A stretch of 52,216 bases of DNA, from positions 1 through 52,216 of the IMG/VR virus record IMGVR_UViG_3300025655_003190; one strand, given 5' to 3'. The notes below the pieces were generated by a model. That model was not told where the DNA came from, made no database searches, and saw only the letters and a program-made list of their open reading frames with translations. A program made the translations under genes and the position numbers. Below are positions 1-52,216 of the stretch, piece after piece (position 1 is the stretch's first letter; every line of letters begins with the position of its first letter). The stretch is from a virus.

Positions 1-507
1 CCATGCACTTGCCTCAATTAAATCATCATAATATTGACTAATACTCTGTGCTGTTTCGTAAATTTCTTTAACATCTAACAATTCATCAAAAACTTTACTT
101 GGATCACTATAAATGTTACGGATAATGTGCGTATAACTGCGACTATGAATAGTTTCATTGAATGCCCAGGTTTCAATCCAGGTTTCAAGCTCAGGAATGC
201 TAACAATAGGGAGTAATGCTAAGTTAGGAGAACGCCCTTGCACTGAATCTAGTAGAATTTGCCTCTTTAGGTTTGATGTGAAGATGTGTTGTTCATGTTC
301 ATTTAGATCCTTAAAATCTTTAGCATCACGTAGCACGTCTACTTCTTCTGGTCTCCAGAAGAATCCTAATTGTTTATCAGTAAATTTATCAAACTGCTTA
401 TATTTTACAGATTCATATCTTTGTAAACCAACTCCGCCATTTTTATCTAAAAAAGCGGTTGATTTCAAATGATTTCTATTTTTAGTAGGGAATACACTTT
501 TACTCAT
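1..507 (-). CDS. nrdB: Class Ia ribonucleotide reductase small subunit (partial)
   Basis: Beta subunit of ribonucleotide reductase. It houses the diiron-tyrosyl radical that NrdA uses to reduce NDPs to dNTPs. The 169 visible codons run off the left edge of the window. The minus-strand translation starts MSKSVFPTKNRN and contains LLDSVQGRSPNLALLP and ETWAFNETIHSRSYTHI. These match the NrdB segments that carry the first iron-binding Asp (LLDS) and the Glu and His of ETIHSR. An AGAGA ribosome binding site precedes the ATG at 505-507. The gene follows nrdA and a radical SAM gene on the same strand. The radical tyrosine and the remaining iron ligands lie outside the window. Identification is secure. 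Confidence 0.95.
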   Translation of the reverse strand, partial: MSKSVFPTKNRNHLKSTAFLDKNGGVGLQRYESVKYKQFDKFTDKQLGFFWRPEEVDVLRDAKDFKDLNEHEQHIFTSNLKRQILLDSVQGRSPNLALLPIVSIPELETWIETWAFNETIHSRSYTHIIRNIYSDPSKVFDELLDVKEIYETAQSISQYYDDLIEASAW

Positions 508-520
508 AAATTATTCTCTT

Positions 521-1639
521 TTATGTAATTAGTGGCAACTCGTTAATACTTTTACATTTTCTAATAGCTATATCAGTATTACAAAAACAGCGTTGTAGCC
601 CACATATTGTTGGATTTTCTTGAAAAATTTTAGATTGATCTCGAATATGACCAATTTCCTTGCCATTTAAACAAAGTCCTCTGTATATTGATCCATCAAA
701 ATCAACGAAAATTGAATCTACACCAGCATAGCAGATCCAATTAGTAAAACTATGCAAATCTTTTGATACTAAATCATCAGTATTTAACTCTTGATAATTG
801 TAATCAATATCCCACAATCCACAATTTTGCCACGATGTCTTATGCCTTGACTCTATAAAGGCTAGTTCTTCATTATTATAATATGTAACCTGTTGACTGT
901 CAACATCATTTTTAAGTTTATAATCAAATTTTGTATTTTTTTGTTTATGTATATCTTTTAGAACTGCTTTTTTCTTAGATCCAACATATGGGGAAAGCTC
1001 GTCACCGACTGCAACTTGCGGAGTAATTCTTCTTATTACATATCGTACAGAATGTGTTTCTAGTATATTAATTATATGTTTAACTTGCTCCATCTTTCCA
1101 GGTAGGAACATTACATTTACATTAATGAACCCTTTTCCAAGTTTTTCTAATTCGCATATCTTTTTTATTGTGTCTAGAATTTCCTTATCTCTTCGTTCTA
1201 AATGAAGGCTAATTGTAACTCCATTTAGATACTCTAATGATTTTACATATGTTTCTAAAGGAAGACTACCATTAGAAATAGAATTTACTTGATAAGTAGT
1301 GCTTAAATTATTTAAATAGTCAAGTATTGTTAAAAAATTAGGATCAACAAACGGTTCTCCACCAGTAAATGCCCATTTAATTTTTTTGTTAGATTTTTGT
1401 ACTTCTGTGTTAATAACATTTATAAAATTTAACGAATCTTGCAAGTTTACAAATGGACTGACGAGATCGTGTACATGAGGACTGCAATAACTACAATCGT
1501 AATTACATCGTTTTCCTAGATTCCAAACAACTGTAAGAACATTTGGAACATTGTGCAATGCGTGATCTTCGCATTGCAACGAACGTACTGCAACTAAAGA
1601 TTCAATATTAAATTTTGCAAGAGTCACAATCTTCTTCAT
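521..1639 (-). CDS. Radical SAM protein between nrdA and nrdB
   Basis: Radical SAM enzyme of 372 residues. CNYDCSYC near residue 45 is the CxxxCxxC motif that binds the 4Fe-4S cluster, and TGGEPF near residue 93 is the SAM-binding GGE motif. The C-terminal third is Cys-rich (CYAGVDSIFVDFDG, then CGLQRCFC and a final CKS), resembling the auxiliary-cluster or SPASM-type tails of peptide- and protein-modifying members. The start overlaps the last 32 bases of nrdA in another frame, and nrdB follows 13 bases after the stop, so all three genes look co-transcribed. The substrate is unknown; proximity suggests, but does not prove, a link to the reductase. A start a few codons further in is possible. 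Confidence 0.85.
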   Translation of the reverse strand: MKKIVTLAKFNIESLVAVRSLQCEDHALHNVPNVLTVVWNLGKRCNYDCSYCSPHVHDLVSPFVNLQDSLNFINVINTEVQKSNKKIKWAFTGGEPFVDPNFLTILDYLNNLSTTYQVNSISNGSLPLETYVKSLEYLNGVTISLHLERRDKEILDTIKKICELEKLGKGFINVNVMFLPGKMEQVKHIINILETHSVRYVIRRITPQVAVGDELSPYVGSKKKAVLKDIHKQKNTKFDYKLKNDVDSQQVTYYNNEELAFIESRHKTSWQNCGLWDIDYNYQELNTDDLVSKDLHSFTNWICYAGVDSIFVDFDGSIYRGLCLNGKEIGHIRDQSKIFQENPTICGLQRCFCNTDIAIRKCKSINELPLIT

Positions 1640-3875
1640 CAGTTAATTTATTAACGTCAATTTCACCTTGTCCATCATAGGTATTAAAATAATATAATTG
1701 TTTACCGCCATACTTGTAGAACATCAAAATATGTTGTAACATTTCGCTCATTGGAATTTTTTCATCTTCATAAAACTGTGGGTTATACGAAGTATTTACA
1801 GAGATGCCCTGATCAATATACTTTTGCAAAACTGCCATAATCTTCAAATAACCCATTGGAGATTTCTGATCCCATAGTAGTTCATACTTGTTCTTTAAAT
1901 GACGGAATTCTGGAACCACTTGCTTGAGAACACCGTCTTTGGATTGTTTAACTGATACGTAGCTGCGTGGTGGTTCCACACCATTTGTAGCATTTGAAAT
2001 CTGTGCCGAAGTTTCAGCTGGCATCAGTGCCATTAGTGTACTGTTGCGAATTCCTGTTTCTTTTAATTGATCGCGTAGTGCTTGCCACGGGACCGCATCA
2101 AAGTGGGGAACAAGTTCATCAACATCTTGTTTGTATGTGTCTACAGGGAGAATGCCCTGTCCATATTTTGTTTCGTGTACTAGCGGGCAAGCACCTTTTT
2201 CTACTGCTAAGTCAGCACTTGCTTTAATAAGATAATATGACCAATGTTGGGCCCAATTATCAATTAGCTTCAAATCAGGATCAGAATAGTTAGTTCCTTG
2301 CTTGGCTAACCAATATGCTAGATTAATAATACCTACACCTAACGGACGACGTCCTTCTGTAGCAAGACGTGCTGCAAGAATGGGATAGTTCTGATAACTT
2401 AACAGATTATCTAGGCCACGTACTGCTAGTTCGCACGCACGCTGCATTTCTTCCGGATGCTTAAACGCACCCCAGTTAATAGCAGATAAAGTACATAGTG
2501 CAATCTCGCCGTTTTCGTCGTGGATATCATTTAGAGGTTTAGTTGGCAAATCAATTTCACAGCATAGGTTAGATTGTTTAACAGGTGCTACTGTAGGATC
2601 AAACGCACCGTGTGTGTTAGCATGATCTACGTTCATCAAATAAATGCGGCCTGTGTCTTTGCGCTCTTGTACAAACTGCGAAAACAAGTCCATTGCTTTA
2701 ATACGTTTACGACGAATATGTGTATTACGTTCTGCACGTTCATATAGCTCGCGGAACAAGTCTACATCTGAGAAGAATGCATCGTATACTTCAGGAACGT
2801 CATTAGGTGAAAATAGTGTGATGTAATCGTTGTTCAACAAGCGTTCATACATAACCTTATTAAACTGTACACCATAGTCCATATGACGTACACGATTATC
2901 GTCTGTGCCTTTGTTGTTCTTTAGAACTAACAAATCTTCAACTTCTAAATGCCAAATTGGATAATAAAGTGTGGCAGCACCATTGCGCACGCCGCCTTGC
3001 GAACAAGAGCGTGTTGCTGCTTGGAAAAGTTTATAAAAAGGTATCACACCTGTGTGATACGCATCGCCCTTACGAATAGGACTCTTAATAGCACGAATAC
3101 GTCCTGCGCCTACGCCAATCCCTGCTTTTTGCGAAACATACTTAACAATAGAACTTGTAGTTGCGTTAATTGAATCAAGGGAGTCATCCGTTTCAATCAG
3201 TACACAACTAGAGAATTGGCGTTGACTAGTACGTACACCTGCCATTACAGGTGTAGGTAAACTTACTTGGTGTGTAGAAATTGCATCATAATAATCTTTG
3301 ACCCAACGCATACGAGTGTCGCGTGGATGATCTGCAAATAATGTAGCAGCAATAAGTGCGTATGCTACTTGCGGTGTTTCATAAATTTGTTTAGTAACAC
3401 GATTTTGTACGAGGTACTTGCCGCGCATTTGTTCCATTGCGGCATATGTTAAATGCTCATCGCGCTCGTGCTTAATAAAAGAATTAATATAATCCCATTC
3501 TGCGTTATCGTATAGATCTGGTAATTCAGGATCATAGAGCCCGGATTTTACATTTTGCTCAACCAACTTGCGAATATGCCACGGCGTAAACGCACCGTAT
3601 ACTTCTTTGCGCAAGTGATAACAAATAAGTCTGCCAGCAACATACTGATAATTAGGAGTTTCTTCAGAGATTAAGTCTGCTGCTGCTTTAATTAATGTTT
3701 CTTGGATATCCGGTGTTGAAATACCTTGATAAAATTGTAAGTGACTTTTTAATTCTAATTCTGAAGCACTTACACCTGTAATGTTTTCGGTTGCCCAAAA
3801 TACAACCTTGTGCATTTTATCAAGGTCAAGAAGTTCCTTGCGCCCGTCGCGCTTGGTCACCGTAATATCGCTCAT
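1608..3875 (-). CDS. nrdA: Class Ia ribonucleotide reductase large subunit
   Basis: Alpha subunit, 755 residues, close to the length of E. coli NrdA. An N-terminal ATP-cone-like segment (ITVTKRDGRKELLDLDK) suggests allosteric control of overall activity. Active-site residues fall where expected: C224 in FSSCV and C461 in ALCTLSAI form the reducible pair. N436, C438 and E440 (NLCCE) provide the thiyl-radical Cys and its Asn/Glu partners. The C-terminal swivel tail ends CDSCKI (C750, C753). The motif around PAETSAQISNATNG is also typical. AGAGG sits 5 bases before the ATG. No intein interrupts it, although phage nrdA genes often carry one. Confidence 0.97.
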   Translation of the reverse strand: MSDITVTKRDGRKELLDLDKMHKVVFWATENITGVSASELELKSHLQFYQGISTPDIQETLIKAAADLISEETPNYQYVAGRLICYHLRKEVYGAFTPWHIRKLVEQNVKSGLYDPELPDLYDNAEWDYINSFIKHERDEHLTYAAMEQMRGKYLVQNRVTKQIYETPQVAYALIAATLFADHPRDTRMRWVKDYYDAISTHQVSLPTPVMAGVRTSQRQFSSCVLIETDDSLDSINATTSSIVKYVSQKAGIGVGAGRIRAIKSPIRKGDAYHTGVIPFYKLFQAATRSCSQGGVRNGAATLYYPIWHLEVEDLLVLKNNKGTDDNRVRHMDYGVQFNKVMYERLLNNDYITLFSPNDVPEVYDAFFSDVDLFRELYERAERNTHIRRKRIKAMDLFSQFVQERKDTGRIYLMNVDHANTHGAFDPTVAPVKQSNLCCEIDLPTKPLNDIHDENGEIALCTLSAINWGAFKHPEEMQRACELAVRGLDNLLSYQNYPILAARLATEGRRPLGVGIINLAYWLAKQGTNYSDPDLKLIDNWAQHWSYYLIKASADLAVEKGACPLVHETKYGQGILPVDTYKQDVDELVPHFDAVPWQALRDQLKETGIRNSTLMALMPAETSAQISNATNGVEPPRSYVSVKQSKDGVLKQVVPEFRHLKNKYELLWDQKSPMGYLKIMAVLQKYIDQGISVNTSYNPQFYEDEKIPMSEMLQHILMFYKYGGKQLYYFNTYDGQGEIDVNKLTDEEDCDSCKI

Positions 3876-3886
3876 TGTTTCCTCTT

Positions 3887-4306
3887 TTATTCTACTGTTA
3901 AATTGTTGCTTGATAACAATCTTTTAATTTTTAAGTCTTGAAGTGTATTGCTATTTACTATCTCATTAGGGATATAGTTAAGTATGTAGTCATTATTGAC
4001 TCGAACACAATAGAAATCGTCAAGTTGTAAAATGTCTATAGATTGTATATCTTTATGCGTTATTAGCATAAGAGTATACACGATTCCTAAGCATTTTGCA
4101 AGATCACAATAGACATCATCTGCTAAAAGATCCCACGGGCCTGGCCATTTTTCGTATTCGTCCATGTGCAGATAATGATTAGTGAGAGGCGCACGTTGCC
4201 ACCATTTATCTACAGTAACCAGAGCTTCTTTTATATTAAGTTGTGATGTATTTGTTCTTAACTCCCGCCATTCTAATAAGCGGTCGTCAAATCTATTAGG
4301 CCACAT
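3887..4306 (-). CDS. Conserved phage protein of unknown function
   Basis: A 139-residue protein rich in Trp and Asp, with the stretch KWPGPWDLLADDVYCDLAKC in the middle. I see no catalytic motif, signal peptide or membrane segment. It starts inside the stop of the tail-spike gene (TAATG) and ends 11 bases before nrdA, so it is probably co-expressed with the spike. I recall similar WP-x-PWDLLAD proteins in marine T4-like phages without an assigned role; that is memory, not a search. Coding status is well supported by the tight junctions on both sides. Confidence 0.7.
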   Translation of the reverse strand: MWPNRFDDRLLEWRELRTNTSQLNIKEALVTVDKWWQRAPLTNHYLHMDEYEKWPGPWDLLADDVYCDLAKCLGIVYTLMLITHKDIQSIDILQLDDFYCVRVNNDYILNYIPNEIVNSNTLQDLKIKRLLSSNNLTVE

Positions 4307-5892
4307 TATCTTGCAAATTTATGAATTGTGTAAATAAATGTTGCGTCATCGCCGGTTGACGATGCTGTAAATTGGAAGGATACAGTATTTGATGTTTGAC
4401 TAATATTAAAAGTAATACCGGTAGAAGCAGATTCACTATATTCTTCTGTAAAGGTTGGAGAATTTCCGTTATATCCAACTGTAGCATGGATTTCGCCAGT
4501 ACGTACACTATCAGCACGCTTAATGTTATAAGTGACACTAAATCCACTATAAAAGTTTGTATCTAATGAAAATACCGTAGTAAACGTTCCGGTGTTGTCG
4601 CCTAATGTTGTAGTATAACCAACAGTTTGCTCAAGGTTACCCATTTTCAATGCTGCATTTTCAAATGCAATATTTTGGGTATCATTTAATTCGATTCTCC
4701 TTGAAACGCTATCGTCGGCGTCGTTACGTTCAAATAGATCACCAACACTGACGTTATTATTTGAGTTAAAATCGACAATAACAGAGCTTGGATTTCCGGC
4801 ACCTTGGAAATTATTCCCAACATCTAAGAATGTATTGTATGCTGAAACGTTCAGTTGTCCTGTTCCAATTTCAATACCTTGCGCCGAAATATTGTCAAAC
4901 AACGAAAATGCAATTTTAACACCTCGAGGACCACTATTAACTGGAGTTGCGCCTAATACTATTCCTTTATAGTGGGTGTTAAATTGACTATTTGTAACAT
5001 TAATTCCATGACAATTATAATTAGTAAACAATCCGTAAGTAGTATTACTAGTGTGGCACTTGTCAAATGTTACTTGTTCTGTAACTACTGTAGTTGAGCT
5101 TGCAATTTTAATACACGCAGTATTTTCTAACGCATCGCTAAGCGTACTCTGTAATAAGTTGCCCTTAAAATTAACTGAATCAAAATAACTCTGAGTTGTC
5201 TTTTCAACCAAGAAAATATCCATTTCTTCCGTTGACTCAAAACTCATACTTGATATTTCAATATGTGTTGGAGGTAACGCATCGTTGTTACCAATATTTG
5301 CACCAATTTGTTGTAAACTATCGGCGGTTCTTGCAACATACGAATCAATGGTACTACCGTCTGCACTAGTGTATCGAATAATACTACTGTCAGCACCGTC
5401 GCCCCATAATTTAGCGTAAGGTGGGATTTTAATTGTGCCTGAAACTCTATAAAGTCCAGCTGGGAAATATAAACTACGTCTTACTTCTTCGTTGACTTCT
5501 CTACAAAACAATTGATATAATGCACGATTAATAGCATCAGTATCATCTGCTTCGCCATCGCCAATTGCGCCAAAATCTTTAACACTAGCAAAGTCATCTA
5601 ATTTATCTTGAAGACTTCTAGTCACATCGTTAGTTGGAGTAGAACCAGTTTGCGCAATATATCCAGCATCATCACCTTTATATGTATAAGTTGACGCAAT
5701 TGATAAAATGTCACTATATTCGGTTAATATTTCAGTATTGCCTACAACAGGAGCACCTTCTGCTAATGTTCCGTTACCAATAAACAACCTACGTTCATCT
5801 AGTGCCCATCCAAGTTCGCCGCCGGCAAGCTGTGGCAAGTTCTCAATCAAACCTTTACGGTGTGTGATGCGTGAAATTTGTACGATAGCCAT
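4306..5892 (-). CDS. Tail spike/fibre with pectate-lyase-like beta-helix
   Basis: A 528-residue receptor-binding or glycan-degrading virion protein. Residues 1-60 (MAIVQISRITHRKG ... ELGWALDERRLFIGNG) resemble the N-terminal attachment segment shared by marine phage tail fibres. From about residue 100, VKDFGAIGDGEADDTDAINRA is the hallmark start of the pectate-lyase-3 right-handed beta-helix family, followed by FPAGLYRVSG and IPPYAKLWGDGADS. The rest is Asn/Thr/Ser-rich repeated strands ending in a small beta domain. A late box lies at 5920-5927, so it should be expressed late. Whether it cleaves a polysaccharide or only binds cannot be told from motifs. Confidence 0.85.
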   Translation of the reverse strand: MAIVQISRITHRKGLIENLPQLAGGELGWALDERRLFIGNGTLAEGAPVVGNTEILTEYSDILSIASTYTYKGDDAGYIAQTGSTPTNDVTRSLQDKLDDFASVKDFGAIGDGEADDTDAINRALYQLFCREVNEEVRRSLYFPAGLYRVSGTIKIPPYAKLWGDGADSSIIRYTSADGSTIDSYVARTADSLQQIGANIGNNDALPPTHIEISSMSFESTEEMDIFLVEKTTQSYFDSVNFKGNLLQSTLSDALENTACIKIASSTTVVTEQVTFDKCHTSNTTYGLFTNYNCHGINVTNSQFNTHYKGIVLGATPVNSGPRGVKIAFSLFDNISAQGIEIGTGQLNVSAYNTFLDVGNNFQGAGNPSSVIVDFNSNNNVSVGDLFERNDADDSVSRRIELNDTQNIAFENAALKMGNLEQTVGYTTTLGDNTGTFTTVFSLDTNFYSGFSVTYNIKRADSVRTGEIHATVGYNGNSPTFTEEYSESASTGITFNISQTSNTVSFQFTASSTGDDATFIYTIHKFAR

Positions 5893-5922
5893 GTGTGTTT
5901 AATCCATTTAAGTTTATACTAT

Positions 5923-6648
5923 TTATACAATCTGGTTTTCGTAATATTGTTCAACCCTTTTCCACCATTGATTACGCCAATGTTCAAACTCGTCGCCTTC
6001 TACCGTCCATTCCATGTATTCCGGTGGCTTGCTATAGATCCCTGGCTCGGTTTCCACAGGCTTAACACACATTAAAATAACACCTTTTTTGATATTAGTA
6101 CCGTATACTTCATTGTGTGCTTCGGCGTATGCTGCTAATTGTAAAAAGTAATCAGTAATCCATTCTGTTTTTTTAGGTTTGTTTGCTTGTTTAAAATCAA
6201 GAATAGCAGGTGCGCCTTTGTGTACTCCTACACAGTCTGTTGTGCCAGCGTAGATACCTGGAAAGTAAAGTGGAACTTCTGTGCCCCAGAACTCATCTGC
6301 ATTTACAAGACCATGTTCAATAACTTCTTGTGCCATGTCATGACTTGCCCATCCGAACGGATTAGAACCTTTGTCTTTGATTTCACCAGTAAGCACATAG
6401 TTTTCTAGATACGTGTGCATACGAGTGCCACGATTAGCAGCTTCTGTTGTAATCTGTTGCGCTTTTTCGTGCCCGACACGTTTACGCCACTCGTTTAGTG
6501 CTTTCTTGGCTTCTTCAGGTTTAGTTTTATCCAGGATTGTAGTAACAGAAGGAACCTTATCGCCTGTTGGTGTGGCGTATAATCTTTTTCCGTTTACTTG
6601 TTCGCGAGTTAAGTTTTTATAATCAAACTTTTTTATTAATTTAGACAT
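5923..6648 (-). CDS. PD-(D/E)XK family nuclease
   Basis: A 241-residue RecB/Cas4-like nuclease fold. The core has GTTDCVGVHKGAPAILDFKQ, giving an Asp, then the D-x-K catalytic pair (DFK), followed by DYFLQLAAYAEA, the downstream Q-x3-Y motif. The N-terminal region has PSVTTILDKTKP and RGTRMHTYLENY, the latter resembling the RGTxxH motif of this superfamily. It probably acts in DNA processing or degradation; no helicase partner is fused. It is transcribed alone from a strong sigma70-type promoter whose -10 box is 6 bases from the ATG, so the mRNA may be leaderless. Its stop codon overlaps the late box of the tail-spike gene. Confidence 0.8.
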   Translation of the reverse strand: MSKLIKKFDYKNLTREQVNGKRLYATPTGDKVPSVTTILDKTKPEEAKKALNEWRKRVGHEKAQQITTEAANRGTRMHTYLENYVLTGEIKDKGSNPFGWASHDMAQEVIEHGLVNADEFWGTEVPLYFPGIYAGTTDCVGVHKGAPAILDFKQANKPKKTEWITDYFLQLAAYAEAHNEVYGTNIKKGVILMCVKPVETEPGIYSKPPEYMEWTVEGDEFEHWRNQWWKRVEQYYENQIV

Positions 6649-6654
6649 CTGATT

Positions 6655-6683
6655 AGTATAACATGAAAATTATGTTATGTCAA
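6655..6683 (-). promoter_or_regulatory. Sigma70-type promoter of the PD-(D/E)XK gene
   Basis: On the minus strand, TTGACA (6678-6683), a 17-base spacer and TATACT (6655-6660). Six bases (AATCAG) separate the -10 box from ATG, so the start codon coincides with the expected +1. Confidence 0.75.
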
Positions 6684-7564
6684 TGTTTTCTAATTTTTTG
6701 TTTTAATGTATCTACATCAATTGATTGTCCTGTGTAATGTTCCGGACAAAATTTACATTGCGGTATTTCGTTATCGATATGATCTAAGAACGCTTGCCCT
6801 TCGCCATTTTTAACCATTTCTAAAGTTAGCGGTTGATAGTTTTGTACTAATTCTCGATCTTCGGTTGATAAATCAAAATCAAATTGTTCAATTAATTCTG
6901 GAAATAATGCAACAGGACCGCACTTATAAATGTTTCCTCGAATAAAATGATAATTTTTATTTTTAACAAACGTACAAAACTCGTGTACTTGTGTAGGATT
7001 GTTGTTGTGTAGCTTCATTGGTGTACCAGAATCTAAAATGCTATTCTTCCAAAAATAATCCTGATGCCAAACCCCAACTCCTACACCTTCATTATTTTCA
7101 TAATACCAATGACTGCCAAACCTCCCGCAACCGTTTTGATCATATTCTCTTTTTGAAATATTACCTAGATAATTTTCAATACGTTCCTCAATAAACTCAA
7201 GCTCGTTTAGATGATGAAGGCTTATACCAATCCAGGTCATGTTATCTCGGCATGCTTCATACAACCCTTTGACTTTGTCTAGTTGGGTGGCATTGGTAAG
7301 AATTTGTTTACCGTATTTAGGCCATAAACGGTGCAATCCTTTAATCCAATCAACGATACTTGGATTTAAAAGAGGTTCGCCACCAAGTATAACAATACGG
7401 TCAAACTCGATATACTCTGCCCACTCTTCGTAAACTGCTTCGTAGTCTTTCCACAGTTGTGTTCCGGTAAATTTTAAGTTATTAAAACGGTTACATTCGT
7501 TGCATGCCAGGTTGCAAACGTTAGTAATATAGAATTCTATTTTAGGAATGAATAATTTTGACAC
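6680..7564 (-). CDS. Radical SAM protein
   Basis: A 294-residue radical SAM enzyme. NVCNLACNEC near residue 15 is the CxxxCxxC cluster motif and VILGGEPLLNP near residue 58 the GGE motif. A C-terminal set of cysteines (EFCTFVKNK, YKCGPVAL, QCKFCPEH) suggests an extra iron-sulfur cluster. The start codon is GTG at 7562-7564, just 4 bases from a late-like CTTAAATA box, with no Shine-Dalgarno sequence. It sits between virion-type genes and the nuclease. The substrate is unknown. It is only distantly similar to the other two radical SAM proteins here and is not a recent duplicate. Confidence 0.85.
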   Translation of the reverse strand: MSKLFIPKIEFYITNVCNLACNECNRFNNLKFTGTQLWKDYEAVYEEWAEYIEFDRIVILGGEPLLNPSIVDWIKGLHRLWPKYGKQILTNATQLDKVKGLYEACRDNMTWIGISLHHLNELEFIEERIENYLGNISKREYDQNGCGRFGSHWYYENNEGVGVGVWHQDYFWKNSILDSGTPMKLHNNNPTQVHEFCTFVKNKNYHFIRGNIYKCGPVALFPELIEQFDFDLSTEDRELVQNYQPLTLEMVKNGEGQAFLDHIDNEIPQCKFCPEHYTGQSIDVDTLKQKIRKH

Positions 7565-7568
7565 GCTG

Positions 7569-7576
7569 TATTTAAG
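7569..7576 (-). promoter_or_regulatory. Late-like promoter box CTTAAATA
   Basis: CTTAAATA on the minus strand, 4 bases before the GTG start of the radical SAM gene. It deviates from TATAAATA at the first two bases. The same box and spacing recur at 10234-10241. Confidence 0.4.
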
Positions 7577-7585
7577 CGTTAGGAT

Positions 7586-7924
7586 TTATTTGCGTTTATT
7601 TGCTGCACGTTTAGCAGCCTGCTTCATGGTCATTTTAGCGTGATCAATGCTCATGTTTTGTGGATTTAGTTCGGCTGCTTTTTTGCTTTTGAATACGATT
7701 TTGTCATCATTCATGTCAGCAATACCACCAAGTAGTCCTTGTGTTACTGCGTCTTGTAGTGTGTCGCGGTCGATGTTGATGCCCATTTTGCTGGCCATTT
7801 GCATAAACGCATCTACACTGAGTTCACCTGCTGCGTTTTCATCGTCAGCACGACCCACAAAGAACTGTGCTAGTGCTGCTAGTTCTTCGCCGTCGGCTTC
7901 ACGGATGATATCGCGGATGTTCAT
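7586..7924 (-). CDS. Small virion or morphogenesis-type protein, unknown
   Basis: A 112-residue soluble protein with an acidic N-terminal half (MNIRDIIREADGEELAALAQ) and a very basic C-terminus ending KQAAKRAANKRK. No enzyme motif is visible. It follows directly (TAAATG junction) on a 119-residue acidic protein and an acidic prohead-core-like protein, and looks like the last gene of that late block. A basic tail beside acidic core proteins would suit a scaffold or DNA-contacting component, but that is inference from context only. Confidence 0.65.
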   Translation of the reverse strand: MNIRDIIREADGEELAALAQFFVGRADDENAAGELSVDAFMQMASKMGINIDRDTLQDAVTQGLLGGIADMNDDKIVFKSKKAAELNPQNMSIDHAKMTMKQAAKRAANKRK

Positions 7925-8284
7925 TTATTTTAGAAGATTTTGCGCTGTGTTTTCAATTGATTCCCAGGCTTCATCTTCGTCTTCGTCTCTGCCTGATTCT
8001 ACATCTGATAATGAATTTGCCATTGTGTGCATACTACCGCCCATATATCTGCCTCCGTGATGTCCGCCAATAGCACCTAAAATATGTGCGTACCAATATG
8101 CTTCGGCTGCGCGACGTTCTTCTTGTGGTAGCATTCCTAGAGCTTGATCTGCAAGATTTGCAATCTCATCCATGATGTATTCAAATTCTTGTGCGTCAAA
8201 TTCAACTGCTTCAGTAACAGTTTCTTCTGCTACTGGTTCAGCAACTTTGTTAAAGTTCTGTAGGATGGTGTAGATTTCGTTCAT
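7925..8284 (-). CDS. Acidic virion/morphogenesis-type protein, unknown
   Basis: A 119-residue acidic protein. The first half is predicted helical and Glu-rich (AEPVAEETVTEAVEFDAQEF). A Gly/His-rich patch follows (GAIGGHHGGRYMGG), then a strongly acidic tail (GRDEDEDEAWES). It overlaps the stop of the preceding core-like gene by one base and abuts the next gene, so it is translationally coupled. The acidic helical character resembles phage scaffold or core proteins; I recognise no specific family. Confidence 0.6.
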   Translation of the reverse strand: MNEIYTILQNFNKVAEPVAEETVTEAVEFDAQEFEYIMDEIANLADQALGMLPQEERRAAEAYWYAHILGAIGGHHGGRYMGGSMHTMANSLSDVESGRDEDEDEAWESIENTAQNLLK

Positions 8285-9162
8285 TAGATGCGCTCGCGTC
8301 CTAAGTTAGATAATTCATCACCTGGCTCTTCTTCAGGCATTTCTGGTTCCATATCCATTTCTGGTTCTGGTGGTAATTCAGCGTCCATATCCATGTCGCC
8401 CATGCCCATATCTTCTTCACCTGGTACGCTCATTTCTTCGCCAGTGATAACACCAACTGCTGATTCTAGTTCACCTTTAGCACCACTTAGTGCATCAATT
8501 AAGCCTTGTAATGCACCATCAACTGTGCTTTGGAATTGGCCAGCAGCGTCAACACCTTGCTCACCCTTAATACCATCAACTAGTGCTGGTAATTCTTTAA
8601 CTTTTAGGTCAGTCATGTTTTCGATCATCTTTTGAACTTGATCAACCATGTCTTGTGCTGCTAGTACAACTTGCGCTTGATCTACTTCCGTACCTTCCAT
8701 CATTTTCTTTTTCTTGCACTTGCTAGCTTCGACCATCTTGCTCATAAACTTAATAGCACTATCGCGGTTTTCTAGAACGCTTGCTAAACCTTTACTAACA
8801 CCTAGTGCTGCAATTTCACTTTCTGTTAACTTGCCGCCAACAGCAACAGTTTTAACAGCATTCATATATTTTGCTTTTGAATTCATAACTTTAACCTTTG
8901 ATTCTGGTTGGGATTCTGTAACTCTAGCACTTAGAGCTTGTTCCATAAACATTAACTTTAGATATGTTGCGTTTGTTTCTCTATAATGTCCTTGACGACT
9001 GCTTTTGAACTCGGCAATTTTAGCACGAGTTTCGTTCAGCATACGAACAGCAGCATCACGGCTAACAGAAGAAACATCAACTTTCTTGCCAAACTGTGAG
9101 TTATAGGCTTCAGAAAGTTTTTTAGAATTGAGTTTTGGTGCTAGATCATTCAGATTCATCAT
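8284..9162 (-). CDS. Prohead-core/scaffold-like acidic protein
   Basis: A 292-residue mostly helical protein. Residues 1-150 are charged, with a KCKKKKMM cluster near 150. Residues 160-245 are predicted helices rich in Val, Gln and Asp. The last ~50 residues are extremely acidic and low-complexity (MGMGDMDMDAELPPEPEMDM), rich in Met, Glu, Asp and Pro. This composition fits an internal head core or scaffold component of T4-like phages, but I cannot tie it to a named T4 gene. AAGGGA precedes tandem ATGs at 9162 and 9159; either may be used. Downstream genes are coupled to it. Confidence 0.55.
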   Translation of the reverse strand: MMNLNDLAPKLNSKKLSEAYNSQFGKKVDVSSVSRDAAVRMLNETRAKIAEFKSSRQGHYRETNATYLKLMFMEQALSARVTESQPESKVKVMNSKAKYMNAVKTVAVGGKLTESEIAALGVSKGLASVLENRDSAIKFMSKMVEASKCKKKKMMEGTEVDQAQVVLAAQDMVDQVQKMIENMTDLKVKELPALVDGIKGEQGVDAAGQFQSTVDGALQGLIDALSGAKGELESAVGVITGEEMSVPGEEDMGMGDMDMDAELPPEPEMDMEPEMPEEEPGDELSNLGRERI

Positions 9163-9604
9163 TAAATCCCTTAATTTTAATATATTTAGTCAACTTTACA
9201 GTTTTATTAAGGTTACGTCTAGCCTGCTTTAGTTTGTTAGCATCTTCGTTGATCCTAATTAAAAGTACCTGGCGTTCATCATCGTTTTTTGTCTTATCCA
9301 ATATGCGTTTTCTATTTTCTATATCAAACTTATACTGCTGAATTCTACGGTCATCGCGAATAATATCGTTACCTTTGGACCATAAGTTCTTACTGTCGTA
9401 TATGCACCATCCTAATGCTGCTGAACTTGAACTTAAAGTGCTAACAAAATCATCATACTTGTATACGTCGTATACATCATCATGTTTAACAATGCGATAA
9501 CGCTCTAATACATGATATGTCTCACCTGATTGTACAATAGGCGGAACACTTTCTTTATCAAAAAAACGCTTAACTTTATCTGTAATACTGTTAATATCGA
9601 TCAT
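9146..9604 (-). CDS. Conserved unknown with C-terminal coiled coil
   Basis: A 152-residue protein. The first ~80 residues are mixed alpha/beta (HVLERYRIVKHDDVYDVYKY). Residues 85-145 form a long charged helix (RRIQQYKFDIENRKRILDK ... RRNLNKTVKL), probably a coiled coil. The start overlaps the previous stop as ATGA, and the end overlaps the core-like gene by 17 bases. The layout suggests a virion or assembly protein of the same late operon. No recognisable catalytic motif. Confidence 0.6.
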   Translation of the reverse strand: MIDINSITDKVKRFFDKESVPPIVQSGETYHVLERYRIVKHDDVYDVYKYDDFVSTLSSSSAALGWCIYDSKNLWSKGNDIIRDDRRIQQYKFDIENRKRILDKTKNDDERQVLLIRINEDANKLKQARRNLNKTVKLTKYIKIKGFNDESE

Positions 9605-10017
9605 ACTTCTTCAAACCATATGTTTTGTTTTGTTCCTGAGGTGCTAATGTAAGGTAATAAACCTTTCTTTTCACCGAGATCTAAAATTATCGGTGTTCCG
9701 TTAAAGTCATCATACAATGCTCCTAGTGGATCACCGTCTTTAAAAAACGCCAATTCAGTTTCACTCTCAAATGTGAAACACCATTTACTAGCAGTTCCTT
9801 GCTTTTCAGGATTGGTTATATTAACAGGTTGTATACGAAATAGCAAGATTTGTAATACCGTTTCCCAATTACTTTGCTGTCTACGTAATCTGTTCCAGTC
9901 ATCGACAGTATTAATTACATTTCCATTAATATTAACAGGCAATGTTTGTTGTTTATATGGTCTATTTACACCTGTTTGTGTAATATCAAACGATGTACAT
10001 ATCTTTATTCGTTGCAT
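9601..10017 (-). CDS. Conserved marine-phage protein, unknown
   Basis: A 138-residue protein starting MQRIKICTSFDITQTGV at 10017. A longer frame to 10089 exists but would overlap the upstream gene by 85 bases, so I chose the internal ATG, which overlaps it by 13. The middle holds DDWNRLRRQQSNWETVLQIL. The second half is a beta-rich stretch ending NIWFEEV. I recall similar proteins in cyanophage structural regions, without a known role. No motif assigns a function. Confidence 0.6.
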   Translation of the reverse strand: MQRIKICTSFDITQTGVNRPYKQQTLPVNINGNVINTVDDWNRLRRQQSNWETVLQILLFRIQPVNITNPEKQGTASKWCFTFESETELAFFKDGDPLGALYDDFNGTPIILDLGEKKGLLPYISTSGTKQNIWFEEV

Positions 10018-10229
10018 AAGGTTACCAGTACTTTTAATCTTTCTAATTGCTCTAAAATTGCAGGATGACGCTCTGCTAATCCATCCCAATCATAACGCAA
10101 TGCGAATCCATTCCATTCTTCGTATGTGTTTTGTTTAACAACTCTGCGTTCGTTTGAACCTGCGTGTCTAGCAAACACCGTTTTTCCGCCATCAGGCGAT
10201 TCATAAACAATAAAAGGGCTTTTTTGCAT
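10005..10229 (-). CDS. Small conserved phage protein, unknown
   Basis: A 74-residue protein. The N-terminus (SPFIVYESPDGGKTVFARHAGS) forms a predicted beta hairpin with a phosphate-loop-like turn, but no Walker motif. The C-terminal half is a single Trp-rich helical region. The ATG lies 4 bases from a CTTAAATA late-like box with no ribosome binding site. It heads the run of coupled genes down to 7586. Function unknown. Confidence 0.6.
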   Translation of the reverse strand: MQKSPFIVYESPDGGKTVFARHAGSNERRVVKQNTYEEWNGFALRYDWDGLAERHPAILEQLERLKVLVTLCNE

Positions 10230-10233
10230 AGCG

Positions 10234-10241
10234 TATTTAAG
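10234..10241 (-). promoter_or_regulatory. Late-like promoter box CTTAAATA
   Basis: CTTAAATA on the minus strand, 4 bases (CGCT) before the ATG at 10229. Same box and spacing as at 7569-7576. It lies just after the terminator hairpin of the upstream gene. Confidence 0.4.
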
Positions 10242-10248
10242 GTCAATA

Positions 10249-10277
10249 AAAAAGCCCAGTATAAAACTGGGCTTTTT
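10249..10277. terminator. Bidirectional intrinsic terminator
   Basis: Stem GCCCAGT (10254-10260) and ACTGGGC (10266-10272), loop ATAAA, flanked by five A on the left and five T on the right, so it reads as a terminator on both strands. It ends the transcript of the 99-residue protein gene. Confidence 0.85.
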
Positions 10278-10299
10278 AGGTTTGTTGTCAGTAAAATAA

Positions 10300-10599
10300 T
10301 TACTGAGTGAAACCAGTTACGTCTGCAATAGTGTATGCTTGGCTGTCAGTTGCTGTGTAAGCACCTGCTGCAAAGTCGCTATCTTCAGCACCGCTGATAA
10401 TGAAGTAAGCGGTAGCTGTAGTACCTGCTGTGAAAGCGCCAACAACTTCGATAGTAGCTAGTTGCTGAATGCTTTCTACTAGAGCGTCCATGTTAGCTTG
10501 GGTCATTGCTGAACCCTTAGCGAAGCTCTTTACTAATAGGTTACGACCTACAAATTCACCTGCACCTGCATAACCGTGTGCGCGAGTTACTCCTGGCAT
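10300..10599 (-). CDS. Small abundant virion-type protein
   Basis: A 99-residue Ala/Thr/Gly-rich protein (MPGVTRAHGYAGAGEFVGRN, then beta-rich TAGTTATAYFIISGAEDS). It is monocistronic. It has a full late box (TATAAATA at 10631-10638), a strong AGGAG ribosome binding site 7 bases before the ATG and its own terminator. That arrangement suits a highly expressed structural protein, for example a decoration or tail component. No family recognised. Confidence 0.65.
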   Translation of the reverse strand: MPGVTRAHGYAGAGEFVGRNLLVKSFAKGSAMTQANMDALVESIQQLATIEVVGAFTAGTTATAYFIISGAEDSDFAAGAYTATDSQAYTIADVTGFTQ

Positions 10600-10605
10600 A
10601 ATAAT

Positions 10606-10638
10606 TCTCCTAATGTTTGTTTGTTAATATTATTTATA
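10606..10638 (-). promoter_or_regulatory. Late promoter TATAAATA with strong RBS
   Basis: TATAAATA at 10631-10638 (minus strand) and AGGAG at 10607-10611. This is the best T4-type late box and Shine-Dalgarno combination in the window. Unlike several other late genes here it has a leader of about 25 bases. Confidence 0.75.
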
Positions 10639-10654
10639 TAAAAGACAAAAAAAC

Positions 10655-12553
10655 TTATCCTAGTTCAGGATTGTTTTTTGCGAAATTTGCTTGACTGAAA
10701 CGCATGCGATCTACAAACTTAACAGGGCCGTGTTCTGTGTCTGCTACATAACCTTCATGCCCTGGTTCGCCAGCGATATGAGCATGTACTGACCCTGCTT
10801 GTTGGTCAAGTTGGCGCACGATATCGCTTTTTACCTGTGAAATCACTAAAAATGCCTTAATGATCGCAGCAAATCCTTTCTTATGTTCAGCTATGTATTG
10901 CTTAATGTTTGCAGCTTTTTGCTGACTTGGCGCTGCTGTTTCAATCCAGCCAATGAATCCGCCTGCTAGATTATCATAATGTCCTTCTCTAACACGAGCG
11001 TTAACATACTTTTTAATTTGTTGCGGAAGATCAGAAATTTTACGATTTCTAAACTCTTCCGGACGCATAAAATCATTAACTAGCGGAATTAAGTCCTTTA
11101 GTGCTTCTAACGCTTCGCGGTCGCGTTTAGGCATGCTTACATGTGGATCTTCGTCAAAGTAAGGATCTAGTATTAGCACACCAGGCGAATGACGTAGGCT
11201 ATTGCCTACATGCTTAATAGCTTGACTAGTTCCATCTTCATCTACGTGAGTATGTATAGCAACAGCAACTTCTGCTTTGCTAATAGCATGACCAATATCC
11301 GAATCAGCATCAACTTCGTATGTAATAGTGTTTGGAGTAAACACATAACGATTTTGCTTACTCTTTTCTGGCTTAGGTTGTTCAGGAGTACCAAACAACA
11401 AATCGCCTTGAACATATCCTTTAAATGAAGGCGGTACTATTCGTTCTAATAATGGAAATAGCTTTTGGTACATGGCAATTAATTCGCTACGCTCACCTTT
11501 GCGTTGACTCATTATGCTTGCTAACATTTCTGGGCTTGTTGCTCTACCATCATAACCTTTAGCACCAAACCCCGATTTATCAGTTAATACAAATTGACCT
11601 TTTAGATTGCGTCCAAAAATAACAGCAGGTTTGCCATCCCATTTAATTGTAACATGCTCGGTAGTATCTGCCATATTAGAAAGAATACTAATAGCTTGTT
11701 CTATGCCGCGGCCGCCTTGTGTAAATGGCAAATCTTCTGGATGCTCAATACGGGCTTCCATTAAGTTTTGTTCATATAAACCGTAAATACCCGGTGTGGT
11801 TAATCTATCACGTAGTTTAGCAAGGAAATAACTTTCAGATACACCTTGCTCTAATTGTAGTCCTTCGCGTTCAAAATATTCGCGAGCATCTTTAATCTTT
11901 GCTTCGCGATTAGGGTCACGTGCTAGTGCATTCATAATAGTTTCAACAGAGTGTAAATCTTCTTTACGTGCTGTTGGGCTTAATAAAACTTTAGCAATCT
12001 TGTCCCAGTTATTTGTTACAAGTTCATTAGTATCTCTTGCGATCAATCCTTGTGTTTGGTTGATTTTGTAGCCTGCTGCTTTAGCAATAGAACTCAATAG
12101 CACATTACGGTGCATTCCCTTAAAGTTTGAATCTGGAGCAGAGTGTAGGAAATAGGTTGAGTATGCTAAATCAGGTACAAACATAAAGTCAGTTTGTACA
12201 AAGCCATACTCTGGATTGCCTGCAATAGGTGTCTTAAAGTGTACATTAATTCCAGACTTTTTAATCCATTCTTTAGGATTACCGTTGTTTGCTTCTACCC
12301 AACGTGTTAGTGTGTTAACTAATCCATCTTTATTATATTTTGAAGCGTCAACACCTAGGTCTAAATCACCCGACGTTGCTTTCTTTCCTGTTGTACCAAG
12401 CATATTTTGTAACAACGGAAGAGCAGTTATTTGTTCTAACCACTTAACAGTTGGTTTTACATAATCGCGGTCAATACGATCTGTTGCCGACGATCCATCG
12501 GCATTCTTAAATACGTTTCCGCCTTCAAGTAAAGTATAAACTGATTTCATCAT
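10655..12553 (-). CDS. Nucleotidyltransferase-ligase-like fusion protein
   Basis: A 632-residue protein with two recognisable parts. Residues ~60-125 carry SGDLDLGVD (D63, D65) and later TDFMFVPD (D122), the carboxylate pattern of the polymerase-beta-like nucleotidyltransferase fold. Residues ~300-440 carry IKWDGKPAVIFGR, with K304-W-D-G307 as the KxDG nucleotidylation motif of covalent ligases. YVQGDLLFG (~380-388) is placed like motif III. The last ~150 residues are helical, with HAHIAGEPGHEGYV. This could be an RNA or DNA end-repair enzyme; its position among virion-type genes leaves open a structural role with degenerate domains. The start overlaps the upstream stop (ATGATGA). Confidence 0.6.
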   Translation of the reverse strand: MMKSVYTLLEGGNVFKNADGSSATDRIDRDYVKPTVKWLEQITALPLLQNMLGTTGKKATSGDLDLGVDASKYNKDGLVNTLTRWVEANNGNPKEWIKKSGINVHFKTPIAGNPEYGFVQTDFMFVPDLAYSTYFLHSAPDSNFKGMHRNVLLSSIAKAAGYKINQTQGLIARDTNELVTNNWDKIAKVLLSPTARKEDLHSVETIMNALARDPNREAKIKDAREYFEREGLQLEQGVSESYFLAKLRDRLTTPGIYGLYEQNLMEARIEHPEDLPFTQGGRGIEQAISILSNMADTTEHVTIKWDGKPAVIFGRNLKGQFVLTDKSGFGAKGYDGRATSPEMLASIMSQRKGERSELIAMYQKLFPLLERIVPPSFKGYVQGDLLFGTPEQPKPEKSKQNRYVFTPNTITYEVDADSDIGHAISKAEVAVAIHTHVDEDGTSQAIKHVGNSLRHSPGVLILDPYFDEDPHVSMPKRDREALEALKDLIPLVNDFMRPEEFRNRKISDLPQQIKKYVNARVREGHYDNLAGGFIGWIETAAPSQQKAANIKQYIAEHKKGFAAIIKAFLVISQVKSDIVRQLDQQAGSVHAHIAGEPGHEGYVADTEHGPVKFVDRMRFSQANFAKNNPELG

Positions 12554-13497
12554 TTATGTCCAGTTTCCACTTTCCATTGTGTTACTTCTTCAGGAGTTAA
12601 TTCTGCCCAACTTGATGGCGGATTGGTTGAGACAATTGCTGTTTGGCGTGCATTTTCCCAAATACCCTGGTTAAGTAACTGTGCTGAATTAATGTTCAAC
12701 ACAGCTATAATGTCAAAGTCCTTTACAAGTGTATCGTCATTTAATAAAACGTGAGCCGGATTATCTGGAGTGAACACCCGTCTTAGAACTGGCTTTTGTT
12801 GTTTTTGCCGATGTCTAACTTTCTGATTTCTAGTTTTACGTGCTTCAGTAGTTGTACCTACAACTACTGTCTTATCCATATCATACCAGCGTCCATTAAA
12901 TTTAACAAACTTATGCGGTTGATTATCGCCGTTATTATTTTTTATAGTGTACATTAAAATAATAACAGGAACTTTTAATCCAGCAGTAACCTTAACCCAG
13001 TTCGGAAGTTTGCTTCCGTATGATACTGAGGCTAATTTCATCGACTGCACATCAACTTTGTCTGCTTTGGTTGCCATTTTAGAACCAATTGCACTTAAAA
13101 TAATAGCCAATGCTGCATTTTGCGATTCATTGTTATTCAAATCGTCGCCGTTTTTTAACAATATATCTACTGCGTCTTCGACTGTTTTAGTGGGACTTGC
13201 ACCTAATTCTTTATATACCAACTTTTGTAGTACTGCTCGGTAATAGGATTCGTCAACACCTTTGTCGGCGTATGCACTTTGTAGTTGATACCGCTGATTC
13301 AGCCATTGGTTAATAAAAGACTTGACTGCTAACCGATTGCTTCGTGCCTGCATTGCTCTATTTTTAATCTGGTCCCATGATAATCCTTTGCCTAACTCTT
13401 GCTTTAAAGTTCTAGCATAGGTCATCATATCTCCCCAATCAAGGAAGATCTCATTGAGCTGTGTTTTATTTTCAACTAAAATATCAGATATCTTCAT
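12550..13497 (-). CDS. Conserved phage protein, unknown
   Basis: A 315-residue protein starting MKISDILVENKTQLNEIF, an N-terminus I associate with marine phage head-region proteins. Residues 20-110 are helical. Near residue 170, VKVTAGLKVPVIILMYTIKN is a beta-rich hydrophobic stretch but not a convincing membrane helix. A basic linker RKTRNQKVRHRQKQQK follows near 220. No catalytic motif is evident. It overlaps both neighbours and is coupled to the downstream ligase-like fusion gene. Confidence 0.6.
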   Translation of the reverse strand: MKISDILVENKTQLNEIFLDWGDMMTYARTLKQELGKGLSWDQIKNRAMQARSNRLAVKSFINQWLNQRYQLQSAYADKGVDESYYRAVLQKLVYKELGASPTKTVEDAVDILLKNGDDLNNNESQNAALAIILSAIGSKMATKADKVDVQSMKLASVSYGSKLPNWVKVTAGLKVPVIILMYTIKNNNGDNQPHKFVKFNGRWYDMDKTVVVGTTTEARKTRNQKVRHRQKQQKPVLRRVFTPDNPAHVLLNDDTLVKDFDIIAVLNINSAQLLNQGIWENARQTAIVSTNPPSSWAELTPEEVTQWKVETGHK

Positions 13498-13732
13498 CAG
13501 TGCGCCTTAGACTTCTTTCAAACTTTTTAGGGTCTCTTGATCGTATTGCATTTAACAACTTACGATTTAATACCTCTGCTGCTTCGCTGTCGTAGTTTGA
13601 ATCAATAAATTCCATAAGTCTAATAGCACTAGAGATGACATTATTAGCTCGACTTTCAACTAAATGCGATCTATCGCGTTCTACATATAAACTTTCTAAT
13701 TCTTCAAGAATACTACGTGTGCGTTTTTGCAT
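13484..13732 (-). CDS. Small helical charged protein, unknown
   Basis: An 82-residue, highly charged helical protein (MQKRTRSILEELESLYVERD ... RSLRRTDEDI). I chose the ATG at 13732 over one 11 codons upstream because AAAGAGAAC precedes it at suitable distance and the longer form would run into the upstream gene. A late-type box lies 22 bases before the start. First gene of the late transcript that continues through the 315- and 632-residue proteins. Confidence 0.6.
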   Translation of the reverse strand: MQKRTRSILEELESLYVERDRSHLVESRANNVISSAIRLMEFIDSNYDSEAAEVLNRKLLNAIRSRDPKKFERSLRRTDEDI

Positions 13733-13754
13733 TGTGGTTCTCTTTTTAATGTTG

Positions 13755-13762
13755 TATTTATT
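13755..13762 (-). promoter_or_regulatory. Late promoter box AATAAATA
   Basis: AATAAATACAACATTAA on the minus strand; the same downstream string ATACAACATTAA follows the box at 50865-50872. The box includes the TAA stop of the epimerase gene (13758-13760). Confidence 0.55.
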
Positions 13763-14645
13763 CAATTACCAATTGAATACCTTGCTCAAACGATCGCGGA
13801 GCATAAGTTGGGTAAAGTTCTTTAAGCTGACTAATGTCTGGGCGGCGTCTTTGGGTACTTCCAGGACGGCTTGGTGCGCAAACCCAGTTAATATTGATAA
13901 TTCCTAGCTTTAGAGCAATAATATTAGCAGCATCGATAGTCGACAATTCTCTATCATTGCCAACATTAACAACTCGACCTTGTACATTATTACCTAAATA
14001 TATCGAAGCATCTACTGCATCATCAACATAACAATAACTTCTAGTTTCGTTGCATCCAATTAATTCAAAATTATTGTTTTTAATTTTTTCAATGATATCA
14101 TAAACAAAATGCCCTGGTAAACTATATTTGCCGTAAATGTTGAAATATCTAATTGCTACCCAAGGTAAATTAGAATTAGCTAGATAATTCTCTGAGCAGA
14201 TTTTTGCTAATCTATAACACCATCGAGGGTTATGTATGTTATCAATTGTTATATCCGTTGTTTCGTCAATAATATCATGTGGATGCCCGCTTGGAACTTC
14301 GCTACTACTGGCATACACAATTTTTTGAAGATTTTTATTTTGTTTAGCAAACTGAAATAATGCGAGGTCTGTGCCAACATTATTTTCTAAAAGTTCGTTA
14401 GCCATTGAATAGAAATATTTTGTTCCGTTAATTGCACTATAGTGATAGATATAATCAAAATCTGTGTCAAGGTCCTTTAATGCATCAACGACATTTGATT
14501 GAATATAACAATCTGCGTTAGGGGTGCGTTGTGATCTAAAATTGTTATCAATAGCTACAACTTCGTTACCTGACTGCTTTAGCTGATTACAAAGTTCATG
14601 CCCTAGGAGTCCACTTGCTCCTGTAACTAAAATTTTTGCTGCCAT
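13758..14645 (-). CDS. NAD-dependent epimerase/dehydratase (extended SDR)
   Basis: A 295-residue nucleotide-sugar-modifying enzyme. TGASGLLGHELC (residues ~8-19) is the NAD-binding GxxGxxG loop. YASSSEV supplies the catalytic Ser region and CYRLAK the YxxxK pair. VAIRYFNIYGKYS and RSYCYVDDAVDA are the usual extended-SDR landmarks. The length is typical. It follows a UDP-sugar dehydrogenase-like gene with a 19-base overlap, so oxidation then decarboxylation or epimerisation of a UDP-sugar is plausible. The exact substrate cannot be assigned. Confidence 0.8.
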   Translation of the reverse strand: MAAKILVTGASGLLGHELCNQLKQSGNEVVAIDNNFRSQRTPNADCYIQSNVVDALKDLDTDFDYIYHYSAINGTKYFYSMANELLENNVGTDLALFQFAKQNKNLQKIVYASSSEVPSGHPHDIIDETTDITIDNIHNPRWCYRLAKICSENYLANSNLPWVAIRYFNIYGKYSLPGHFVYDIIEKIKNNNFELIGCNETRSYCYVDDAVDASIYLGNNVQGRVVNVGNDRELSTIDAANIIALKLGIININWVCAPSRPGSTQRRRPDISQLKELYPTYAPRSFEQGIQLVIE

Positions 14646-15361
14646 TTTTTGTTTAACTCCTTTATATGCTTAAACCAGTTTTGTGCTGGATCTTCGTCTT
14701 CTAGTGTTTCGATTAAAAAATCAAAATCTTTTGGCAAGCACTTGCCGCCAAACCCACGTGTACCGTCGTGTCCTGGTACTTCCATATATGTTTGATCGTG
14801 TTGTACTTTTAAAAAAGTATCTTTAACTTTATTATAGTCTGCACCCATTCGTTGAGCTAGATCATAAAACACATTAGCAAATGCAATGCGCAACACTCCA
14901 AAATTATTAGAAAACATTTTAATTAGTTCTGCTTCAGCTGTAGTACATCTAATAATATCTTCGTTAGACAACCAGTCTGGAAGACTATCGGTCCCGTCAT
15001 ACCCTACTACAAGAGGTCTGTTTAAACAATCAGTATCCCAGTACCGTTCTCGTAAAAATTCCGGCATGTAAATTATATTACCAATCTCGTCATGTATTCG
15101 TTTACAAGAATGCAACGAAAGTGTACTACGTACTACAATAGTAACATCTGGGTTCAATTTTTTTAATTCTTTAATTTCATGTATAACTGTATTAATGTCA
15201 TCATTGGTGTTTGTTGGTATGCAAACAAATACCGTGTGAGAATTTTTAAGAATCGTTCGATCGGTGTGTAATAAAAGATCATGTATTACACATTCTCGGT
15301 CTTTAATTAATCCTTTATGGGTTCCTTTTCCAACATATCCATAACCTAGAATTCCAAACAT
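14627..15361 (-). CDS. Short UDP-glucose/GDP-mannose dehydrogenase-like protein
   Basis: A 244-residue homologue of nucleotide-sugar 6-dehydrogenases. MFGILGYGYVGKGTHKGL is the NAD-binding start. FVCIPTNTN and STLSLHSCKRI follow the family order. GTRGFGGKCLPKDFDF contains the catalytic Cys in the family's GFGGxCxPKD motif. Usual enzymes are 390-450 residues, so the C-terminal UDP-sugar-binding domain is missing. I prefer ATG at 15361 because it is better spaced from the AAGGAGG site than ATG 15364. It is coupled to the helicase upstream and the epimerase downstream. It may be a compact active form or work with a host partner. Confidence 0.75.
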   Translation of the reverse strand: MFGILGYGYVGKGTHKGLIKDRECVIHDLLLHTDRTILKNSHTVFVCIPTNTNDDINTVIHEIKELKKLNPDVTIVVRSTLSLHSCKRIHDEIGNIIYMPEFLRERYWDTDCLNRPLVVGYDGTDSLPDWLSNEDIIRCTTAEAELIKMFSNNFGVLRIAFANVFYDLAQRMGADYNKVKDTFLKVQHDQTYMEVPGHDGTRGFGGKCLPKDFDFLIETLEDEDPAQNWFKHIKELNKKWQQKF

Positions 15362-16746
15362 CATCCTCCTCCTTTAATTGCGTTCAGTAGATTATTGAGC
15401 TTACTTCCGTCTACATTAGCAGCAATTTTTTTAGTATCCTGGGTAGAGTTTGTTGCATTACTAATTGGCTTGATGCTATTCATAATGTTTGAAGTTGTTG
15501 GCATGTTAGAATCTTCTGATTGATCACAATCAGAAATACGTAATGTTTCTATATCAAATTCTAAATCCACTTTTGAACCAACGCCAGAACTTGAACGTGT
15601 TTTCATTAACTGGATTTGATAGCGGCCACGCTCGCGCATTGCTCTTGACGTAAAAATACCAAACACATTGTCTGCTGTGTTAATCTTAGAAATACCACCT
15701 GAAATATGCGAGTGGTCAAACTCAATTTCTTCTACTGCTGAACGGTTTAACTGTGATGCAGTTACCATAATAACGTTTAATTCCTTTGCTAAGTTGCGAA
15801 TTTCTTCTGACACATACTTGTCCTTAACAAACAAATCACTTGGACTTACTTTAGCACTTACTGGCATTAACAAGTCCAGATAGTCAATACACAAAAAGTC
15901 CACAGTAACACCAGTTTGGATTTGTAATTCTTTAATGTAACTACGAATATCATTTACTGTACTTTGTGCCGGCATGTACTTGATACGAAACTTGCCAGAC
16001 TTCTTCTGCATCATCTTAACTTTCATTTCAACATTATCAATGTCCTTAAATACTTCCTTGCTAGATGTATTAGTCATCATTGAGTCAATACGCATCGAAC
16101 ACAAATCTTCTGAAAGTTCTAACGAAATATATACGCCATTGAGTCCTGCTTGTACCCAGTTCACGCTTAGATTCTGCATAAACAAACTTTTACCCGAACC
16201 TGAACCACCGGCAAAAATCTGTAGTTCTCCTCTATTAAATCCACCATACAACGCACGGTCTAAGTTAAGCCAACCTGTACTAACTTGTCCGTTGTTGGAC
16301 TTAATATTCATTAGACGTGTACGCGGATCTTCAAAGTAATCTGTGCCCATATCCTTGTGTAAACTAATTTGTACCGCATCTTTAACAAGTTTTTCTACTG
16401 GATCAAAGTCACCTTTTTCTAACAAGTCTGCTGATTTAAGAATTGCACGTTCTAGCTCTTGCCGCCTGGTAAACTTTTCAAACTCCTCCATGAACCAATC
16501 ATAATGTCCATCTTTCATCTCCGGAGGAATTGGTTTTAGCTTCGCACCTACCGCAGCATTGAGTTGTTCTAATTCGGGCATAGTCTTATATTTGTCGCTA
16601 TGCTCTTTAATAAACGTTGCTGCTTCACGTAAACTTGGATCAAAATTATCTACGTTGTAGATGTTCTGAACACGCACATAACTTTGTGCATCCCCAAGCA
16701 TCATTTCTAAAAATAACTTTTGTATATCTACTGAATAATCTTTCAT
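15361..16746 (-). CDS. Replicative DNA helicase (gp41/DnaB-like)
   Basis: A 461-residue hexameric helicase that unwinds the fork with the primase. The Walker A motif is GGSGSGKS (180-187), Walker B is in FLCIDYLDLLM (~280-290), and TASQLNRSAVEEI matches the DnaB motif H3/H4 region. HISGGISKINTADNVFGI and RGRYQIQLMKTRSS complete the RecA-like core. The N-terminal 150 residues are the helical domain. No intein is present, although gp41 is a known split-intein host in marine phages. The C-terminal ~60 residues are a low-complexity Asn/Ser/Thr linker plus a short helix. ATGA overlap with the primase. Confidence 0.92.
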   Translation of the reverse strand: MKDYSVDIQKLFLEMMLGDAQSYVRVQNIYNVDNFDPSLREAATFIKEHSDKYKTMPELEQLNAAVGAKLKPIPPEMKDGHYDWFMEEFEKFTRRQELERAILKSADLLEKGDFDPVEKLVKDAVQISLHKDMGTDYFEDPRTRLMNIKSNNGQVSTGWLNLDRALYGGFNRGELQIFAGGSGSGKSLFMQNLSVNWVQAGLNGVYISLELSEDLCSMRIDSMMTNTSSKEVFKDIDNVEMKVKMMQKKSGKFRIKYMPAQSTVNDIRSYIKELQIQTGVTVDFLCIDYLDLLMPVSAKVSPSDLFVKDKYVSEEIRNLAKELNVIMVTASQLNRSAVEEIEFDHSHISGGISKINTADNVFGIFTSRAMRERGRYQIQLMKTRSSSGVGSKVDLEFDIETLRISDCDQSEDSNMPTTSNIMNSIKPISNATNSTQDTKKIAANVDGSKLNNLLNAIKGGG

Positions 16747-17705
16747 AGTTTCCTTTTAAGAGCCTTGCGTGCTAACTCAATCTTGACTTTGCTAGAATTT
16801 TTATTATTAATAATATCAATCAGGGTATTTAATCTGCCATAACGTTGTACAGCGTCATTTATATCTTTAATATCTGCATCCCATTCTGGGATACTTACTG
16901 AAAACCCATACTTAACTGCATCATCAATCAGTGCTAGACCTGCTTGATCATGATCTGGTACTACAACAACTTCCCTGTTAAGTCGACGTAGGACCGCAGC
17001 TTGAGTATCACTAATTCTATTTGTTGTTACTGCTACTCCATCAATGCTTAACGCATCAAATTGTCCTTCGACTACAACCACAAACTGCCAATTATCGTGT
17101 TGATTGTCTATACCAAACACGTATCCTGTTTGTTGCTCATGTAAGTACTTCGGTCGTCTATTGTCAAGGAAACGGGTGGTATGTCCTACAATTTTATTAT
17201 TGTACGTATACGGTATCAACACGCCTAGTCTTGGTTGATCCGGATCGATCATATATGGATAGTCCCAGGGATCTATTCCTCTGTTGCGTAAGTATTCTAT
17301 TATTTCTGAATCAGAATCTTCAATTAAACGTGCATTTGCTGGCAATGATGTTTCATTAAAATGAACACGCTGTTCTTCATCTGCACGCTCACGCAAAATT
17401 TGATTTACATCTTTGTGCTTTAGACTTTCCAGATTTAACCGCTGTACTTCAATTTCTGGCACGCCCATCCATTTAAGCAAACGTTGTGCTTTATAACTTA
17501 CAGGATATCCAAGAGTAAAGCTAGCAGTATAGCCGCAATTGAAACAGTGATAGCTCCAGTCTGTATCCGTCGAAAACTTGAGTCCTCCGCGCATACGTCT
17601 GTCAGCAGTTTCCCCGTTGTGTATACAACAAGGAGCATTAAAACTAGTCCAACCAGAAGTAGAAGTTTTACGTTTTCCATTGATGTAAGATAGTATATTT
17701 AACAC
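16743..17705 (-). CDS. DNA primase (gp61-like)
   Basis: A 320-residue primase that makes RNA primers for the lagging strand. The N-terminal zinc-binding domain shows CC-x-H (APCCIHNG) and CFNCGY (residues ~25-57). The TOPRIM core shows VVVVEGQFDALS (catalytic Glu) and VVVPDHDQAGL (DxD) near residues 205-255. GTG start at 17703-17705, only 6 bases from a consensus -10 box, so the message is predicted leaderless and has no Shine-Dalgarno sequence. The helicase follows with a 4-base overlap. Confidence 0.9.
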   Translation of the reverse strand: MLNILSYINGKRKTSTSGWTSFNAPCCIHNGETADRRMRGGLKFSTDTDWSYHCFNCGYTASFTLGYPVSYKAQRLLKWMGVPEIEVQRLNLESLKHKDVNQILRERADEEQRVHFNETSLPANARLIEDSDSEIIEYLRNRGIDPWDYPYMIDPDQPRLGVLIPYTYNNKIVGHTTRFLDNRRPKYLHEQQTGYVFGIDNQHDNWQFVVVVEGQFDALSIDGVAVTTNRISDTQAAVLRRLNREVVVVPDHDQAGLALIDDAVKYGFSVSIPEWDADIKDINDAVQRYGRLNTLIDIINNKNSSKVKIELARKALKRKL

Positions 17706-17711
17706 TTTATA

Positions 17712-17741
17712 ATTATAGCATATTTACGTTGTGTTTGTCAA
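17712..17741 (-). promoter_or_regulatory. Sigma70-type promoter of primase-helicase operon
   Basis: TTGACA (17736-17741), 18-base spacer ending in an extended TGC, TATAAT (17712-17717). TATAAA separates it from the GTG start, placing +1 on the start codon. Confidence 0.8.
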
Positions 17742-17746
17742 CGCTA

Positions 17747-17754
17747 TATAAATA
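17747..17754 (+). promoter_or_regulatory. Late promoter TATAAATA, leaderless spacing
   Basis: TATAAATATCTTGATG: five bases between the box and the ATG at 17760, which is the T4 late +1 position. Divergent from the primase promoter. Confidence 0.7.
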
Positions 17755-17759
17755 TCTTG

Positions 17760-18875
17760 ATGAACAAAACATACTGCCCATCTATCCACGGTGGTATCTC
17801 AATTAACTTAACTAAAGATGGCCGAGGTGTTGTTAAACCGTGTTGCGAAATTTTTATGCCAATGGTTTATATTGATTCCCTTACCCAACCAATATTTGAC
17901 CACCCTGAGTTTTTGAAACGCAAACAAGCAAACGATCAAAATCAATGGGATCAAGGATGCAACGGATGCCGCGCCATTGAAGAAAGCGGCGGATACAGTT
18001 ATCGTCAAAGTCAAATTGATCGATTCGGAACTTCTAACAATAAAGAACATTTAGCTGTGTTGGACTTAATGTACGACACCAGTTGTAACTTAGCTTGTCG
18101 AACATGCGGTCCAGCATCAAGTACCTATTGGCAAAAGCACCTTAAAGATAACAACATTAAATTACCGGCAATCCAGCCACAGTCTCATCAAAACTTATCT
18201 AATACTGTCTTAAACACCATATTAACGCAACGTATTAAAACTGTTGATCAAGTAAAACTCAGCGGCGGCGAACCATTAATGAATCCAGGCTACTGGAATT
18301 TATTAGAACAAATGATAAACCAAATGCCTGGAGTATTTACTAACTCTGAACTACATGTACAGACCAACGGTACTCATTCATTATCCAAGGTACACCAAAA
18401 TATATTTTCAAAATTTAGATTGGTTAGAATAAGTTTTTCGATCGACGGCATTCAAAGTCAATTTGAATATCTTCGCTGGCCAGCATTATGGTCGCAAGCT
18501 ACTGATAATATCTTAAAAATGAGGGATACTGCACCTTCAAATGTAATGTTTAATTTTGAAGAAACTATTAGTATCTTTAATTTGTTTAATCGGCATCGCC
18601 TTCCAGAATGGATTGCAAACAATATCCCTACTAACCGCGACGGCGATCCAGTAATTTACAATATGCATTTAGCGCACGGTGATTTTTCAGTTCAAAATCT
18701 TAGCAATGAATATGCCGCTGCAATCAATTACAAATTCTTACCAAACAACTTTGTCGAGAATCACAATAACATTTGCGCAATGATAGATAAAATAAATCAG
18801 TTTGACAATTTACGTCAACAAAATTGGCTACACGCATTTCCAGAATTAGCCGAATTCTATATTAGATTCATCTAA
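17760..18875 (+). CDS. Radical SAM protein, twitch-type
   Basis: A 371-residue radical SAM enzyme on the plus strand. DTSCNLACRTCGPASS (near residue 105) is the CxxxCxxC cluster site and VKLSGGEPLMNP (near 163) the GGE motif. Further cysteines lie before the core (KPCCEI, GCNGCRA), an arrangement I associate with phage-encoded twitch-domain radical SAM proteins. ATG 17760 fits the late promoter spacing better than the TTG one codon earlier. The 3' end overlaps the convergent SGNH hydrolase gene by 30 bases. The substrate is unknown; peptide or glycan modification is possible. Confidence 0.82.
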   Translation: MNKTYCPSIHGGISINLTKDGRGVVKPCCEIFMPMVYIDSLTQPIFDHPEFLKRKQANDQNQWDQGCNGCRAIEESGGYSYRQSQIDRFGTSNNKEHLAVLDLMYDTSCNLACRTCGPASSTYWQKHLKDNNIKLPAIQPQSHQNLSNTVLNTILTQRIKTVDQVKLSGGEPLMNPGYWNLLEQMINQMPGVFTNSELHVQTNGTHSLSKVHQNIFSKFRLVRISFSIDGIQSQFEYLRWPALWSQATDNILKMRDTAPSNVMFNFEETISIFNLFNRHRLPEWIANNIPTNRDGDPVIYNMHLAHGDFSVQNLSNEYAAAINYKFLPNNFVENHNNICAMIDKINQFDNLRQQNWLHAFPELAEFYIRFI

Positions 18876-19568
18876 CCAAGATATAATACGTTCGGCAATA
18901 ATCTTATGTCCGGTTTCATTTGGATGTCTCTGTGGCGCAAACACTTCTTGACCGTATCCTTGAAGGTATGCACGCATATTATCCATTGGTGCGTAATATG
19001 TAGGTACCGAAATTGCTCCAGGTATTACATTTAGCACATTAAATTGTACTACCGGGATGTTGTATCTTGCAGCAATGCCATCAAATAACAATAAAGTTTC
19101 GTTTAAATTTTTTAATTGCAATTCGTCGCACATTTGATCGTCGATAAAACTTTTAAATGCATTGCGCCAATTATCTGAATAATTTAAATTATCGTGCAAC
19201 ATCCAGGCACTATGAACATGCTTGTTCCACTCCGGATCACCATGACCTGGCTCATGGGCAGCGTTATGCCAACTCCAACGCCATGATTCCGTTAACCCTA
19301 CTAACAAAATTGTGTCTTGAACATCGTGATTAGACACGTACCACGTAACTGTATCACGCATTGATACTAAACTAGCACCCGGAAATGCAAGATTTTCTAA
19401 TTCTAGCCCGTAGTGATTAGCAACTAATCCAGGGTATCCGTGGGCAAGCCGATACGGGGTATTATAATCCCACCACTTAGGTTGATGTTTAGAATTTACA
19501 AATTCTGGATCATCAAGCTCGTCGCCAAAGGTCCAGGAGCAGCCAAACGCTACAAGTTTCTTAATCAT
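18846..19568 (-). CDS. SGNH/GDSL-like hydrolase
   Basis: A 240-residue hydrolase-like protein. LVAFGCSWTFGDELDD at the N-terminus is the block I motif with the nucleophilic Ser. PGASLVSMRDT gives the Gly block and LLVGLTESWRW a block III-like turn. RHPNETGHKIIAERI at the C-terminus supplies the catalytic His in an HPN context. Family members remove or add O-acyl groups on glycans and lipids, so a role in trimming surface sugars is plausible. I see no signal peptide. No obvious promoter of its own. Confidence 0.65.
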   Translation of the reverse strand: MIKKLVAFGCSWTFGDELDDPEFVNSKHQPKWWDYNTPYRLAHGYPGLVANHYGLELENLAFPGASLVSMRDTVTWYVSNHDVQDTILLVGLTESWRWSWHNAAHEPGHGDPEWNKHVHSAWMLHDNLNYSDNWRNAFKSFIDDQMCDELQLKNLNETLLLFDGIAARYNIPVVQFNVLNVIPGAISVPTYYAPMDNMRAYLQGYGQEVFAPQRHPNETGHKIIAERIISWLDESNIEFG

Positions 19569-19582
19569 ACGTATAATTATGG

Positions 19583-19933
19583 TTAGTAATTAATGCGAAC
19601 TGAATTTACTGTGCCGTCTGTATATTCAACTACAGCACGTAGCCATACAAAGTTACCTGTGAAGTTAACTGCTGTATTGCCATCTTCTTGTGTTGTGCCG
19701 TCTGAAAACACAGTAATGTCTGCCCAATCAGTTGAGCCTGGATTTGTGACTAGACTGCCTTGAACGGTAATGGTTCCAGTAAATCCTGTTACAGAAAATA
19801 GCGCAGTATGGCGACCATCAGCTTGTCCGTAGTACCCGTTACCTTTGACTGCGTCACTGGTTACAGTTTGTACAGAGCTATCGCTAGGATGCGTTTGTTG
19901 TGAAACTAAAAGTTGTGTAGTAATTTGCGCCAT
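19583..19933 (-). CDS. Small beta-rich virion-type protein
   Basis: A 116-residue Thr/Val/Gly-rich beta protein (VTGFTGTITVQGSLVTNP, then WADITVF and GTVNSVRINY). The pattern F-x-GT-x-TVQGS ... W-x-D ... GTV-x-SV recurs in the C-terminal domain of the next gene upstream, so the two share a domain. It probably belongs to the tail or head decoration. The ATG is 5 bases from a GATAAATA late box with no ribosome binding site. Confidence 0.65.
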   Translation of the reverse strand: MAQITTQLLVSQQTHPSDSSVQTVTSDAVKGNGYYGQADGRHTALFSVTGFTGTITVQGSLVTNPGSTDWADITVFSDGTTQEDGNTAVNFTGNFVWLRAVVEYTDGTVNSVRINY

Positions 19934-19938
19934 ATCAA

Positions 19939-19946
19939 TATTTATC
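19939..19946 (-). promoter_or_regulatory. Late promoter GATAAATA, leaderless spacing
   Basis: GATAAATATTGATATG on the minus strand: five bases between the box and ATG 19933. The box overlaps the stop codon of the upstream 245-residue protein (19942-19944). Confidence 0.55.
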
Positions 19947-20679
19947 TTACATATACGCTGCCAACAGTACCACTAGTACTATCAACTTTCAAACGCATAT
20001 AGCTGTGTAAGCCTTCTACATTAATGTATTTTGTGTCTGAGTCTGCGCTGCCAAATGTAGCAGAAGTTAAATCATACCACTCTGTTCCGGTAGGTGAACC
20101 TTGTACAGTTACAGTACCTACAAATGAACTGTTTGTGTATTGTACTGTTTGTAAATATTGTTCTGGTTGCCATTCTGAACTGTAATTTGTTTGACCTGCT
20201 GTAAAACTTGGTAGGGTTATTTCTGAACTTGCTACAAACTCTGGCATTACTGCATCTTGAATATAGATTACACCTCGTGCTCCTGCATTGTCATCAATAT
20301 ATACAGGTTCTGTTAATGTTGAACGATTTACTGTAATAGAATAATTTGCTAATTGCGATTGTATATTGTCTAAATCTGATTCAACAATAGTAAGTTTAGC
20401 CTGGCCACGAGCAGCAACCACTGTTTCTAAGTCTTTAGTGAACAATAATTCTGTACCATCTCTGCTTATTACACGACAGGTAAATGTTAGTCCTGTAATG
20501 TCCACTGGCTTTTGATCCTGATTTAAAAATCTAAATAGGATAACGTTGTCTACGCCTTTCGAGGCTTTTAAGTTCTTACTAAACACTGGTTCCCACCTCA
20601 CATTGTGATAGGCTCCTGTGTTGTCTGATAACAACACTACCTGAGTCTGTTGATATAAATATGCTAAAGTTGAATACAT
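19942..20679 (-). CDS. Virion-type beta-sandwich protein
   Basis: A 245-residue protein. Residues ~30-120 (VILFRFLNQDQKPVDITGLT ... TFTCRVISRDG) resemble the N-terminal immunoglobulin-like domains of phage tail or baseplate fibre proteins of the BppU kind. Residues ~165-245 repeat the beta domain of the 116-residue neighbour (GTVTVQGSPTGTEWYDLTS ... GTVGSVYVR). It is probably a structural or adhesin subunit. A CATAAATA late-like box sits at 20698-20705, followed by an 18-base leader. Confidence 0.65.
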   Translation of the reverse strand: MYSTLAYLYQQTQVVLLSDNTGAYHNVRWEPVFSKNLKASKGVDNVILFRFLNQDQKPVDITGLTFTCRVISRDGTELLFTKDLETVVAARGQAKLTIVESDLDNIQSQLANYSITVNRSTLTEPVYIDDNAGARGVIYIQDAVMPEFVASSEITLPSFTAGQTNYSSEWQPEQYLQTVQYTNSSFVGTVTVQGSPTGTEWYDLTSATFGSADSDTKYINVEGLHSYMRLKVDSTSGTVGSVYVR

Positions 20680-20697
20680 ATATAAGAGCCTTTTAAC

Positions 20698-20705
20698 TAT
20701 TTATG
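20698..20705 (-). promoter_or_regulatory. Late-like box CATAAATA
   Basis: CATAAATA on the minus strand upstream of the 245-residue virion protein. It overlaps the start codon of the divergent plus-strand gene at 20703. Confidence 0.45.
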
Positions 20706-21080
20706 GATACAGAGCTATTTGAAAAAATCACCGATAAGTACCCGTTCCTATCAATAGTTCGGTATGCAGAAAACGAACATGTTGGAATTATTTTAAATCA
20801 AGACTTACAAGTCACTACAATGTATGACTTTGGTAGTATCTACCACGATGATTTAAAACGTTTATTTCTAGAACTAGGCGAGACCTGGTGGTGGGAAAGC
20901 AATCACACCATTCCCATTAATATATTTTTAAAAGCAGATTGGGAAATATTTAAACCATATCTAAAAACTTTTAATAATAAAAATTTAGAAATAGTATCTG
21001 GGCAAGTTACGAGCCTTTCGGATTTAACCAAACATAAAAAGAAACGTAAGAGTATTACTCTTGTGCGGCGTGTTGATTAA
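20703..21080 (+). CDS. Conserved phage protein, unknown
   Basis: A 125-residue plus-strand protein. The N-terminal two thirds contain a predicted alpha/beta unit (FLSIVRYAENEHVGIILNQD, then TMYDFGSIYHDDLKRLFLEL) and a Trp-rich GETWWWES. The C-terminus is basic (KHKKKRKSITLVRR). It reads like the small WWW-motif proteins of marine T4-like phages, with no known role. No clear ribosome binding site. It ends convergently, overlapping the DnaE-like gene by 26 bases. Confidence 0.65.
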   Translation: MDTELFEKITDKYPFLSIVRYAENEHVGIILNQDLQVTTMYDFGSIYHDDLKRLFLELGETWWWESNHTIPINIFLKADWEIFKPYLKTFNNKNLEIVSGQVTSLSDLTKHKKKRKSITLVRRVD

Positions 21081-21615
21081 CGATATTCATATGTAATACT
21101 ACAAGATGTGCGTAGCTCACGGCATGAGCACGTTTAAATGTATACCCGTCATCTGTCTTATCCCATACCGTTTCAGACACTTCTTTCCATGGCTTGCCAA
21201 TAAGGTGTTTCTTTCCTGGTCTAATCATTGCTAAGAACATTGCCATTCGCGGGATAGAATTTACATCAAGATCCTTTAATATGTTAGCATAGTTGTTGAT
21301 ATGTATAATTTTTTCAACAAATTCTGGGTCGTGTAACTTGTGCCACGGTGGTTCTGTATTCATTAACTGGTCATAGTGCGCTTGATCCTTAATATGCTCG
21401 TACACATGAACATTAAGAAAATCAATCTTAAAGTATCCTAGCTCTTCTGCTCTTTTGTAATCAATACTTGCGCAATTACACACAGGATCCACAGGAATGG
21501 GTGTTACGTATACGCCCGAGTTATGTTTGCGATCCTGCTGGCGTGCCGGAATATGTTTAATTAGAGTAAGAATAGAACTTCTATCACCAAAGTCAATATC
21601 AATGTCTGCGCTCAT
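21055..21615 (-). CDS. Miniature DnaE (Pol III alpha)-like protein
   Basis: A 186-residue protein whose motif order follows the catalytic core of bacterial replicase DnaE. DIDIDF (4-9) matches the palm PDxDxDF motif carrying two catalytic Asp. RKHNSGVYVTPIP (29-41) matches the HxxGVVI segment. YFKIDFLNV (61-69) matches the KxDFLGL motif with the third catalytic Asp. IRPG (131-134) matches the finger RPGP, and FKRAHAVSYAHL (160-171) the FNKSHAVAY motif. DnaE is about 1000-1200 residues, so the PHP, thumb and accessory domains are absent. I chose ATG 21615 (ATGA overlap) over 21630. It could be a small polymerase-fold enzyme or a regulatory relic. Confidence 0.65.
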   Translation of the reverse strand: MSADIDIDFGDRSSILTLIKHIPARQQDRKHNSGVYVTPIPVDPVCNCASIDYKRAEELGYFKIDFLNVHVYEHIKDQAHYDQLMNTEPPWHKLHDPEFVEKIIHINNYANILKDLDVNSIPRMAMFLAMIRPGKKHLIGKPWKEVSETVWDKTDDGYTFKRAHAVSYAHLVVLHMNIVNQHAAQE

Positions 21616-22259
21616 AACTTTTGTATCCATTGTGTTAGTGAGATATTCAATTCCTGTTCGAGCTCACTAATCATTGTATAGAAAAACTGTTTATTATCTT
21701 TAGATAATTTTGGTCTTCTGCTTTTATATAGTGTAACATTTATCGGTGTTTTGTCAACCTTGATCGGTGCTGGAAGATCAAAATGAGTTGAATAACGATT
21801 TATAAAGTCTGTATCCGACAACTCGTCATACAAAAAAGTAGCAAACCGATCTTTAAAAAATTCTTTCCAGCGCCGCACAATTAGTCCAGGATGATTTCCG
21901 TGTTCCATCATAATAGGAACAGCAGAATTAAAGTCACCGGACGAATTAGTAAAATTATATAAACTCCATAACATATCCACTGGATCTCGAATAATTATTG
22001 TAGCTCGAACAGTTGCTATATCCGATAATTGCTCAATTAAATATCTATCAATAGCAAACATCGCTGGATTAAAATTAGCAGAATAGTTAAATTGACTATA
22101 CTGATTAATATATTCTTCTATACCTTTACCGTTGATTAACCATGCATTTTCTTTATCGCATCCAGATTGGTCAAACCAACGCTGTTTAATGAGGTTAGTC
22201 CATAACCAGCTAGATCCTGCTTTAGGATATCCAATATTAATAATATGTTGCTTTTTCAC
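21612..22259 (-). CDS. PAPS-dependent sulfotransferase-like protein
   Basis: A 215-residue protein with the sulfotransferase fold signatures. INIGYPKAGSSWLWTNL at the N-terminus matches the 5'-phosphosulfate-binding loop. ATIIIRDPVDMLWSLYN (~86-102) matches the 3'-phosphate-binding RDP...S motif. Such enzymes transfer sulfate from PAPS to sugars or proteins. It lies in the operon with the DnaE-like gene rather than in the glycan cassette. The likely target is a glycan, given the many sugar genes here; this is inference. Overlaps both neighbours by 4 bases. Confidence 0.75.
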   Translation of the reverse strand: MKKQHIINIGYPKAGSSWLWTNLIKQRWFDQSGCDKENAWLINGKGIEEYINQYSQFNYSANFNPAMFAIDRYLIEQLSDIATVRATIIIRDPVDMLWSLYNFTNSSGDFNSAVPIMMEHGNHPGLIVRRWKEFFKDRFATFLYDELSDTDFINRYSTHFDLPAPIKVDKTPINVTLYKSRRPKLSKDNKQFFYTMISELEQELNISLTQWIQKL

Positions 22260-22672
22260 AGGTTCAACACATTTCGTATAATCGGTAAGTTGAATCTATA
22301 TTCTAGTGATCCTCTAGTATATAAAGTATTGGTATTAGACTCAATACGGCCGTCAAACCCATACATTGTACCAGAATAAAGAAATTTTGGTTGCGAGAAA
22401 AATTGATCAATTGTTAAGTTAACAACTTCTAACGGAAAATCGTTAACTACATCATCGTAGACACTCAATTGTAATATCACCGGGTATCTTGTATCAATGT
22501 TTGTAACATCAAAACTAGCAGAAGTTCCTGGGACCATATATTGTTTTACCAGACATTCAGACTGATTTTGCACAACTTTCGCAAAAATATCATATTCCTC
22601 GTAATCACCAATTACAGATTCTGCTTTTTGTGCTTTTGTAGTAATAGTGAGTGTAGTATACGGAGCTACCAT
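22256..22672 (-). CDS. Beta-rich phage protein, unknown
   Basis: A 138-residue protein predicted mostly beta (TTLTITTKAQKAESVIGDYE, QYMVPGTSASFDVTNID). It may be a virion or accessory structural protein, but it lies in an operon with replication-type genes. No motif recognised. Overlaps neighbours by 7 and 4 bases. Confidence 0.55.
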   Translation of the reverse strand: MVAPYTTLTITTKAQKAESVIGDYEEYDIFAKVVQNQSECLVKQYMVPGTSASFDVTNIDTRYPVILQLSVYDDVVNDFPLEVVNLTIDQFFSQPKFLYSGTMYGFDGRIESNTNTLYTRGSLEYRFNLPIIRNVLNL

Positions 22673-23370
22673 CCAGCCTTCCGAAGCATTTCTTTAACAT
22701 ATTCTTGATCAGCAGGATACTTATTAAAAATACGTTCCCACACTTCTGGATTAATGTATTCCCAAATTAACTGTTGTTGATCTGTATTTAAGTTTGTTAG
22801 GAAATCCATGCCTGAATCAGAATTATATATTACCCAAGGACTCAGTGTTCCTTTTGTAATAAGTTGACATACCCGATTTGCATTATTAAAACGTATAACG
22901 TCCTTAGGGTCTGCGTTTTTTTCTTCACCCCAATTGATGCTATATTCCATTGCTCGAACCAATGCACGATCAGCACGTTCTGACACTAACAAATGCATTA
23001 AGTATTCTTGATAGGTACTATCTTTAGCCCAATGGTCTAGTTTCTTGTTGTTTTTAATAACGTATTCAATAAATTCCGATACATTAATAGCGCCAATTGA
23101 TACACAATATCGTCCAAATTTAACAAATGCTTTATAGTAAGGACTTTTAGCAAAATCATCAAATGTTTTTAGCTTTGCCGAACCTTGTGTGTATTCAAAA
23201 AACTTTAGATATGCCTGGTACCCGATTTGAACTCCACGTTCATCCTTTTCCTGAAATCGTTTTTTCTGCTCGCAGACATGTACTGCAAGACTACTTTCGC
23301 GCTTGAATTCTCGCTCGCAATACTTACAGGTATATATATCAGTTGTTTCCGTGAAGTTTAATGTACTCAT
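22666..23370 (-). CDS. Zinc-finger-bearing conserved phage protein
   Basis: A 234-residue protein. Residues 13-31 (YTCKYCEREFKRESSLAVH) form a C2H2/C2HC-like zinc finger: C-x2-C-x12-H-x-C. The remainder is helical (FDDFAKSPYYKAFVKFGRYC, RADRALVRAMEYSINW) with no catalytic motif. I recall similar proteins in marine T4-like phages. The finger and operon context with a polymerase-like gene suggest nucleic-acid binding. It overlaps the next gene upstream by 32 bases. Confidence 0.6.
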   Translation of the reverse strand: MSTLNFTETTDIYTCKYCEREFKRESSLAVHVCEQKKRFQEKDERGVQIGYQAYLKFFEYTQGSAKLKTFDDFAKSPYYKAFVKFGRYCVSIGAINVSEFIEYVIKNNKKLDHWAKDSTYQEYLMHLLVSERADRALVRAMEYSINWGEEKNADPKDVIRFNNANRVCQLITKGTLSPWVIYNSDSGMDFLTNLNTDQQQLIWEYINPEVWERIFNKYPADQEYVKEMLRKAGW

Positions 23371-23785
23371 TTACTTCTTTTTTAGTAACAAGTTTAGATA
23401 ATATTTCAATATCGCTAAGTTTAACAGAAGGAAATAATTCAGATAATTGCTTTTTAATTTCCGAGGACTTGTCTTCCTTCTTCTTCATTTGTAGCCATTT
23501 GTGTTTTTGCGGGCCAATGCCTGGAGCTGCTGCACATAACTCTAACCATTGCAACTTAGGATGCTTATTGATCTCATACCAGTTCTTGTTACAGTAATGA
23601 TTAGCAGCCGCTAGATAATAATGTTGAATTTCACGTGACCCTTCTACACTTGCTCCCCACTTTAACGCAAGAAAGGCACTAAAGCCCTTACGTTCTTCGT
23701 CGCTTAGATTATCATAAAAATCATAATCCTTGCGATCCATTGCCGCAAGCATTTTAAAAATGTCTAATTTAGCCGCCACCTTCAA
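23339..23785 (-). CDS. Conserved helical protein, possibly clamp-loader small subunit-like
   Basis: A 148-residue helical protein (KLDIFKMLAAMDRKDYDFYDN, then HPKLQWLELCAAAPG and KHKWLQMKKKED). The order, a short N-terminal helix pair, an N-x-x-N-K region, then a basic KxKW segment, is reminiscent of gp62, the small clamp-loader subunit of T4-like phages. The similarity is by eye only, and no gp44 or gp45 gene lies in this window. Its neighbour is a DnaE-like protein, which makes a replication role reasonable. Confidence 0.5.
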   Translation of the reverse strand: MKVAAKLDIFKMLAAMDRKDYDFYDNLSDEERKGFSAFLALKWGASVEGSREIQHYYLAAANHYCNKNWYEINKHPKLQWLELCAAAPGIGPQKHKWLQMKKKEDKSSEIKKQLSELFPSVKLSDIEILSKLVTKKEVNEYIKLHGNN

Positions 23786-24206
23786 TATTCCTATCTGGTC
23801 CTGTTAGTACATCCCACATACGATGCTTTTCTACTTCCTGCTCATATTCTGAACTGTCTGGAAGTTGATTAATTATACGTTCAACTTCGCGCATATGTTT
23901 GTTAAACATTTCTTTTAATTCTGGATGACGTTCTTCCATCACATAATCACGTTCCGGGATGTTTAGCACACGTTCAATGATTTTAATACGTTCTTCTATA
24001 TCCCAAGTACCTTTGTCACCGTGTACTTGGATACCTTTGGAAACATTTTTGTCGTTGTTAAGAGATATGTTACCCCAATTTAACCCTGCTGTGTTAATGG
24101 TATAATCATCATAATCATCATAGTTATACGGCACAGTAATAGTTACTGGGTTTCCATTTTCATCATCAATATCTACCATTGTTATAGTAATATTGTCGTC
24201 CTTCAT
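23769..24206 (-). CDS. Conserved acidic phage protein, unknown
   Basis: A 145-residue protein starting MKDDNITITMVDIDDENG at 24206. A longer frame to 24296 would overlap the upstream gene by 89 bases, so it is rejected. The N-terminal half is acidic and beta-rich (PYNYDDYDDYTINTAG). Residues ~70-130 contain two helices (IEERIKIIERVLNIPERDYV, ELKEMFNKHMREVERII). GGGGG precedes the ATG. Function unknown; part of the 24711-21055 operon. Confidence 0.6.
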   Translation of the reverse strand: MKDDNITITMVDIDDENGNPVTITVPYNYDDYDDYTINTAGLNWGNISLNNDKNVSKGIQVHGDKGTWDIEERIKIIERVLNIPERDYVMEERHPELKEMFNKHMREVERIINQLPDSSEYEQEVEKHRMWDVLTGPDRNIEGGG

Positions 24207-24207
24207 A

Positions 24208-24711
24208 TTACCCCCAGGCTTTATTATAATCCACCACTTCGCAGTTGCGAGATACGTCTTTAATAAAGTAAACACATTCTGGATTCTCACCATCACTCAA
24301 TGGAACAGCCAGGTACTGTCCGTTCTTTAATTTAGGTGCATACCAAGAAACTTCATTGTATACATCTACAATTTCAATTGGAAGGAAAGTAGGAGCATAT
24401 GAGCTCAAGCTATTATACTGATATACTTTAAAGTCGCGATCATTTAAACTAGTTAAAGGTAATGCTTCAAGATCGCCAAGGTCATCTTCGCCAATTAGAA
24501 CAGACCAATCCAGCGGCATCTTAATTTGTTTATCGCCAATTTTTAATACAAGTGCCGGACTAGTAAATGATTCTAAAAAGATAAGCGGGATATAAAAGTA
24601 ATCTGGCTCATTTGGATCGCTATTGTCTAGAATAGCAAAGCGCATGTCATCTATTTCTTCTGGCAGCGTATCTAAATTATATGCTGTATTTTCTAGTGTG
24701 TGAATTCTCAT
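24208..24711 (-). CDS. Conserved phage protein, unknown
   Basis: A 167-residue mixed alpha/beta protein (MRIHTLENTAYNLDTLPEEI, DMRFAILDNSDPNEPDYFYI, SYAPTFLPIEIVDVYN). I recall similar proteins beside uvsW in marine T4-like phages, without an assigned function. It is the first gene of the operon down to the DnaE-like gene. The ATG is 6 bases from TATAAT, so the transcript is predicted leaderless. Confidence 0.65.
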   Translation of the reverse strand: MRIHTLENTAYNLDTLPEEIDDMRFAILDNSDPNEPDYFYIPLIFLESFTSPALVLKIGDKQIKMPLDWSVLIGEDDLGDLEALPLTSLNDRDFKVYQYNSLSSYAPTFLPIEIVDVYNEVSWYAPKLKNGQYLAVPLSDGENPECVYFIKDVSRNCEVVDYNKAWG

Positions 24712-24717
24712 GGTATT

Positions 24718-24746
24718 ATTATAGTATAGTTTAGTTCTGATTGCAA
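24718..24746 (-). promoter_or_regulatory. Sigma70-type promoter, leaderless spacing
   Basis: TTGCAA (24741-24746), 17-base spacer, TATAAT (24718-24723), then AATACC and ATG 24711. It fills the 36-base gap after uvsW. Confidence 0.7.
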
Positions 24747-24747
24747 C

Positions 24748-26208
24748 CTATTTCCACTCGTACTTTTCTTGTGTAAACGGATAGTTTGCTTCTTTATAAA
24801 ACGCCTTGCGCTTAGTTAAATGTCGTTTGGCAAACTTACATGTTGAAGTTATGTCCCAGATTTGGACATGGTCTTTATCTTGTGCTTTTCGTATACCACG
24901 GCCAATGGACTGAATAACACGAACAAAAGACTTGCCAGGCTCAACAAGAACAAGATTGAAAATACGAGGAATATTAATGCCAACGGCAGCAACACCATAC
25001 GTTGCAACAATAATTTTATTGTCAGATTCTGAAATTTCATCATAATGCTCTTGTCTATCCTTTGCTTTTGTTGCACCACTTACAAATACTGCTCGGTCGC
25101 CTAAACGTTCTACTAAGTCAGTGCCGGCACTAACACGATCAACCAGCACAAGTGTATTACCTGACTCATTGATACTCTCGATCATTTGTGAGATAACGTT
25201 TAATCTATCTTGGTCACTTAACAAGAATTTAAGTTCTGCTTGGTAGTTGGTATGCTCTGCATGATCTTGTAACTGTACAATGTTAACGTGACAGTTGGCA
25301 AGTACACCCTTTTCTTGTAGTTCATTGGCAGCAATACGATTAATAACCGGGCCAATGCTTACATGCAATGCCTGAAACTCAAATAATTCCTTGGGGATGG
25401 TTCCGGTTAATCCCCAGCGTAGCGGAATCTTTGCCATTGGTCCTGTTAGTAGGGTTTTAAGTGCGTCTGCTTTTGCTTGATGCACTTCGTCGACAATAAC
25501 ACAAACAACATCCTCTAAAAACTCACCAATGGAAATAGGTGCTTGTTGATTACGTGTTGCTTTTAATAGCGAGTTGAGTGACTGCCACGTACAAATAGTA
25601 TGTGTCTTACCAAACTCTTTTCTATCACCGTAAAATACACCAACATCTAACTGCATGTTGATGTAATCCTTTTCGGTTTGTGTTACCAAACTTTTGTTGG
25701 GTACAATAACAATCGATCGTCCATACTGTTCAACACGCTGACTAAGAGCTGCTGTCATCAGTGTCTTACCGGCACCTGTAGCAATCTCCTGCAAGCTCTG
25801 TGGATTCTCCAGAAAGTTATTAACAACTTCAATTTGGTAATCACGTAATTCAATAGGCTGTCCTTCTGCTGGATGCCCTTTTGGCCAATGTACATGACCA
25901 AACGAATCTGTTTCTACACGTTCAAACTCAAACGAGGTGCGATAATCACGTTGATCGTCTAGAAGAATGTCATAGTTATTGTCTGCTAATACCGGAATGA
26001 TTTCCGGAAGCAAATTAACATAAGTGCTTCCGCCCATTTGAAAGAATGCTACTTTCCCATCCCAACGTCCTAGTCGCACTGCTGGCAAATAACGTGCGTG
26101 TGGTATTACATACTTAAACTGATTTACAAGTTTTTTTCGAATGTTAAGATCTAATCCTTCAATTTTAACATTCACTTCGTCTTTAATTACTAATTTTGCT
26201 CTAAGCAT
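24748..26208 (-). CDS. uvsW: UvsW-type recombination helicase
   Basis: A 486-residue SF2 helicase that remodels forks and recombination intermediates in T4-like phages. An N-terminal ~115-residue DNA-binding domain is followed by Walker A ATGAGKT (143-149), DEAH-box variant VDEVHQAK (~237-244), WGLTGTIP (motif III), VATYGVAAVGINIP (motif V) and QSIGRGIRKAQ (motif VI). The length and domain order match UvsW. It overlaps the hydroxylase-like gene by 8 bases and is the last gene of the operon from 29858. Confidence 0.93.
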   Translation of the reverse strand: MLRAKLVIKDEVNVKIEGLDLNIRKKLVNQFKYVIPHARYLPAVRLGRWDGKVAFFQMGGSTYVNLLPEIIPVLADNNYDILLDDQRDYRTSFEFERVETDSFGHVHWPKGHPAEGQPIELRDYQIEVVNNFLENPQSLQEIATGAGKTLMTAALSQRVEQYGRSIVIVPNKSLVTQTEKDYINMQLDVGVFYGDRKEFGKTHTICTWQSLNSLLKATRNQQAPISIGEFLEDVVCVIVDEVHQAKADALKTLLTGPMAKIPLRWGLTGTIPKELFEFQALHVSIGPVINRIAANELQEKGVLANCHVNIVQLQDHAEHTNYQAELKFLLSDQDRLNVISQMIESINESGNTLVLVDRVSAGTDLVERLGDRAVFVSGATKAKDRQEHYDEISESDNKIIVATYGVAAVGINIPRIFNLVLVEPGKSFVRVIQSIGRGIRKAQDKDHVQIWDITSTCKFAKRHLTKRKAFYKEANYPFTQEKYEWK

Positions 26209-26896
26209 TTAACATACTCGCATAAGATTCAACCAACATTGTATTATACTCGTCTGTGGTTGTCAAGTGATGTGCTATTATATGATACCTATATTCTGCT
26301 GAATTATTCATAACACAATGTCTATTAGATATATCTAGTATATAAGCTCTGCCGGTGCTAAATGGTACCACGCCGTGATCCTCAAATACAAACTCGCAGC
26401 CTTGCGGTTGTGTTATAGCAATATTTACAGGACCAAGATGCGAGTCGGTTCCGTCACGGTGTAAGAAAATATATCCGCCAGGCGCAAGACGCATTATACG
26501 CAATCGTTTAAATGAATTTCCAAACCAATTATTCTTGAAGAACTCAACGGTTTTAGGCATAAGACTTAGTGCTTCCGGAGTCCAAATGTATGGACGATTG
26601 TCGTTGTAATATTCATCTTCGCGTGTGCTGTCATAACTTTTACCGTGAATGCAAAAACTAGTCCATCCTTGGTGTTCTTCGTAATCTTCGCGATGATCCA
26701 CTAATAAATGTTCTACTTTTTTAATCTCCAAAAGTATCTGATCGGTTGGGATATCTACTGATAGTGGCATATATGGCATTCCACTTTGGCGTAGAATCCA
26801 GTCGCTAGTGATACTGTTGGGTTGAACAATATGTGGCGGTTGTCGATCTCGACAACGGTCAATGATCATTTTTGTTAATTTTTCTTTTGAAACCAT
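26201..26896 (-). CDS. Fe(II)/2-oxoglutarate hydroxylase-like protein
   Basis: A 231-residue protein resembling the aspartyl/asparaginyl beta-hydroxylase family. FLHRDGTDSH (~154-163) offers HxD, and ISNRHCVMNNSAEYRYHII (~200-218) the distal His and the Arg that would bind 2-oxoglutarate. RIMRLAPGGYI precedes the first motif as in that family. Possible substrates are a protein side chain or a small molecule. AGAAGA lies 5 bases before ATG 26896, supporting that start despite a 38-base overlap. It lies in the uvsW operon, though no functional link is evident. Confidence 0.65.
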   Translation of the reverse strand: MVSKEKLTKMIIDRCRDRQPPHIVQPNSITSDWILRQSGMPYMPLSVDIPTDQILLEIKKVEHLLVDHREDYEEHQGWTSFCIHGKSYDSTREDEYYNDNRPYIWTPEALSLMPKTVEFFKNNWFGNSFKRLRIMRLAPGGYIFLHRDGTDSHLGPVNIAITQPQGCEFVFEDHGVVPFSTGRAYILDISNRHCVMNNSAEYRYHIIAHHLTTTDEYNTMLVESYASMLNA

Positions 26897-28025
26897 CTAA
26901 TTCTTCTATTGTACTTTTTAACAACGTGTACTTATATGTGTCAATGTTTGATTTCCACGTATAGCCTTCAGGAACTCCATACTGGTCTACCCAATCGATG
27001 ATATTTTTATTATAAAAATTTACAGTCTTGTGTTTAGACGCTTGCCATTTTTCAGTGAAATTTTCAATTTGATGTGCTTCTAACTGCTTTTTAAATTCGT
27101 AGTTAACTCTATCAACAAATAGCTGACGCTTTTTTAATTTTAATTGTTCTTCTGTGGTTAGTGCTCGTTGGTCGCCTAGTTGTAAATGTTGTATATTGTG
27201 ATTGCGAATAAAATCAAAAACATACTCACCAAAATTGTTACCATCCCAGTCTTCCCATAAACTCTTTGTATATTTGATTTGCGATATACTAATATCTACA
27301 ATATTTAAACATTGCACAGTAGGTTGCAAGATTGTAAATATCCAGAACATTCCTGATCCCGGACAAGTTACTGTCGGGGTTATTGCCGGAACCCACTCTT
27401 CGTTATTAAACACCCATAATTGACTTTCGGCTAGTTGTGTATATTCTTTGTTAAACTCTTTCCAGCGTTCAAGCTGCTGAAGATCATACAAGAAACTTTT
27501 ATTCATTCGAGATGTTTGGTTCCAATTGACCACTGTTCCTGTTTTCTCTAATACTTGTGCAATTAATTTCTCACCAAACTGTACTCCTGAAATTTTCCGA
27601 GACCCGTTTCCTCGACTAAGCATCAACGGCGTATAGTCATGATGTATGTTCTGTTTGCTACGTACGGCAACCGGAGCCATTGATGGGCCAGTATCAAATG
27701 ATTCGGCAGTTATTAAACTGAGGTCTACATAGAAACATTGGTCGTCAAGCCAAAAGTATTCGCAATTCAAAGGATCAACAATGTGCCCAATTAATCCGCG
27801 GTGCGGATAATTATCAAGCAAAGATAGAAACTGGTCAAAATTCTGGAAAACTGTTCCGCTATTAATAAAAAGACCGTATCTTTCGCCACCTGATACTGCT
27901 TTTTGATAACCATCCTTCCAGTTATCAACGATAATTAACTCGCGTTTAACTTGAGTCCCCCAATATTCATATTGTAACGAAGCTAATGTATGGTTTAGAT
28001 TCGGACCTCTTTTTACAACAATCAC
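26859..28025 (-). CDS. Glycosyltransferase-like/unknown two-domain phage protein
   Basis: A 388-residue protein. The N-terminal part (TLASLQYEYWGTQVKRELII ... GERYGLFINSGTVFQNF) reads like the first half of a GT-A glycosyltransferase fold. It lacks a clean DxD, with only LDDQ near residue 93. The middle section PGSGMFWIFTILQPTVQCLN and IVDISISQIKYTKSLW resembles a nucleotide- or SAM-binding Rossmann unit. The last ~110 residues are charged helices. Its family is not certain. Coupled by 4 bases to the upstream gene. Confidence 0.5.
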   Translation of the reverse strand: MIVVKRGPNLNHTLASLQYEYWGTQVKRELIIVDNWKDGYQKAVSGGERYGLFINSGTVFQNFDQFLSLLDNYPHRGLIGHIVDPLNCEYFWLDDQCFYVDLSLITAESFDTGPSMAPVAVRSKQNIHHDYTPLMLSRGNGSRKISGVQFGEKLIAQVLEKTGTVVNWNQTSRMNKSFLYDLQQLERWKEFNKEYTQLAESQLWVFNNEEWVPAITPTVTCPGSGMFWIFTILQPTVQCLNIVDISISQIKYTKSLWEDWDGNNFGEYVFDFIRNHNIQHLQLGDQRALTTEEQLKLKKRQLFVDRVNYEFKKQLEAHQIENFTEKWQASKHKTVNFYNKNIIDWVDQYGVPEGYTWKSNIDTYKYTLLKSTIEELDGFKRKINKNDH

Positions 28026-28834
28026 AATCTTGTAATCCTGTCTGGAAATTGATTATTTTGAAATCTATTAACTAACAAGGATACATTGTCAACAGTCCCA
28101 ATTGGTATAACCGTGAACATTTCTTCCGGTCTCCAGTTATTAATTTCCCAATGCTGCGTCCAGCATTGCCGATACTTCGCAAACCAGTTATTAAAATCTT
28201 CCCAACGCCTGTTCTCAGCGTGATCTATGTCAACAACACTAATATAAATGTTTGGCTTAAAGTATACCCAAGGTTTTGCTAACTCGCATAACCGTTTACA
28301 ATTGTCTGGTTCGCCGTCGATGAAATAGTTGTATGGGGTTTTACCTAACTCTTGCCACTGTACGAATACCGTACCTTTGGTTACCTTTGTGGTGCCAAAT
28401 TTAAGCCAAGTACGGTCAAATGGTGTGACTAGCATCCCTGCCTGTTCGCGATAATCGAAATTTATATCAGTCACATCGTCATTACGCAGTAACATTTCGG
28501 CCATGTGAATTGATTCATGAAATTCTAACCAGGTCGGATCACCATTATAGTTCTTTTCGTATATCTCGTGCCAACAATTTAAATCTTGCTGGGTGACTTT
28601 ATAGTTGGCATCTACAGTTAGTCCAAGTCGATGCGCCGCTTGTTGCACGTTAGTTAATGACTGATCTAATTTATAATGGTCTTGGTCAAAAGGGTTATCG
28701 TAAGTATGCGATTTGAAATCAAATTTCAAATGTTGTAGATGTTTATAATATCGATACATTGCATGAGCAGCAGGAGTGTCGTTCAACGCAATATCAATAT
28801 CTGTGTTATTATTCCAGTGTATCGTTAGTTTCAT
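28022..28834 (-). CDS. Conserved phage protein with an HExxH sequence
   Basis: A 270-residue protein starting MKLTIHWNNNTDIDIALN; I chose ATG 28834 over the TTG three codons upstream. It is rich in Trp, His and Asn. Residues 106-110 read HESIH, matching the HExxH zinc-protease pattern, in the context WLEFHESIHMAEML. No third ligand is obvious, so it may be coincidence. The gene is within the uvsW operon, overlapping both neighbours. Function unknown. Confidence 0.55.
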   Translation of the reverse strand: MKLTIHWNNNTDIDIALNDTPAAHAMYRYYKHLQHLKFDFKSHTYDNPFDQDHYKLDQSLTNVQQAAHRLGLTVDANYKVTQQDLNCWHEIYEKNYNGDPTWLEFHESIHMAEMLLRNDDVTDINFDYREQAGMLVTPFDRTWLKFGTTKVTKGTVFVQWQELGKTPYNYFIDGEPDNCKRLCELAKPWVYFKPNIYISVVDIDHAENRRWEDFNNWFAKYRQCWTQHWEINNWRPEEMFTVIPIGTVDNVSLLVNRFQNNQFPDRITRL

Positions 28835-29858
28835 TTTTAGCAATTATAACAATTTTTTTAGCACTACTACATAAAGAATCAAAAACAGGTATATCGTACA
28901 TCGACTCTTCTCTATAAATCAGACAATCTATTCCTTTATCTAACATGTTTGTACTTGAAATATACCAACCACTATTCATTGCCATATCTTTATTAACCAT
29001 TACTTCTAAGCCTATATCCTTGCTGGCCACAGCCCAGGTTACATTGTTTGTTAACTTAATCCATTGATTAAGTACATCAATTTCATCTTCTCTCATGGTT
29101 ATAACACGGCAAGATGCAAAATGTCCTAACTGAGATCCGTAGTTGTGTATCATATAATCAAATAAAGTTTTGCCAATATCAACCCCTAGCCCAATTAGGT
29201 TGTGTATTGAGTCAAGAGATATCGTATTTTCTGGTAACGAATTTAGCAATCCATCATTTATATTACTTACAATATATCCATTGCCGTACATTTCAGCAGT
29301 TGGTATCCAGTTATTTTTATCTCCGATGATCCCATCTGCAAGCGTTTGCACAGATGGGTCAATGTCAATCTGATTTGTTAAACAAAACTCATATAAGTCC
29401 CGTACCAATGCCGGACGAACCTGTCCAGCCCAGCGGCGCTGCGTTCGCTGCCATCGGAAAGAGTCTGACCCAACGAATATGCCATCGTGATTACATTCGG
29501 ATAGCATATCTTTTAAATTCTTAATTGTTGATTTATTAAATGGAAATTTCAAATAAATTTGATTGTCTTCTATCCAAAGCAACGGAGCATAGCTAGGATC
29601 AAAATCAACTGGAGAATTCTGCCATGCCAAATCTAAAAATAATTCTTCTGAAAATATACCATTGCTTTCGGCATAAATCTGTTTACGATACTTATGTACA
29701 ATGTGTTCCCATAGATTATTTTGTTTAATTGTTAGCGATCTGTTATCTGCTAAGAATCTAGCGACATTTTCCATAAAGTTAATATCGTAACGAGAGAAAC
29801 GTAAATTTTCTCTCATCCACAAATGAGCAGAATCTCTGTCTACAACTTTCCTTATCAT
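28809..29858 (-). CDS. Conserved phage protein, first gene of the uvsW operon
   Basis: A 349-residue protein. An N-terminal ~75 residues (FMENVARFLADNRSLTIKQN ... EHIVHKYRKQI) look like a helical module. A beta-rich middle follows (YAPLLWIEDNQIYLKFPFNK) with RWQRTQRRWAGQVRPALVR, Arg- and Trp-rich. Parts recall accessory regions of phage helicases, but no Walker motifs are present. The start is 6 bases from a TATAAT box, predicting a leaderless mRNA. Likely an early or middle replication accessory, by operon context only. Confidence 0.55.
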   Translation of the reverse strand: MIRKVVDRDSAHLWMRENLRFSRYDINFMENVARFLADNRSLTIKQNNLWEHIVHKYRKQIYAESNGIFSEELFLDLAWQNSPVDFDPSYAPLLWIEDNQIYLKFPFNKSTIKNLKDMLSECNHDGIFVGSDSFRWQRTQRRWAGQVRPALVRDLYEFCLTNQIDIDPSVQTLADGIIGDKNNWIPTAEMYGNGYIVSNINDGLLNSLPENTISLDSIHNLIGLGVDIGKTLFDYMIHNYGSQLGHFASCRVITMREDEIDVLNQWIKLTNNVTWAVASKDIGLEVMVNKDMAMNSGWYISSTNMLDKGIDCLIYREESMYDIPVFDSLCSSAKKIVIIAKNETNDTLE

Positions 29859-29864
29859 AATAAT

Positions 29865-29893
29865 ATTATAGCATAAAAATAAAAAAGGCGCAA
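29865..29893 (-). promoter_or_regulatory. Extended -10 promoter of the uvsW operon
   Basis: TATAAT (29865-29870) preceded by TGC, 17-base spacer, weak -35 TTGCGC (29888-29893) inside the terminator stem. ATTATT separates the -10 box from ATG 29858. Confidence 0.65.
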
Positions 29894-29912
29894 GAGTATT
29901 TCATCTTGCGCC
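29881..29912 (-). terminator. Intrinsic terminator after the AAA+ gene
   Basis: Stem GGCGCAAGA (29887-29895) and TCTTGCGCC (29904-29912) with an 8-base loop. On the minus strand it is followed by TTTTTTATTTTT. Confidence 0.8.
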
Positions 29913-29915
29913 AAT

Positions 29916-29960
29916 AACCAGAGAACTTAGGAGTTCAACATAGCATAGTGTTCTCTGGTT
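29916..29960. repeat. 11-bp inverted repeat overlapping the AAA+ stop codon
   Basis: AACCAGAGAAC (29916-29926) and GTTCTCTGGTT (29950-29960), perfect, separated by 23 bases. One arm runs into the stop codon. It lies directly before the terminator hairpin and could form a 3' protecting stem-loop. Confidence 0.7.
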
Positions 29961-30954
29961 AAAAACTGCTTTTCATACAAGTTACTGCCGCCATATCCTT
30001 CCAACGCTGTGGGCTAACCTTAATCAAATCTGCTAGCTTCAACGCCATACGCAAGCTCATTTCGCGCAACGAATCCTTGTTCTCGTCCATAAACGCAATA
30101 ACCTCATCGCCTTCGTTGTTCTGGAAATAGTAATGCTCAAACAAGTCGCCCTTGCGATGAATCTGCTTAATACGCAAGAACTTGTCACGCATGGTGTCCA
30201 TTGTTAAGTCGATATAATGGCAACGTGATTGAAGTGCTTCCAGGTGATCTTGTAGCTTTTTGCTACGTACATGGTCAAACTTTAGGTTAGTAATAAAAAT
30301 TACTGCGCCGTGGAAGTCAAAGCGGTCTGGGATACCCTCACGACGCAGTAGCGAGCTATCCGCATTCCAGTGGATAGTGCGCTTCTTCCCAGAATCAAGG
30401 GCCGCTTTAAGCAAATTCAGTGAAAGGTCGTCCATAAGGACCGAGTCGCAATCGTCAAATACAAGCACGTTACCTTTGTCAGCGTGATTGTAAAGTGTAG
30501 CATACAACCCAATTGGGGTCATGGCACCCTTAACTACTTCGTACTTAACTTTGCTGCCAACAAGGCGATCAAACATCGAACTCTTTTCAAGTTCGCGCTG
30601 GACGCCATAAGACTTGCCCACGCCCGGAGGACCCACTACAATCATAGCACGCACGTCGCTGTTGATTGTTGCTCGGGTCATATCTTCCAGGACACCAAAG
30701 CGTGTTTCAATGCGATCCATTACTTGTTCATCGGTCTCTACAGCAGACTTTTGAGCTGGAGTTCCAATAAACTCAACGTCTTGTTCTTCAACGTTTACAC
30801 GGATTTTGTCGCGACCTACACCAATCGCTTCGTTGGGACGAACTGTGATAAATGAACCTTTTGCGCCTGTTTGAATACCCTTAACTACTTCGAAAGTCTG
30901 GTTACGGATTTCTTCGCCGCGGTAAGTGCCACTTAAAATTCGAACTGTATTCAT
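29959..30954 (-). CDS. AAA+ ATPase with N-terminal beta-barrel domain
   Basis: A 331-residue ATPase. Residues 1-65 (VRILSGTYRGEEIRNQTFEV ... KIRVNVEEQDVEFI) form a small KOW/SH3-like beta domain. The AAA+ core carries Walker A GPPGVGKS (108-115), Walker B VLVFDDCD (~163-170) and a sensor-1-like IFITNLKF. The C-terminal lid is helical. Comparable AAA+ proteins are conserved in marine T4-like phages, with unclear function. It has two consensus sigma70-type promoters, an AGGAG site 7 bases before ATG, and its own terminator, so strong independent early expression is expected. Confidence 0.8.
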   Translation of the reverse strand: MNTVRILSGTYRGEEIRNQTFEVVKGIQTGAKGSFITVRPNEAIGVGRDKIRVNVEEQDVEFIGTPAQKSAVETDEQVMDRIETRFGVLEDMTRATINSDVRAMIVVGPPGVGKSYGVQRELEKSSMFDRLVGSKVKYEVVKGAMTPIGLYATLYNHADKGNVLVFDDCDSVLMDDLSLNLLKAALDSGKKRTIHWNADSSLLRREGIPDRFDFHGAVIFITNLKFDHVRSKKLQDHLEALQSRCHYIDLTMDTMRDKFLRIKQIHRKGDLFEHYYFQNNEGDEVIAFMDENKDSLREMSLRMALKLADLIKVSPQRWKDMAAVTCMKSSF

Positions 30955-30992
30955 TACTGAACTCCTAGATGTTTTGCTATGTTTGAGTAACT

Positions 30993-31021
30993 ATTATAGT
31001 GCCGTTTTGCTATGTTGTCAA
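30993..31021 (-). promoter_or_regulatory. Consensus sigma70-type promoter P2 of the AAA+ gene
   Basis: TTGACA (31016-31021), 17-base spacer, TATAAT (30993-30998). The leader to ATG 30954 carries AGGAG at 30962-30966. Confidence 0.8.
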
Positions 31022-31037
31022 CACTTTTTTTAAACTT

Positions 31038-31061
31038 TTTTGTGGTATTTTTGCCACAAAA
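31038..31061. repeat. 8-bp inverted repeat between tandem promoters
   Basis: TTTTGTGG (31038-31045) and CCACAAAA (31054-31061), loop 8 bases, followed on the minus strand by an A-rich run. It lies between promoters P1 and P2; possible operator or attenuator stem. Confidence 0.5.
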
Positions 31062-31098
31062 TCAATAGGTTAGTCTTTGCTTGTATTAGTATATGAAT

Positions 31099-31127
31099 AT
31101 TATAGAAGAAAAAAGGGTGTTTGTCAA
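31099..31127 (-). promoter_or_regulatory. Consensus sigma70-type promoter P1
   Basis: TTGACA (31122-31127), 17-base spacer, TATAAT (31099-31104) on the minus strand. It overlaps the terminator stem of the upstream gene and points to the AAA+ gene. Confidence 0.7.
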
Positions 31128-31136
31128 CACCCTTTT
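31111..31136. terminator. Intrinsic terminator after the 163-residue protein gene
   Basis: AAAAGGGTGTT (31111-31121) and AACACCCTTTT (31126-31136), loop TGTC. A/T tracts on both sides make it bidirectional. Confidence 0.85.
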
Positions 31137-31172
31137 AATTAAAAGATTTTTTATTATTATAAAAATATTTTA

Positions 31173-31664
31173 TTAAGTGGTTGGGTCGCCGTCATCAGCT
31201 GCGCCGTCGGCCATATCAACATAAACAGGATAAATGTTATAGTTGAAATCAACAGTTGATCCTTCTTTTACTAAAAGATGGAATTCGCCTTGTTGATCAT
31301 CACTAAATGCTGTCATGTCGATGTCGGCTGGGGTTGCACCGTCCATTGAAATTGCTGTTTTCATTTGACCGCCTGTTACTCCCCAGAAGGTAGGAGCACG
31401 TGGATCGCCATCTTCGCCAAATCCAACAATGAATGCGTCGCCGCCTGAAACAGCAACACTAACTGGGGTTTCGCCAGTTACTGAATCTTCTAAGGTGACC
31501 GAACCTAATACTACTGGTTCAGCAACATTCTTCTCTGGTGTTACTGTGTTAATAGTACTAACTGTGCCACTGAACAATTGAGTCCCGTTAATGTTAACCA
31601 CTAACGAAACATTACCGGAATTTGCATAAGCATTACCGTAAAGTTTTAGCGTTCTACTAGCCAT
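31173..31664 (-). CDS. Beta-rich virion-type protein
   Basis: A 163-residue Val/Thr/Gly/Asp-rich protein (MASRTLKLYGNAYANSGNVS, SVAVSGGDAFIVGFGEDGD). The C-terminus is very acidic (DMADGAADDGDPTT). Monocistronic, with late box GATAAATA (31698-31705), GGAG ribosome binding site and a strong terminator, matching an abundant structural protein. No named family recognised. Confidence 0.65.
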   Translation of the reverse strand: MASRTLKLYGNAYANSGNVSLVVNINGTQLFSGTVSTINTVTPEKNVAEPVVLGSVTLEDSVTGETPVSVAVSGGDAFIVGFGEDGDPRAPTFWGVTGGQMKTAISMDGATPADIDMTAFSDDQQGEFHLLVKEGSTVDFNYNIYPVYVDMADGAADDGDPTT

Positions 31665-31690
31665 TTATTATCTCCAAAAACGTTTTTGTG

Positions 31691-32395
31691 TTACCAGTAT
31701 TTATCAATTACTGGGTCTGAAATCTCATGTAGTTTAGGTTTGCCATGAAAAACAATTACTCGTGTATCATCAACAAAAGTTCCTGTGCCAGGAGCCTTAT
31801 GTCTATGTGTATTTATGTCATATCCTCCATCTAGTAACTCCCAACGCCAGCTTCTAACCAATTTTTCATCAAAAAATTGCATTTGTGGCGGGGGAACTTT
31901 TTTATCGATATAATTTTGATCCCCATGAAGCCTAGACATATAAGCACCTGGGTCCAATTTGAAGTCTTCCCATATATACCCAAACTTATCGACATTAAAA
32001 TACATCAAACTACTGTTGAGTTCTCGCTTTCTTTGATTGAACAAATAGCGAAAATCTCTAATCCCCCAGAAGTATTTAGGATCGCAATCTAAAATCCAGT
32101 CAAGCGATCCTGATATTGCAACATCAAGGTCTAGATACAAAAGTTGTCCGGAGAATTGTGTTCTGTCAAATAATTGAACCTTATACCACCATCCTTTGCT
32201 CGCACCATGCGGTGATAAATCTTTTAGCGGATGCTTAATATATTTGTCAGGAACTTCTCTACCTGGTTCTGTATACACATGAAGTTTTATTTTTTTGTTG
32301 AGATTACGTTTAAGACCTTTATAAAGTTTATCGACATAGATCCAGTCATACATTGACCCGTGTATTACACATGCGCAATCAATAATATCTTTCAT
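31691..32395 (-). CDS. GT-A glycosyltransferase-like protein
   Basis: A 234-residue protein with a GT-A style core. VHGSMYDWIYVDKLYKGLKR-like first strand region, KLHVYTEPG, then GQLLYLDLDVAISG (~84-97), where DLD is a metal-binding DxD candidate. KRELNSSLMYFN and GDQNYID follow as in sugar transferases of the GT8 type. It probably adds a sugar to a phage or host glycan. Coupled by ATGA to the KpsS-like gene upstream. Confidence 0.7.
   Translation of the reverse strand: MKDIIDCACVIHGSMYDWIYVDKLYKGLKRNLNKKIKLHVYTEPGREVPDKYIKHPLKDLSPHGASKGWWYKVQLFDRTQFSGQLLYLDLDVAISGSLDWILDCDPKYFWGIRDFRYLFNQRKRELNSSLMYFNVDKFGYIWEDFKLDPGAYMSRLHGDQNYIDKKVPPPQMQFFDEKLVRSWRWELLDGGYDINTHRHKAPGTGTFVDDTRVIVFHGKPKLHEISDPVIDKYW
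31698..31705 (-). promoter_or_regulatory. Late promoter box GATAAATA
   Basis: GATAAATACTGGTAA on the minus strand; leader about 28-33 bases with GGAG before ATG 31664. Confidence 0.6.
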
Positions 32396-33240
32396 ATCAA
32401 TTGCCCTTCTAGACGTTTATACCAACTTCCGGAACGTATTTCATCAACGGTATACTCAGTGTGTGCTATTTGTGTAAACCACATTTCTTTATTTCGATTA
32501 CTGAGAGATTCGATATTTTTTATCTCCTCGGACACAGGATATGCTAGACTAGATTCATTAACAATAATCGGACAACCAGCAATGGCGGCTTGAATTCCAG
32601 GACCACTATTATAATTAACCAATGCATACCAATTATACGTTAAATCAAAACTATCATAAGTTCCATCAACCTTTATAGGTTTTTCAACAGTAGCGTCTAT
32701 CGGAAGTTGATCCATATTAACTGTGCATCTCGGGTGCGGGCGTATTATTATAGGACGATCTGTATATTCTCTTAGGTCGTAAAAAGTTTTTACTACCCAC
32801 TTCTCAATATCAATCCCACGTACTTGTTCTGATTGTCTGTGCTGAGCTGCTATTACAATAGCACCATTATTTTCTGTTTGTGTTTTTAATTCTAAACCAA
32901 GTTTTTTTGGGCGATCCATGTCAAGATGATCTAAATGCCCATAATATCCGTTGGCATTAATATTTTCAAGTGCTACTTTCCAGGTTTCGCCTCGTTTAAG
33001 TGCTCCAACATCGATTACAATCACAGGCTTATTGTGATGCATATAATGAGTGTAAACACGTTGATTTGCCGCTAACCGGCCGTTCCACAGAACTGACCAA
33101 ATAACAGCACAATCTGCATCAAGAGAATTTTCCACCGGAGTAATTCCAAGTGCTCGGCAAGATTGTAAAAATGCATCCAATACATCGCGACCATTTAATG
33201 CTACAGATTTTGGAAAGTATGCTATCGATTTTATACTCAT
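32392..33240 (-). CDS. KpsS-like capsule/glycan transferase, paralog 1
   Basis: A 282-residue protein from ATG 33240 (MSIKSIAYFPKSVALNGRD). A longer frame to 33288 would run into the divergent gene. Motifs: TDRPIIIRPHPR (~155-166), LVNYNSGPGIQAAIAGCPII (~207-226) and a C-terminal SGSWYKRLEG. The same three blocks occur in four more genes here. They recall capsule polysaccharide synthesis proteins (KpsS/Kdo-transferase type). The donor sugar is unknown. Confidence 0.7.
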   Translation of the reverse strand: MSIKSIAYFPKSVALNGRDVLDAFLQSCRALGITPVENSLDADCAVIWSVLWNGRLAANQRVYTHYMHHNKPVIVIDVGALKRGETWKVALENINANGYYGHLDHLDMDRPKKLGLELKTQTENNGAIVIAAQHRQSEQVRGIDIEKWVVKTFYDLREYTDRPIIIRPHPRCTVNMDQLPIDATVEKPIKVDGTYDSFDLTYNWYALVNYNSGPGIQAAIAGCPIIVNESSLAYPVSEEIKNIESLSNRNKEMWFTQIAHTEYTVDEIRSGSWYKRLEGQLI

Positions 33241-33247
33241 ATAAATA
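33240..33247 (+). promoter_or_regulatory. Late promoter TATAAATA, leaderless spacing
   Basis: TATAAATATCACAATG: five bases between the box and ATG 33253. It sits in the 12-base gap between two divergent start codons. Confidence 0.7.
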
Positions 33248-33252
33248 TCACA

Positions 33253-34059
33253 ATGGCAAGTTATACCGTAGTTACAACATTTCATCAATCCGGTTATGAT
33301 TTATACGGTAAACGTATGATCCAATCTTTTTTATCAAACTGGCCTAAAGATATAAAATTATATGTATATGCCGAAGATTGTAATGTAGACGAAACTGCCG
33401 ATAACCTAAGTGTATTTAACTTAGATAAAGCTTCGCCAGAATTAGTTGCGTTTAAACAAAAATGGAAAGGTGTGCCAAAAGCAAACGGTGATGTTAGCAC
33501 CGATCCTGTCCGATCACAACGCAAGGATTCCGGAAAAGGGTTTAAATGGGACGCTATACGTTTTTCGCATAAAGTATATTCTATATTCCATGCTGCTAAA
33601 CATACAAACACCGATTACTTAATTTGGATGGATGCAGATATGGTTTGTCATAGTACTGTTAAGTTAGAGGATATTGATCGTTTGATCGACGGCAGTAGCG
33701 ACTTGTATTATCTAGGACGCAAAGGTAAATTTTCCGAATGCGGGTTATATGCAATGAATTTGCGTTCAGGCAAAACACAAGATTTTTTACAATTATTTCA
33801 ACAATATTATGACGATGCCGAGAACGGCATTTTTACGTTAGCCGAATGGCACGATAGTTTTGTGTTTGATGCTGTTCGTAAACAGTTGCCACTTACGCAA
33901 AAGAATTGGAGCGAAGGTATTGTCAAGGGCGAAGGACATCCACTTATTAATTCAGATTGGGGTGCATATCTTGACCATTTAAAAGGGCAAAGAAAACATC
34001 TAGGAAAAAGTAAGGATAAAGACTTATTAGTAAAAAGAAATGAGGATTACTGGAAATGA
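33253..34059 (+). CDS. GT-A glycosyltransferase
   Basis: A 268-residue plus-strand transferase. VVTTFHQSGYDLYGKRMIQS and NWPKDIKLYVYAED form the nucleotide-binding start. TDYLIWMDADMVCHS (~118-132) holds the DxD metal site, and LAEWHDSFVFDAV the acceptor-side region. It is paralogous to the minus-strand gene at 38425-39288, which shares VTTFxxSxYxxxxKRM and the WPK and DAD motifs. No Shine-Dalgarno; start at the predicted late +1. Overlaps the methyltransferase downstream as ATGA. Confidence 0.8.
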   Translation: MASYTVVTTFHQSGYDLYGKRMIQSFLSNWPKDIKLYVYAEDCNVDETADNLSVFNLDKASPELVAFKQKWKGVPKANGDVSTDPVRSQRKDSGKGFKWDAIRFSHKVYSIFHAAKHTNTDYLIWMDADMVCHSTVKLEDIDRLIDGSSDLYYLGRKGKFSECGLYAMNLRSGKTQDFLQLFQQYYDDAENGIFTLAEWHDSFVFDAVRKQLPLTQKNWSEGIVKGEGHPLINSDWGAYLDHLKGQRKHLGKSKDKDLLVKRNEDYWK

Positions 34060-34637
34060 ATTTGCCTACTCATCTCGGTGGACACAAAAACAAAACTCAT
34101 CTAGATCAAGGTGCGTTAGAATTTGCAATTAACGAACTTAATGTTAAAACTATGCTTGATATTGGTTGTGGACCTGCTGGTATGGTAGAACTTGCTTGCA
34201 AAATGGGCGTTGATGCTCAAGGTATCGATGGTGATTTCGAGGTAGAACGTCCTGATGTTTTAGTTACTATACACGACTACGCATCTGGCCCGTCTAAATT
34301 AGAGTTAGAAGTAGATCTAGTATGGAGTTGTGAGTTTGTAGAACACGTTTACGAGGAGTACCTGCCTAATTTTATGGCTGACTTCCAGCGCGGCAAAACA
34401 GTATTCATGACATTTGCTCCACCCAATACACCAGGGCATCACCACGTTAACTGTAACACTAAAGAATATTGGATTGATGTGTTTAATCGTTACGGATTTG
34501 ATTATAGCGACGAGTTAACTGATCAATTACGCAAAAACAGTACAATGGGTCGATGGAAAAAGAATAAAGAAACCGGTGAACGTTTTTGGTGGAAAGCGTT
34601 TGTTCGTGATAATGGATTAGTTTTTATAAAACGCTAA
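34056..34637 (+). CDS. SAM-dependent methyltransferase
   Basis: A 193-residue class I methyltransferase. MLDIGCGPAGMVELACKMGV (~32-51) is the SAM-binding motif I and GIDGDFE motif II. LVWSCEFVEHV (~86-96) is the post-motif region seen in methyltransf_11/23 proteins. GKTVFMTFAPPNTPGHHHVN follows. Target unknown; coupling to a glycosyltransferase suggests methylation of a sugar. Convergent 3' overlap of 21 bases with the next methyltransferase. Confidence 0.8.
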   Translation: MNLPTHLGGHKNKTHLDQGALEFAINELNVKTMLDIGCGPAGMVELACKMGVDAQGIDGDFEVERPDVLVTIHDYASGPSKLELEVDLVWSCEFVEHVYEEYLPNFMADFQRGKTVFMTFAPPNTPGHHHVNCNTKEYWIDVFNRYGFDYSDELTDQLRKNSTMGRWKKNKETGERFWWKAFVRDNGLVFIKR

Positions 34638-35111
34638 ATGAACATGTTTGCTTTTCTTAGGATCAGCAAACGACTCTATATTTGCAAAACCTTTGCGTGA
34701 CACTAATGCTGTGAGTAATTCTTCATCATAGCCCGACTTGTGAACATCCCATGTATCTGCAAACTCGCCGCGTTGCCAGCCCCAAAATCCGGCGCACGCA
34801 TGTTCTATATCTCTATCGGTTTCTCTGCGTAACCATTGCTCAATGTGTTTAGTCATGTTAGGAACAAGCATTTCGCAGCGGCCGCCTGGTTTTAAAATTT
34901 TATACCATTTCTCTAAAACTACTTCGCCTTGTTGAAATGTCAGGTGCTCAAAGAAATGCCTAGAGAATATTTCGTCTACTGAGTTCTCTGCAACGTGTTG
35001 ATCTATATCCCAAGCGGTGCAAACAAAATCTATACCAGGTAAATCTCGTATGTCACAGGTTTTAAAGTCTGGTTGTGTAGGGGTTTCGCCGCAGCCAAAT
35101 TCAATTTTCAT
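34617..35111 (-). CDS. SAM-dependent methyltransferase-like protein
   Basis: A 164-residue protein from ATG 35111 (MKIEFGCGETPTQPDFKTCD), overlapping the upstream stop as ATGA. FGCGE is a shortened motif I, AENSVDEIFSRHFFEHL the FEHL segment and LKPGGRCEMLVPN the typical methyltransf_11 strand. It lacks the residues usually preceding motif I, so it is at the small end of the family. Last gene of the glycan operon from 41679. Confidence 0.72.
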   Translation of the reverse strand: MKIEFGCGETPTQPDFKTCDIRDLPGIDFVCTAWDIDQHVAENSVDEIFSRHFFEHLTFQQGEVVLEKWYKILKPGGRCEMLVPNMTKHIEQWLRRETDRDIEHACAGFWGWQRGEFADTWDVHKSGYDEELLTALVSRKGFANIESFADPKKSKHVHLAFYKN

Positions 35112-36055
35112 ATGTACTCTCGCATGTGCTTCCACGCAGAACCATTTTTAAGTTCTTCAAAATTCCAATGGCTCATTGCTAACTTTGCTAACCAATCATC
35201 TCTATCAGGCATACTAGGATTTTCGATATCTTGCCAACGTGCAAATGCAATATCTCGTGCCTGACAATCATTTACATCATCTGCATAAACAGGTACACCT
35301 GTAATTGCACTAGCTACCGCAGGACTCGAATTATACACTATGGTTGCCCAAGCGTTTTTTAAATCTTGTTGTAATGATCTATTGCGATGATCTACAATAG
35401 ATACGTTCATTCCATTCAATACGTTTAACCTACACGACTTTTCATTTAAATTTAAGTATTTTCCTGCACGTTTATCACCTGGGTGGCCACGCAGCTTAAT
35501 AGGCCTATCTGTTACAGTACGCAACCTGCGTATCATATCAATGGCCCAATCTTGATTATCTAACCCTTTCATTGACCAACCACCGTTACGCTGCAAACAA
35601 ATCAAAATATGTTCGCCGTTAGTACGCCATTCTTTATGTTTAATGTCCATGTCACGGCGTATTTGTTGCCACCTGCTATACATTGGATTATTGTTAAAAT
35701 AATTTCCGGTTGTTGGAAACACTCCATCTAACGAATATCTCAAGTAATGTGCTTTATTTTCTGGATCAGCAAATAAAAATAGATTCGAATCTACAAATAT
35801 AGTATGCTTTCCTGCTTGACGCTGTTGTTCCATAACTGTGCGTCTGAGTTTTAAATGCGGAGTATCCGGCGAATCTTCATGTACATAACCTTGTATCAAT
35901 GCTACATCGCTTGGTTCCCAACTTCCTTGTATTATACGTCCTACATCGCCATTGGCGTTAACACCTTGAATAAAGTTTTCAAGTATTAACGGCTTTTCAG
36001 GATTCTTATTATTTTTAGGAATCCCGCTTATGTATGCATTAACTGTCTTGCTCAT
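35108..36055 (-). CDS. KpsS-like capsule/glycan transferase, paralog 2
   Basis: A 315-residue protein from ATG 36055 (MSKTVNAYISGIPKNNKNPE). The longer frame to 36157 overlaps the upstream gene by 119 bases and is rejected. TDRPIKLRGHPGDKRAG, WATIVYNSSPAVASAITGVP and a C-terminal KNGSAWKHMREYI match the shared paralog blocks. Relative to paralogs 1 and 5 the RPHP motif is RGHP. Confidence 0.7.
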   Translation of the reverse strand: MSKTVNAYISGIPKNNKNPEKPLILENFIQGVNANGDVGRIIQGSWEPSDVALIQGYVHEDSPDTPHLKLRRTVMEQQRQAGKHTIFVDSNLFLFADPENKAHYLRYSLDGVFPTTGNYFNNNPMYSRWQQIRRDMDIKHKEWRTNGEHILICLQRNGGWSMKGLDNQDWAIDMIRRLRTVTDRPIKLRGHPGDKRAGKYLNLNEKSCRLNVLNGMNVSIVDHRNRSLQQDLKNAWATIVYNSSPAVASAITGVPVYADDVNDCQARDIAFARWQDIENPSMPDRDDWLAKLAMSHWNFEELKNGSAWKHMREYI

Positions 36056-37124
36056 TATCAGACTCGTCGATATCCAAGGTTTCGTTATCGTCTTCTGCAA
36101 GTTCATACTCAAATTTAGATAATTCTTTTTGTGCTTTTTGTGATTTTTTAATAGCATCTTGCAAGTGTCTCCAACAAGTACCCGAGAACATTTCTTCCTC
36201 CGACCATTGGCAATATGCTAAATTATATAACCACTGCATAACTAATTCTGGATCTTCTTGTTTAGGATCGTTAATTTCTTCAGCAAAGTTTGATGATATA
36301 TTATAAGCAAAGTTTCCAGGATCAGTTGCTATAACTGGAACACCTGCTAATATAGCGTCAATACTTAATCCTGATGAATATGTTACTACGCAACACGCAT
36401 TAACAATATCATCTTCCCAGGGCTTTTCTCTGCCATTGCTCCAGCGTATGTCACCGTGCTCGCCGAATGCAATGTTACGAAACAAATCAGAATAGTTCTC
36501 CCAACCTCGATCAGAAATACCCGGGTGTGTTCTAATACGTATTGGTTTATCTGTAAATTGACGAATGCGTGTAATTGTATCAATGATCCATTCGTTGATA
36601 TTGTTATTTCGCAAGCTAGCATCACCTGCTAGTTGCATACCAATTAGTATTTCATCTCGCTGGTTAACATTTTCTGCCCAACCTTTCCAACTGAGCCCCA
36701 TAACTTCTTCAAAACGAACCGCTGGCGAATTGACAGAATTCCAATATGCTGAATTATTTAAAAAACCATTAACGCCTACACGATAATATTTGTTAGGCCG
36801 AAATACTTCTCTTGTTAGCAATGGAGTTTCAATACAAACAAAGGTACGAGCTTTTTCAGCAATAGCATTGCGTATAACATGGTGAGGGTTTTTACGATCT
36901 TTCCATGATCCAAACATAATAGCCACATCACAAGGTTGATAATCTGTGCCGTATATATATTCAACTGAATTGCTTGTTCCTTTAGTTACGGTGTGGTCAA
37001 ATGATAAAAATTCCTTGGGTTTTTTTATCTTTGCAAACTCTGTTTCAATGCCATGTCCAAATCTACGCAACAACTCAAATTCGTGTGCATGACCTGCTGT
37101 ATTCATAAAAACTTTAACTTTCAT
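36039..37124 (-). CDS. KpsS-like capsule/glycan transferase, paralog 3
   Basis: A 361-residue protein. TDKPIRIRTHPGISDRGW, CVVTYSSGLSIDAILAGVPV and FSGTCWRHLQDAI are the shared paralog blocks. It has an extra highly charged C-terminal tail (KKSQKAQKELSKFEYELAED, then a DE-rich end) absent from the other copies. Overlaps its neighbours by 11 and 17 bases. Confidence 0.7.
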   Translation of the reverse strand: MKVKVFMNTAGHAHEFELLRRFGHGIETEFAKIKKPKEFLSFDHTVTKGTSNSVEYIYGTDYQPCDVAIMFGSWKDRKNPHHVIRNAIAEKARTFVCIETPLLTREVFRPNKYYRVGVNGFLNNSAYWNSVNSPAVRFEEVMGLSWKGWAENVNQRDEILIGMQLAGDASLRNNNINEWIIDTITRIRQFTDKPIRIRTHPGISDRGWENYSDLFRNIAFGEHGDIRWSNGREKPWEDDIVNACCVVTYSSGLSIDAILAGVPVIATDPGNFAYNISSNFAEEINDPKQEDPELVMQWLYNLAYCQWSEEEMFSGTCWRHLQDAIKKSQKAQKELSKFEYELAEDDNETLDIDESDNEQDS

Positions 37125-37881
37125 TCAATATATCCCATGCTTTTCCTGATTTCATTTCGTTTATGTGAAACTGCCCGTATGCTAAATGACACGCCCATGC
37201 ATAACGTTCATCGTCGGTTGGATAATACGGTGTTTCAATTTTACTTAAATCTTGCAATCCGACCGGTTGTGCAGCACTAGGTGCCAATGTAAATACAGGA
37301 ACACCAAAAAACACACTTTCAGTTGCTGCATTACTATTAAAAGTAACTAGTGCATGCACATCATTACTTAATGCTTTTTCAAGTGGTTCGTTAATTCTTT
37401 GTGTACGTTGTTTAGCACGTTCGCGTATTACAATAGGTCTATCTGTATGTTTTTTTATGGTAGCAATAGTTTGTGCTATCCATACATCTCTATCTACTCC
37501 ATAAAATTTACACGGCTTTTCGTCTGGCAGCGCAACTATAATTTTTGATCCATGTTTCCATTTATGAATAGTTTTTTTAAACTTTTTAAATCTGTCATTG
37601 GGTCTAGGTATAATATTAGTGTGTTGCAGATTGTTTTTAACAATTCTGTGCCAATATTTCCAAGTACCTTCGTTTCCAAAATATCCTGTGTCTACATAAT
37701 AAAAGTCTCTGCCATCTTCCCAGCAACGCTTCATTATTTTATGTTTAAGTATTCCACGGAGTACGATAGGTTCACTACTAGAATCATAATCAAACAGTTC
37801 AGTGTTAACAGATATACAACCACTTCCTTTAGCGAAGTCGTTAATATATCTATCATTCCCGTCCTTACTTAGAAATATCAT
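37114..37881 (-). CDS. KpsS-like capsule/glycan transferase, paralog 4
   Basis: A 255-residue protein, shortest of the five. TDRPIVIRERAKQRTQR replaces the usual RPHP with RERA. ALVTFNSNAATESVFFGVPV and MKSGKAWDILNES are the other blocks. The missing His-Pro suggests altered or lost donor binding, but the rest is intact. Coupled upstream by 17 bases to the methyltransferase. Confidence 0.65.
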   Translation of the reverse strand: MIFLSKDGNDRYINDFAKGSGCISVNTELFDYDSSSEPIVLRGILKHKIMKRCWEDGRDFYYVDTGYFGNEGTWKYWHRIVKNNLQHTNIIPRPNDRFKKFKKTIHKWKHGSKIIVALPDEKPCKFYGVDRDVWIAQTIATIKKHTDRPIVIRERAKQRTQRINEPLEKALSNDVHALVTFNSNAATESVFFGVPVFTLAPSAAQPVGLQDLSKIETPYYPTDDERYAWACHLAYGQFHINEMKSGKAWDILNES

Positions 37882-38428
37882 TGTATACGTATGCTAGTTT
37901 TCTCTTTGATTGGTAAGGCATTAAGTTAACTGCGCCAATTTCGTCGCAAAATTGTTTTACTCCGGGCAAATTATAATCATCAAAGAAAATGATTTTAGAA
38001 TCTTTAACCATTGAATAATCGTGTTTTACAGTTTCATATGAGTGCCCGCCATCAATAAAAACAAAATCAGCAATTATTGGCGCTGTTAATGTATCTGTTG
38101 TAAATCCTCTATGTAATTCAAACGTAACACCAGGATTAGATCTTTGTATTTTTTTAATCTTTTGTTTGGCATAAGAATAGTCGCCAATGCCTTTACCATT
38201 TTTTTCTTGTTTATTAGTTTCTTCATTTGCTAAATCGAATAAATCATATCCAATGTAATGAATGGTATTATTGTACTGCAACGCTCTTCTAATTAATTTA
38301 TGTGCTGTGTGACCTTTATTTGTTCCGATTTCAACAATAGTTGTTGGTTTAACTGCTTCAATTGCTGCATCAAAATATACTAGTCTCCAGCCTTTTTCTC
38401 TATATTCTCCTGTAGGCCAATTAATCAT
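37865..38428 (-). CDS. SAM-dependent methyltransferase (methyltransf_24-like)
   Basis: A 187-residue protein starting MINWPTGEYREKGW at 38428 (ATGA overlap), preferred over 38440. IVEIGTNKGHTAHKLIRRAL is motif I; DFVFIDGGHSYETVKHDYSM is the hallmark of the methyltransf_24 family; SKIIFFDDYNLPGVK completes the fold. Probable small-molecule or sugar methyltransferase in the glycan operon. Confidence 0.8.
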   Translation of the reverse strand: MINWPTGEYREKGWRLVYFDAAIEAVKPTTIVEIGTNKGHTAHKLIRRALQYNNTIHYIGYDLFDLANEETNKQEKNGKGIGDYSYAKQKIKKIQRSNPGVTFELHRGFTTDTLTAPIIADFVFIDGGHSYETVKHDYSMVKDSKIIFFDDYNLPGVKQFCDEIGAVNLMPYQSKRKLAYVYNDISK

Positions 38429-39288
38429 TTGTTTTTCCACTCCCTAACAAATCGTGTGTCTGTTTGTTCTTTAAGTTTAACCTTGCCTTTATGCTCTTCT
38501 TCAAGTTTTTCTGGGTCTGCACCAGCGAGTATAGCATCAATAAATTTATCCATTTCCGGATCATGTTTACGAGCTGCTTTAAAATGTCTAAAATATTTTC
38601 CTAATTCTGTTTCTTTTAACGGACTTAACGCTTTACGTTCAGGATGAAAGTCTCTACATTTTACTCCGTGTGCTTCTGCGTCTAATATACAATCAATTAA
38701 CACATATGCATCGTTGGGTTTAGGAAAACGAGTTTTATCCTCTTTAATAACGTGACTATTGTAGATATCTTCATAACGATTAACAAATGTTTTTGCATAA
38801 CGATGATGTGGATTAAACCAATATAACCCAGAATCCGAATGCGGTTTATCTATGCCTTTCCATTTTCCCTTGTTCATTGTTACACCCATGTACGCAACAA
38901 GATTATTATCCGGCAATACATTATCCAACCACTGTCCTGTTACAGGCTTGTAAGTAATAACATCGGCGTCTAGATAAATTATCTCGTCAAAGTCTTTGAA
39001 TGTTCTTGCTGCATCTACCCAAGTAAATGCTTTGTATGCAAATCCTCTGCTAAAGTGATCACCGATAAAATCCAAGTAGTTTTGTAAATTTGGATTGCAA
39101 CGTTCAAATACATTAACACCAATAACATTAGGTGCGCTAGGTAATTCGCTTTCATCCATGTCCTCTAAGTAACAGACAAGCATGACTTCCTTGGGCCAAA
39201 ACTTTACGAATGTTTCAACCATGCGCTTCGCTAATCCATCATAGTAACTGCGATTAAATGTTGTAACTGCTAATACTTTCTTTTTCAT
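38425..39288 (-). CDS. GT-A glycosyltransferase
   Basis: A 287-residue transferase paralogous to the plus-strand gene at 33253. VTTFNRSYYDGLAKRMVETF, FWPKEVMLVCYLEDMDE and EIIYLDADVITYKPV (DxD) match it in order. HSDSGLYWFNPHH is the acceptor-side loop. The C-terminal 60 residues are highly charged. The two paralogs lie on opposite strands of the same cassette. Confidence 0.8.
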   Translation of the reverse strand: MKKKVLAVTTFNRSYYDGLAKRMVETFVKFWPKEVMLVCYLEDMDESELPSAPNVIGVNVFERCNPNLQNYLDFIGDHFSRGFAYKAFTWVDAARTFKDFDEIIYLDADVITYKPVTGQWLDNVLPDNNLVAYMGVTMNKGKWKGIDKPHSDSGLYWFNPHHRYAKTFVNRYEDIYNSHVIKEDKTRFPKPNDAYVLIDCILDAEAHGVKCRDFHPERKALSPLKETELGKYFRHFKAARKHDPEMDKFIDAILAGADPEKLEEEHKGKVKLKEQTDTRFVREWKNK

Positions 39289-40229
39289 TTGAACATCAAC
39301 GGTTTTAAATGTGCCCAGGATTCACCCTTACGATGCTCTGTGCCGGTCCACTGAGTGTATGCAATATCGTATTTCCATTGCGTTAAGTCTATATCATATG
39401 ATAAGTTTTCTATCTGTGATAAATCTCTATGTGCAACTGGCCAGATCATTGACCCATCGTCTAAGGCAAACGTTGGAATACCTTCGCATATTGATTCAAT
39501 GCTGCTTAGACTATTATATGTAACCACACAATATGCTTCTGCTAGATCTTGATATAGTCCGTCGGCTTTTGTAGGGGTTGATAGATAATCTGATAAATCG
39601 TCTGTTCGATCACTAACTGTAATATGTTTATCTTTAAGTTTTTTCTGTAACTGCGTTGCTAGTTTTATTCCTCGTTCTCGATTCCTAGGATGCGGACGAA
39701 TTACAATAGGACGATCTGAATATTTTCTAATTTCATATATAATGTCTTCAACCCAATTATAAAAACTTTCATACCCTTTAGCGTATAAACTTAATAGACT
39801 AGAGTCATTTTCTTTTTGGCCCATTATGAGAATATTTTTTCCTGGACTATTCCAGTCTTTAAATGTAATACCTGTTTCTTGTTCGAACTTCCGCCAACGA
39901 TCGGGAGGGGAATTTTCATTACCAAACACCCCTTCTGTCCATTTATAACTATACCATCCAAGCCTTGCCCATCCTAGATGTCTACGAAAACTTGGTGATT
40001 CATTAACTAGATATGGTTTTCCTGAATCTTTAATATATAGATATGCGTCGCGTCTAAGATCATTTCTTAATATCTTAGGTTTAATTAAATTAGTTTGTAT
40101 ATAACAATCGCCATCGTCAGCATCTTGCCATTTTTTTATCAAGAATTGATCACCATGTCTCTTTAGTCCTTTTTCAAGTCCTGGAAAAGCGGACTTTAAC
40201 GCATATTCAATCCCGTAAAGAGTAATCAT
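39285..40229 (-). CDS. KpsS-like capsule/glycan transferase, paralog 5
   Basis: A 314-residue protein. SDRPIVIRPHPRNRERG (~172-188), CVVTYNSLSSIESICEGIPT and the C-terminal RKGESWAHLKPLMF are the best-preserved version of the shared blocks. A HRDLSQIENL segment is shared with paralog 4 (LQDLSKIETP). ATGA overlaps on both sides place it in the operon between two GT-A genes. Confidence 0.72.
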   Translation of the reverse strand: MITLYGIEYALKSAFPGLEKGLKRHGDQFLIKKWQDADDGDCYIQTNLIKPKILRNDLRRDAYLYIKDSGKPYLVNESPSFRRHLGWARLGWYSYKWTEGVFGNENSPPDRWRKFEQETGITFKDWNSPGKNILIMGQKENDSSLLSLYAKGYESFYNWVEDIIYEIRKYSDRPIVIRPHPRNRERGIKLATQLQKKLKDKHITVSDRTDDLSDYLSTPTKADGLYQDLAEAYCVVTYNSLSSIESICEGIPTFALDDGSMIWPVAHRDLSQIENLSYDIDLTQWKYDIAYTQWTGTEHRKGESWAHLKPLMFK

Positions 40230-40909
40230 AAACCGTGCTGTTCACAGTATTCGGTAAAAATACGTTCGCGATGCCATTCGCTACCCATTGGCGTATTAGC
40301 AAACTCGTGGAAACTTGGTGTGCCTAATGTATAATGCAACAATTTAGCATCAGGATTCTCACCGTATTCATCAGGAAGCCAATTCCACTCAGGTGGCAGT
40401 TCACCGATGCGTTCATCTTTAATCCAACTAAAACGATGCAAGTGCGAGCCGGTTGATTTTTGAATGTAGTCTGGTTTCAATATGCGGTTAGGATGACTAT
40501 TGCAGTTCCAAAGTATTACGCTTGACCAGTTCTTGCGTGGATAATTTTCGTTTTTGCTACCTAAATACTTGGTAGTCATTTTAGTTTCATAATCGTGTTT
40601 AACTACCATTACGTCTTTGTCTGCTTCACGCAATTCCCAAAGTTTGACAATATCATCGCGCACAATCATATCGCCATCCATAAAGATAGCCCATCCAATA
40701 TAATCCATTAAGTGCGGAACAAGGAATCTACTATAGATAAAGTGATTGCTTCCATCTGTATGTGTTTCTTTATAATCGTCAAACAAATTTAATGCAAGCG
40801 GAATAATTGAAACCGGCTTACTTGCGTGTCTAATAATTGAATTAGCACACGTGTGATATGCTATTGCTTCTCGTGGATCGTATCCGATAAAAATTGGAAT
40901 TGGTTTCAT
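40226..40909 (-). CDS. GT8-like glycosyltransferase
   Basis: A 227-residue protein. PIPIFIGYDPREAIAYHTCA at the N-terminus and SNHFIYSRFLVPHLMDY are typical of GT8-type galactosyl/glucosyl transferases. GWAIFMDGDMIVRDDI (~74-89) holds the DxD metal-binding site. HYTLGTPSFHEFANTPMGSE near the C-terminus carries the His-rich region. Probable UDP-sugar transferase. Overlaps both neighbours by 4 bases. Confidence 0.8.
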   Translation of the reverse strand: MKPIPIFIGYDPREAIAYHTCANSIIRHASKPVSIIPLALNLFDDYKETHTDGSNHFIYSRFLVPHLMDYIGWAIFMDGDMIVRDDIVKLWELREADKDVMVVKHDYETKMTTKYLGSKNENYPRKNWSSVILWNCNSHPNRILKPDYIQKSTGSHLHRFSWIKDERIGELPPEWNWLPDEYGENPDAKLLHYTLGTPSFHEFANTPMGSEWHRERIFTEYCEQHGL

Positions 40910-41679
40910 AATCTTGTAATGTCGTCTTCGTCGCAGCGATTACCGTATTGTATTTCTACCACTCTACACGGTTTGTTAAATGGATTGGTTAATTGGTGCC
41001 ACTCGCCGCAGATAATAGTAAATTCGTCATGCTTTTCTAATTGTTTTGGAGGCATTGTGTATCCAGATTCTAATCTACTATTAACAATGCATTTACCTTC
41101 ACTAACAAGCCAATACTCATTACGCTGTGCATGCTTTTGCATAGATAAACTCTTACCTGGATCGACTGTAAGCTCTTTTACCTTACAGCCTTCTACTTCG
41201 TGTAGCACACGATAATATCCCCATTGGCGAGTTGTTTTTGGTGATTTCCATTCTTCAAGTATCCATGAGCTACTATTTGCTTTATCTTCGCCGCCAACTC
41301 CAAACACAAACTCTACTTCTTCAAATACCATTTCTGGAATGTTATCTCGAGTTCTATCTCCGCCGTTAGCGAATATTACACTATCAAACGGAATCCAGTT
41401 ACGTGTATCATTTTTAACGCTAAGAGCGTATTCAATTGCTTTACAAGCAGATCCGTCCGAATCATCAAATGCAACAACTTCGTCAACGCAGCCAAGTGCT
41501 TCAACAATAGCAGCACGCTCGTGCCACGGCATAAACGAACGTCCTTTTTTACGAACAAGCCAGTCATCAGAATTTACGCCTACAATTAAATAAGCGCCTA
41601 AATCTTTTGCTGCTTCTAGGTAGCGGATATGTCCGCTGTGAAGGGGATCAAATCCCCCAGTGGCTACTACAATTTTCAT
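40906..41679 (-). CDS. Cytidylyltransferase-like/cupin fusion
   Basis: A 257-residue two-domain protein. Residues 1-140 (VVATGGFDPLHSGHIRYLEA) carry the HxGH motif of nucleotidyltransferases of the TagD/HldE kind, which activate a sugar or polyol phosphate. Residues ~145-257 (YRVLHEVEGCKVKELTVDPG, HAQRNEYWLVSEGKCIV, GEWHQLTNP) match the cupin-type C-terminal domain of mannose-6-phosphate isomerase II. First gene of the long glycan operon. The ATG is 5 bases from a late box with no ribosome binding site. Confidence 0.75.
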   Translation of the reverse strand: MKIVVATGGFDPLHSGHIRYLEAAKDLGAYLIVGVNSDDWLVRKKGRSFMPWHERAAIVEALGCVDEVVAFDDSDGSACKAIEYALSVKNDTRNWIPFDSVIFANGGDRTRDNIPEMVFEEVEFVFGVGGEDKANSSSWILEEWKSPKTTRQWGYYRVLHEVEGCKVKELTVDPGKSLSMQKHAQRNEYWLVSEGKCIVNSRLESGYTMPPKQLEKHDEFTIICGEWHQLTNPFNKPCRVVEIQYGNRCDEDDITRL

Positions 41680-41684
41680 TGTAG

Positions 41685-41692
41685 TATTTATT
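41685..41692 (-). promoter_or_regulatory. Late promoter AATAAATA of the glycan operon
   Basis: AATAAATACTACAATG on the minus strand: five bases between the box and ATG 41679. Drives a nine-gene coupled operon to 34617. Confidence 0.6.
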
Positions 41693-41713
41693 ATATACGT
41701 ATATAACTATGAC

Positions 41714-42466
41714 TTAATCAAAACCGTGCCAGATTTTACTGCCGTCAAGCCAGCTCAAAATTAAATCTTGATGTCTGAGATATCCAAAACGATTAATACT
41801 ATCCTTGGCGCTATCAGGTAACAAATCAGTCTCTAATAAATCATACCATGAGGTATTTCTCGGATCTTGCGGGCTACTAACTTTATACGTAATAGCCTTT
41901 AGCCAACGTTCCTCTGGTCTTTTTTGCATAAATGCACATTCAAAACCAGACAATGCAAGCATATACATTAAACTTACAGTAGTGTAATGATAGAAGGTAT
42001 TACTTTGAAGTGTAATATGCATTTGGTTATTCATCATTTCAACCGAAGTTGGCACTTGAATTATTAACATTCCGCCGTCGGACATTACACGGTTCCACTC
42101 TGCTAAAGTATTATACGGATTTAATGCATAATGGAAAGCATTATGACACCATACTACATCATATAGCTTGTCTTTTTTGTGTTCAAGATTTTCAAAATCA
42201 GCACGTTTATATGTTACATTTTTGTACTTTTGTGCCAATGACAAATTTTTATGTTTTTTATCAATGCCTGTGCAATCAATATTTAACGGTATTCTTCGAT
42301 CATTGTCGTCTAAAATTGCCGCTGTTGCCCATCGTTCAAGATCATCGCCGTCGCCACAGCCCATGTCGCAAAATGTATCAACTGATTCTAAGAAATTTTC
42401 ATATCCAAATAATGTGTTTAACGTGCTTTCTGCAACTGCACGCGATTCTTCGTCTGTAATATTCAT
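41714..42466 (-). CDS. SAM-dependent methyltransferase
   Basis: A 250-residue class I methyltransferase. FCDMGCGDGDDLERWATAA (~28-46) is motif I and CTGIDKKH motif II. LYDVVWCHNAFHYALNPYNT and MSDGGMLIIQVPTSVEM are the post-I strands. The C-terminal half is a helical substrate lid. It follows a glycosyltransferase-like gene with ATGA overlap and ends the uvsX-uvsY transcript. Substrate unknown. Confidence 0.82.
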   Translation of the reverse strand: MNITDEESRAVAESTLNTLFGYENFLESVDTFCDMGCGDGDDLERWATAAILDDNDRRIPLNIDCTGIDKKHKNLSLAQKYKNVTYKRADFENLEHKKDKLYDVVWCHNAFHYALNPYNTLAEWNRVMSDGGMLIIQVPTSVEMMNNQMHITLQSNTFYHYTTVSLMYMLALSGFECAFMQKRPEERWLKAITYKVSSPQDPRNTSWYDLLETDLLPDSAKDSINRFGYLRHQDLILSWLDGSKIWHGFD

Positions 42467-43455
42467 AATAAAGATTGTATAATATTTTGAAACTTTTGTT
42501 GATGCATATTGTACAATCTTCCAAGTAGTTCTCGGTTATTATGTAATCGATTGTATATATGCATTCTAATGTTATTTAAGTTGCTCAATGATTTATTGCG
42601 TAAAAAGTCATCAATACTTTGCGTTACCATTTGGTATCGACGTTCTTGACCAAGTTCGTTATCATAGCTATGATCTATTAGATCATCAAACAAATCAAAA
42701 CCTAAATTTCTTACACTCTTAACTAACCCTGGAACAGCAAACCAGACCGGAATTTGATAATATGCAAATGCCTTGAACGTTTTTTCAGTGATGAAAATAC
42801 TTCTCCAGAGACGTTCAGTTGAAGCCTGCTCACTGGTTTCTAAAATTACATTTAATAAGGAATTATAAAAAATATTATCTGTGTGATGATGTTGTTGAGT
42901 ATCTGTTTCAACAACTCCGTCGATATAAATTGGAAATGTGTACGGAGCCATTGATTGTTTATATTCTTCTGGCCACTTAGTGGATCCAGACCCACAACTA
43001 ACTACACCTTTATAGTTAAGATCTAATAATTGTCGAATTGCTGTAATTCGATTATATGATGCACGCCTTGCTAGTGCAATGAAATGATTTTCAATCTTAA
43101 TATTTCGAAAATCAATATGTAAACTATGTCTGTAGAACCCACAATGAGCCACCATATGCTCTACAAATTTTGCAGCTGGGTATCCTAATCTATCAAGAGG
43201 AATATCAACGTTATACAGAACACTGACATCTAATGTTTTACCAGTGTTTTCTTGTATACTCTGTAATGCTAACTCAATATATTTTGGATCGACACCTTCG
43301 TTGCAGCAATTAAACAACCAGCGTTTACTGAATATATCTGTTATATCTTGTTGGTTTGCAAACTCTGTAAGTTCTTCGAAGAATCTAAGATTTACAACTT
43401 TGTCGAAATCTTGATTCCAAAATTGATATATTATCCTTTCACTAGACTGTGACAT
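42463..43455 (-). CDS. Fucosyltransferase-like/glycosyltransferase, copy A
   Basis: A 330-residue protein from ATG 43455 (MSQSSERIIYQFWN). A longer frame to 43515 overlaps uvsY by 74 bases. The block RSIFITEKTFKAFAYYQIPV, AVPGLVKSVRNLGFDLFDD, then LIDHSYD, is shared with the gene at 45303. It resembles the TEK-x-x-x-A nucleotide-sugar site of GT10 and related transferases. Assignment to GT10 is inference. It is inserted directly behind uvsY. Confidence 0.6.
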   Translation of the reverse strand: MSQSSERIIYQFWNQDFDKVVNLRFFEELTEFANQQDITDIFSKRWLFNCCNEGVDPKYIELALQSIQENTGKTLDVSVLYNVDIPLDRLGYPAAKFVEHMVAHCGFYRHSLHIDFRNIKIENHFIALARRASYNRITAIRQLLDLNYKGVVSCGSGSTKWPEEYKQSMAPYTFPIYIDGVVETDTQQHHHTDNIFYNSLLNVILETSEQASTERLWRSIFITEKTFKAFAYYQIPVWFAVPGLVKSVRNLGFDLFDDLIDHSYDNELGQERRYQMVTQSIDDFLRNKSLSNLNNIRMHIYNRLHNNRELLGRLYNMHQQKFQNIIQSLL

Positions 43456-43894
43456 CTTCCATGCCAGCAGTACGTAATTTAACAATATGTCCCATTTGCC
43501 ATTGTTTAGCATCAAGCCCTTTCATAATACCTAGCCATCGATTACGTAACAATGCTACTTCGTTAATAAGGAGTTCCATGTCAATGACTTCTCCTTCGCC
43601 GTCTACATACTTTTCAGCGTCACGGCTAGACAAAGCGCGACTATACCCTTCTAAATATTTTTGAAAATGCTTGCGTCGTATTTTACGCAATTCAATATTA
43701 AGAAAATTTAACACAGCTTCGATTTCTTGAAGCTGGTTAAATCTTTGTTCAGTAACGCCCGGAAGCAACTTAATATTACTTTCTACATTGCCACCAATCC
43801 GAACCTCACGTTTAGCCTCTTGAAGTTCATCCATATAATAATCGATAAACTCAGGAAGTCTTGAAAGATCCTGCGTTACTTTGTTATACCACAT
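43442..43894 (-). CDS. uvsY: UvsY-like recombination mediator
   Basis: A 150-residue helical protein that loads UvsX onto gp32-coated ssDNA in T4-like phages. LPEFIDYYMDELQEAKREVR, ERFNQLQEIEAVLN-like helix, RKIRRKHFQKYLEGYSRALS and SRDAEKYVDGEGEV match my memory of marine-phage UvsY. T4 UvsY is 137 residues. Position one small gene downstream of uvsX fits. The start overlaps the upstream stop by one base. Confidence 0.85.
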   Translation of the reverse strand: MWYNKVTQDLSRLPEFIDYYMDELQEAKREVRIGGNVESNIKLLPGVTEQRFNQLQEIEAVLNFLNIELRKIRRKHFQKYLEGYSRALSSRDAEKYVDGEGEVIDMELLINEVALLRNRWLGIMKGLDAKQWQMGHIVKLRTAGMEDVTV

Positions 43895-44160
43895 TAGTAA
43901 GTATCGTTGTCGTCGTCGTAAAAACTGTATTCGTCTTCTTCGTCAATTTCGTCTTCGTATTCTGAATGATCTTCAACATACTCTAATAGACTTTTCTTTA
44001 CATTTGTATCTTGTGCAACTTCCATAAGTTCTTGGGCATCAAACCCATTTTCGACCAAAACTTGCACAAAATCGTCGGCTGCTGCCGAGAAGCCGCCGCT
44101 AATATGCGAACGCAATGCTTCCCAAATTTCCATTGCTAAATCAGGACTCATGTTCTTCAT
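43894..44160 (-). CDS. Small acidic protein between uvsX and uvsY
   Basis: An 88-residue protein. The N-terminal 55 residues are helical (DLAMEIWEALRSHISGGFSA). The tail is extremely acidic (EYEDEIDEEDEYSFYDDDND). The position between uvsX and uvsY is common in marine T4-like phages. An acidic tail might mimic DNA or contact UvsX; this is inference. AGGAG is near ATG 44160; ATG 44151 is an alternative start. Confidence 0.65.
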   Translation of the reverse strand: MKNMSPDLAMEIWEALRSHISGGFSAAADDFVQVLVENGFDAQELMEVAQDTNVKKSLLEYVEDHSEYEDEIDEEDEYSFYDDDNDTY

Positions 44161-45265
44161 TATCTCCTACTTCTAGAACGTCCGTATTAACATCTTCAAT
44201 GATGTCATCTGTTACGTTTGCTTCTTCGTTACTTATCTGTTCTTCAGCAAAAGCAAAATCTTGCATGAGCCTATCAAGAATCCCATCGTCGTTATTTTCC
44301 CAAGCCTTACGGAAAGCAAGTACTTCTTCACCTGTACTGCGTTCTACAAAACGTAGCCGATTGCCTTGCTTAGTAAGCAAACCTTTCTTTTCGGCTAAAT
44401 CAACCAGACCAGAATATGGATTCATGCCAGTTTCATACGGGATTTTAACTTGTACTGCTTCAAATGGTTTTGCATAGCGAGTCTTCATAACCTTACATGC
44501 AGCGCGAATACCATGTACGTCAGAAGTCTTATTACCATCCTCATCTTCTTTGAGCTTCAATTTACGCATTGCTACAACAATTGAAGATGCATAGATAAAG
44601 CCTTGACCGCCGCTAATCTTGTCATCTGGATCAAACATATCTTGCGAAGCGTATGTGTGGTTAGTTGCTACCAAGCCTACATTGTAAGCCCCGATCATGT
44701 TTACTGTGTTGCGCACAAGTGCAGTAAGTGCTTTAGGCTTACGACCCAAATCACCTTTCATATCGCCTTTTTCAAATTGATCAACATCCGTTGGAGTCAA
44801 CAACATGCCCAACGAATCGATGATAAACAACACCTTAGGACGTTCTTCGTCTGGCATTGATTTATAATCTTTCATAAACATCGAAATAGTTTTAGCAACG
44901 TCGTCAATCATGCTCATACTCAGTTTTAGCAGTTTATCTTCCGAGGTATCAACACCCAATGCGTGTAGCCACTGTTCATCAAGTGCGTTTTCTGAGTCAA
45001 TCATTACAACAAAAATACCTTGTTGCTGGGCGTGTTTAGCAATGTTGCCAGATACAAAGTATGATTTGCCTGCGCCCGATTCTCCTGCGAATACAGTAAC
45101 CTTGCCCATTGGCACACCTTTATGGAAATCGCCACTAATAAGGTAGTTTAGAGCATAGTTGCCTGTTGAAATCCAATCGGTTGGATCATTGAACCCAATG
45201 GATAGTCCGTCAATACTTTTTGTAATATCCTTCCGGAACTTACTTACATCAAATGGTTTAGCCAT
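44141..45265 (-). CDS. uvsX: UvsX RecA-like recombinase
   Basis: A 374-residue strand-exchange ATPase. Walker A GESGAGKS (61-68), Walker B KVLFIIDSLGMLL (~142-154), NHTYASQDMFDPDDKISGG (mobile L2-like loop) and GIRAACKVMKTRYAKPFEAV match RecA/UvsX. The C-terminal ~60 residues are acidic and helical. It has an extended -10 promoter and AAAGGA 7 bases before ATG. First gene of the operon uvsX, small acidic protein, uvsY, glycosyltransferase, methyltransferase. Confidence 0.95.
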   Translation of the reverse strand: MAKPFDVSKFRKDITKSIDGLSIGFNDPTDWISTGNYALNYLISGDFHKGVPMGKVTVFAGESGAGKSYFVSGNIAKHAQQQGIFVVMIDSENALDEQWLHALGVDTSEDKLLKLSMSMIDDVAKTISMFMKDYKSMPDEERPKVLFIIDSLGMLLTPTDVDQFEKGDMKGDLGRKPKALTALVRNTVNMIGAYNVGLVATNHTYASQDMFDPDDKISGGQGFIYASSIVVAMRKLKLKEDEDGNKTSDVHGIRAACKVMKTRYAKPFEAVQVKIPYETGMNPYSGLVDLAEKKGLLTKQGNRLRFVERSTGEEVLAFRKAWENNDDGILDRLMQDFAFAEEQISNEEANVTDDIIEDVNTDVLEVGDNEEHES

Positions 45266-45289
45266 ATTTTTATCCTTTAATTTTTAAAT

Positions 45290-45319
45290 ATTATAGCACA
45301 AATTATGCTACTTTATCAA
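45290..45319 (-). promoter_or_regulatory. Promoter of the uvsX operon
   Basis: TTGATA (45314-45319), 18-base spacer ending TGC, TATAAT (45290-45295). A leader of about 18 bases carries AAAGGA before ATG 45265. Confidence 0.7.
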
Positions 45320-46244
45320 GATATTTTTTATAATTTCCACTATAGAAATGATCATAGTTAAATTCAATAGTGTCGTGTTCTAGCAAATACAAGTCATTCC
45401 AGTCATCGTAACTAAGCACACTAAATTTTGAAAGTGTGCTGAATAACTCAACTAAGCGAGTAATTGGATTCATAATCGAATCAAAATTATAGTCAAATAT
45501 CTTAAAAGGTTTGAACCCAAAATTCTTTTCTAAGTGTTTATGCCAACCAGGTTGTGCATATGCTAAAAATAAACCTCTATTTGTAACGCTATACAGAAAT
45601 TTTTCAGTAACAAAAGGGTAATAGCTAGTTGCCATAGTTTCACTAACTATATGTACAAAACTTTCTACTATTGGTTTTGATAACACTTTAACATTATGAG
45701 CATGATTAAACCGTGTGTAATCTAAACTATAAATTTGATTAGCAAACTGCTCGTCAATGTTAAAAAATTTATTATAAAAACGTTCGTTTGTGCCTACGAA
45801 ATCTTTAACGTGGCCAGCTATCTCGTCTAATTCAAAAACAAAGTTTTTAGTTGCATAACCTTGCTTAAACCATTTAAACTTTTTAGTAATCGCTGTTAAT
45901 AGCTTTCTGCTAACATGTCTTCCGCCGTTAAACGTACAAAGAAAATTTCTTAAATTTCGTACAGGGTGAATACGATAATCTTCAAATTGATCGATGAAAT
46001 TATTTTTAATCCACATATCTAACGAAAAGTTCAAATTTAGATTTGGATACTTTTCTTTAATAGTTTGATCAAAAATGTATTCACAGCATACTTGCCCTGC
46101 ATACTCTCGGTTCAACTCGTTAAGCACCCAAGACTCGATGTTCTCATCAAATGCGCCAATATGATCTACTAGCTCAATTACATCGCTATCAATACTAGCA
46201 ATATCTTTTTGTAGATCATTATATAACGGGCCAATCCGAGTCAA
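45303..46244 (-). CDS. Fucosyltransferase-like/glycosyltransferase, copy B
   Basis: A 313-residue protein related to the 42463-43455 gene: SETMATSYYPFVTEKFLYSV, LAYAQPGWHKHLEKNFGFKP, FKIFDYNFDS follow the same order as copy A. TTG start at 46242-46244 preceded by AAAGGA at 6 bases. The start region reads GGATAGGCATTG, which repeats the AGGCAT unit seen in the gp32 leader. It lies between gp32 and uvsX. Function is inferred from the shared block only. Confidence 0.6.
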   Translation of the reverse strand: MTRIGPLYNDLQKDIASIDSDVIELVDHIGAFDENIESWVLNELNREYAGQVCCEYIFDQTIKEKYPNLNLNFSLDMWIKNNFIDQFEDYRIHPVRNLRNFLCTFNGGRHVSRKLLTAITKKFKWFKQGYATKNFVFELDEIAGHVKDFVGTNERFYNKFFNIDEQFANQIYSLDYTRFNHAHNVKVLSKPIVESFVHIVSETMATSYYPFVTEKFLYSVTNRGLFLAYAQPGWHKHLEKNFGFKPFKIFDYNFDSIMNPITRLVELFSTLSKFSVLSYDDWNDLYLLEHDTIEFNYDHFYSGNYKKYLDKVA

Positions 46245-46348
46245 TGCCTATCCTTTTGCCAAACAATATAGAAATTGTCCGATCAAAACAAACTCTAAAA
46301 TAATTAGTAGGTCTATCATATCAGTTCTCAGAAAAAAGAAGGACTCAA

Positions 46349-46370
46349 CACCCGAGAAAGACCTCGGGTG
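46349..46370. terminator. Hairpin after gp32
   Basis: CACCCGAG (46349-46356) and CTCGGGTG (46363-46370), loop AAAGAC. Downstream on the minus strand is TTGAGTCCTTCTTTTTT, a weak T tract, so termination may be partial. It lies 20 bases after the gp32 stop. Confidence 0.6.
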
Positions 46371-46389
46371 CGAGTATTATACCTTTAAA

Positions 46390-47376
46390 TTATGAGGACT
46401 GCCGTGCGCGGATCATAGCAAGGATATCTTGTGCCTTGTCTGCGCCCGCTGCTGGCGCTGCTTCTACCTTAGGTTCTGCTGCTGGTGCAGGAGCAACGTT
46501 AGGTTCAAACGGAGGAGTAGTATCTTCTGCTACCGGCGCTGCCGTTTCTACCTTGGGTGCTGATTCTGGTGCCTTTGTTTCTGAATCACCAAAATTCATA
46601 CCAGCTGGTTTGAAATAAGACGCCCACTTGTCTGGATCGTATGCCTGGCCATCAACAGATGCTTCAAACATCTCTTGCATAACTTTCAGTTCAATATCGC
46701 CCGGCTTGTTAGGTAGGAAGGATTTGAGATCAAATAAGCCATACTTTTCAATCGCTTCCATTTCATCTGCAGAAAGTGCAGTTTCCTTACGAGCCCACGA
46801 CGAAGTGCTGTAATCAGCATACCCACCTTTAGTGGTCTTAATAATGCGGAAGTCAAGTCCATTGTTGTAATCAGTTGGCAATTCTTCCATATCTGGGTCC
46901 ATTAGTGAGGACTTAATAGTAGTAAAGATTTGCGGACTGATAATGAACCGACGAATTGGATTCTCAGGTGTCTTGTCATCTTCTAGTGGATTAGTGTGTA
47001 CAAAACCCTGGAACAAGTAACTACGCTTCTTCCAGTATTTACGGCCCATATCTTCAAGAGATGGATCCTTGAACCAAGTGCGAACTTCTGTCAAAATTGG
47101 ACACGTTTCATTCCACATTTCAACGCAGGGTACTGTCACAACAACCTGCTTGTTATCTCCGCCTACCACGCCGTTAAATGGCAAACGAATCATTTGGCGT
47201 TCAATCCAAAAGAATGGGTTGGAAGTGTCACCATCTGGAAGGAAGCGAACAGTTGCAGTATCCCCTTCGTTAATGTTCCAGTGTGGGTAAATGGCGTTGT
47301 CGCCTTGGAAAGTTGAACCACTAGCCTTGTTTTCTTGTGCTGCTAGTCGGGCACGAATATCTGCTAAAGATGCCAT
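46390..47376 (-). CDS. 32: Single-stranded DNA-binding protein gp32
   Basis: A 328-residue ssDNA-binding protein that coats replication intermediates and recruits UvsX, UvsY and helicase. The N-terminus (MASLADIRARLAAQENK) is the basic cooperativity region. The OB-fold core contains WNINEGDTATVRFLPDG, MGRKYWKKRSYLFQGFVHTN and NPIRRFIISPQIF. The tail is Ala/Pro/Glu-rich and ends in a short amphipathic helix (KAQDILAMIRARQSS). The T4 zinc cluster (one His, three Cys) is not preserved; only two Cys (VPCVEMWNETCPI) remain. A strong promoter, a ~100-base leader with repeats, and AGGAG before ATG suggest translational control. Confidence 0.92.
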   Translation of the reverse strand: MASLADIRARLAAQENKASGSTFQGDNAIYPHWNINEGDTATVRFLPDGDTSNPFFWIERQMIRLPFNGVVGGDNKQVVVTVPCVEMWNETCPILTEVRTWFKDPSLEDMGRKYWKKRSYLFQGFVHTNPLEDDKTPENPIRRFIISPQIFTTIKSSLMDPDMEELPTDYNNGLDFRIIKTTKGGYADYSTSSWARKETALSADEMEAIEKYGLFDLKSFLPNKPGDIELKVMQEMFEASVDGQAYDPDKWASYFKPAGMNFGDSETKAPESAPKVETAAPVAEDTTPPFEPNVAPAPAAEPKVEAAPAAGADKAQDILAMIRARQSS

Positions 47377-47389
47377 AGTAAGTTTCTCC

Positions 47390-47435
47390 TTATGCCTTAT
47401 GCCTATGTTTTTTACCTTATGCCTAAGTGTATGCC
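47390..47435 (-). repeat. Four TATGCC/GGCATA repeats in the gp32 leader
   Basis: TATGCC on the plus strand at 47391-47396, 47398-47403, 47418-47423 and 47430-47435, that is GGCATA in the mRNA, mostly as TAGGCATA or AGGCATAAGG. The last copy abuts the AGGAG ribosome binding site (47386-47390). Possible translational operator for gp32 autoregulation. Confidence 0.65.
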
Positions 47436-47486
47436 TAGAATGTTTTTTCTAAAACAAACAAAACTATTGCTAACACTTACAGAGTA

Positions 47487-47516
47487 AGTATAGCATAAAA
47501 GTATTTAGCGTGTCAA
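47487..47516 (-). promoter_or_regulatory. Sigma70-type promoter of gp32
   Basis: TTGACA (47511-47516), 18-base spacer ending TGC, TATACT (47487-47492). Expected +1 near 47480, giving a leader of about 100 bases. Confidence 0.75.
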
Positions 47517-47529
47517 TAATTTTTTAAAT

Positions 47530-47553
47530 AAAAAACGGGCCATTTAGGCCCGT
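47530..47553 (-). terminator. Intrinsic terminator after the 1087-residue protein gene
   Basis: ACGGGCC (47535-47541) and GGCCCGT (47547-47553), loop ATTTA; on the minus strand followed by TTTTTATTTA. Sits 27 bases after the stop codon. Confidence 0.85.
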
Positions 47554-47579
47554 TGTGTTTTAGCGTATATCGCTTGGAT

Positions 47580-50500
47580 TTAATTGCCCATTCCCGCTAA
47601 TCGTTTAATATCAGCAATAGCAGAATTAATTTGAGCACTTAATTCTGCACCCTTGTCAGCAATTTGGTCGCCAATATTACGTTCTTCAGATGCTGGCTCA
47701 ACAATTTCAATATCCATATCTGTTGGAATGCCTACAGGGACATCAGTTGTATCAATTTCATCTGGTTCAATCATGTCAACTGGATTTTCCGGGTTGTCTA
47801 ATTGACTAGTAGCAGTAATACCATTACCTAGTGCTACATCTAAATCGTTTTCTAGTTCTGTTAAACTTTCATAAATTCCCTTGCCAAACATGTTTGATCC
47901 TCCGGTAGTTTCGCCTTCGCCTTCTTTGGCCATTTTGGTAGCAGTTGCGTACATTACTTCTTCGCCACGATCACCGTAACGCTTTTTAAAGTCTGCTTTT
48001 GATTTTTTCATGCCCTTAACATACTTTTCGCGTTTCTTTTCTTCGCCTTTGGTTAGAGAACGTTCGTCAAGTTTAGGTTCTTCTATGTCTTTTTCATCGG
48101 CAATTTTACCATCGTCTTGTGCACCACCTGGAATAATTTGCTTTGGATCTGCAATCTCGTCATCTTGTTGTCCAAACTTACCAGCGTTAGCTTCTTGGGT
48201 CTTTTTCATTCCAGGAGCAACAGGTGCTTGTGGTTTAGTTGGTTTACGATCAAATCCGTAATTAGGATCATCACGAGGATCATCACGTTCTGGATCATAT
48301 GGTTCTGTATCAGCAGGCGCAAACCAATCAACACCTTCTTTGCCTAGATCGCTAGCACTTGTTTCGTCTACCTCTTCAGAAAATAGTTTTGCTAATCTTT
48401 TACCAAGTTCGCTACGACGTGTCCATGTATCAATAACAGCTTCTGTTGCAGCGTCAATGTCATCACCATAACCCATATCTTCGGCATAAACTTCTGCTAG
48501 ACTTTCGGCTGTTTGACGAATAACATCAGGATTCAATCCATATTTCTCAATAGCGTCATCGATACCTTTAACTAAAACTGTGCCATCACTTGAACCCCAA
48601 TCTTCCAGAATACCTTGTTCTAATTTAGAAGCATACTCTGTCTCGGACATTTCAATTAAGCCCATTTCACGTGCTTCGTCATTTAAACGTAAAATGCGCT
48701 GTTGGATTGCCTTTTGTGCTTCTTTGTCATTGAATAAACTTGGGTCGCGTAGCAAATCATATAGTACTTTACTTTTTTCTAAATAATCTTCTCGATCACG
48801 TATTGGAGTATCGTTGAAGCCTTCGTCTACTTGTTGTTGAGGCTCTTGGAACGCAGAGAAGTCTTCATAGACTTTTTCTTGCATACCAGCTAGTTTACGC
48901 CATGCGTTCATTTCTAGCATTGCATCACGTTCTTGTTTACGTTCTTGCTCGCCGGTATCAATATCTAACTGCTCGTTAACATCTTTGTTTAATTCTTCTT
49001 CTTGGTATGCTTTTAGTTCTTCCAATGAAGCAAATGGGCCAGCAACTACTTTGCCGTTTACTAAAGCGTAAAACCCATCTGGGCCTTTAACAGCACTCAT
49101 ACCATATTTGTTCATGCCACGTGCGCCAAAGTCTTGTGCTTCTTCGAATTCTAATTCGTTGTCACCGCCAAGTACACGATTAGCTAAATCTTCCAAACCG
49201 GGATAGGAATCAGTGTATTCTTCGATCCAATCTTGAATAACCGGACGAGCATCTGCTTCTGGGTCATCATTTGCTAATTCTGCTAGACTATCATACAAAT
49301 TGTCATCACCAATGATATCATATAACACGCCAGTGGCATTCATTGCGTCTGTTCCAACAGGAAGTGGCTTCGATAAAATGTCTTTTAACTGTTTAATTTT
49401 AGCTTCGTCATCTGGGATAGCCCAGGTGCCTTCTGTTACTTGTTCCGCCCATTGGCTAAATTGGTTAAACTCTTTCATTTGTGGTTCCTTGGTTTGTTCT
49501 GGTTGCTGTAATTGTTGTGCATATCCTGCTTTTTGCTCAGCATCGCGCTTTTCTTGTTGTTCAGCATCTTGTACTGCCAGGTATGTTCCAATTAGTACTG
49601 GTGGTAGATACTTTAACACGCCTTTAGCGATTTTAAAGGCAATCTTACCTTTCTTGTATACGCCTTCTTCCATCTGCGCACGATGCTTTTCTTTCACTTC
49701 GCCTTCGACGCCTAATTGCTGTAAAGAATAAATTAGGCTGCTATGTTGCATTGCATCGCCGTCGATACGCAATTTGTTTTTACCTTTAGCAATTACTGCC
49801 ATGCCGCGCTTTTCGGCAGAATTAGCAATAAATTGCACTCTGCTTGGATCTACTACGCTATAAACAAACGTATATAAACCAACCGGCACTTTGCCGCTCG
49901 GTGATAATTTATTTGCGAATCCAGCTTCGTTTATTTGTTTCATAATGTATGGTAATGCTTCTTCAATACGTTGATCAATAGTTTCGCGTGTAAATTGTCC
50001 ACGTAGGTTGTTTAACGCTTCTGCATCATCGTCAATCTCTGCAGGATTCCAGTCTTCTTTGTAAGCATGGTACCCACGCTTACCTGCTAAACTTTTTAAA
50101 CGATGACGTAGAGTTTTGTAGCGTTCGCGACCAGCTTCAACTACTTCATATTGATCATCGTCTTCGGTAATTCGTTGTGTAGCACGTGTAAATTTAGATA
50201 GTACATTTGCTTCGCGTACAATATCGGTAATATGTTGACCGAATACATCATATGGTGTGCCGCCTTCTGCTACATGGCGTGCCATGGCACGTCCGGCAAC
50301 TAACGATGTAAATGGCAACTTAAAGCGTTCGCCCTCGGCGTTTTCAACATATAACTTTTCGATGTTGCGGAAGCGTTGTTCGCCTTCTTCAATTGCCTTG
50401 CTGTGTACGATCTTTAAACGTGTTGTACCTGGTTTGTTATTATAACTGGTGTGCTTAGTGCCATTCCACCCCTCAAACAACCCTTCATTGATAGCAGCCA

Positions 50501-50843
50501 TACCTTGCATGCTGTATTTTAACTTGTTTAAATTCTTTAATGAGAATGTTAACAGATTGCGTGTGGCGAAATTTTTCAACTGTGCTAGGAAGTCATACCA
50601 AGCATCCTTGTCATCGCCTTCCATATTTTTGCCAACATTATCACCATAATAGCACTCAAAGTTGCTTTCGTCGTCGAGTAGAATAACTACGGTTCCGTAA
50701 TTATTGTTTTTAGTTTCAAAGTCAAAACTAAACATTTGAGCATCGCCCGGGCTAACCACAGGTTTGCCTTGACTGTCTAATGTTTTAACTGTGTAGTCTC
50801 TGCTGACTAATAAATTAAAGAGATCGTTTGCTGTGCTATCCAT
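47580..50843 (-). CDS. Very large virion-type protein, unknown
   Basis: A 1087-residue protein, largest in the window. The first ~170 residues are mixed alpha/beta (SFDFETKNNNYGTVVILLDD). Residues ~185-450 are charged helices. VLKYLPPVLIGTYLAVQDAE (~405-424) is one hydrophobic stretch, borderline membrane-like. Beyond this come acidic low-complexity regions with repeated EEVDE and QQVDEGF segments. YVKGMKKSKADFKKRYGDRG then EEVMYATATKMAKE (~975-1010) is a motif I associate with several marine phage proteins. It has a late box and terminator, so it is probably an abundant or injected virion protein. Confidence 0.6.
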   Translation of the reverse strand: MDSTANDLFNLLVSRDYTVKTLDSQGKPVVSPGDAQMFSFDFETKNNNYGTVVILLDDESNFECYYGDNVGKNMEGDDKDAWYDFLAQLKNFATRNLLTFSLKNLNKLKYSMQGMAAINEGLFEGWNGTKHTSYNNKPGTTRLKIVHSKAIEEGEQRFRNIEKLYVENAEGERFKLPFTSLVAGRAMARHVAEGGTPYDVFGQHITDIVREANVLSKFTRATQRITEDDDQYEVVEAGRERYKTLRHRLKSLAGKRGYHAYKEDWNPAEIDDDAEALNNLRGQFTRETIDQRIEEALPYIMKQINEAGFANKLSPSGKVPVGLYTFVYSVVDPSRVQFIANSAEKRGMAVIAKGKNKLRIDGDAMQHSSLIYSLQQLGVEGEVKEKHRAQMEEGVYKKGKIAFKIAKGVLKYLPPVLIGTYLAVQDAEQQEKRDAEQKAGYAQQLQQPEQTKEPQMKEFNQFSQWAEQVTEGTWAIPDDEAKIKQLKDILSKPLPVGTDAMNATGVLYDIIGDDNLYDSLAELANDDPEADARPVIQDWIEEYTDSYPGLEDLANRVLGGDNELEFEEAQDFGARGMNKYGMSAVKGPDGFYALVNGKVVAGPFASLEELKAYQEEELNKDVNEQLDIDTGEQERKQERDAMLEMNAWRKLAGMQEKVYEDFSAFQEPQQQVDEGFNDTPIRDREDYLEKSKVLYDLLRDPSLFNDKEAQKAIQQRILRLNDEAREMGLIEMSETEYASKLEQGILEDWGSSDGTVLVKGIDDAIEKYGLNPDVIRQTAESLAEVYAEDMGYGDDIDAATEAVIDTWTRRSELGKRLAKLFSEEVDETSASDLGKEGVDWFAPADTEPYDPERDDPRDDPNYGFDRKPTKPQAPVAPGMKKTQEANAGKFGQQDDEIADPKQIIPGGAQDDGKIADEKDIEEPKLDERSLTKGEEKKREKYVKGMKKSKADFKKRYGDRGEEVMYATATKMAKEGEGETTGGSNMFGKGIYESLTELENDLDVALGNGITATSQLDNPENPVDMIEPDEIDTTDVPVGIPTDMDIEIVEPASEERNIGDQIADKGAELSAQINSAIADIKRLAGMGN

Positions 50844-50864
50844 AATTCTTCTGCGTTAATGTTG

Positions 50865-50872
50865 TATTTATG
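50865..50872 (-). promoter_or_regulatory. Late promoter box CATAAATA
   Basis: CATAAATACAACATTAA on the minus strand; the string ATACAACATTAA recurs after the box at 13755-13762. Leader about 16-21 bases before ATG 50843, with AGAAG as ribosome binding site. Confidence 0.55.
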
Positions 50873-50873
50873 T

Positions 50874-51950
50874 TCAAAACATTATAAATGGCATTGGCTC
50901 AATTACTTCGTCACCAAAGTCTTTGATTTGATCGTTTAGATCAGCATGATAGTTTTGTAGCACCTGCATCATACGCACAGCAAGAACTGTAGCCATTACT
51001 AAGTCATCAGTTTCTCCGATCTTAGCAGCATAACTCGTTCCGTGCGCTACAAACGTTTTAAATTCAGATATTAAACTTTTAGAGTTCACAGTCATTTTCT
51101 TAGTTTCAACTAAGTTTTTAAGTTTAGCACAAGCACTTAACTTAGATTTATTTGTTGTATTAAATCCTTTACGTATGCGCATACCAGCAGAACGATTCAT
51201 TTTAGGTTCTGACAGCATCATTCCTGGAAAGTTATCCTCACCAAACTCTGCTAAACTAATGAGTGCTGCTTCACCAATGGTGTTGTTTTCAATTGAGTAA
51301 TAAATGCTTGTAGCATCTTGTGTTTTGTCGTAAATTGTTTTTACAATATCGTTTAGAATACGTATTTGTGTAGGAATAGGGGTTTTATTGTGTTTCCACT
51401 CTGCTACTTGTATTGTTGTGTTTGCTTCAAACACCTGGATAGCAGCAGGGTCACCACCTGTACCTAAACTAGGATCAAGTGCTACTACATAAAATTTATT
51501 TGCTTGCGGTTCTTTGTACCAGCGTACTTGTCCTGTTTTGTACAATGGTTCGACTCCTTCCATATCTACCAGTGTTGTAGCATTAATAAGAGTCTCGTCG
51601 TTGATGATGAATTCGCAATTTGAAACTAAAAGATTGTTAGCATAAAATCTATGATTATTCTCAACTTCTACAAGATCGTAAACAGGTTCGTCTGGACAAA
51701 CGTTTATGCTAATTATAGTCGCAACGTCGTTGTTAGCTATAATTTTATCACCAATTGATAAATTTTTAGCAGCAACCTTATTAAGGTGAGAATCAAAAAA
51801 GTTATGGTCGGGTGTAGACTTAATTTCTCCACATGACGTTATTATATTAATTACTTCTTTAGAACCTTTATTAATAATGCCAGCGAAATTGCTCCACCCT
51901 GTATCAGTTAAAACCTGAATTCCTTTATTATTTTTTAATAATTCTGCCAC
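50874..51950 (-). CDS. 17: Terminase large subunit C-terminal half with N-terminal C-intein
   Basis: A 358-residue protein in two parts. Residues 1-111 are a C-intein; 112-358 are the nuclease domain of TerL, the DNA-packaging motor that cuts concatemers. NKFYVVALDPSLGTGGDP carries the first catalytic Asp, IYYSIENNTIGEAAL a Glu, and GETDDLVMATVLAVRM the last Asp, an RNase-H-like triad. The extein starts CEFIINDETLI, the TerL CEF segment. GTG 51950 has AGAAGGA at 7 bases, and a TGA (52017-52019) closes the frame upstream. The ATPase half of TerL is therefore encoded elsewhere, beyond the window edge. Confidence 0.82.
   Translation of the reverse strand: MAELLKNNKGIQVLTDTGWSNFAGIINKGSKEVINIITSCGEIKSTPDHNFFDSHLNKVAAKNLSIGDKIIANNDVATIISINVCPDEPVYDLVEVENNHRFYANNLLVSNCEFIINDETLINATTLVDMEGVEPLYKTGQVRWYKEPQANKFYVVALDPSLGTGGDPAAIQVFEANTTIQVAEWKHNKTPIPTQIRILNDIVKTIYDKTQDATSIYYSIENNTIGEAALISLAEFGEDNFPGMMLSEPKMNRSAGMRIRKGFNTTNKSKLSACAKLKNLVETKKMTVNSKSLISEFKTFVAHGTSYAAKIGETDDLVMATVLAVRMMQVLQNYHADLNDQIKDFGDEVIEPMPFIMF
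51618..51950 (-). other. C-intein segment of TerL (atypically split type)
   Basis: 111 residues from GTG 51950 to the Asn before Cys+1. IQVLTDTGWSNFAGI is the block A-like second strand. GEIKSTPDHNFFD carries block B (TPDH, residues 46-49). VYDLVEVENNHRFYANN is block F with its His, and NLLVSN-C is block G. The penultimate residue is Ser where inteins normally have His. The AceL-TerL split intein has a ~25-residue N-part and ~104-residue C-part at the same kind of host protein; the size and order here match. Confidence 0.75.
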
Positions 51951-52215
51951 GGACAAATCCTTCTGGGACTTTGCCGTCCCTAAATTGTTTTGATACAACA
52001 CCGTTGTTATACCATTTCATTCCACGCTTTCCAATCTGTTTTCTTGGTTTTCTTCCTTTAACAAATCCATCTGGACACTCAAACGCATAAGTTTCGGTTT
52101 CACCATTATTAAACCAGGACTTTCCTGCTGCGGCACCAATTTTACCTTTGTGGGCTGCGCTAATTTTCTTGTTGCGTTCTGGGTCCTGTGTAAAATCATA
52201 AAATCCTTCTTTTTC
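51928..52215 (-). CDS. Homing-endonuclease-like protein (partial, C-terminal end)
   Basis: The last 95 residues of an ORF running off the right edge and ending in TAA at 51928-51930, 23 bases inside the C-intein gene in another frame. NKKISAAHKGKIGAAAGKS resembles the NUMOD3 DNA-binding motif. Two similar units follow: KSWFNNGETETYAFECPDGF with KGRKPR, and KWYNNGVVSKQFRDGKVPEG with FVRGR. Such W-x-NNG ... PEGFxxGR repeats are known at the ends of phage HNH/GIY-YIG endonucleases. The catalytic domain is outside the window. Confidence 0.65.
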   Translation of the reverse strand, partial: EKEGFYDFTQDPERNKKISAAHKGKIGAAAGKSWFNNGETETYAFECPDGFVKGRKPRKQIGKRGMKWYNNGVVSKQFRDGKVPEGFVRGRIIKK

Positions 52216-52216
52216 T

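What the first reader, a model, noticed from the sequence alone, without database searches (positions are those of the whole stretch)
51618..52019. Naturally split intein in terminase (TerL) with the C-half starting its own gene
Seen: the TerL nuclease half is preceded by 111 residues with intein blocks B (TPDH), F (NHRFYANN) and G (LLVSN followed by Cys). Its frame is closed by TGA at 52017-52019, and GTG 51950 has a good AGAAGGA site. Known: AceL-TerL is an atypically split intein with a short N-part and ~100-residue C-part in TerL. Inference: the N-half of TerL plus a ~25-residue N-intein lies just past the window edge and the two join by trans-splicing.
Basis: partly seen in the sequence, partly recalled or inferred. 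Interest (0 to 1): 0.9.

Follow-up and report, generated by a model that had tools for sequence, protein, structure and literature searches.

The report
Phage terminase fractured by homing endonuclease
In this virus the DNA-packaging motor gene is cut in two by a parasitic nuclease gene, and a split intein should join the two protein pieces; relatives show that the nuclease gene itself carries the start signal for the second piece, and that some phages later deleted it and rejoined the intein, leaving a recognisable scar.

Summary
Window 50874-51950 (minus strand) encodes a 111-aa C-intein fused to the TerL nuclease half. The N-half, missing from this fragment, is on contig L002, which is 100% identical over all 1,340 shared terL-locus bases. 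It ends FRREMD|C... with a 31-aa N-intein and a stop. Closest known kind: AceL/GOS/Cat-TerL atypically split inteins.

Its tail, PEGFVRGRIIKK, encodes in a second frame the Shine-Dalgarno and GTG start of the C-piece. Among 75 distinct C-inteins at this site, 65 have the tail; 62 keep ATG/GTG exactly there, and the other 3 share an in-frame ATG 12 nt upstream. Internal copies of the same motif have a start in 1/28. HNH, GIY-YIG-like and DUF7487 genes all occupy the position. Five contiguous inteins carry an out-of-frame scar of the tail, forcing at least five independent HEG losses with re-fusion. Four loci have TerL in three pieces with a second atypical split intein at Walker B.

Trans-splicing, endonuclease activity and start-site use are inferred from sequence, not measured.

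The parts
50877..51617 (-). TerL C-extein (RNase-H-like nuclease half), begins Cys+1 (CEFIINDETL); stop codon at 50874-50876
   Evidence: Terminase_6C E 9.6e-7 above cut-off; T4/RB49 gp17 nuclease structures E 1e-11 to 1e-14
51618..51950 (-). C-intein (111 aa), blocks B, F and G; ends LLVSN
   Evidence: aligned with 74 other distinct C-inteins at the same site
51948..51950 (-). GTG start codon of the C-piece, inside the HEG reading frame (CGT GGC = Arg-Gly of PEGFVRGR)
   Evidence: ATG/GTG kept here in 62/65 tails versus a start in 1/28 internal copies of the motif
51958..51964 (-). Shine-Dalgarno AGAAGGA of the C-piece, encoding part of PEG in the HEG frame
   Evidence: 51/55 tails versus 15/28 internal copies
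51931..52216 (-). 3' part of the homing endonuclease gene (95 codons in the window; 209 aa from the ATG in L002); stop 51928-51930; continues past the window edge
   Evidence: NUMOD3 E 5e-6 above cut-off and HNH E 0.001 just below cut-off on the full protein; nuclease domain similar to MobE-type HNH genes
51931..51966 (-). HEG terminal tail PEGFVRGRIIKK, overlapping the start of the C-piece in the +1 frame
52051..52077 (-). internal copy of the tail motif (CPDGFVKGR) used as a non-overlapping control

Best explanation
The terL gene of this T4-related phage is a fractured gene. TerL-N ends in a 31-aa N-intein. A homing endonuclease gene follows. TerL-C begins with a 111-aa C-intein translated from a GTG that lies, with its Shine-Dalgarno, inside the HEG's conserved C-terminal tail. 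The two intein pieces should associate, form a HINT fold and ligate the exteins, giving FRREMD-CEFIINDETL and an intact terminase. The HEG lies in a loop of the intein at the atypical split position, not at the usual endonuclease position. Because its tail supplies ribosome site and start codon, HEG insertion there could turn one intein gene into two translated cistrons in a single step. HEG and intein would spread together by homing, and catalytic domains are exchanged on a constant tail. Later the HEG can be lost, leaving a two-gene split intein or a re-fused contiguous intein with a frame-shifted tail scar. SHOWN by sequence: the anatomy, the conserved start and SD, the nuclease variety, the scars, the patchy distribution and the identical tract. 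INFERRED: translation from that GTG, trans-splicing, endonuclease cutting and homing, and the order of events.
For: N-half with N-intein on L002, 100% identical to the window over the shared 1,340 bp. Cys1 39/39, Cys+1 65/65, C-terminal Asn 65/65, block B TxxH 63/65. Nearest PDB sequence is CatC, an atypical TerL split intein. AlphaFold model of the contiguous relative L009: pLDDT 93.7, pTM 0.86, best PDB fold VidaL 6VGV (an atypically split intein, recalled), TM 0.84; the scar lies in the least confident stretch, a loop. Start codon in the tail: 55/55 in the first set versus 1/28 internal copies (Fisher 5e-21); SD 51/55 versus 15/28 (7e-5). Union of all scans 62/65; the 3 exceptions share an in-frame ATG 12 nt upstream. 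HEG-less splits L020, L117, L132 and L168 keep the tail; L026 keeps a DUF7487-like end. Contiguous L009, L135, L140, L173 and L180 keep an out-of-frame tail, five changes forced by starred branches. The window clade of TerL is otherwise intein-free, and intein presence needs 11 changes, at least 7 forced. Window and L002 are identical around the element but 65-86% identical and rearranged elsewhere.
Against: No splicing, translation or cleavage data. The usual penultimate His is absent from the whole family (SN 50, KN 14, AN 1). The window itself ends before the N-half; the N-half is read from a second, related genome. Counts over related sequences are not independent, so Fisher p-values overstate. 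Both contigs end near the locus, so a chimeric assembly in the shared part is not fully excluded, although identity falls off gradually over about 6 kb.
Confidence: 0.82

Rival explanations
1. The halves do not splice; TerL works as two non-covalently assembled chains, as NrdA of phage Aeh1 does after MobE insertion, and the intein pieces are inert tails.
For: Precedent: mobE-split nrdA gives a fully active enzyme without an intein (PMC2988022). The HEG here has a MobE-like HNH domain. Penultimate His is missing.
Against: Cys1, Cys+1, C-terminal Asn and block B are kept across 65 divergent loci, which inert tails would not need. The intein also exists as a contiguous form, where only splicing would give a normal TerL. 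Related AceL-, GOS- and Cat-TerL inteins splice (PMC11766414).
Confidence: 0.1
2. Decaying gene: the HEG broke terL and the fragment is a relic, with another terL elsewhere.
For: Both records are fragments, so another terL cannot be excluded.
Against: No second terL in the window or in 38 kb of the L002 contig. The reading frames, start codon and catalytic residues are conserved over dozens of lineages.
Confidence: 0.04
3. Reverse order for the scar: the KDxxVEELxKNN segment is old intein sequence in contiguous inteins, and the HEG reading frame later ran into it (overprinting), so no re-fusion took place.
For: The last codons of the HEG (GRxxKK-stop) do lie over a segment similar to the intein's own ELxxNN stretch, and that stretch is present on both sides of the HEG.
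Against: The PEGFxxGR motif with its W(Y/F)NNG lead occurs in HEGs of many unrelated phages at other sites, so it is HEG-derived. Contiguous L019, L022 and L029 lack it. L180 keeps about 22 out-of-frame tail residues (NNKQFKDGTQPEGFTRGRIRKK). Scarred cis inteins fall at five separate places among split ones.
Confidence: 0.1
4. The two frames are joined at RNA level (group I or II intron) or by frameshifting rather than by protein splicing.
For: Introns interrupt terL in phage ICP1 (PMC10448857).
Against: Rfam finds no intron here: the only hit at E<1 is far below its family's cut-off, on the other strand. Intein blocks flank the gap. RNA splicing could not remove an intein that is needed in frame for the C-half.
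Confidence: 0.02

Closest known systems
AceL-TerL / GOS-TerL / Cat-TerL atypically split inteins
   Same: Host protein TerL; short N-intein and about 100-115-aa C-intein; nucleophile pattern Cys1/Cys+1 as in AceL and Cat. AceL is 25+104, GOS 37+115 and Cat 30+104 (PMC11766414); here 31+111. CatC is the nearest PDB sequence.
   Different: Only about one quarter to one third of residues shared with CatC in the alignment. No penultimate His. A HEG with an embedded C-piece start lies between the halves, and contiguous and re-fused relatives exist. Whether AceL or GOS loci have such a HEG could not be checked (primary papers not held).
Fractured genes of Dassa et al. 2009 (split inteins with a HEG between the halves)
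   Same: A free-standing HEG between the two halves of an essential phage gene whose products carry complementary split inteins.
   Different: As recalled, those are split at the usual endonuclease position and use a different HEG family. Here the split is atypical, several HEG classes alternate, and the tail holds the start codon. The paper itself is not in the library, so this comparison rests on memory and on citing papers.
MobE-split nrdA of phage Aeh1 (genes in pieces)
   Same: HNH HEG of the MobE type inserted into an essential gene, making two polypeptides (PMC2988022).
   Different: No intein there; the two chains assemble non-covalently.
Split PolB intein with HNH HEG in Pseudomonas phage MIJ3
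   Same: Split intein halves with an HNH HEG gene between them in a jumbo phage (PMC6892783).
   Different: PolB, with N-part blocks A to N4 (usual split position); no embedded start or re-fusion reported.
Serratia phage 92A1 terL (OR088902)
   Same: Isolated phage with terL split as TerL-N+IntN / GIY-YIG-like ORF / IntC+TerL-C, the C-piece start overlapping the HEG end.
   Different: Different HEG without the PEGF tail; insertion one residue away; C-intein ends THN with His; the middle and C ORFs are annotated hypothetical.

Membership tests
Atypically split TerL intein (AceL/GOS/Cat-TerL kind) | Host protein is the large terminase, split near the ATPase/nuclease junction | tested here: met
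Atypically split TerL intein (AceL/GOS/Cat-TerL kind) | Short N-intein (25-37 aa) on a separate polypeptide | tested here: met
   31 aa followed by stop in L002; 30-37 aa in all other splits except L117, whose N-piece runs on into the HEG tail
Atypically split TerL intein (AceL/GOS/Cat-TerL kind) | C-intein of about 100-115 aa with its own start | tested here: met
   111 aa, GTG with Shine-Dalgarno
Atypically split TerL intein (AceL/GOS/Cat-TerL kind) | Sequence kinship to Cat-TerL | tested here: met
   6DSL CatC best PDB hit, E 7.7e-5; the N-intein alone is too short to give a hit
Atypically split TerL intein (AceL/GOS/Cat-TerL kind) | Trans-splicing activity | not testable with these tools
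   needs co-expression
HINT-fold intein | Cys/Ser1, block B TxxH, C-terminal Asn, Cys/Ser/Thr+1 | tested here: met
HINT-fold intein | Penultimate His of block G (usual, not universal) | tested here: not met
   Ser/Lys/Ala in 65/65; known to be dispensable in some inteins (recalled)
HINT-fold intein | Fold | tested here: met
   model of contiguous relative L009, TM 0.84 to VidaL; the window's own two pieces were not folded together
Fractured gene (split intein + HEG between halves) | HEG between the two half genes | tested here: met
Fractured gene (split intein + HEG between halves) | Endonuclease active and homing | not testable with these tools
   indirect: patchy distribution and identical tract
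MobE-type HNH homing endonuclease | HNH nuclease domain similar to MobE | tested here: met
   residues 3-83 align with annotated mobE genes at about 40%; Pfam HNH 19.5 bits, just below the 21.4 cut-off

The most novel reading that the evidence does not exclude
Atypically split inteins are made by homing endonuclease genes that bring their own downstream start: the HEG's tail doubles as ribosome-binding site and start codon for the C-piece, nucleases of different classes are exchanged on this tail, and the split can be reversed, with at least five independent re-fusions leaving a frame-shifted tail scar. The split-intein state is thus a reversible phase in a mobile element's life, not an end point.
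Probability: 0.65. Interest if true: 0.75.

Novelty: new variant of a known kind. Interest (0 to 1): 0.62.

Why it matters
How natural split inteins arise, and why some are split at the atypical N-terminal position prized for protein labelling, is an open question. This locus gives a graded series at one site in one gene: empty, contiguous, split by three or more kinds of nuclease gene, split with the nuclease lost, and re-fused with a scar. It suggests a concrete mechanism, a nuclease gene whose tail is also a translation start, that explains how a gene can be broken without loss of its second half. It also yields about 65 new natural atypical TerL intein sequences, a set of three-piece terminases with two split inteins in one protein, and an isolated phage (Serratia phage 92A1) with a comparable layout for experiments.

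Tried and rejected
RNA splicing: Rfam search of the locus gave nothing meaningful. A second, intact terL: none in the window or the 38 kb of L002 read. N-intein alone against PDB: no hit, too short. Generality of the start-bearing tail: searched other HEG tails in viral contigs. Clear terminal copies elsewhere (L242, L244, L250, L254-L256) and nearly all internal copies lack the start, so it is specific to this site and not a property of the motif. First thought that the HEG tail-like end 'GRxxKK' was wholly HEG-derived; the nucleotide comparison shows its last codons lie over an intein stretch present on both sides of the insert, so only the PEGFxX part is counted as the scar. L029 was first read as an ancestral empty intein; the short repeats flanking the insert in L024 could also delete it precisely, so scarless contiguous inteins are not used to fix the direction of change. 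Dassa et al. 2009 could not be read. The L002 contig was first taken as the same genome; it is a different phage.

Full report
CHECK OF THE OBSERVATION. Pfam Terminase_6C matches above its cut-off; the intein model matches at 1.4e-5 but below its cut-off, as it sees only part of the domain. The best PDB match of the C-intein is CatC, the engineered consensus of atypically split TerL inteins (6DSL, E 7.7e-5). The whole record is a 52,216-base viral fragment, so what lies right of 52216 cannot be read in it.

THE MISSING HALF. A scan of viral contigs brought L002 (IMGVR_UViG_3300025687_000084), which is 100% identical to the window over 1,340 bp and reaches 595 bp further. It holds the end of TerL-N...ERGRIGEERFRREMD, then CITGDSKITIKMPNGDIREVSMLELEKMLSL and a stop. 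This is a 31-aa N-intein, within the 25-37 aa range given for AceL-, Cat- and GOS-TerL (PMC11766414). Joining FRREMD to CEFIINDETL gives the sequence context of intein-free relatives (FRREHECEFIINDETL). There is no other terL in the window or in 38 kb of L002's contig.

WHAT LIES BETWEEN. Between the halves is a gene of 209 codons (from the first ATG) for an HNH protein with a NUMOD3 motif, whose first 80 residues resemble annotated mobE homing endonucleases. MobE is the enzyme that splits nrdA in phage Aeh1 (PMC2988022). The window holds its last 95 codons. Its C-terminal part has two copies of a W(Y/F)NNG...P(E/D)GFxxGR motif. The last copy, PEGFVRGRIIKK-stop, overlaps the C-piece: GAAGGA (Glu-Gly) is the Shine-Dalgarno, and the GTG start lies across CGT GGC (Arg-Gly) in the +1 frame.

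THE EMBEDDED START IS CONSERVED. Scans with C-intein and tail alignments gave 75 distinct C-inteins at this exact TerL site. In the first set, 55 had the tail: all 55 keep ATG or GTG at this place and 51 keep a Shine-Dalgarno-like core, against 1 of 28 and 15 of 28 in internal copies of the same motif in the same genes (Fisher 5e-21 and 7e-5). The residue at that position is usually Lys in internal copies but is Arg, Ser, His, Asn, Cys or Tyr in the tail: all have codons ending in purine-T, which is what a start in the next frame demands. Over all scans 62 of 65 keep it; the three exceptions, one related group, share an in-frame ATG 12 nt upstream. Clear HEG tails found elsewhere do not carry it. 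Sequences are related, so the p-values overstate, but the pattern spans HEGs of several classes. That the ribosome uses this start is an inference.

ONE SITE, MANY STATES. At the same TerL position there are: empty genes; contiguous inteins without a scar (L019, L022, L029); splits with a short HNH gene (window, L002, L012, L031 and others), a longer HNH gene (L011, L087, L133, L154, L183) or a GIY-YIG-like gene (L151, Pfam LEM-3 GIY-YIG; L163, L169 and others carry a similar GxYVYAYxRxDGTPYYIGKG start but gave no Pfam hit), all with the same tail; splits with a DUF7487 gene and no such tail (L024, L164, L181, L182); splits whose nuclease is gone but whose tail remains (L020, L132, L168, and L117, where the N-intein runs in frame into the tail), or with a DUF7487-like end (L026); and contiguous inteins that carry the tail out of frame (L009, L135, L140, L173, L180). 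In L180 about 22 tail residues can still be read in the other frame. On the C-intein tree the five scarred contiguous inteins are five separate changes, all forced by well-supported branches. The tree has few columns, so exact neighbours are uncertain.

MOBILITY. On the TerL tree intein presence needs 11 changes, at least 7 forced, and the window/L002 TerL lies within a clade whose nearest members (L003, 93% identical, and others) are intein-free. L009 and L026 have almost the same TerL exteins but far-apart inteins. L002 and the window are 100% identical over the shared 1,340 bp and stay near that for a few hundred bases more, then fall to about 94% and then 80-90% over the next 4-5 kb; the rest of their backbones is 65-86% identical and rearranged. 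This is what a recent conversion around a homing element would leave. Contig-end chimerism is a less likely alternative, since identity fades gradually.

FOLD AND CHEMISTRY. Over 65 loci Cys+1 and C-terminal Asn are invariant, Cys1 is present in all 39 N-pieces read by the motif search and block B TxxH in 63; the penultimate residue is Ser, Lys or Ala, never His. AlphaFold on the contiguous, scarred L009 intein gives pLDDT 93.7 and pTM 0.86, with the lowest confidence in the stretch holding the scar; the best solved fold is VidaL (TM 0.84). The HEG therefore sits in a permissive loop. The absent penultimate His is the main chemical caution.

THREE-PIECE TERMINASES. In L011, L014, L132 and L139 a second intein of the same general type interrupts the Walker B site (LLY|CDEF) and is also split after about 42-60 residues, so TerL is encoded in three pieces with two split inteins. 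In L116/L117 the second site is contiguous while the first is split; in L029 the reverse.

COMPARISON AND VERDICT. By anatomy it is a member of the AceL/GOS/Cat-TerL kind of atypically split intein, arranged as a fractured gene as named by Dassa et al. 2009 (known here only through citing papers and memory; not held). Splicing, cutting and start use are untested here.

Noticed in passing
L011:1082-4442, L014:3186-7071, L132:2454-5089, L139:1039-onward: TerL in three pieces: a second atypically split intein at the Walker B site (LLY|CDEF) plus the one at FRRE|CEF; C-intein at the second site ends in TKN or SHQ. In L132 neither gap holds a nuclease gene.
   Followed up: partly
L188:3142-6104 (Serratia phage 92A1, OR088902): Cultured cheese-rind phage with terL split by a GIY-YIG-like gene and intein halves; the middle and C ORFs are annotated hypothetical and the N-half is annotated as the whole terminase.
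   Followed up: partly
L009:1722-3720 and L026:5016-7080: TerL C-exteins nearly identical, inteins far apart on the tree: intein replacement at one site in one TerL background.
   Followed up: partly
L024:4953-6020, L164:2929-4011, L181, L182: DUF7487 (PF24308), a Pfam family of unknown function, sits in the same place as the HNH and GIY-YIG nucleases, which suggests that it is a homing endonuclease family.
   Followed up: partly
L014:3186-3848 and L081:1240-2247: A short stretch ending in DEFAFV (the uninterrupted Walker B extein sequence) is kept next to the insertion at the second site, perhaps a remnant of the target.
   Followed up: no
Campylobacter phages CP30A, NCTC12673, PC14 and about 40 others; Salicola phage SCTP-2 217736-218077: C-intein-like match inside terminase genes of cultured phages (Campylobacter 38% identity, E about 5e-9), not examined further.
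   Followed up: no
L032:6785-7318: A related HNH HEG lies just downstream of an intein-free terL.
   Followed up: no
window 1611-3875, 24751-26208, 44144-45265, 46393-47376: Genes for NrdA-like ribonucleotide reductase, DNA helicase, UvsX-like recombinase and single-strand DNA-binding protein: a T4-related phage.
   Followed up: partly
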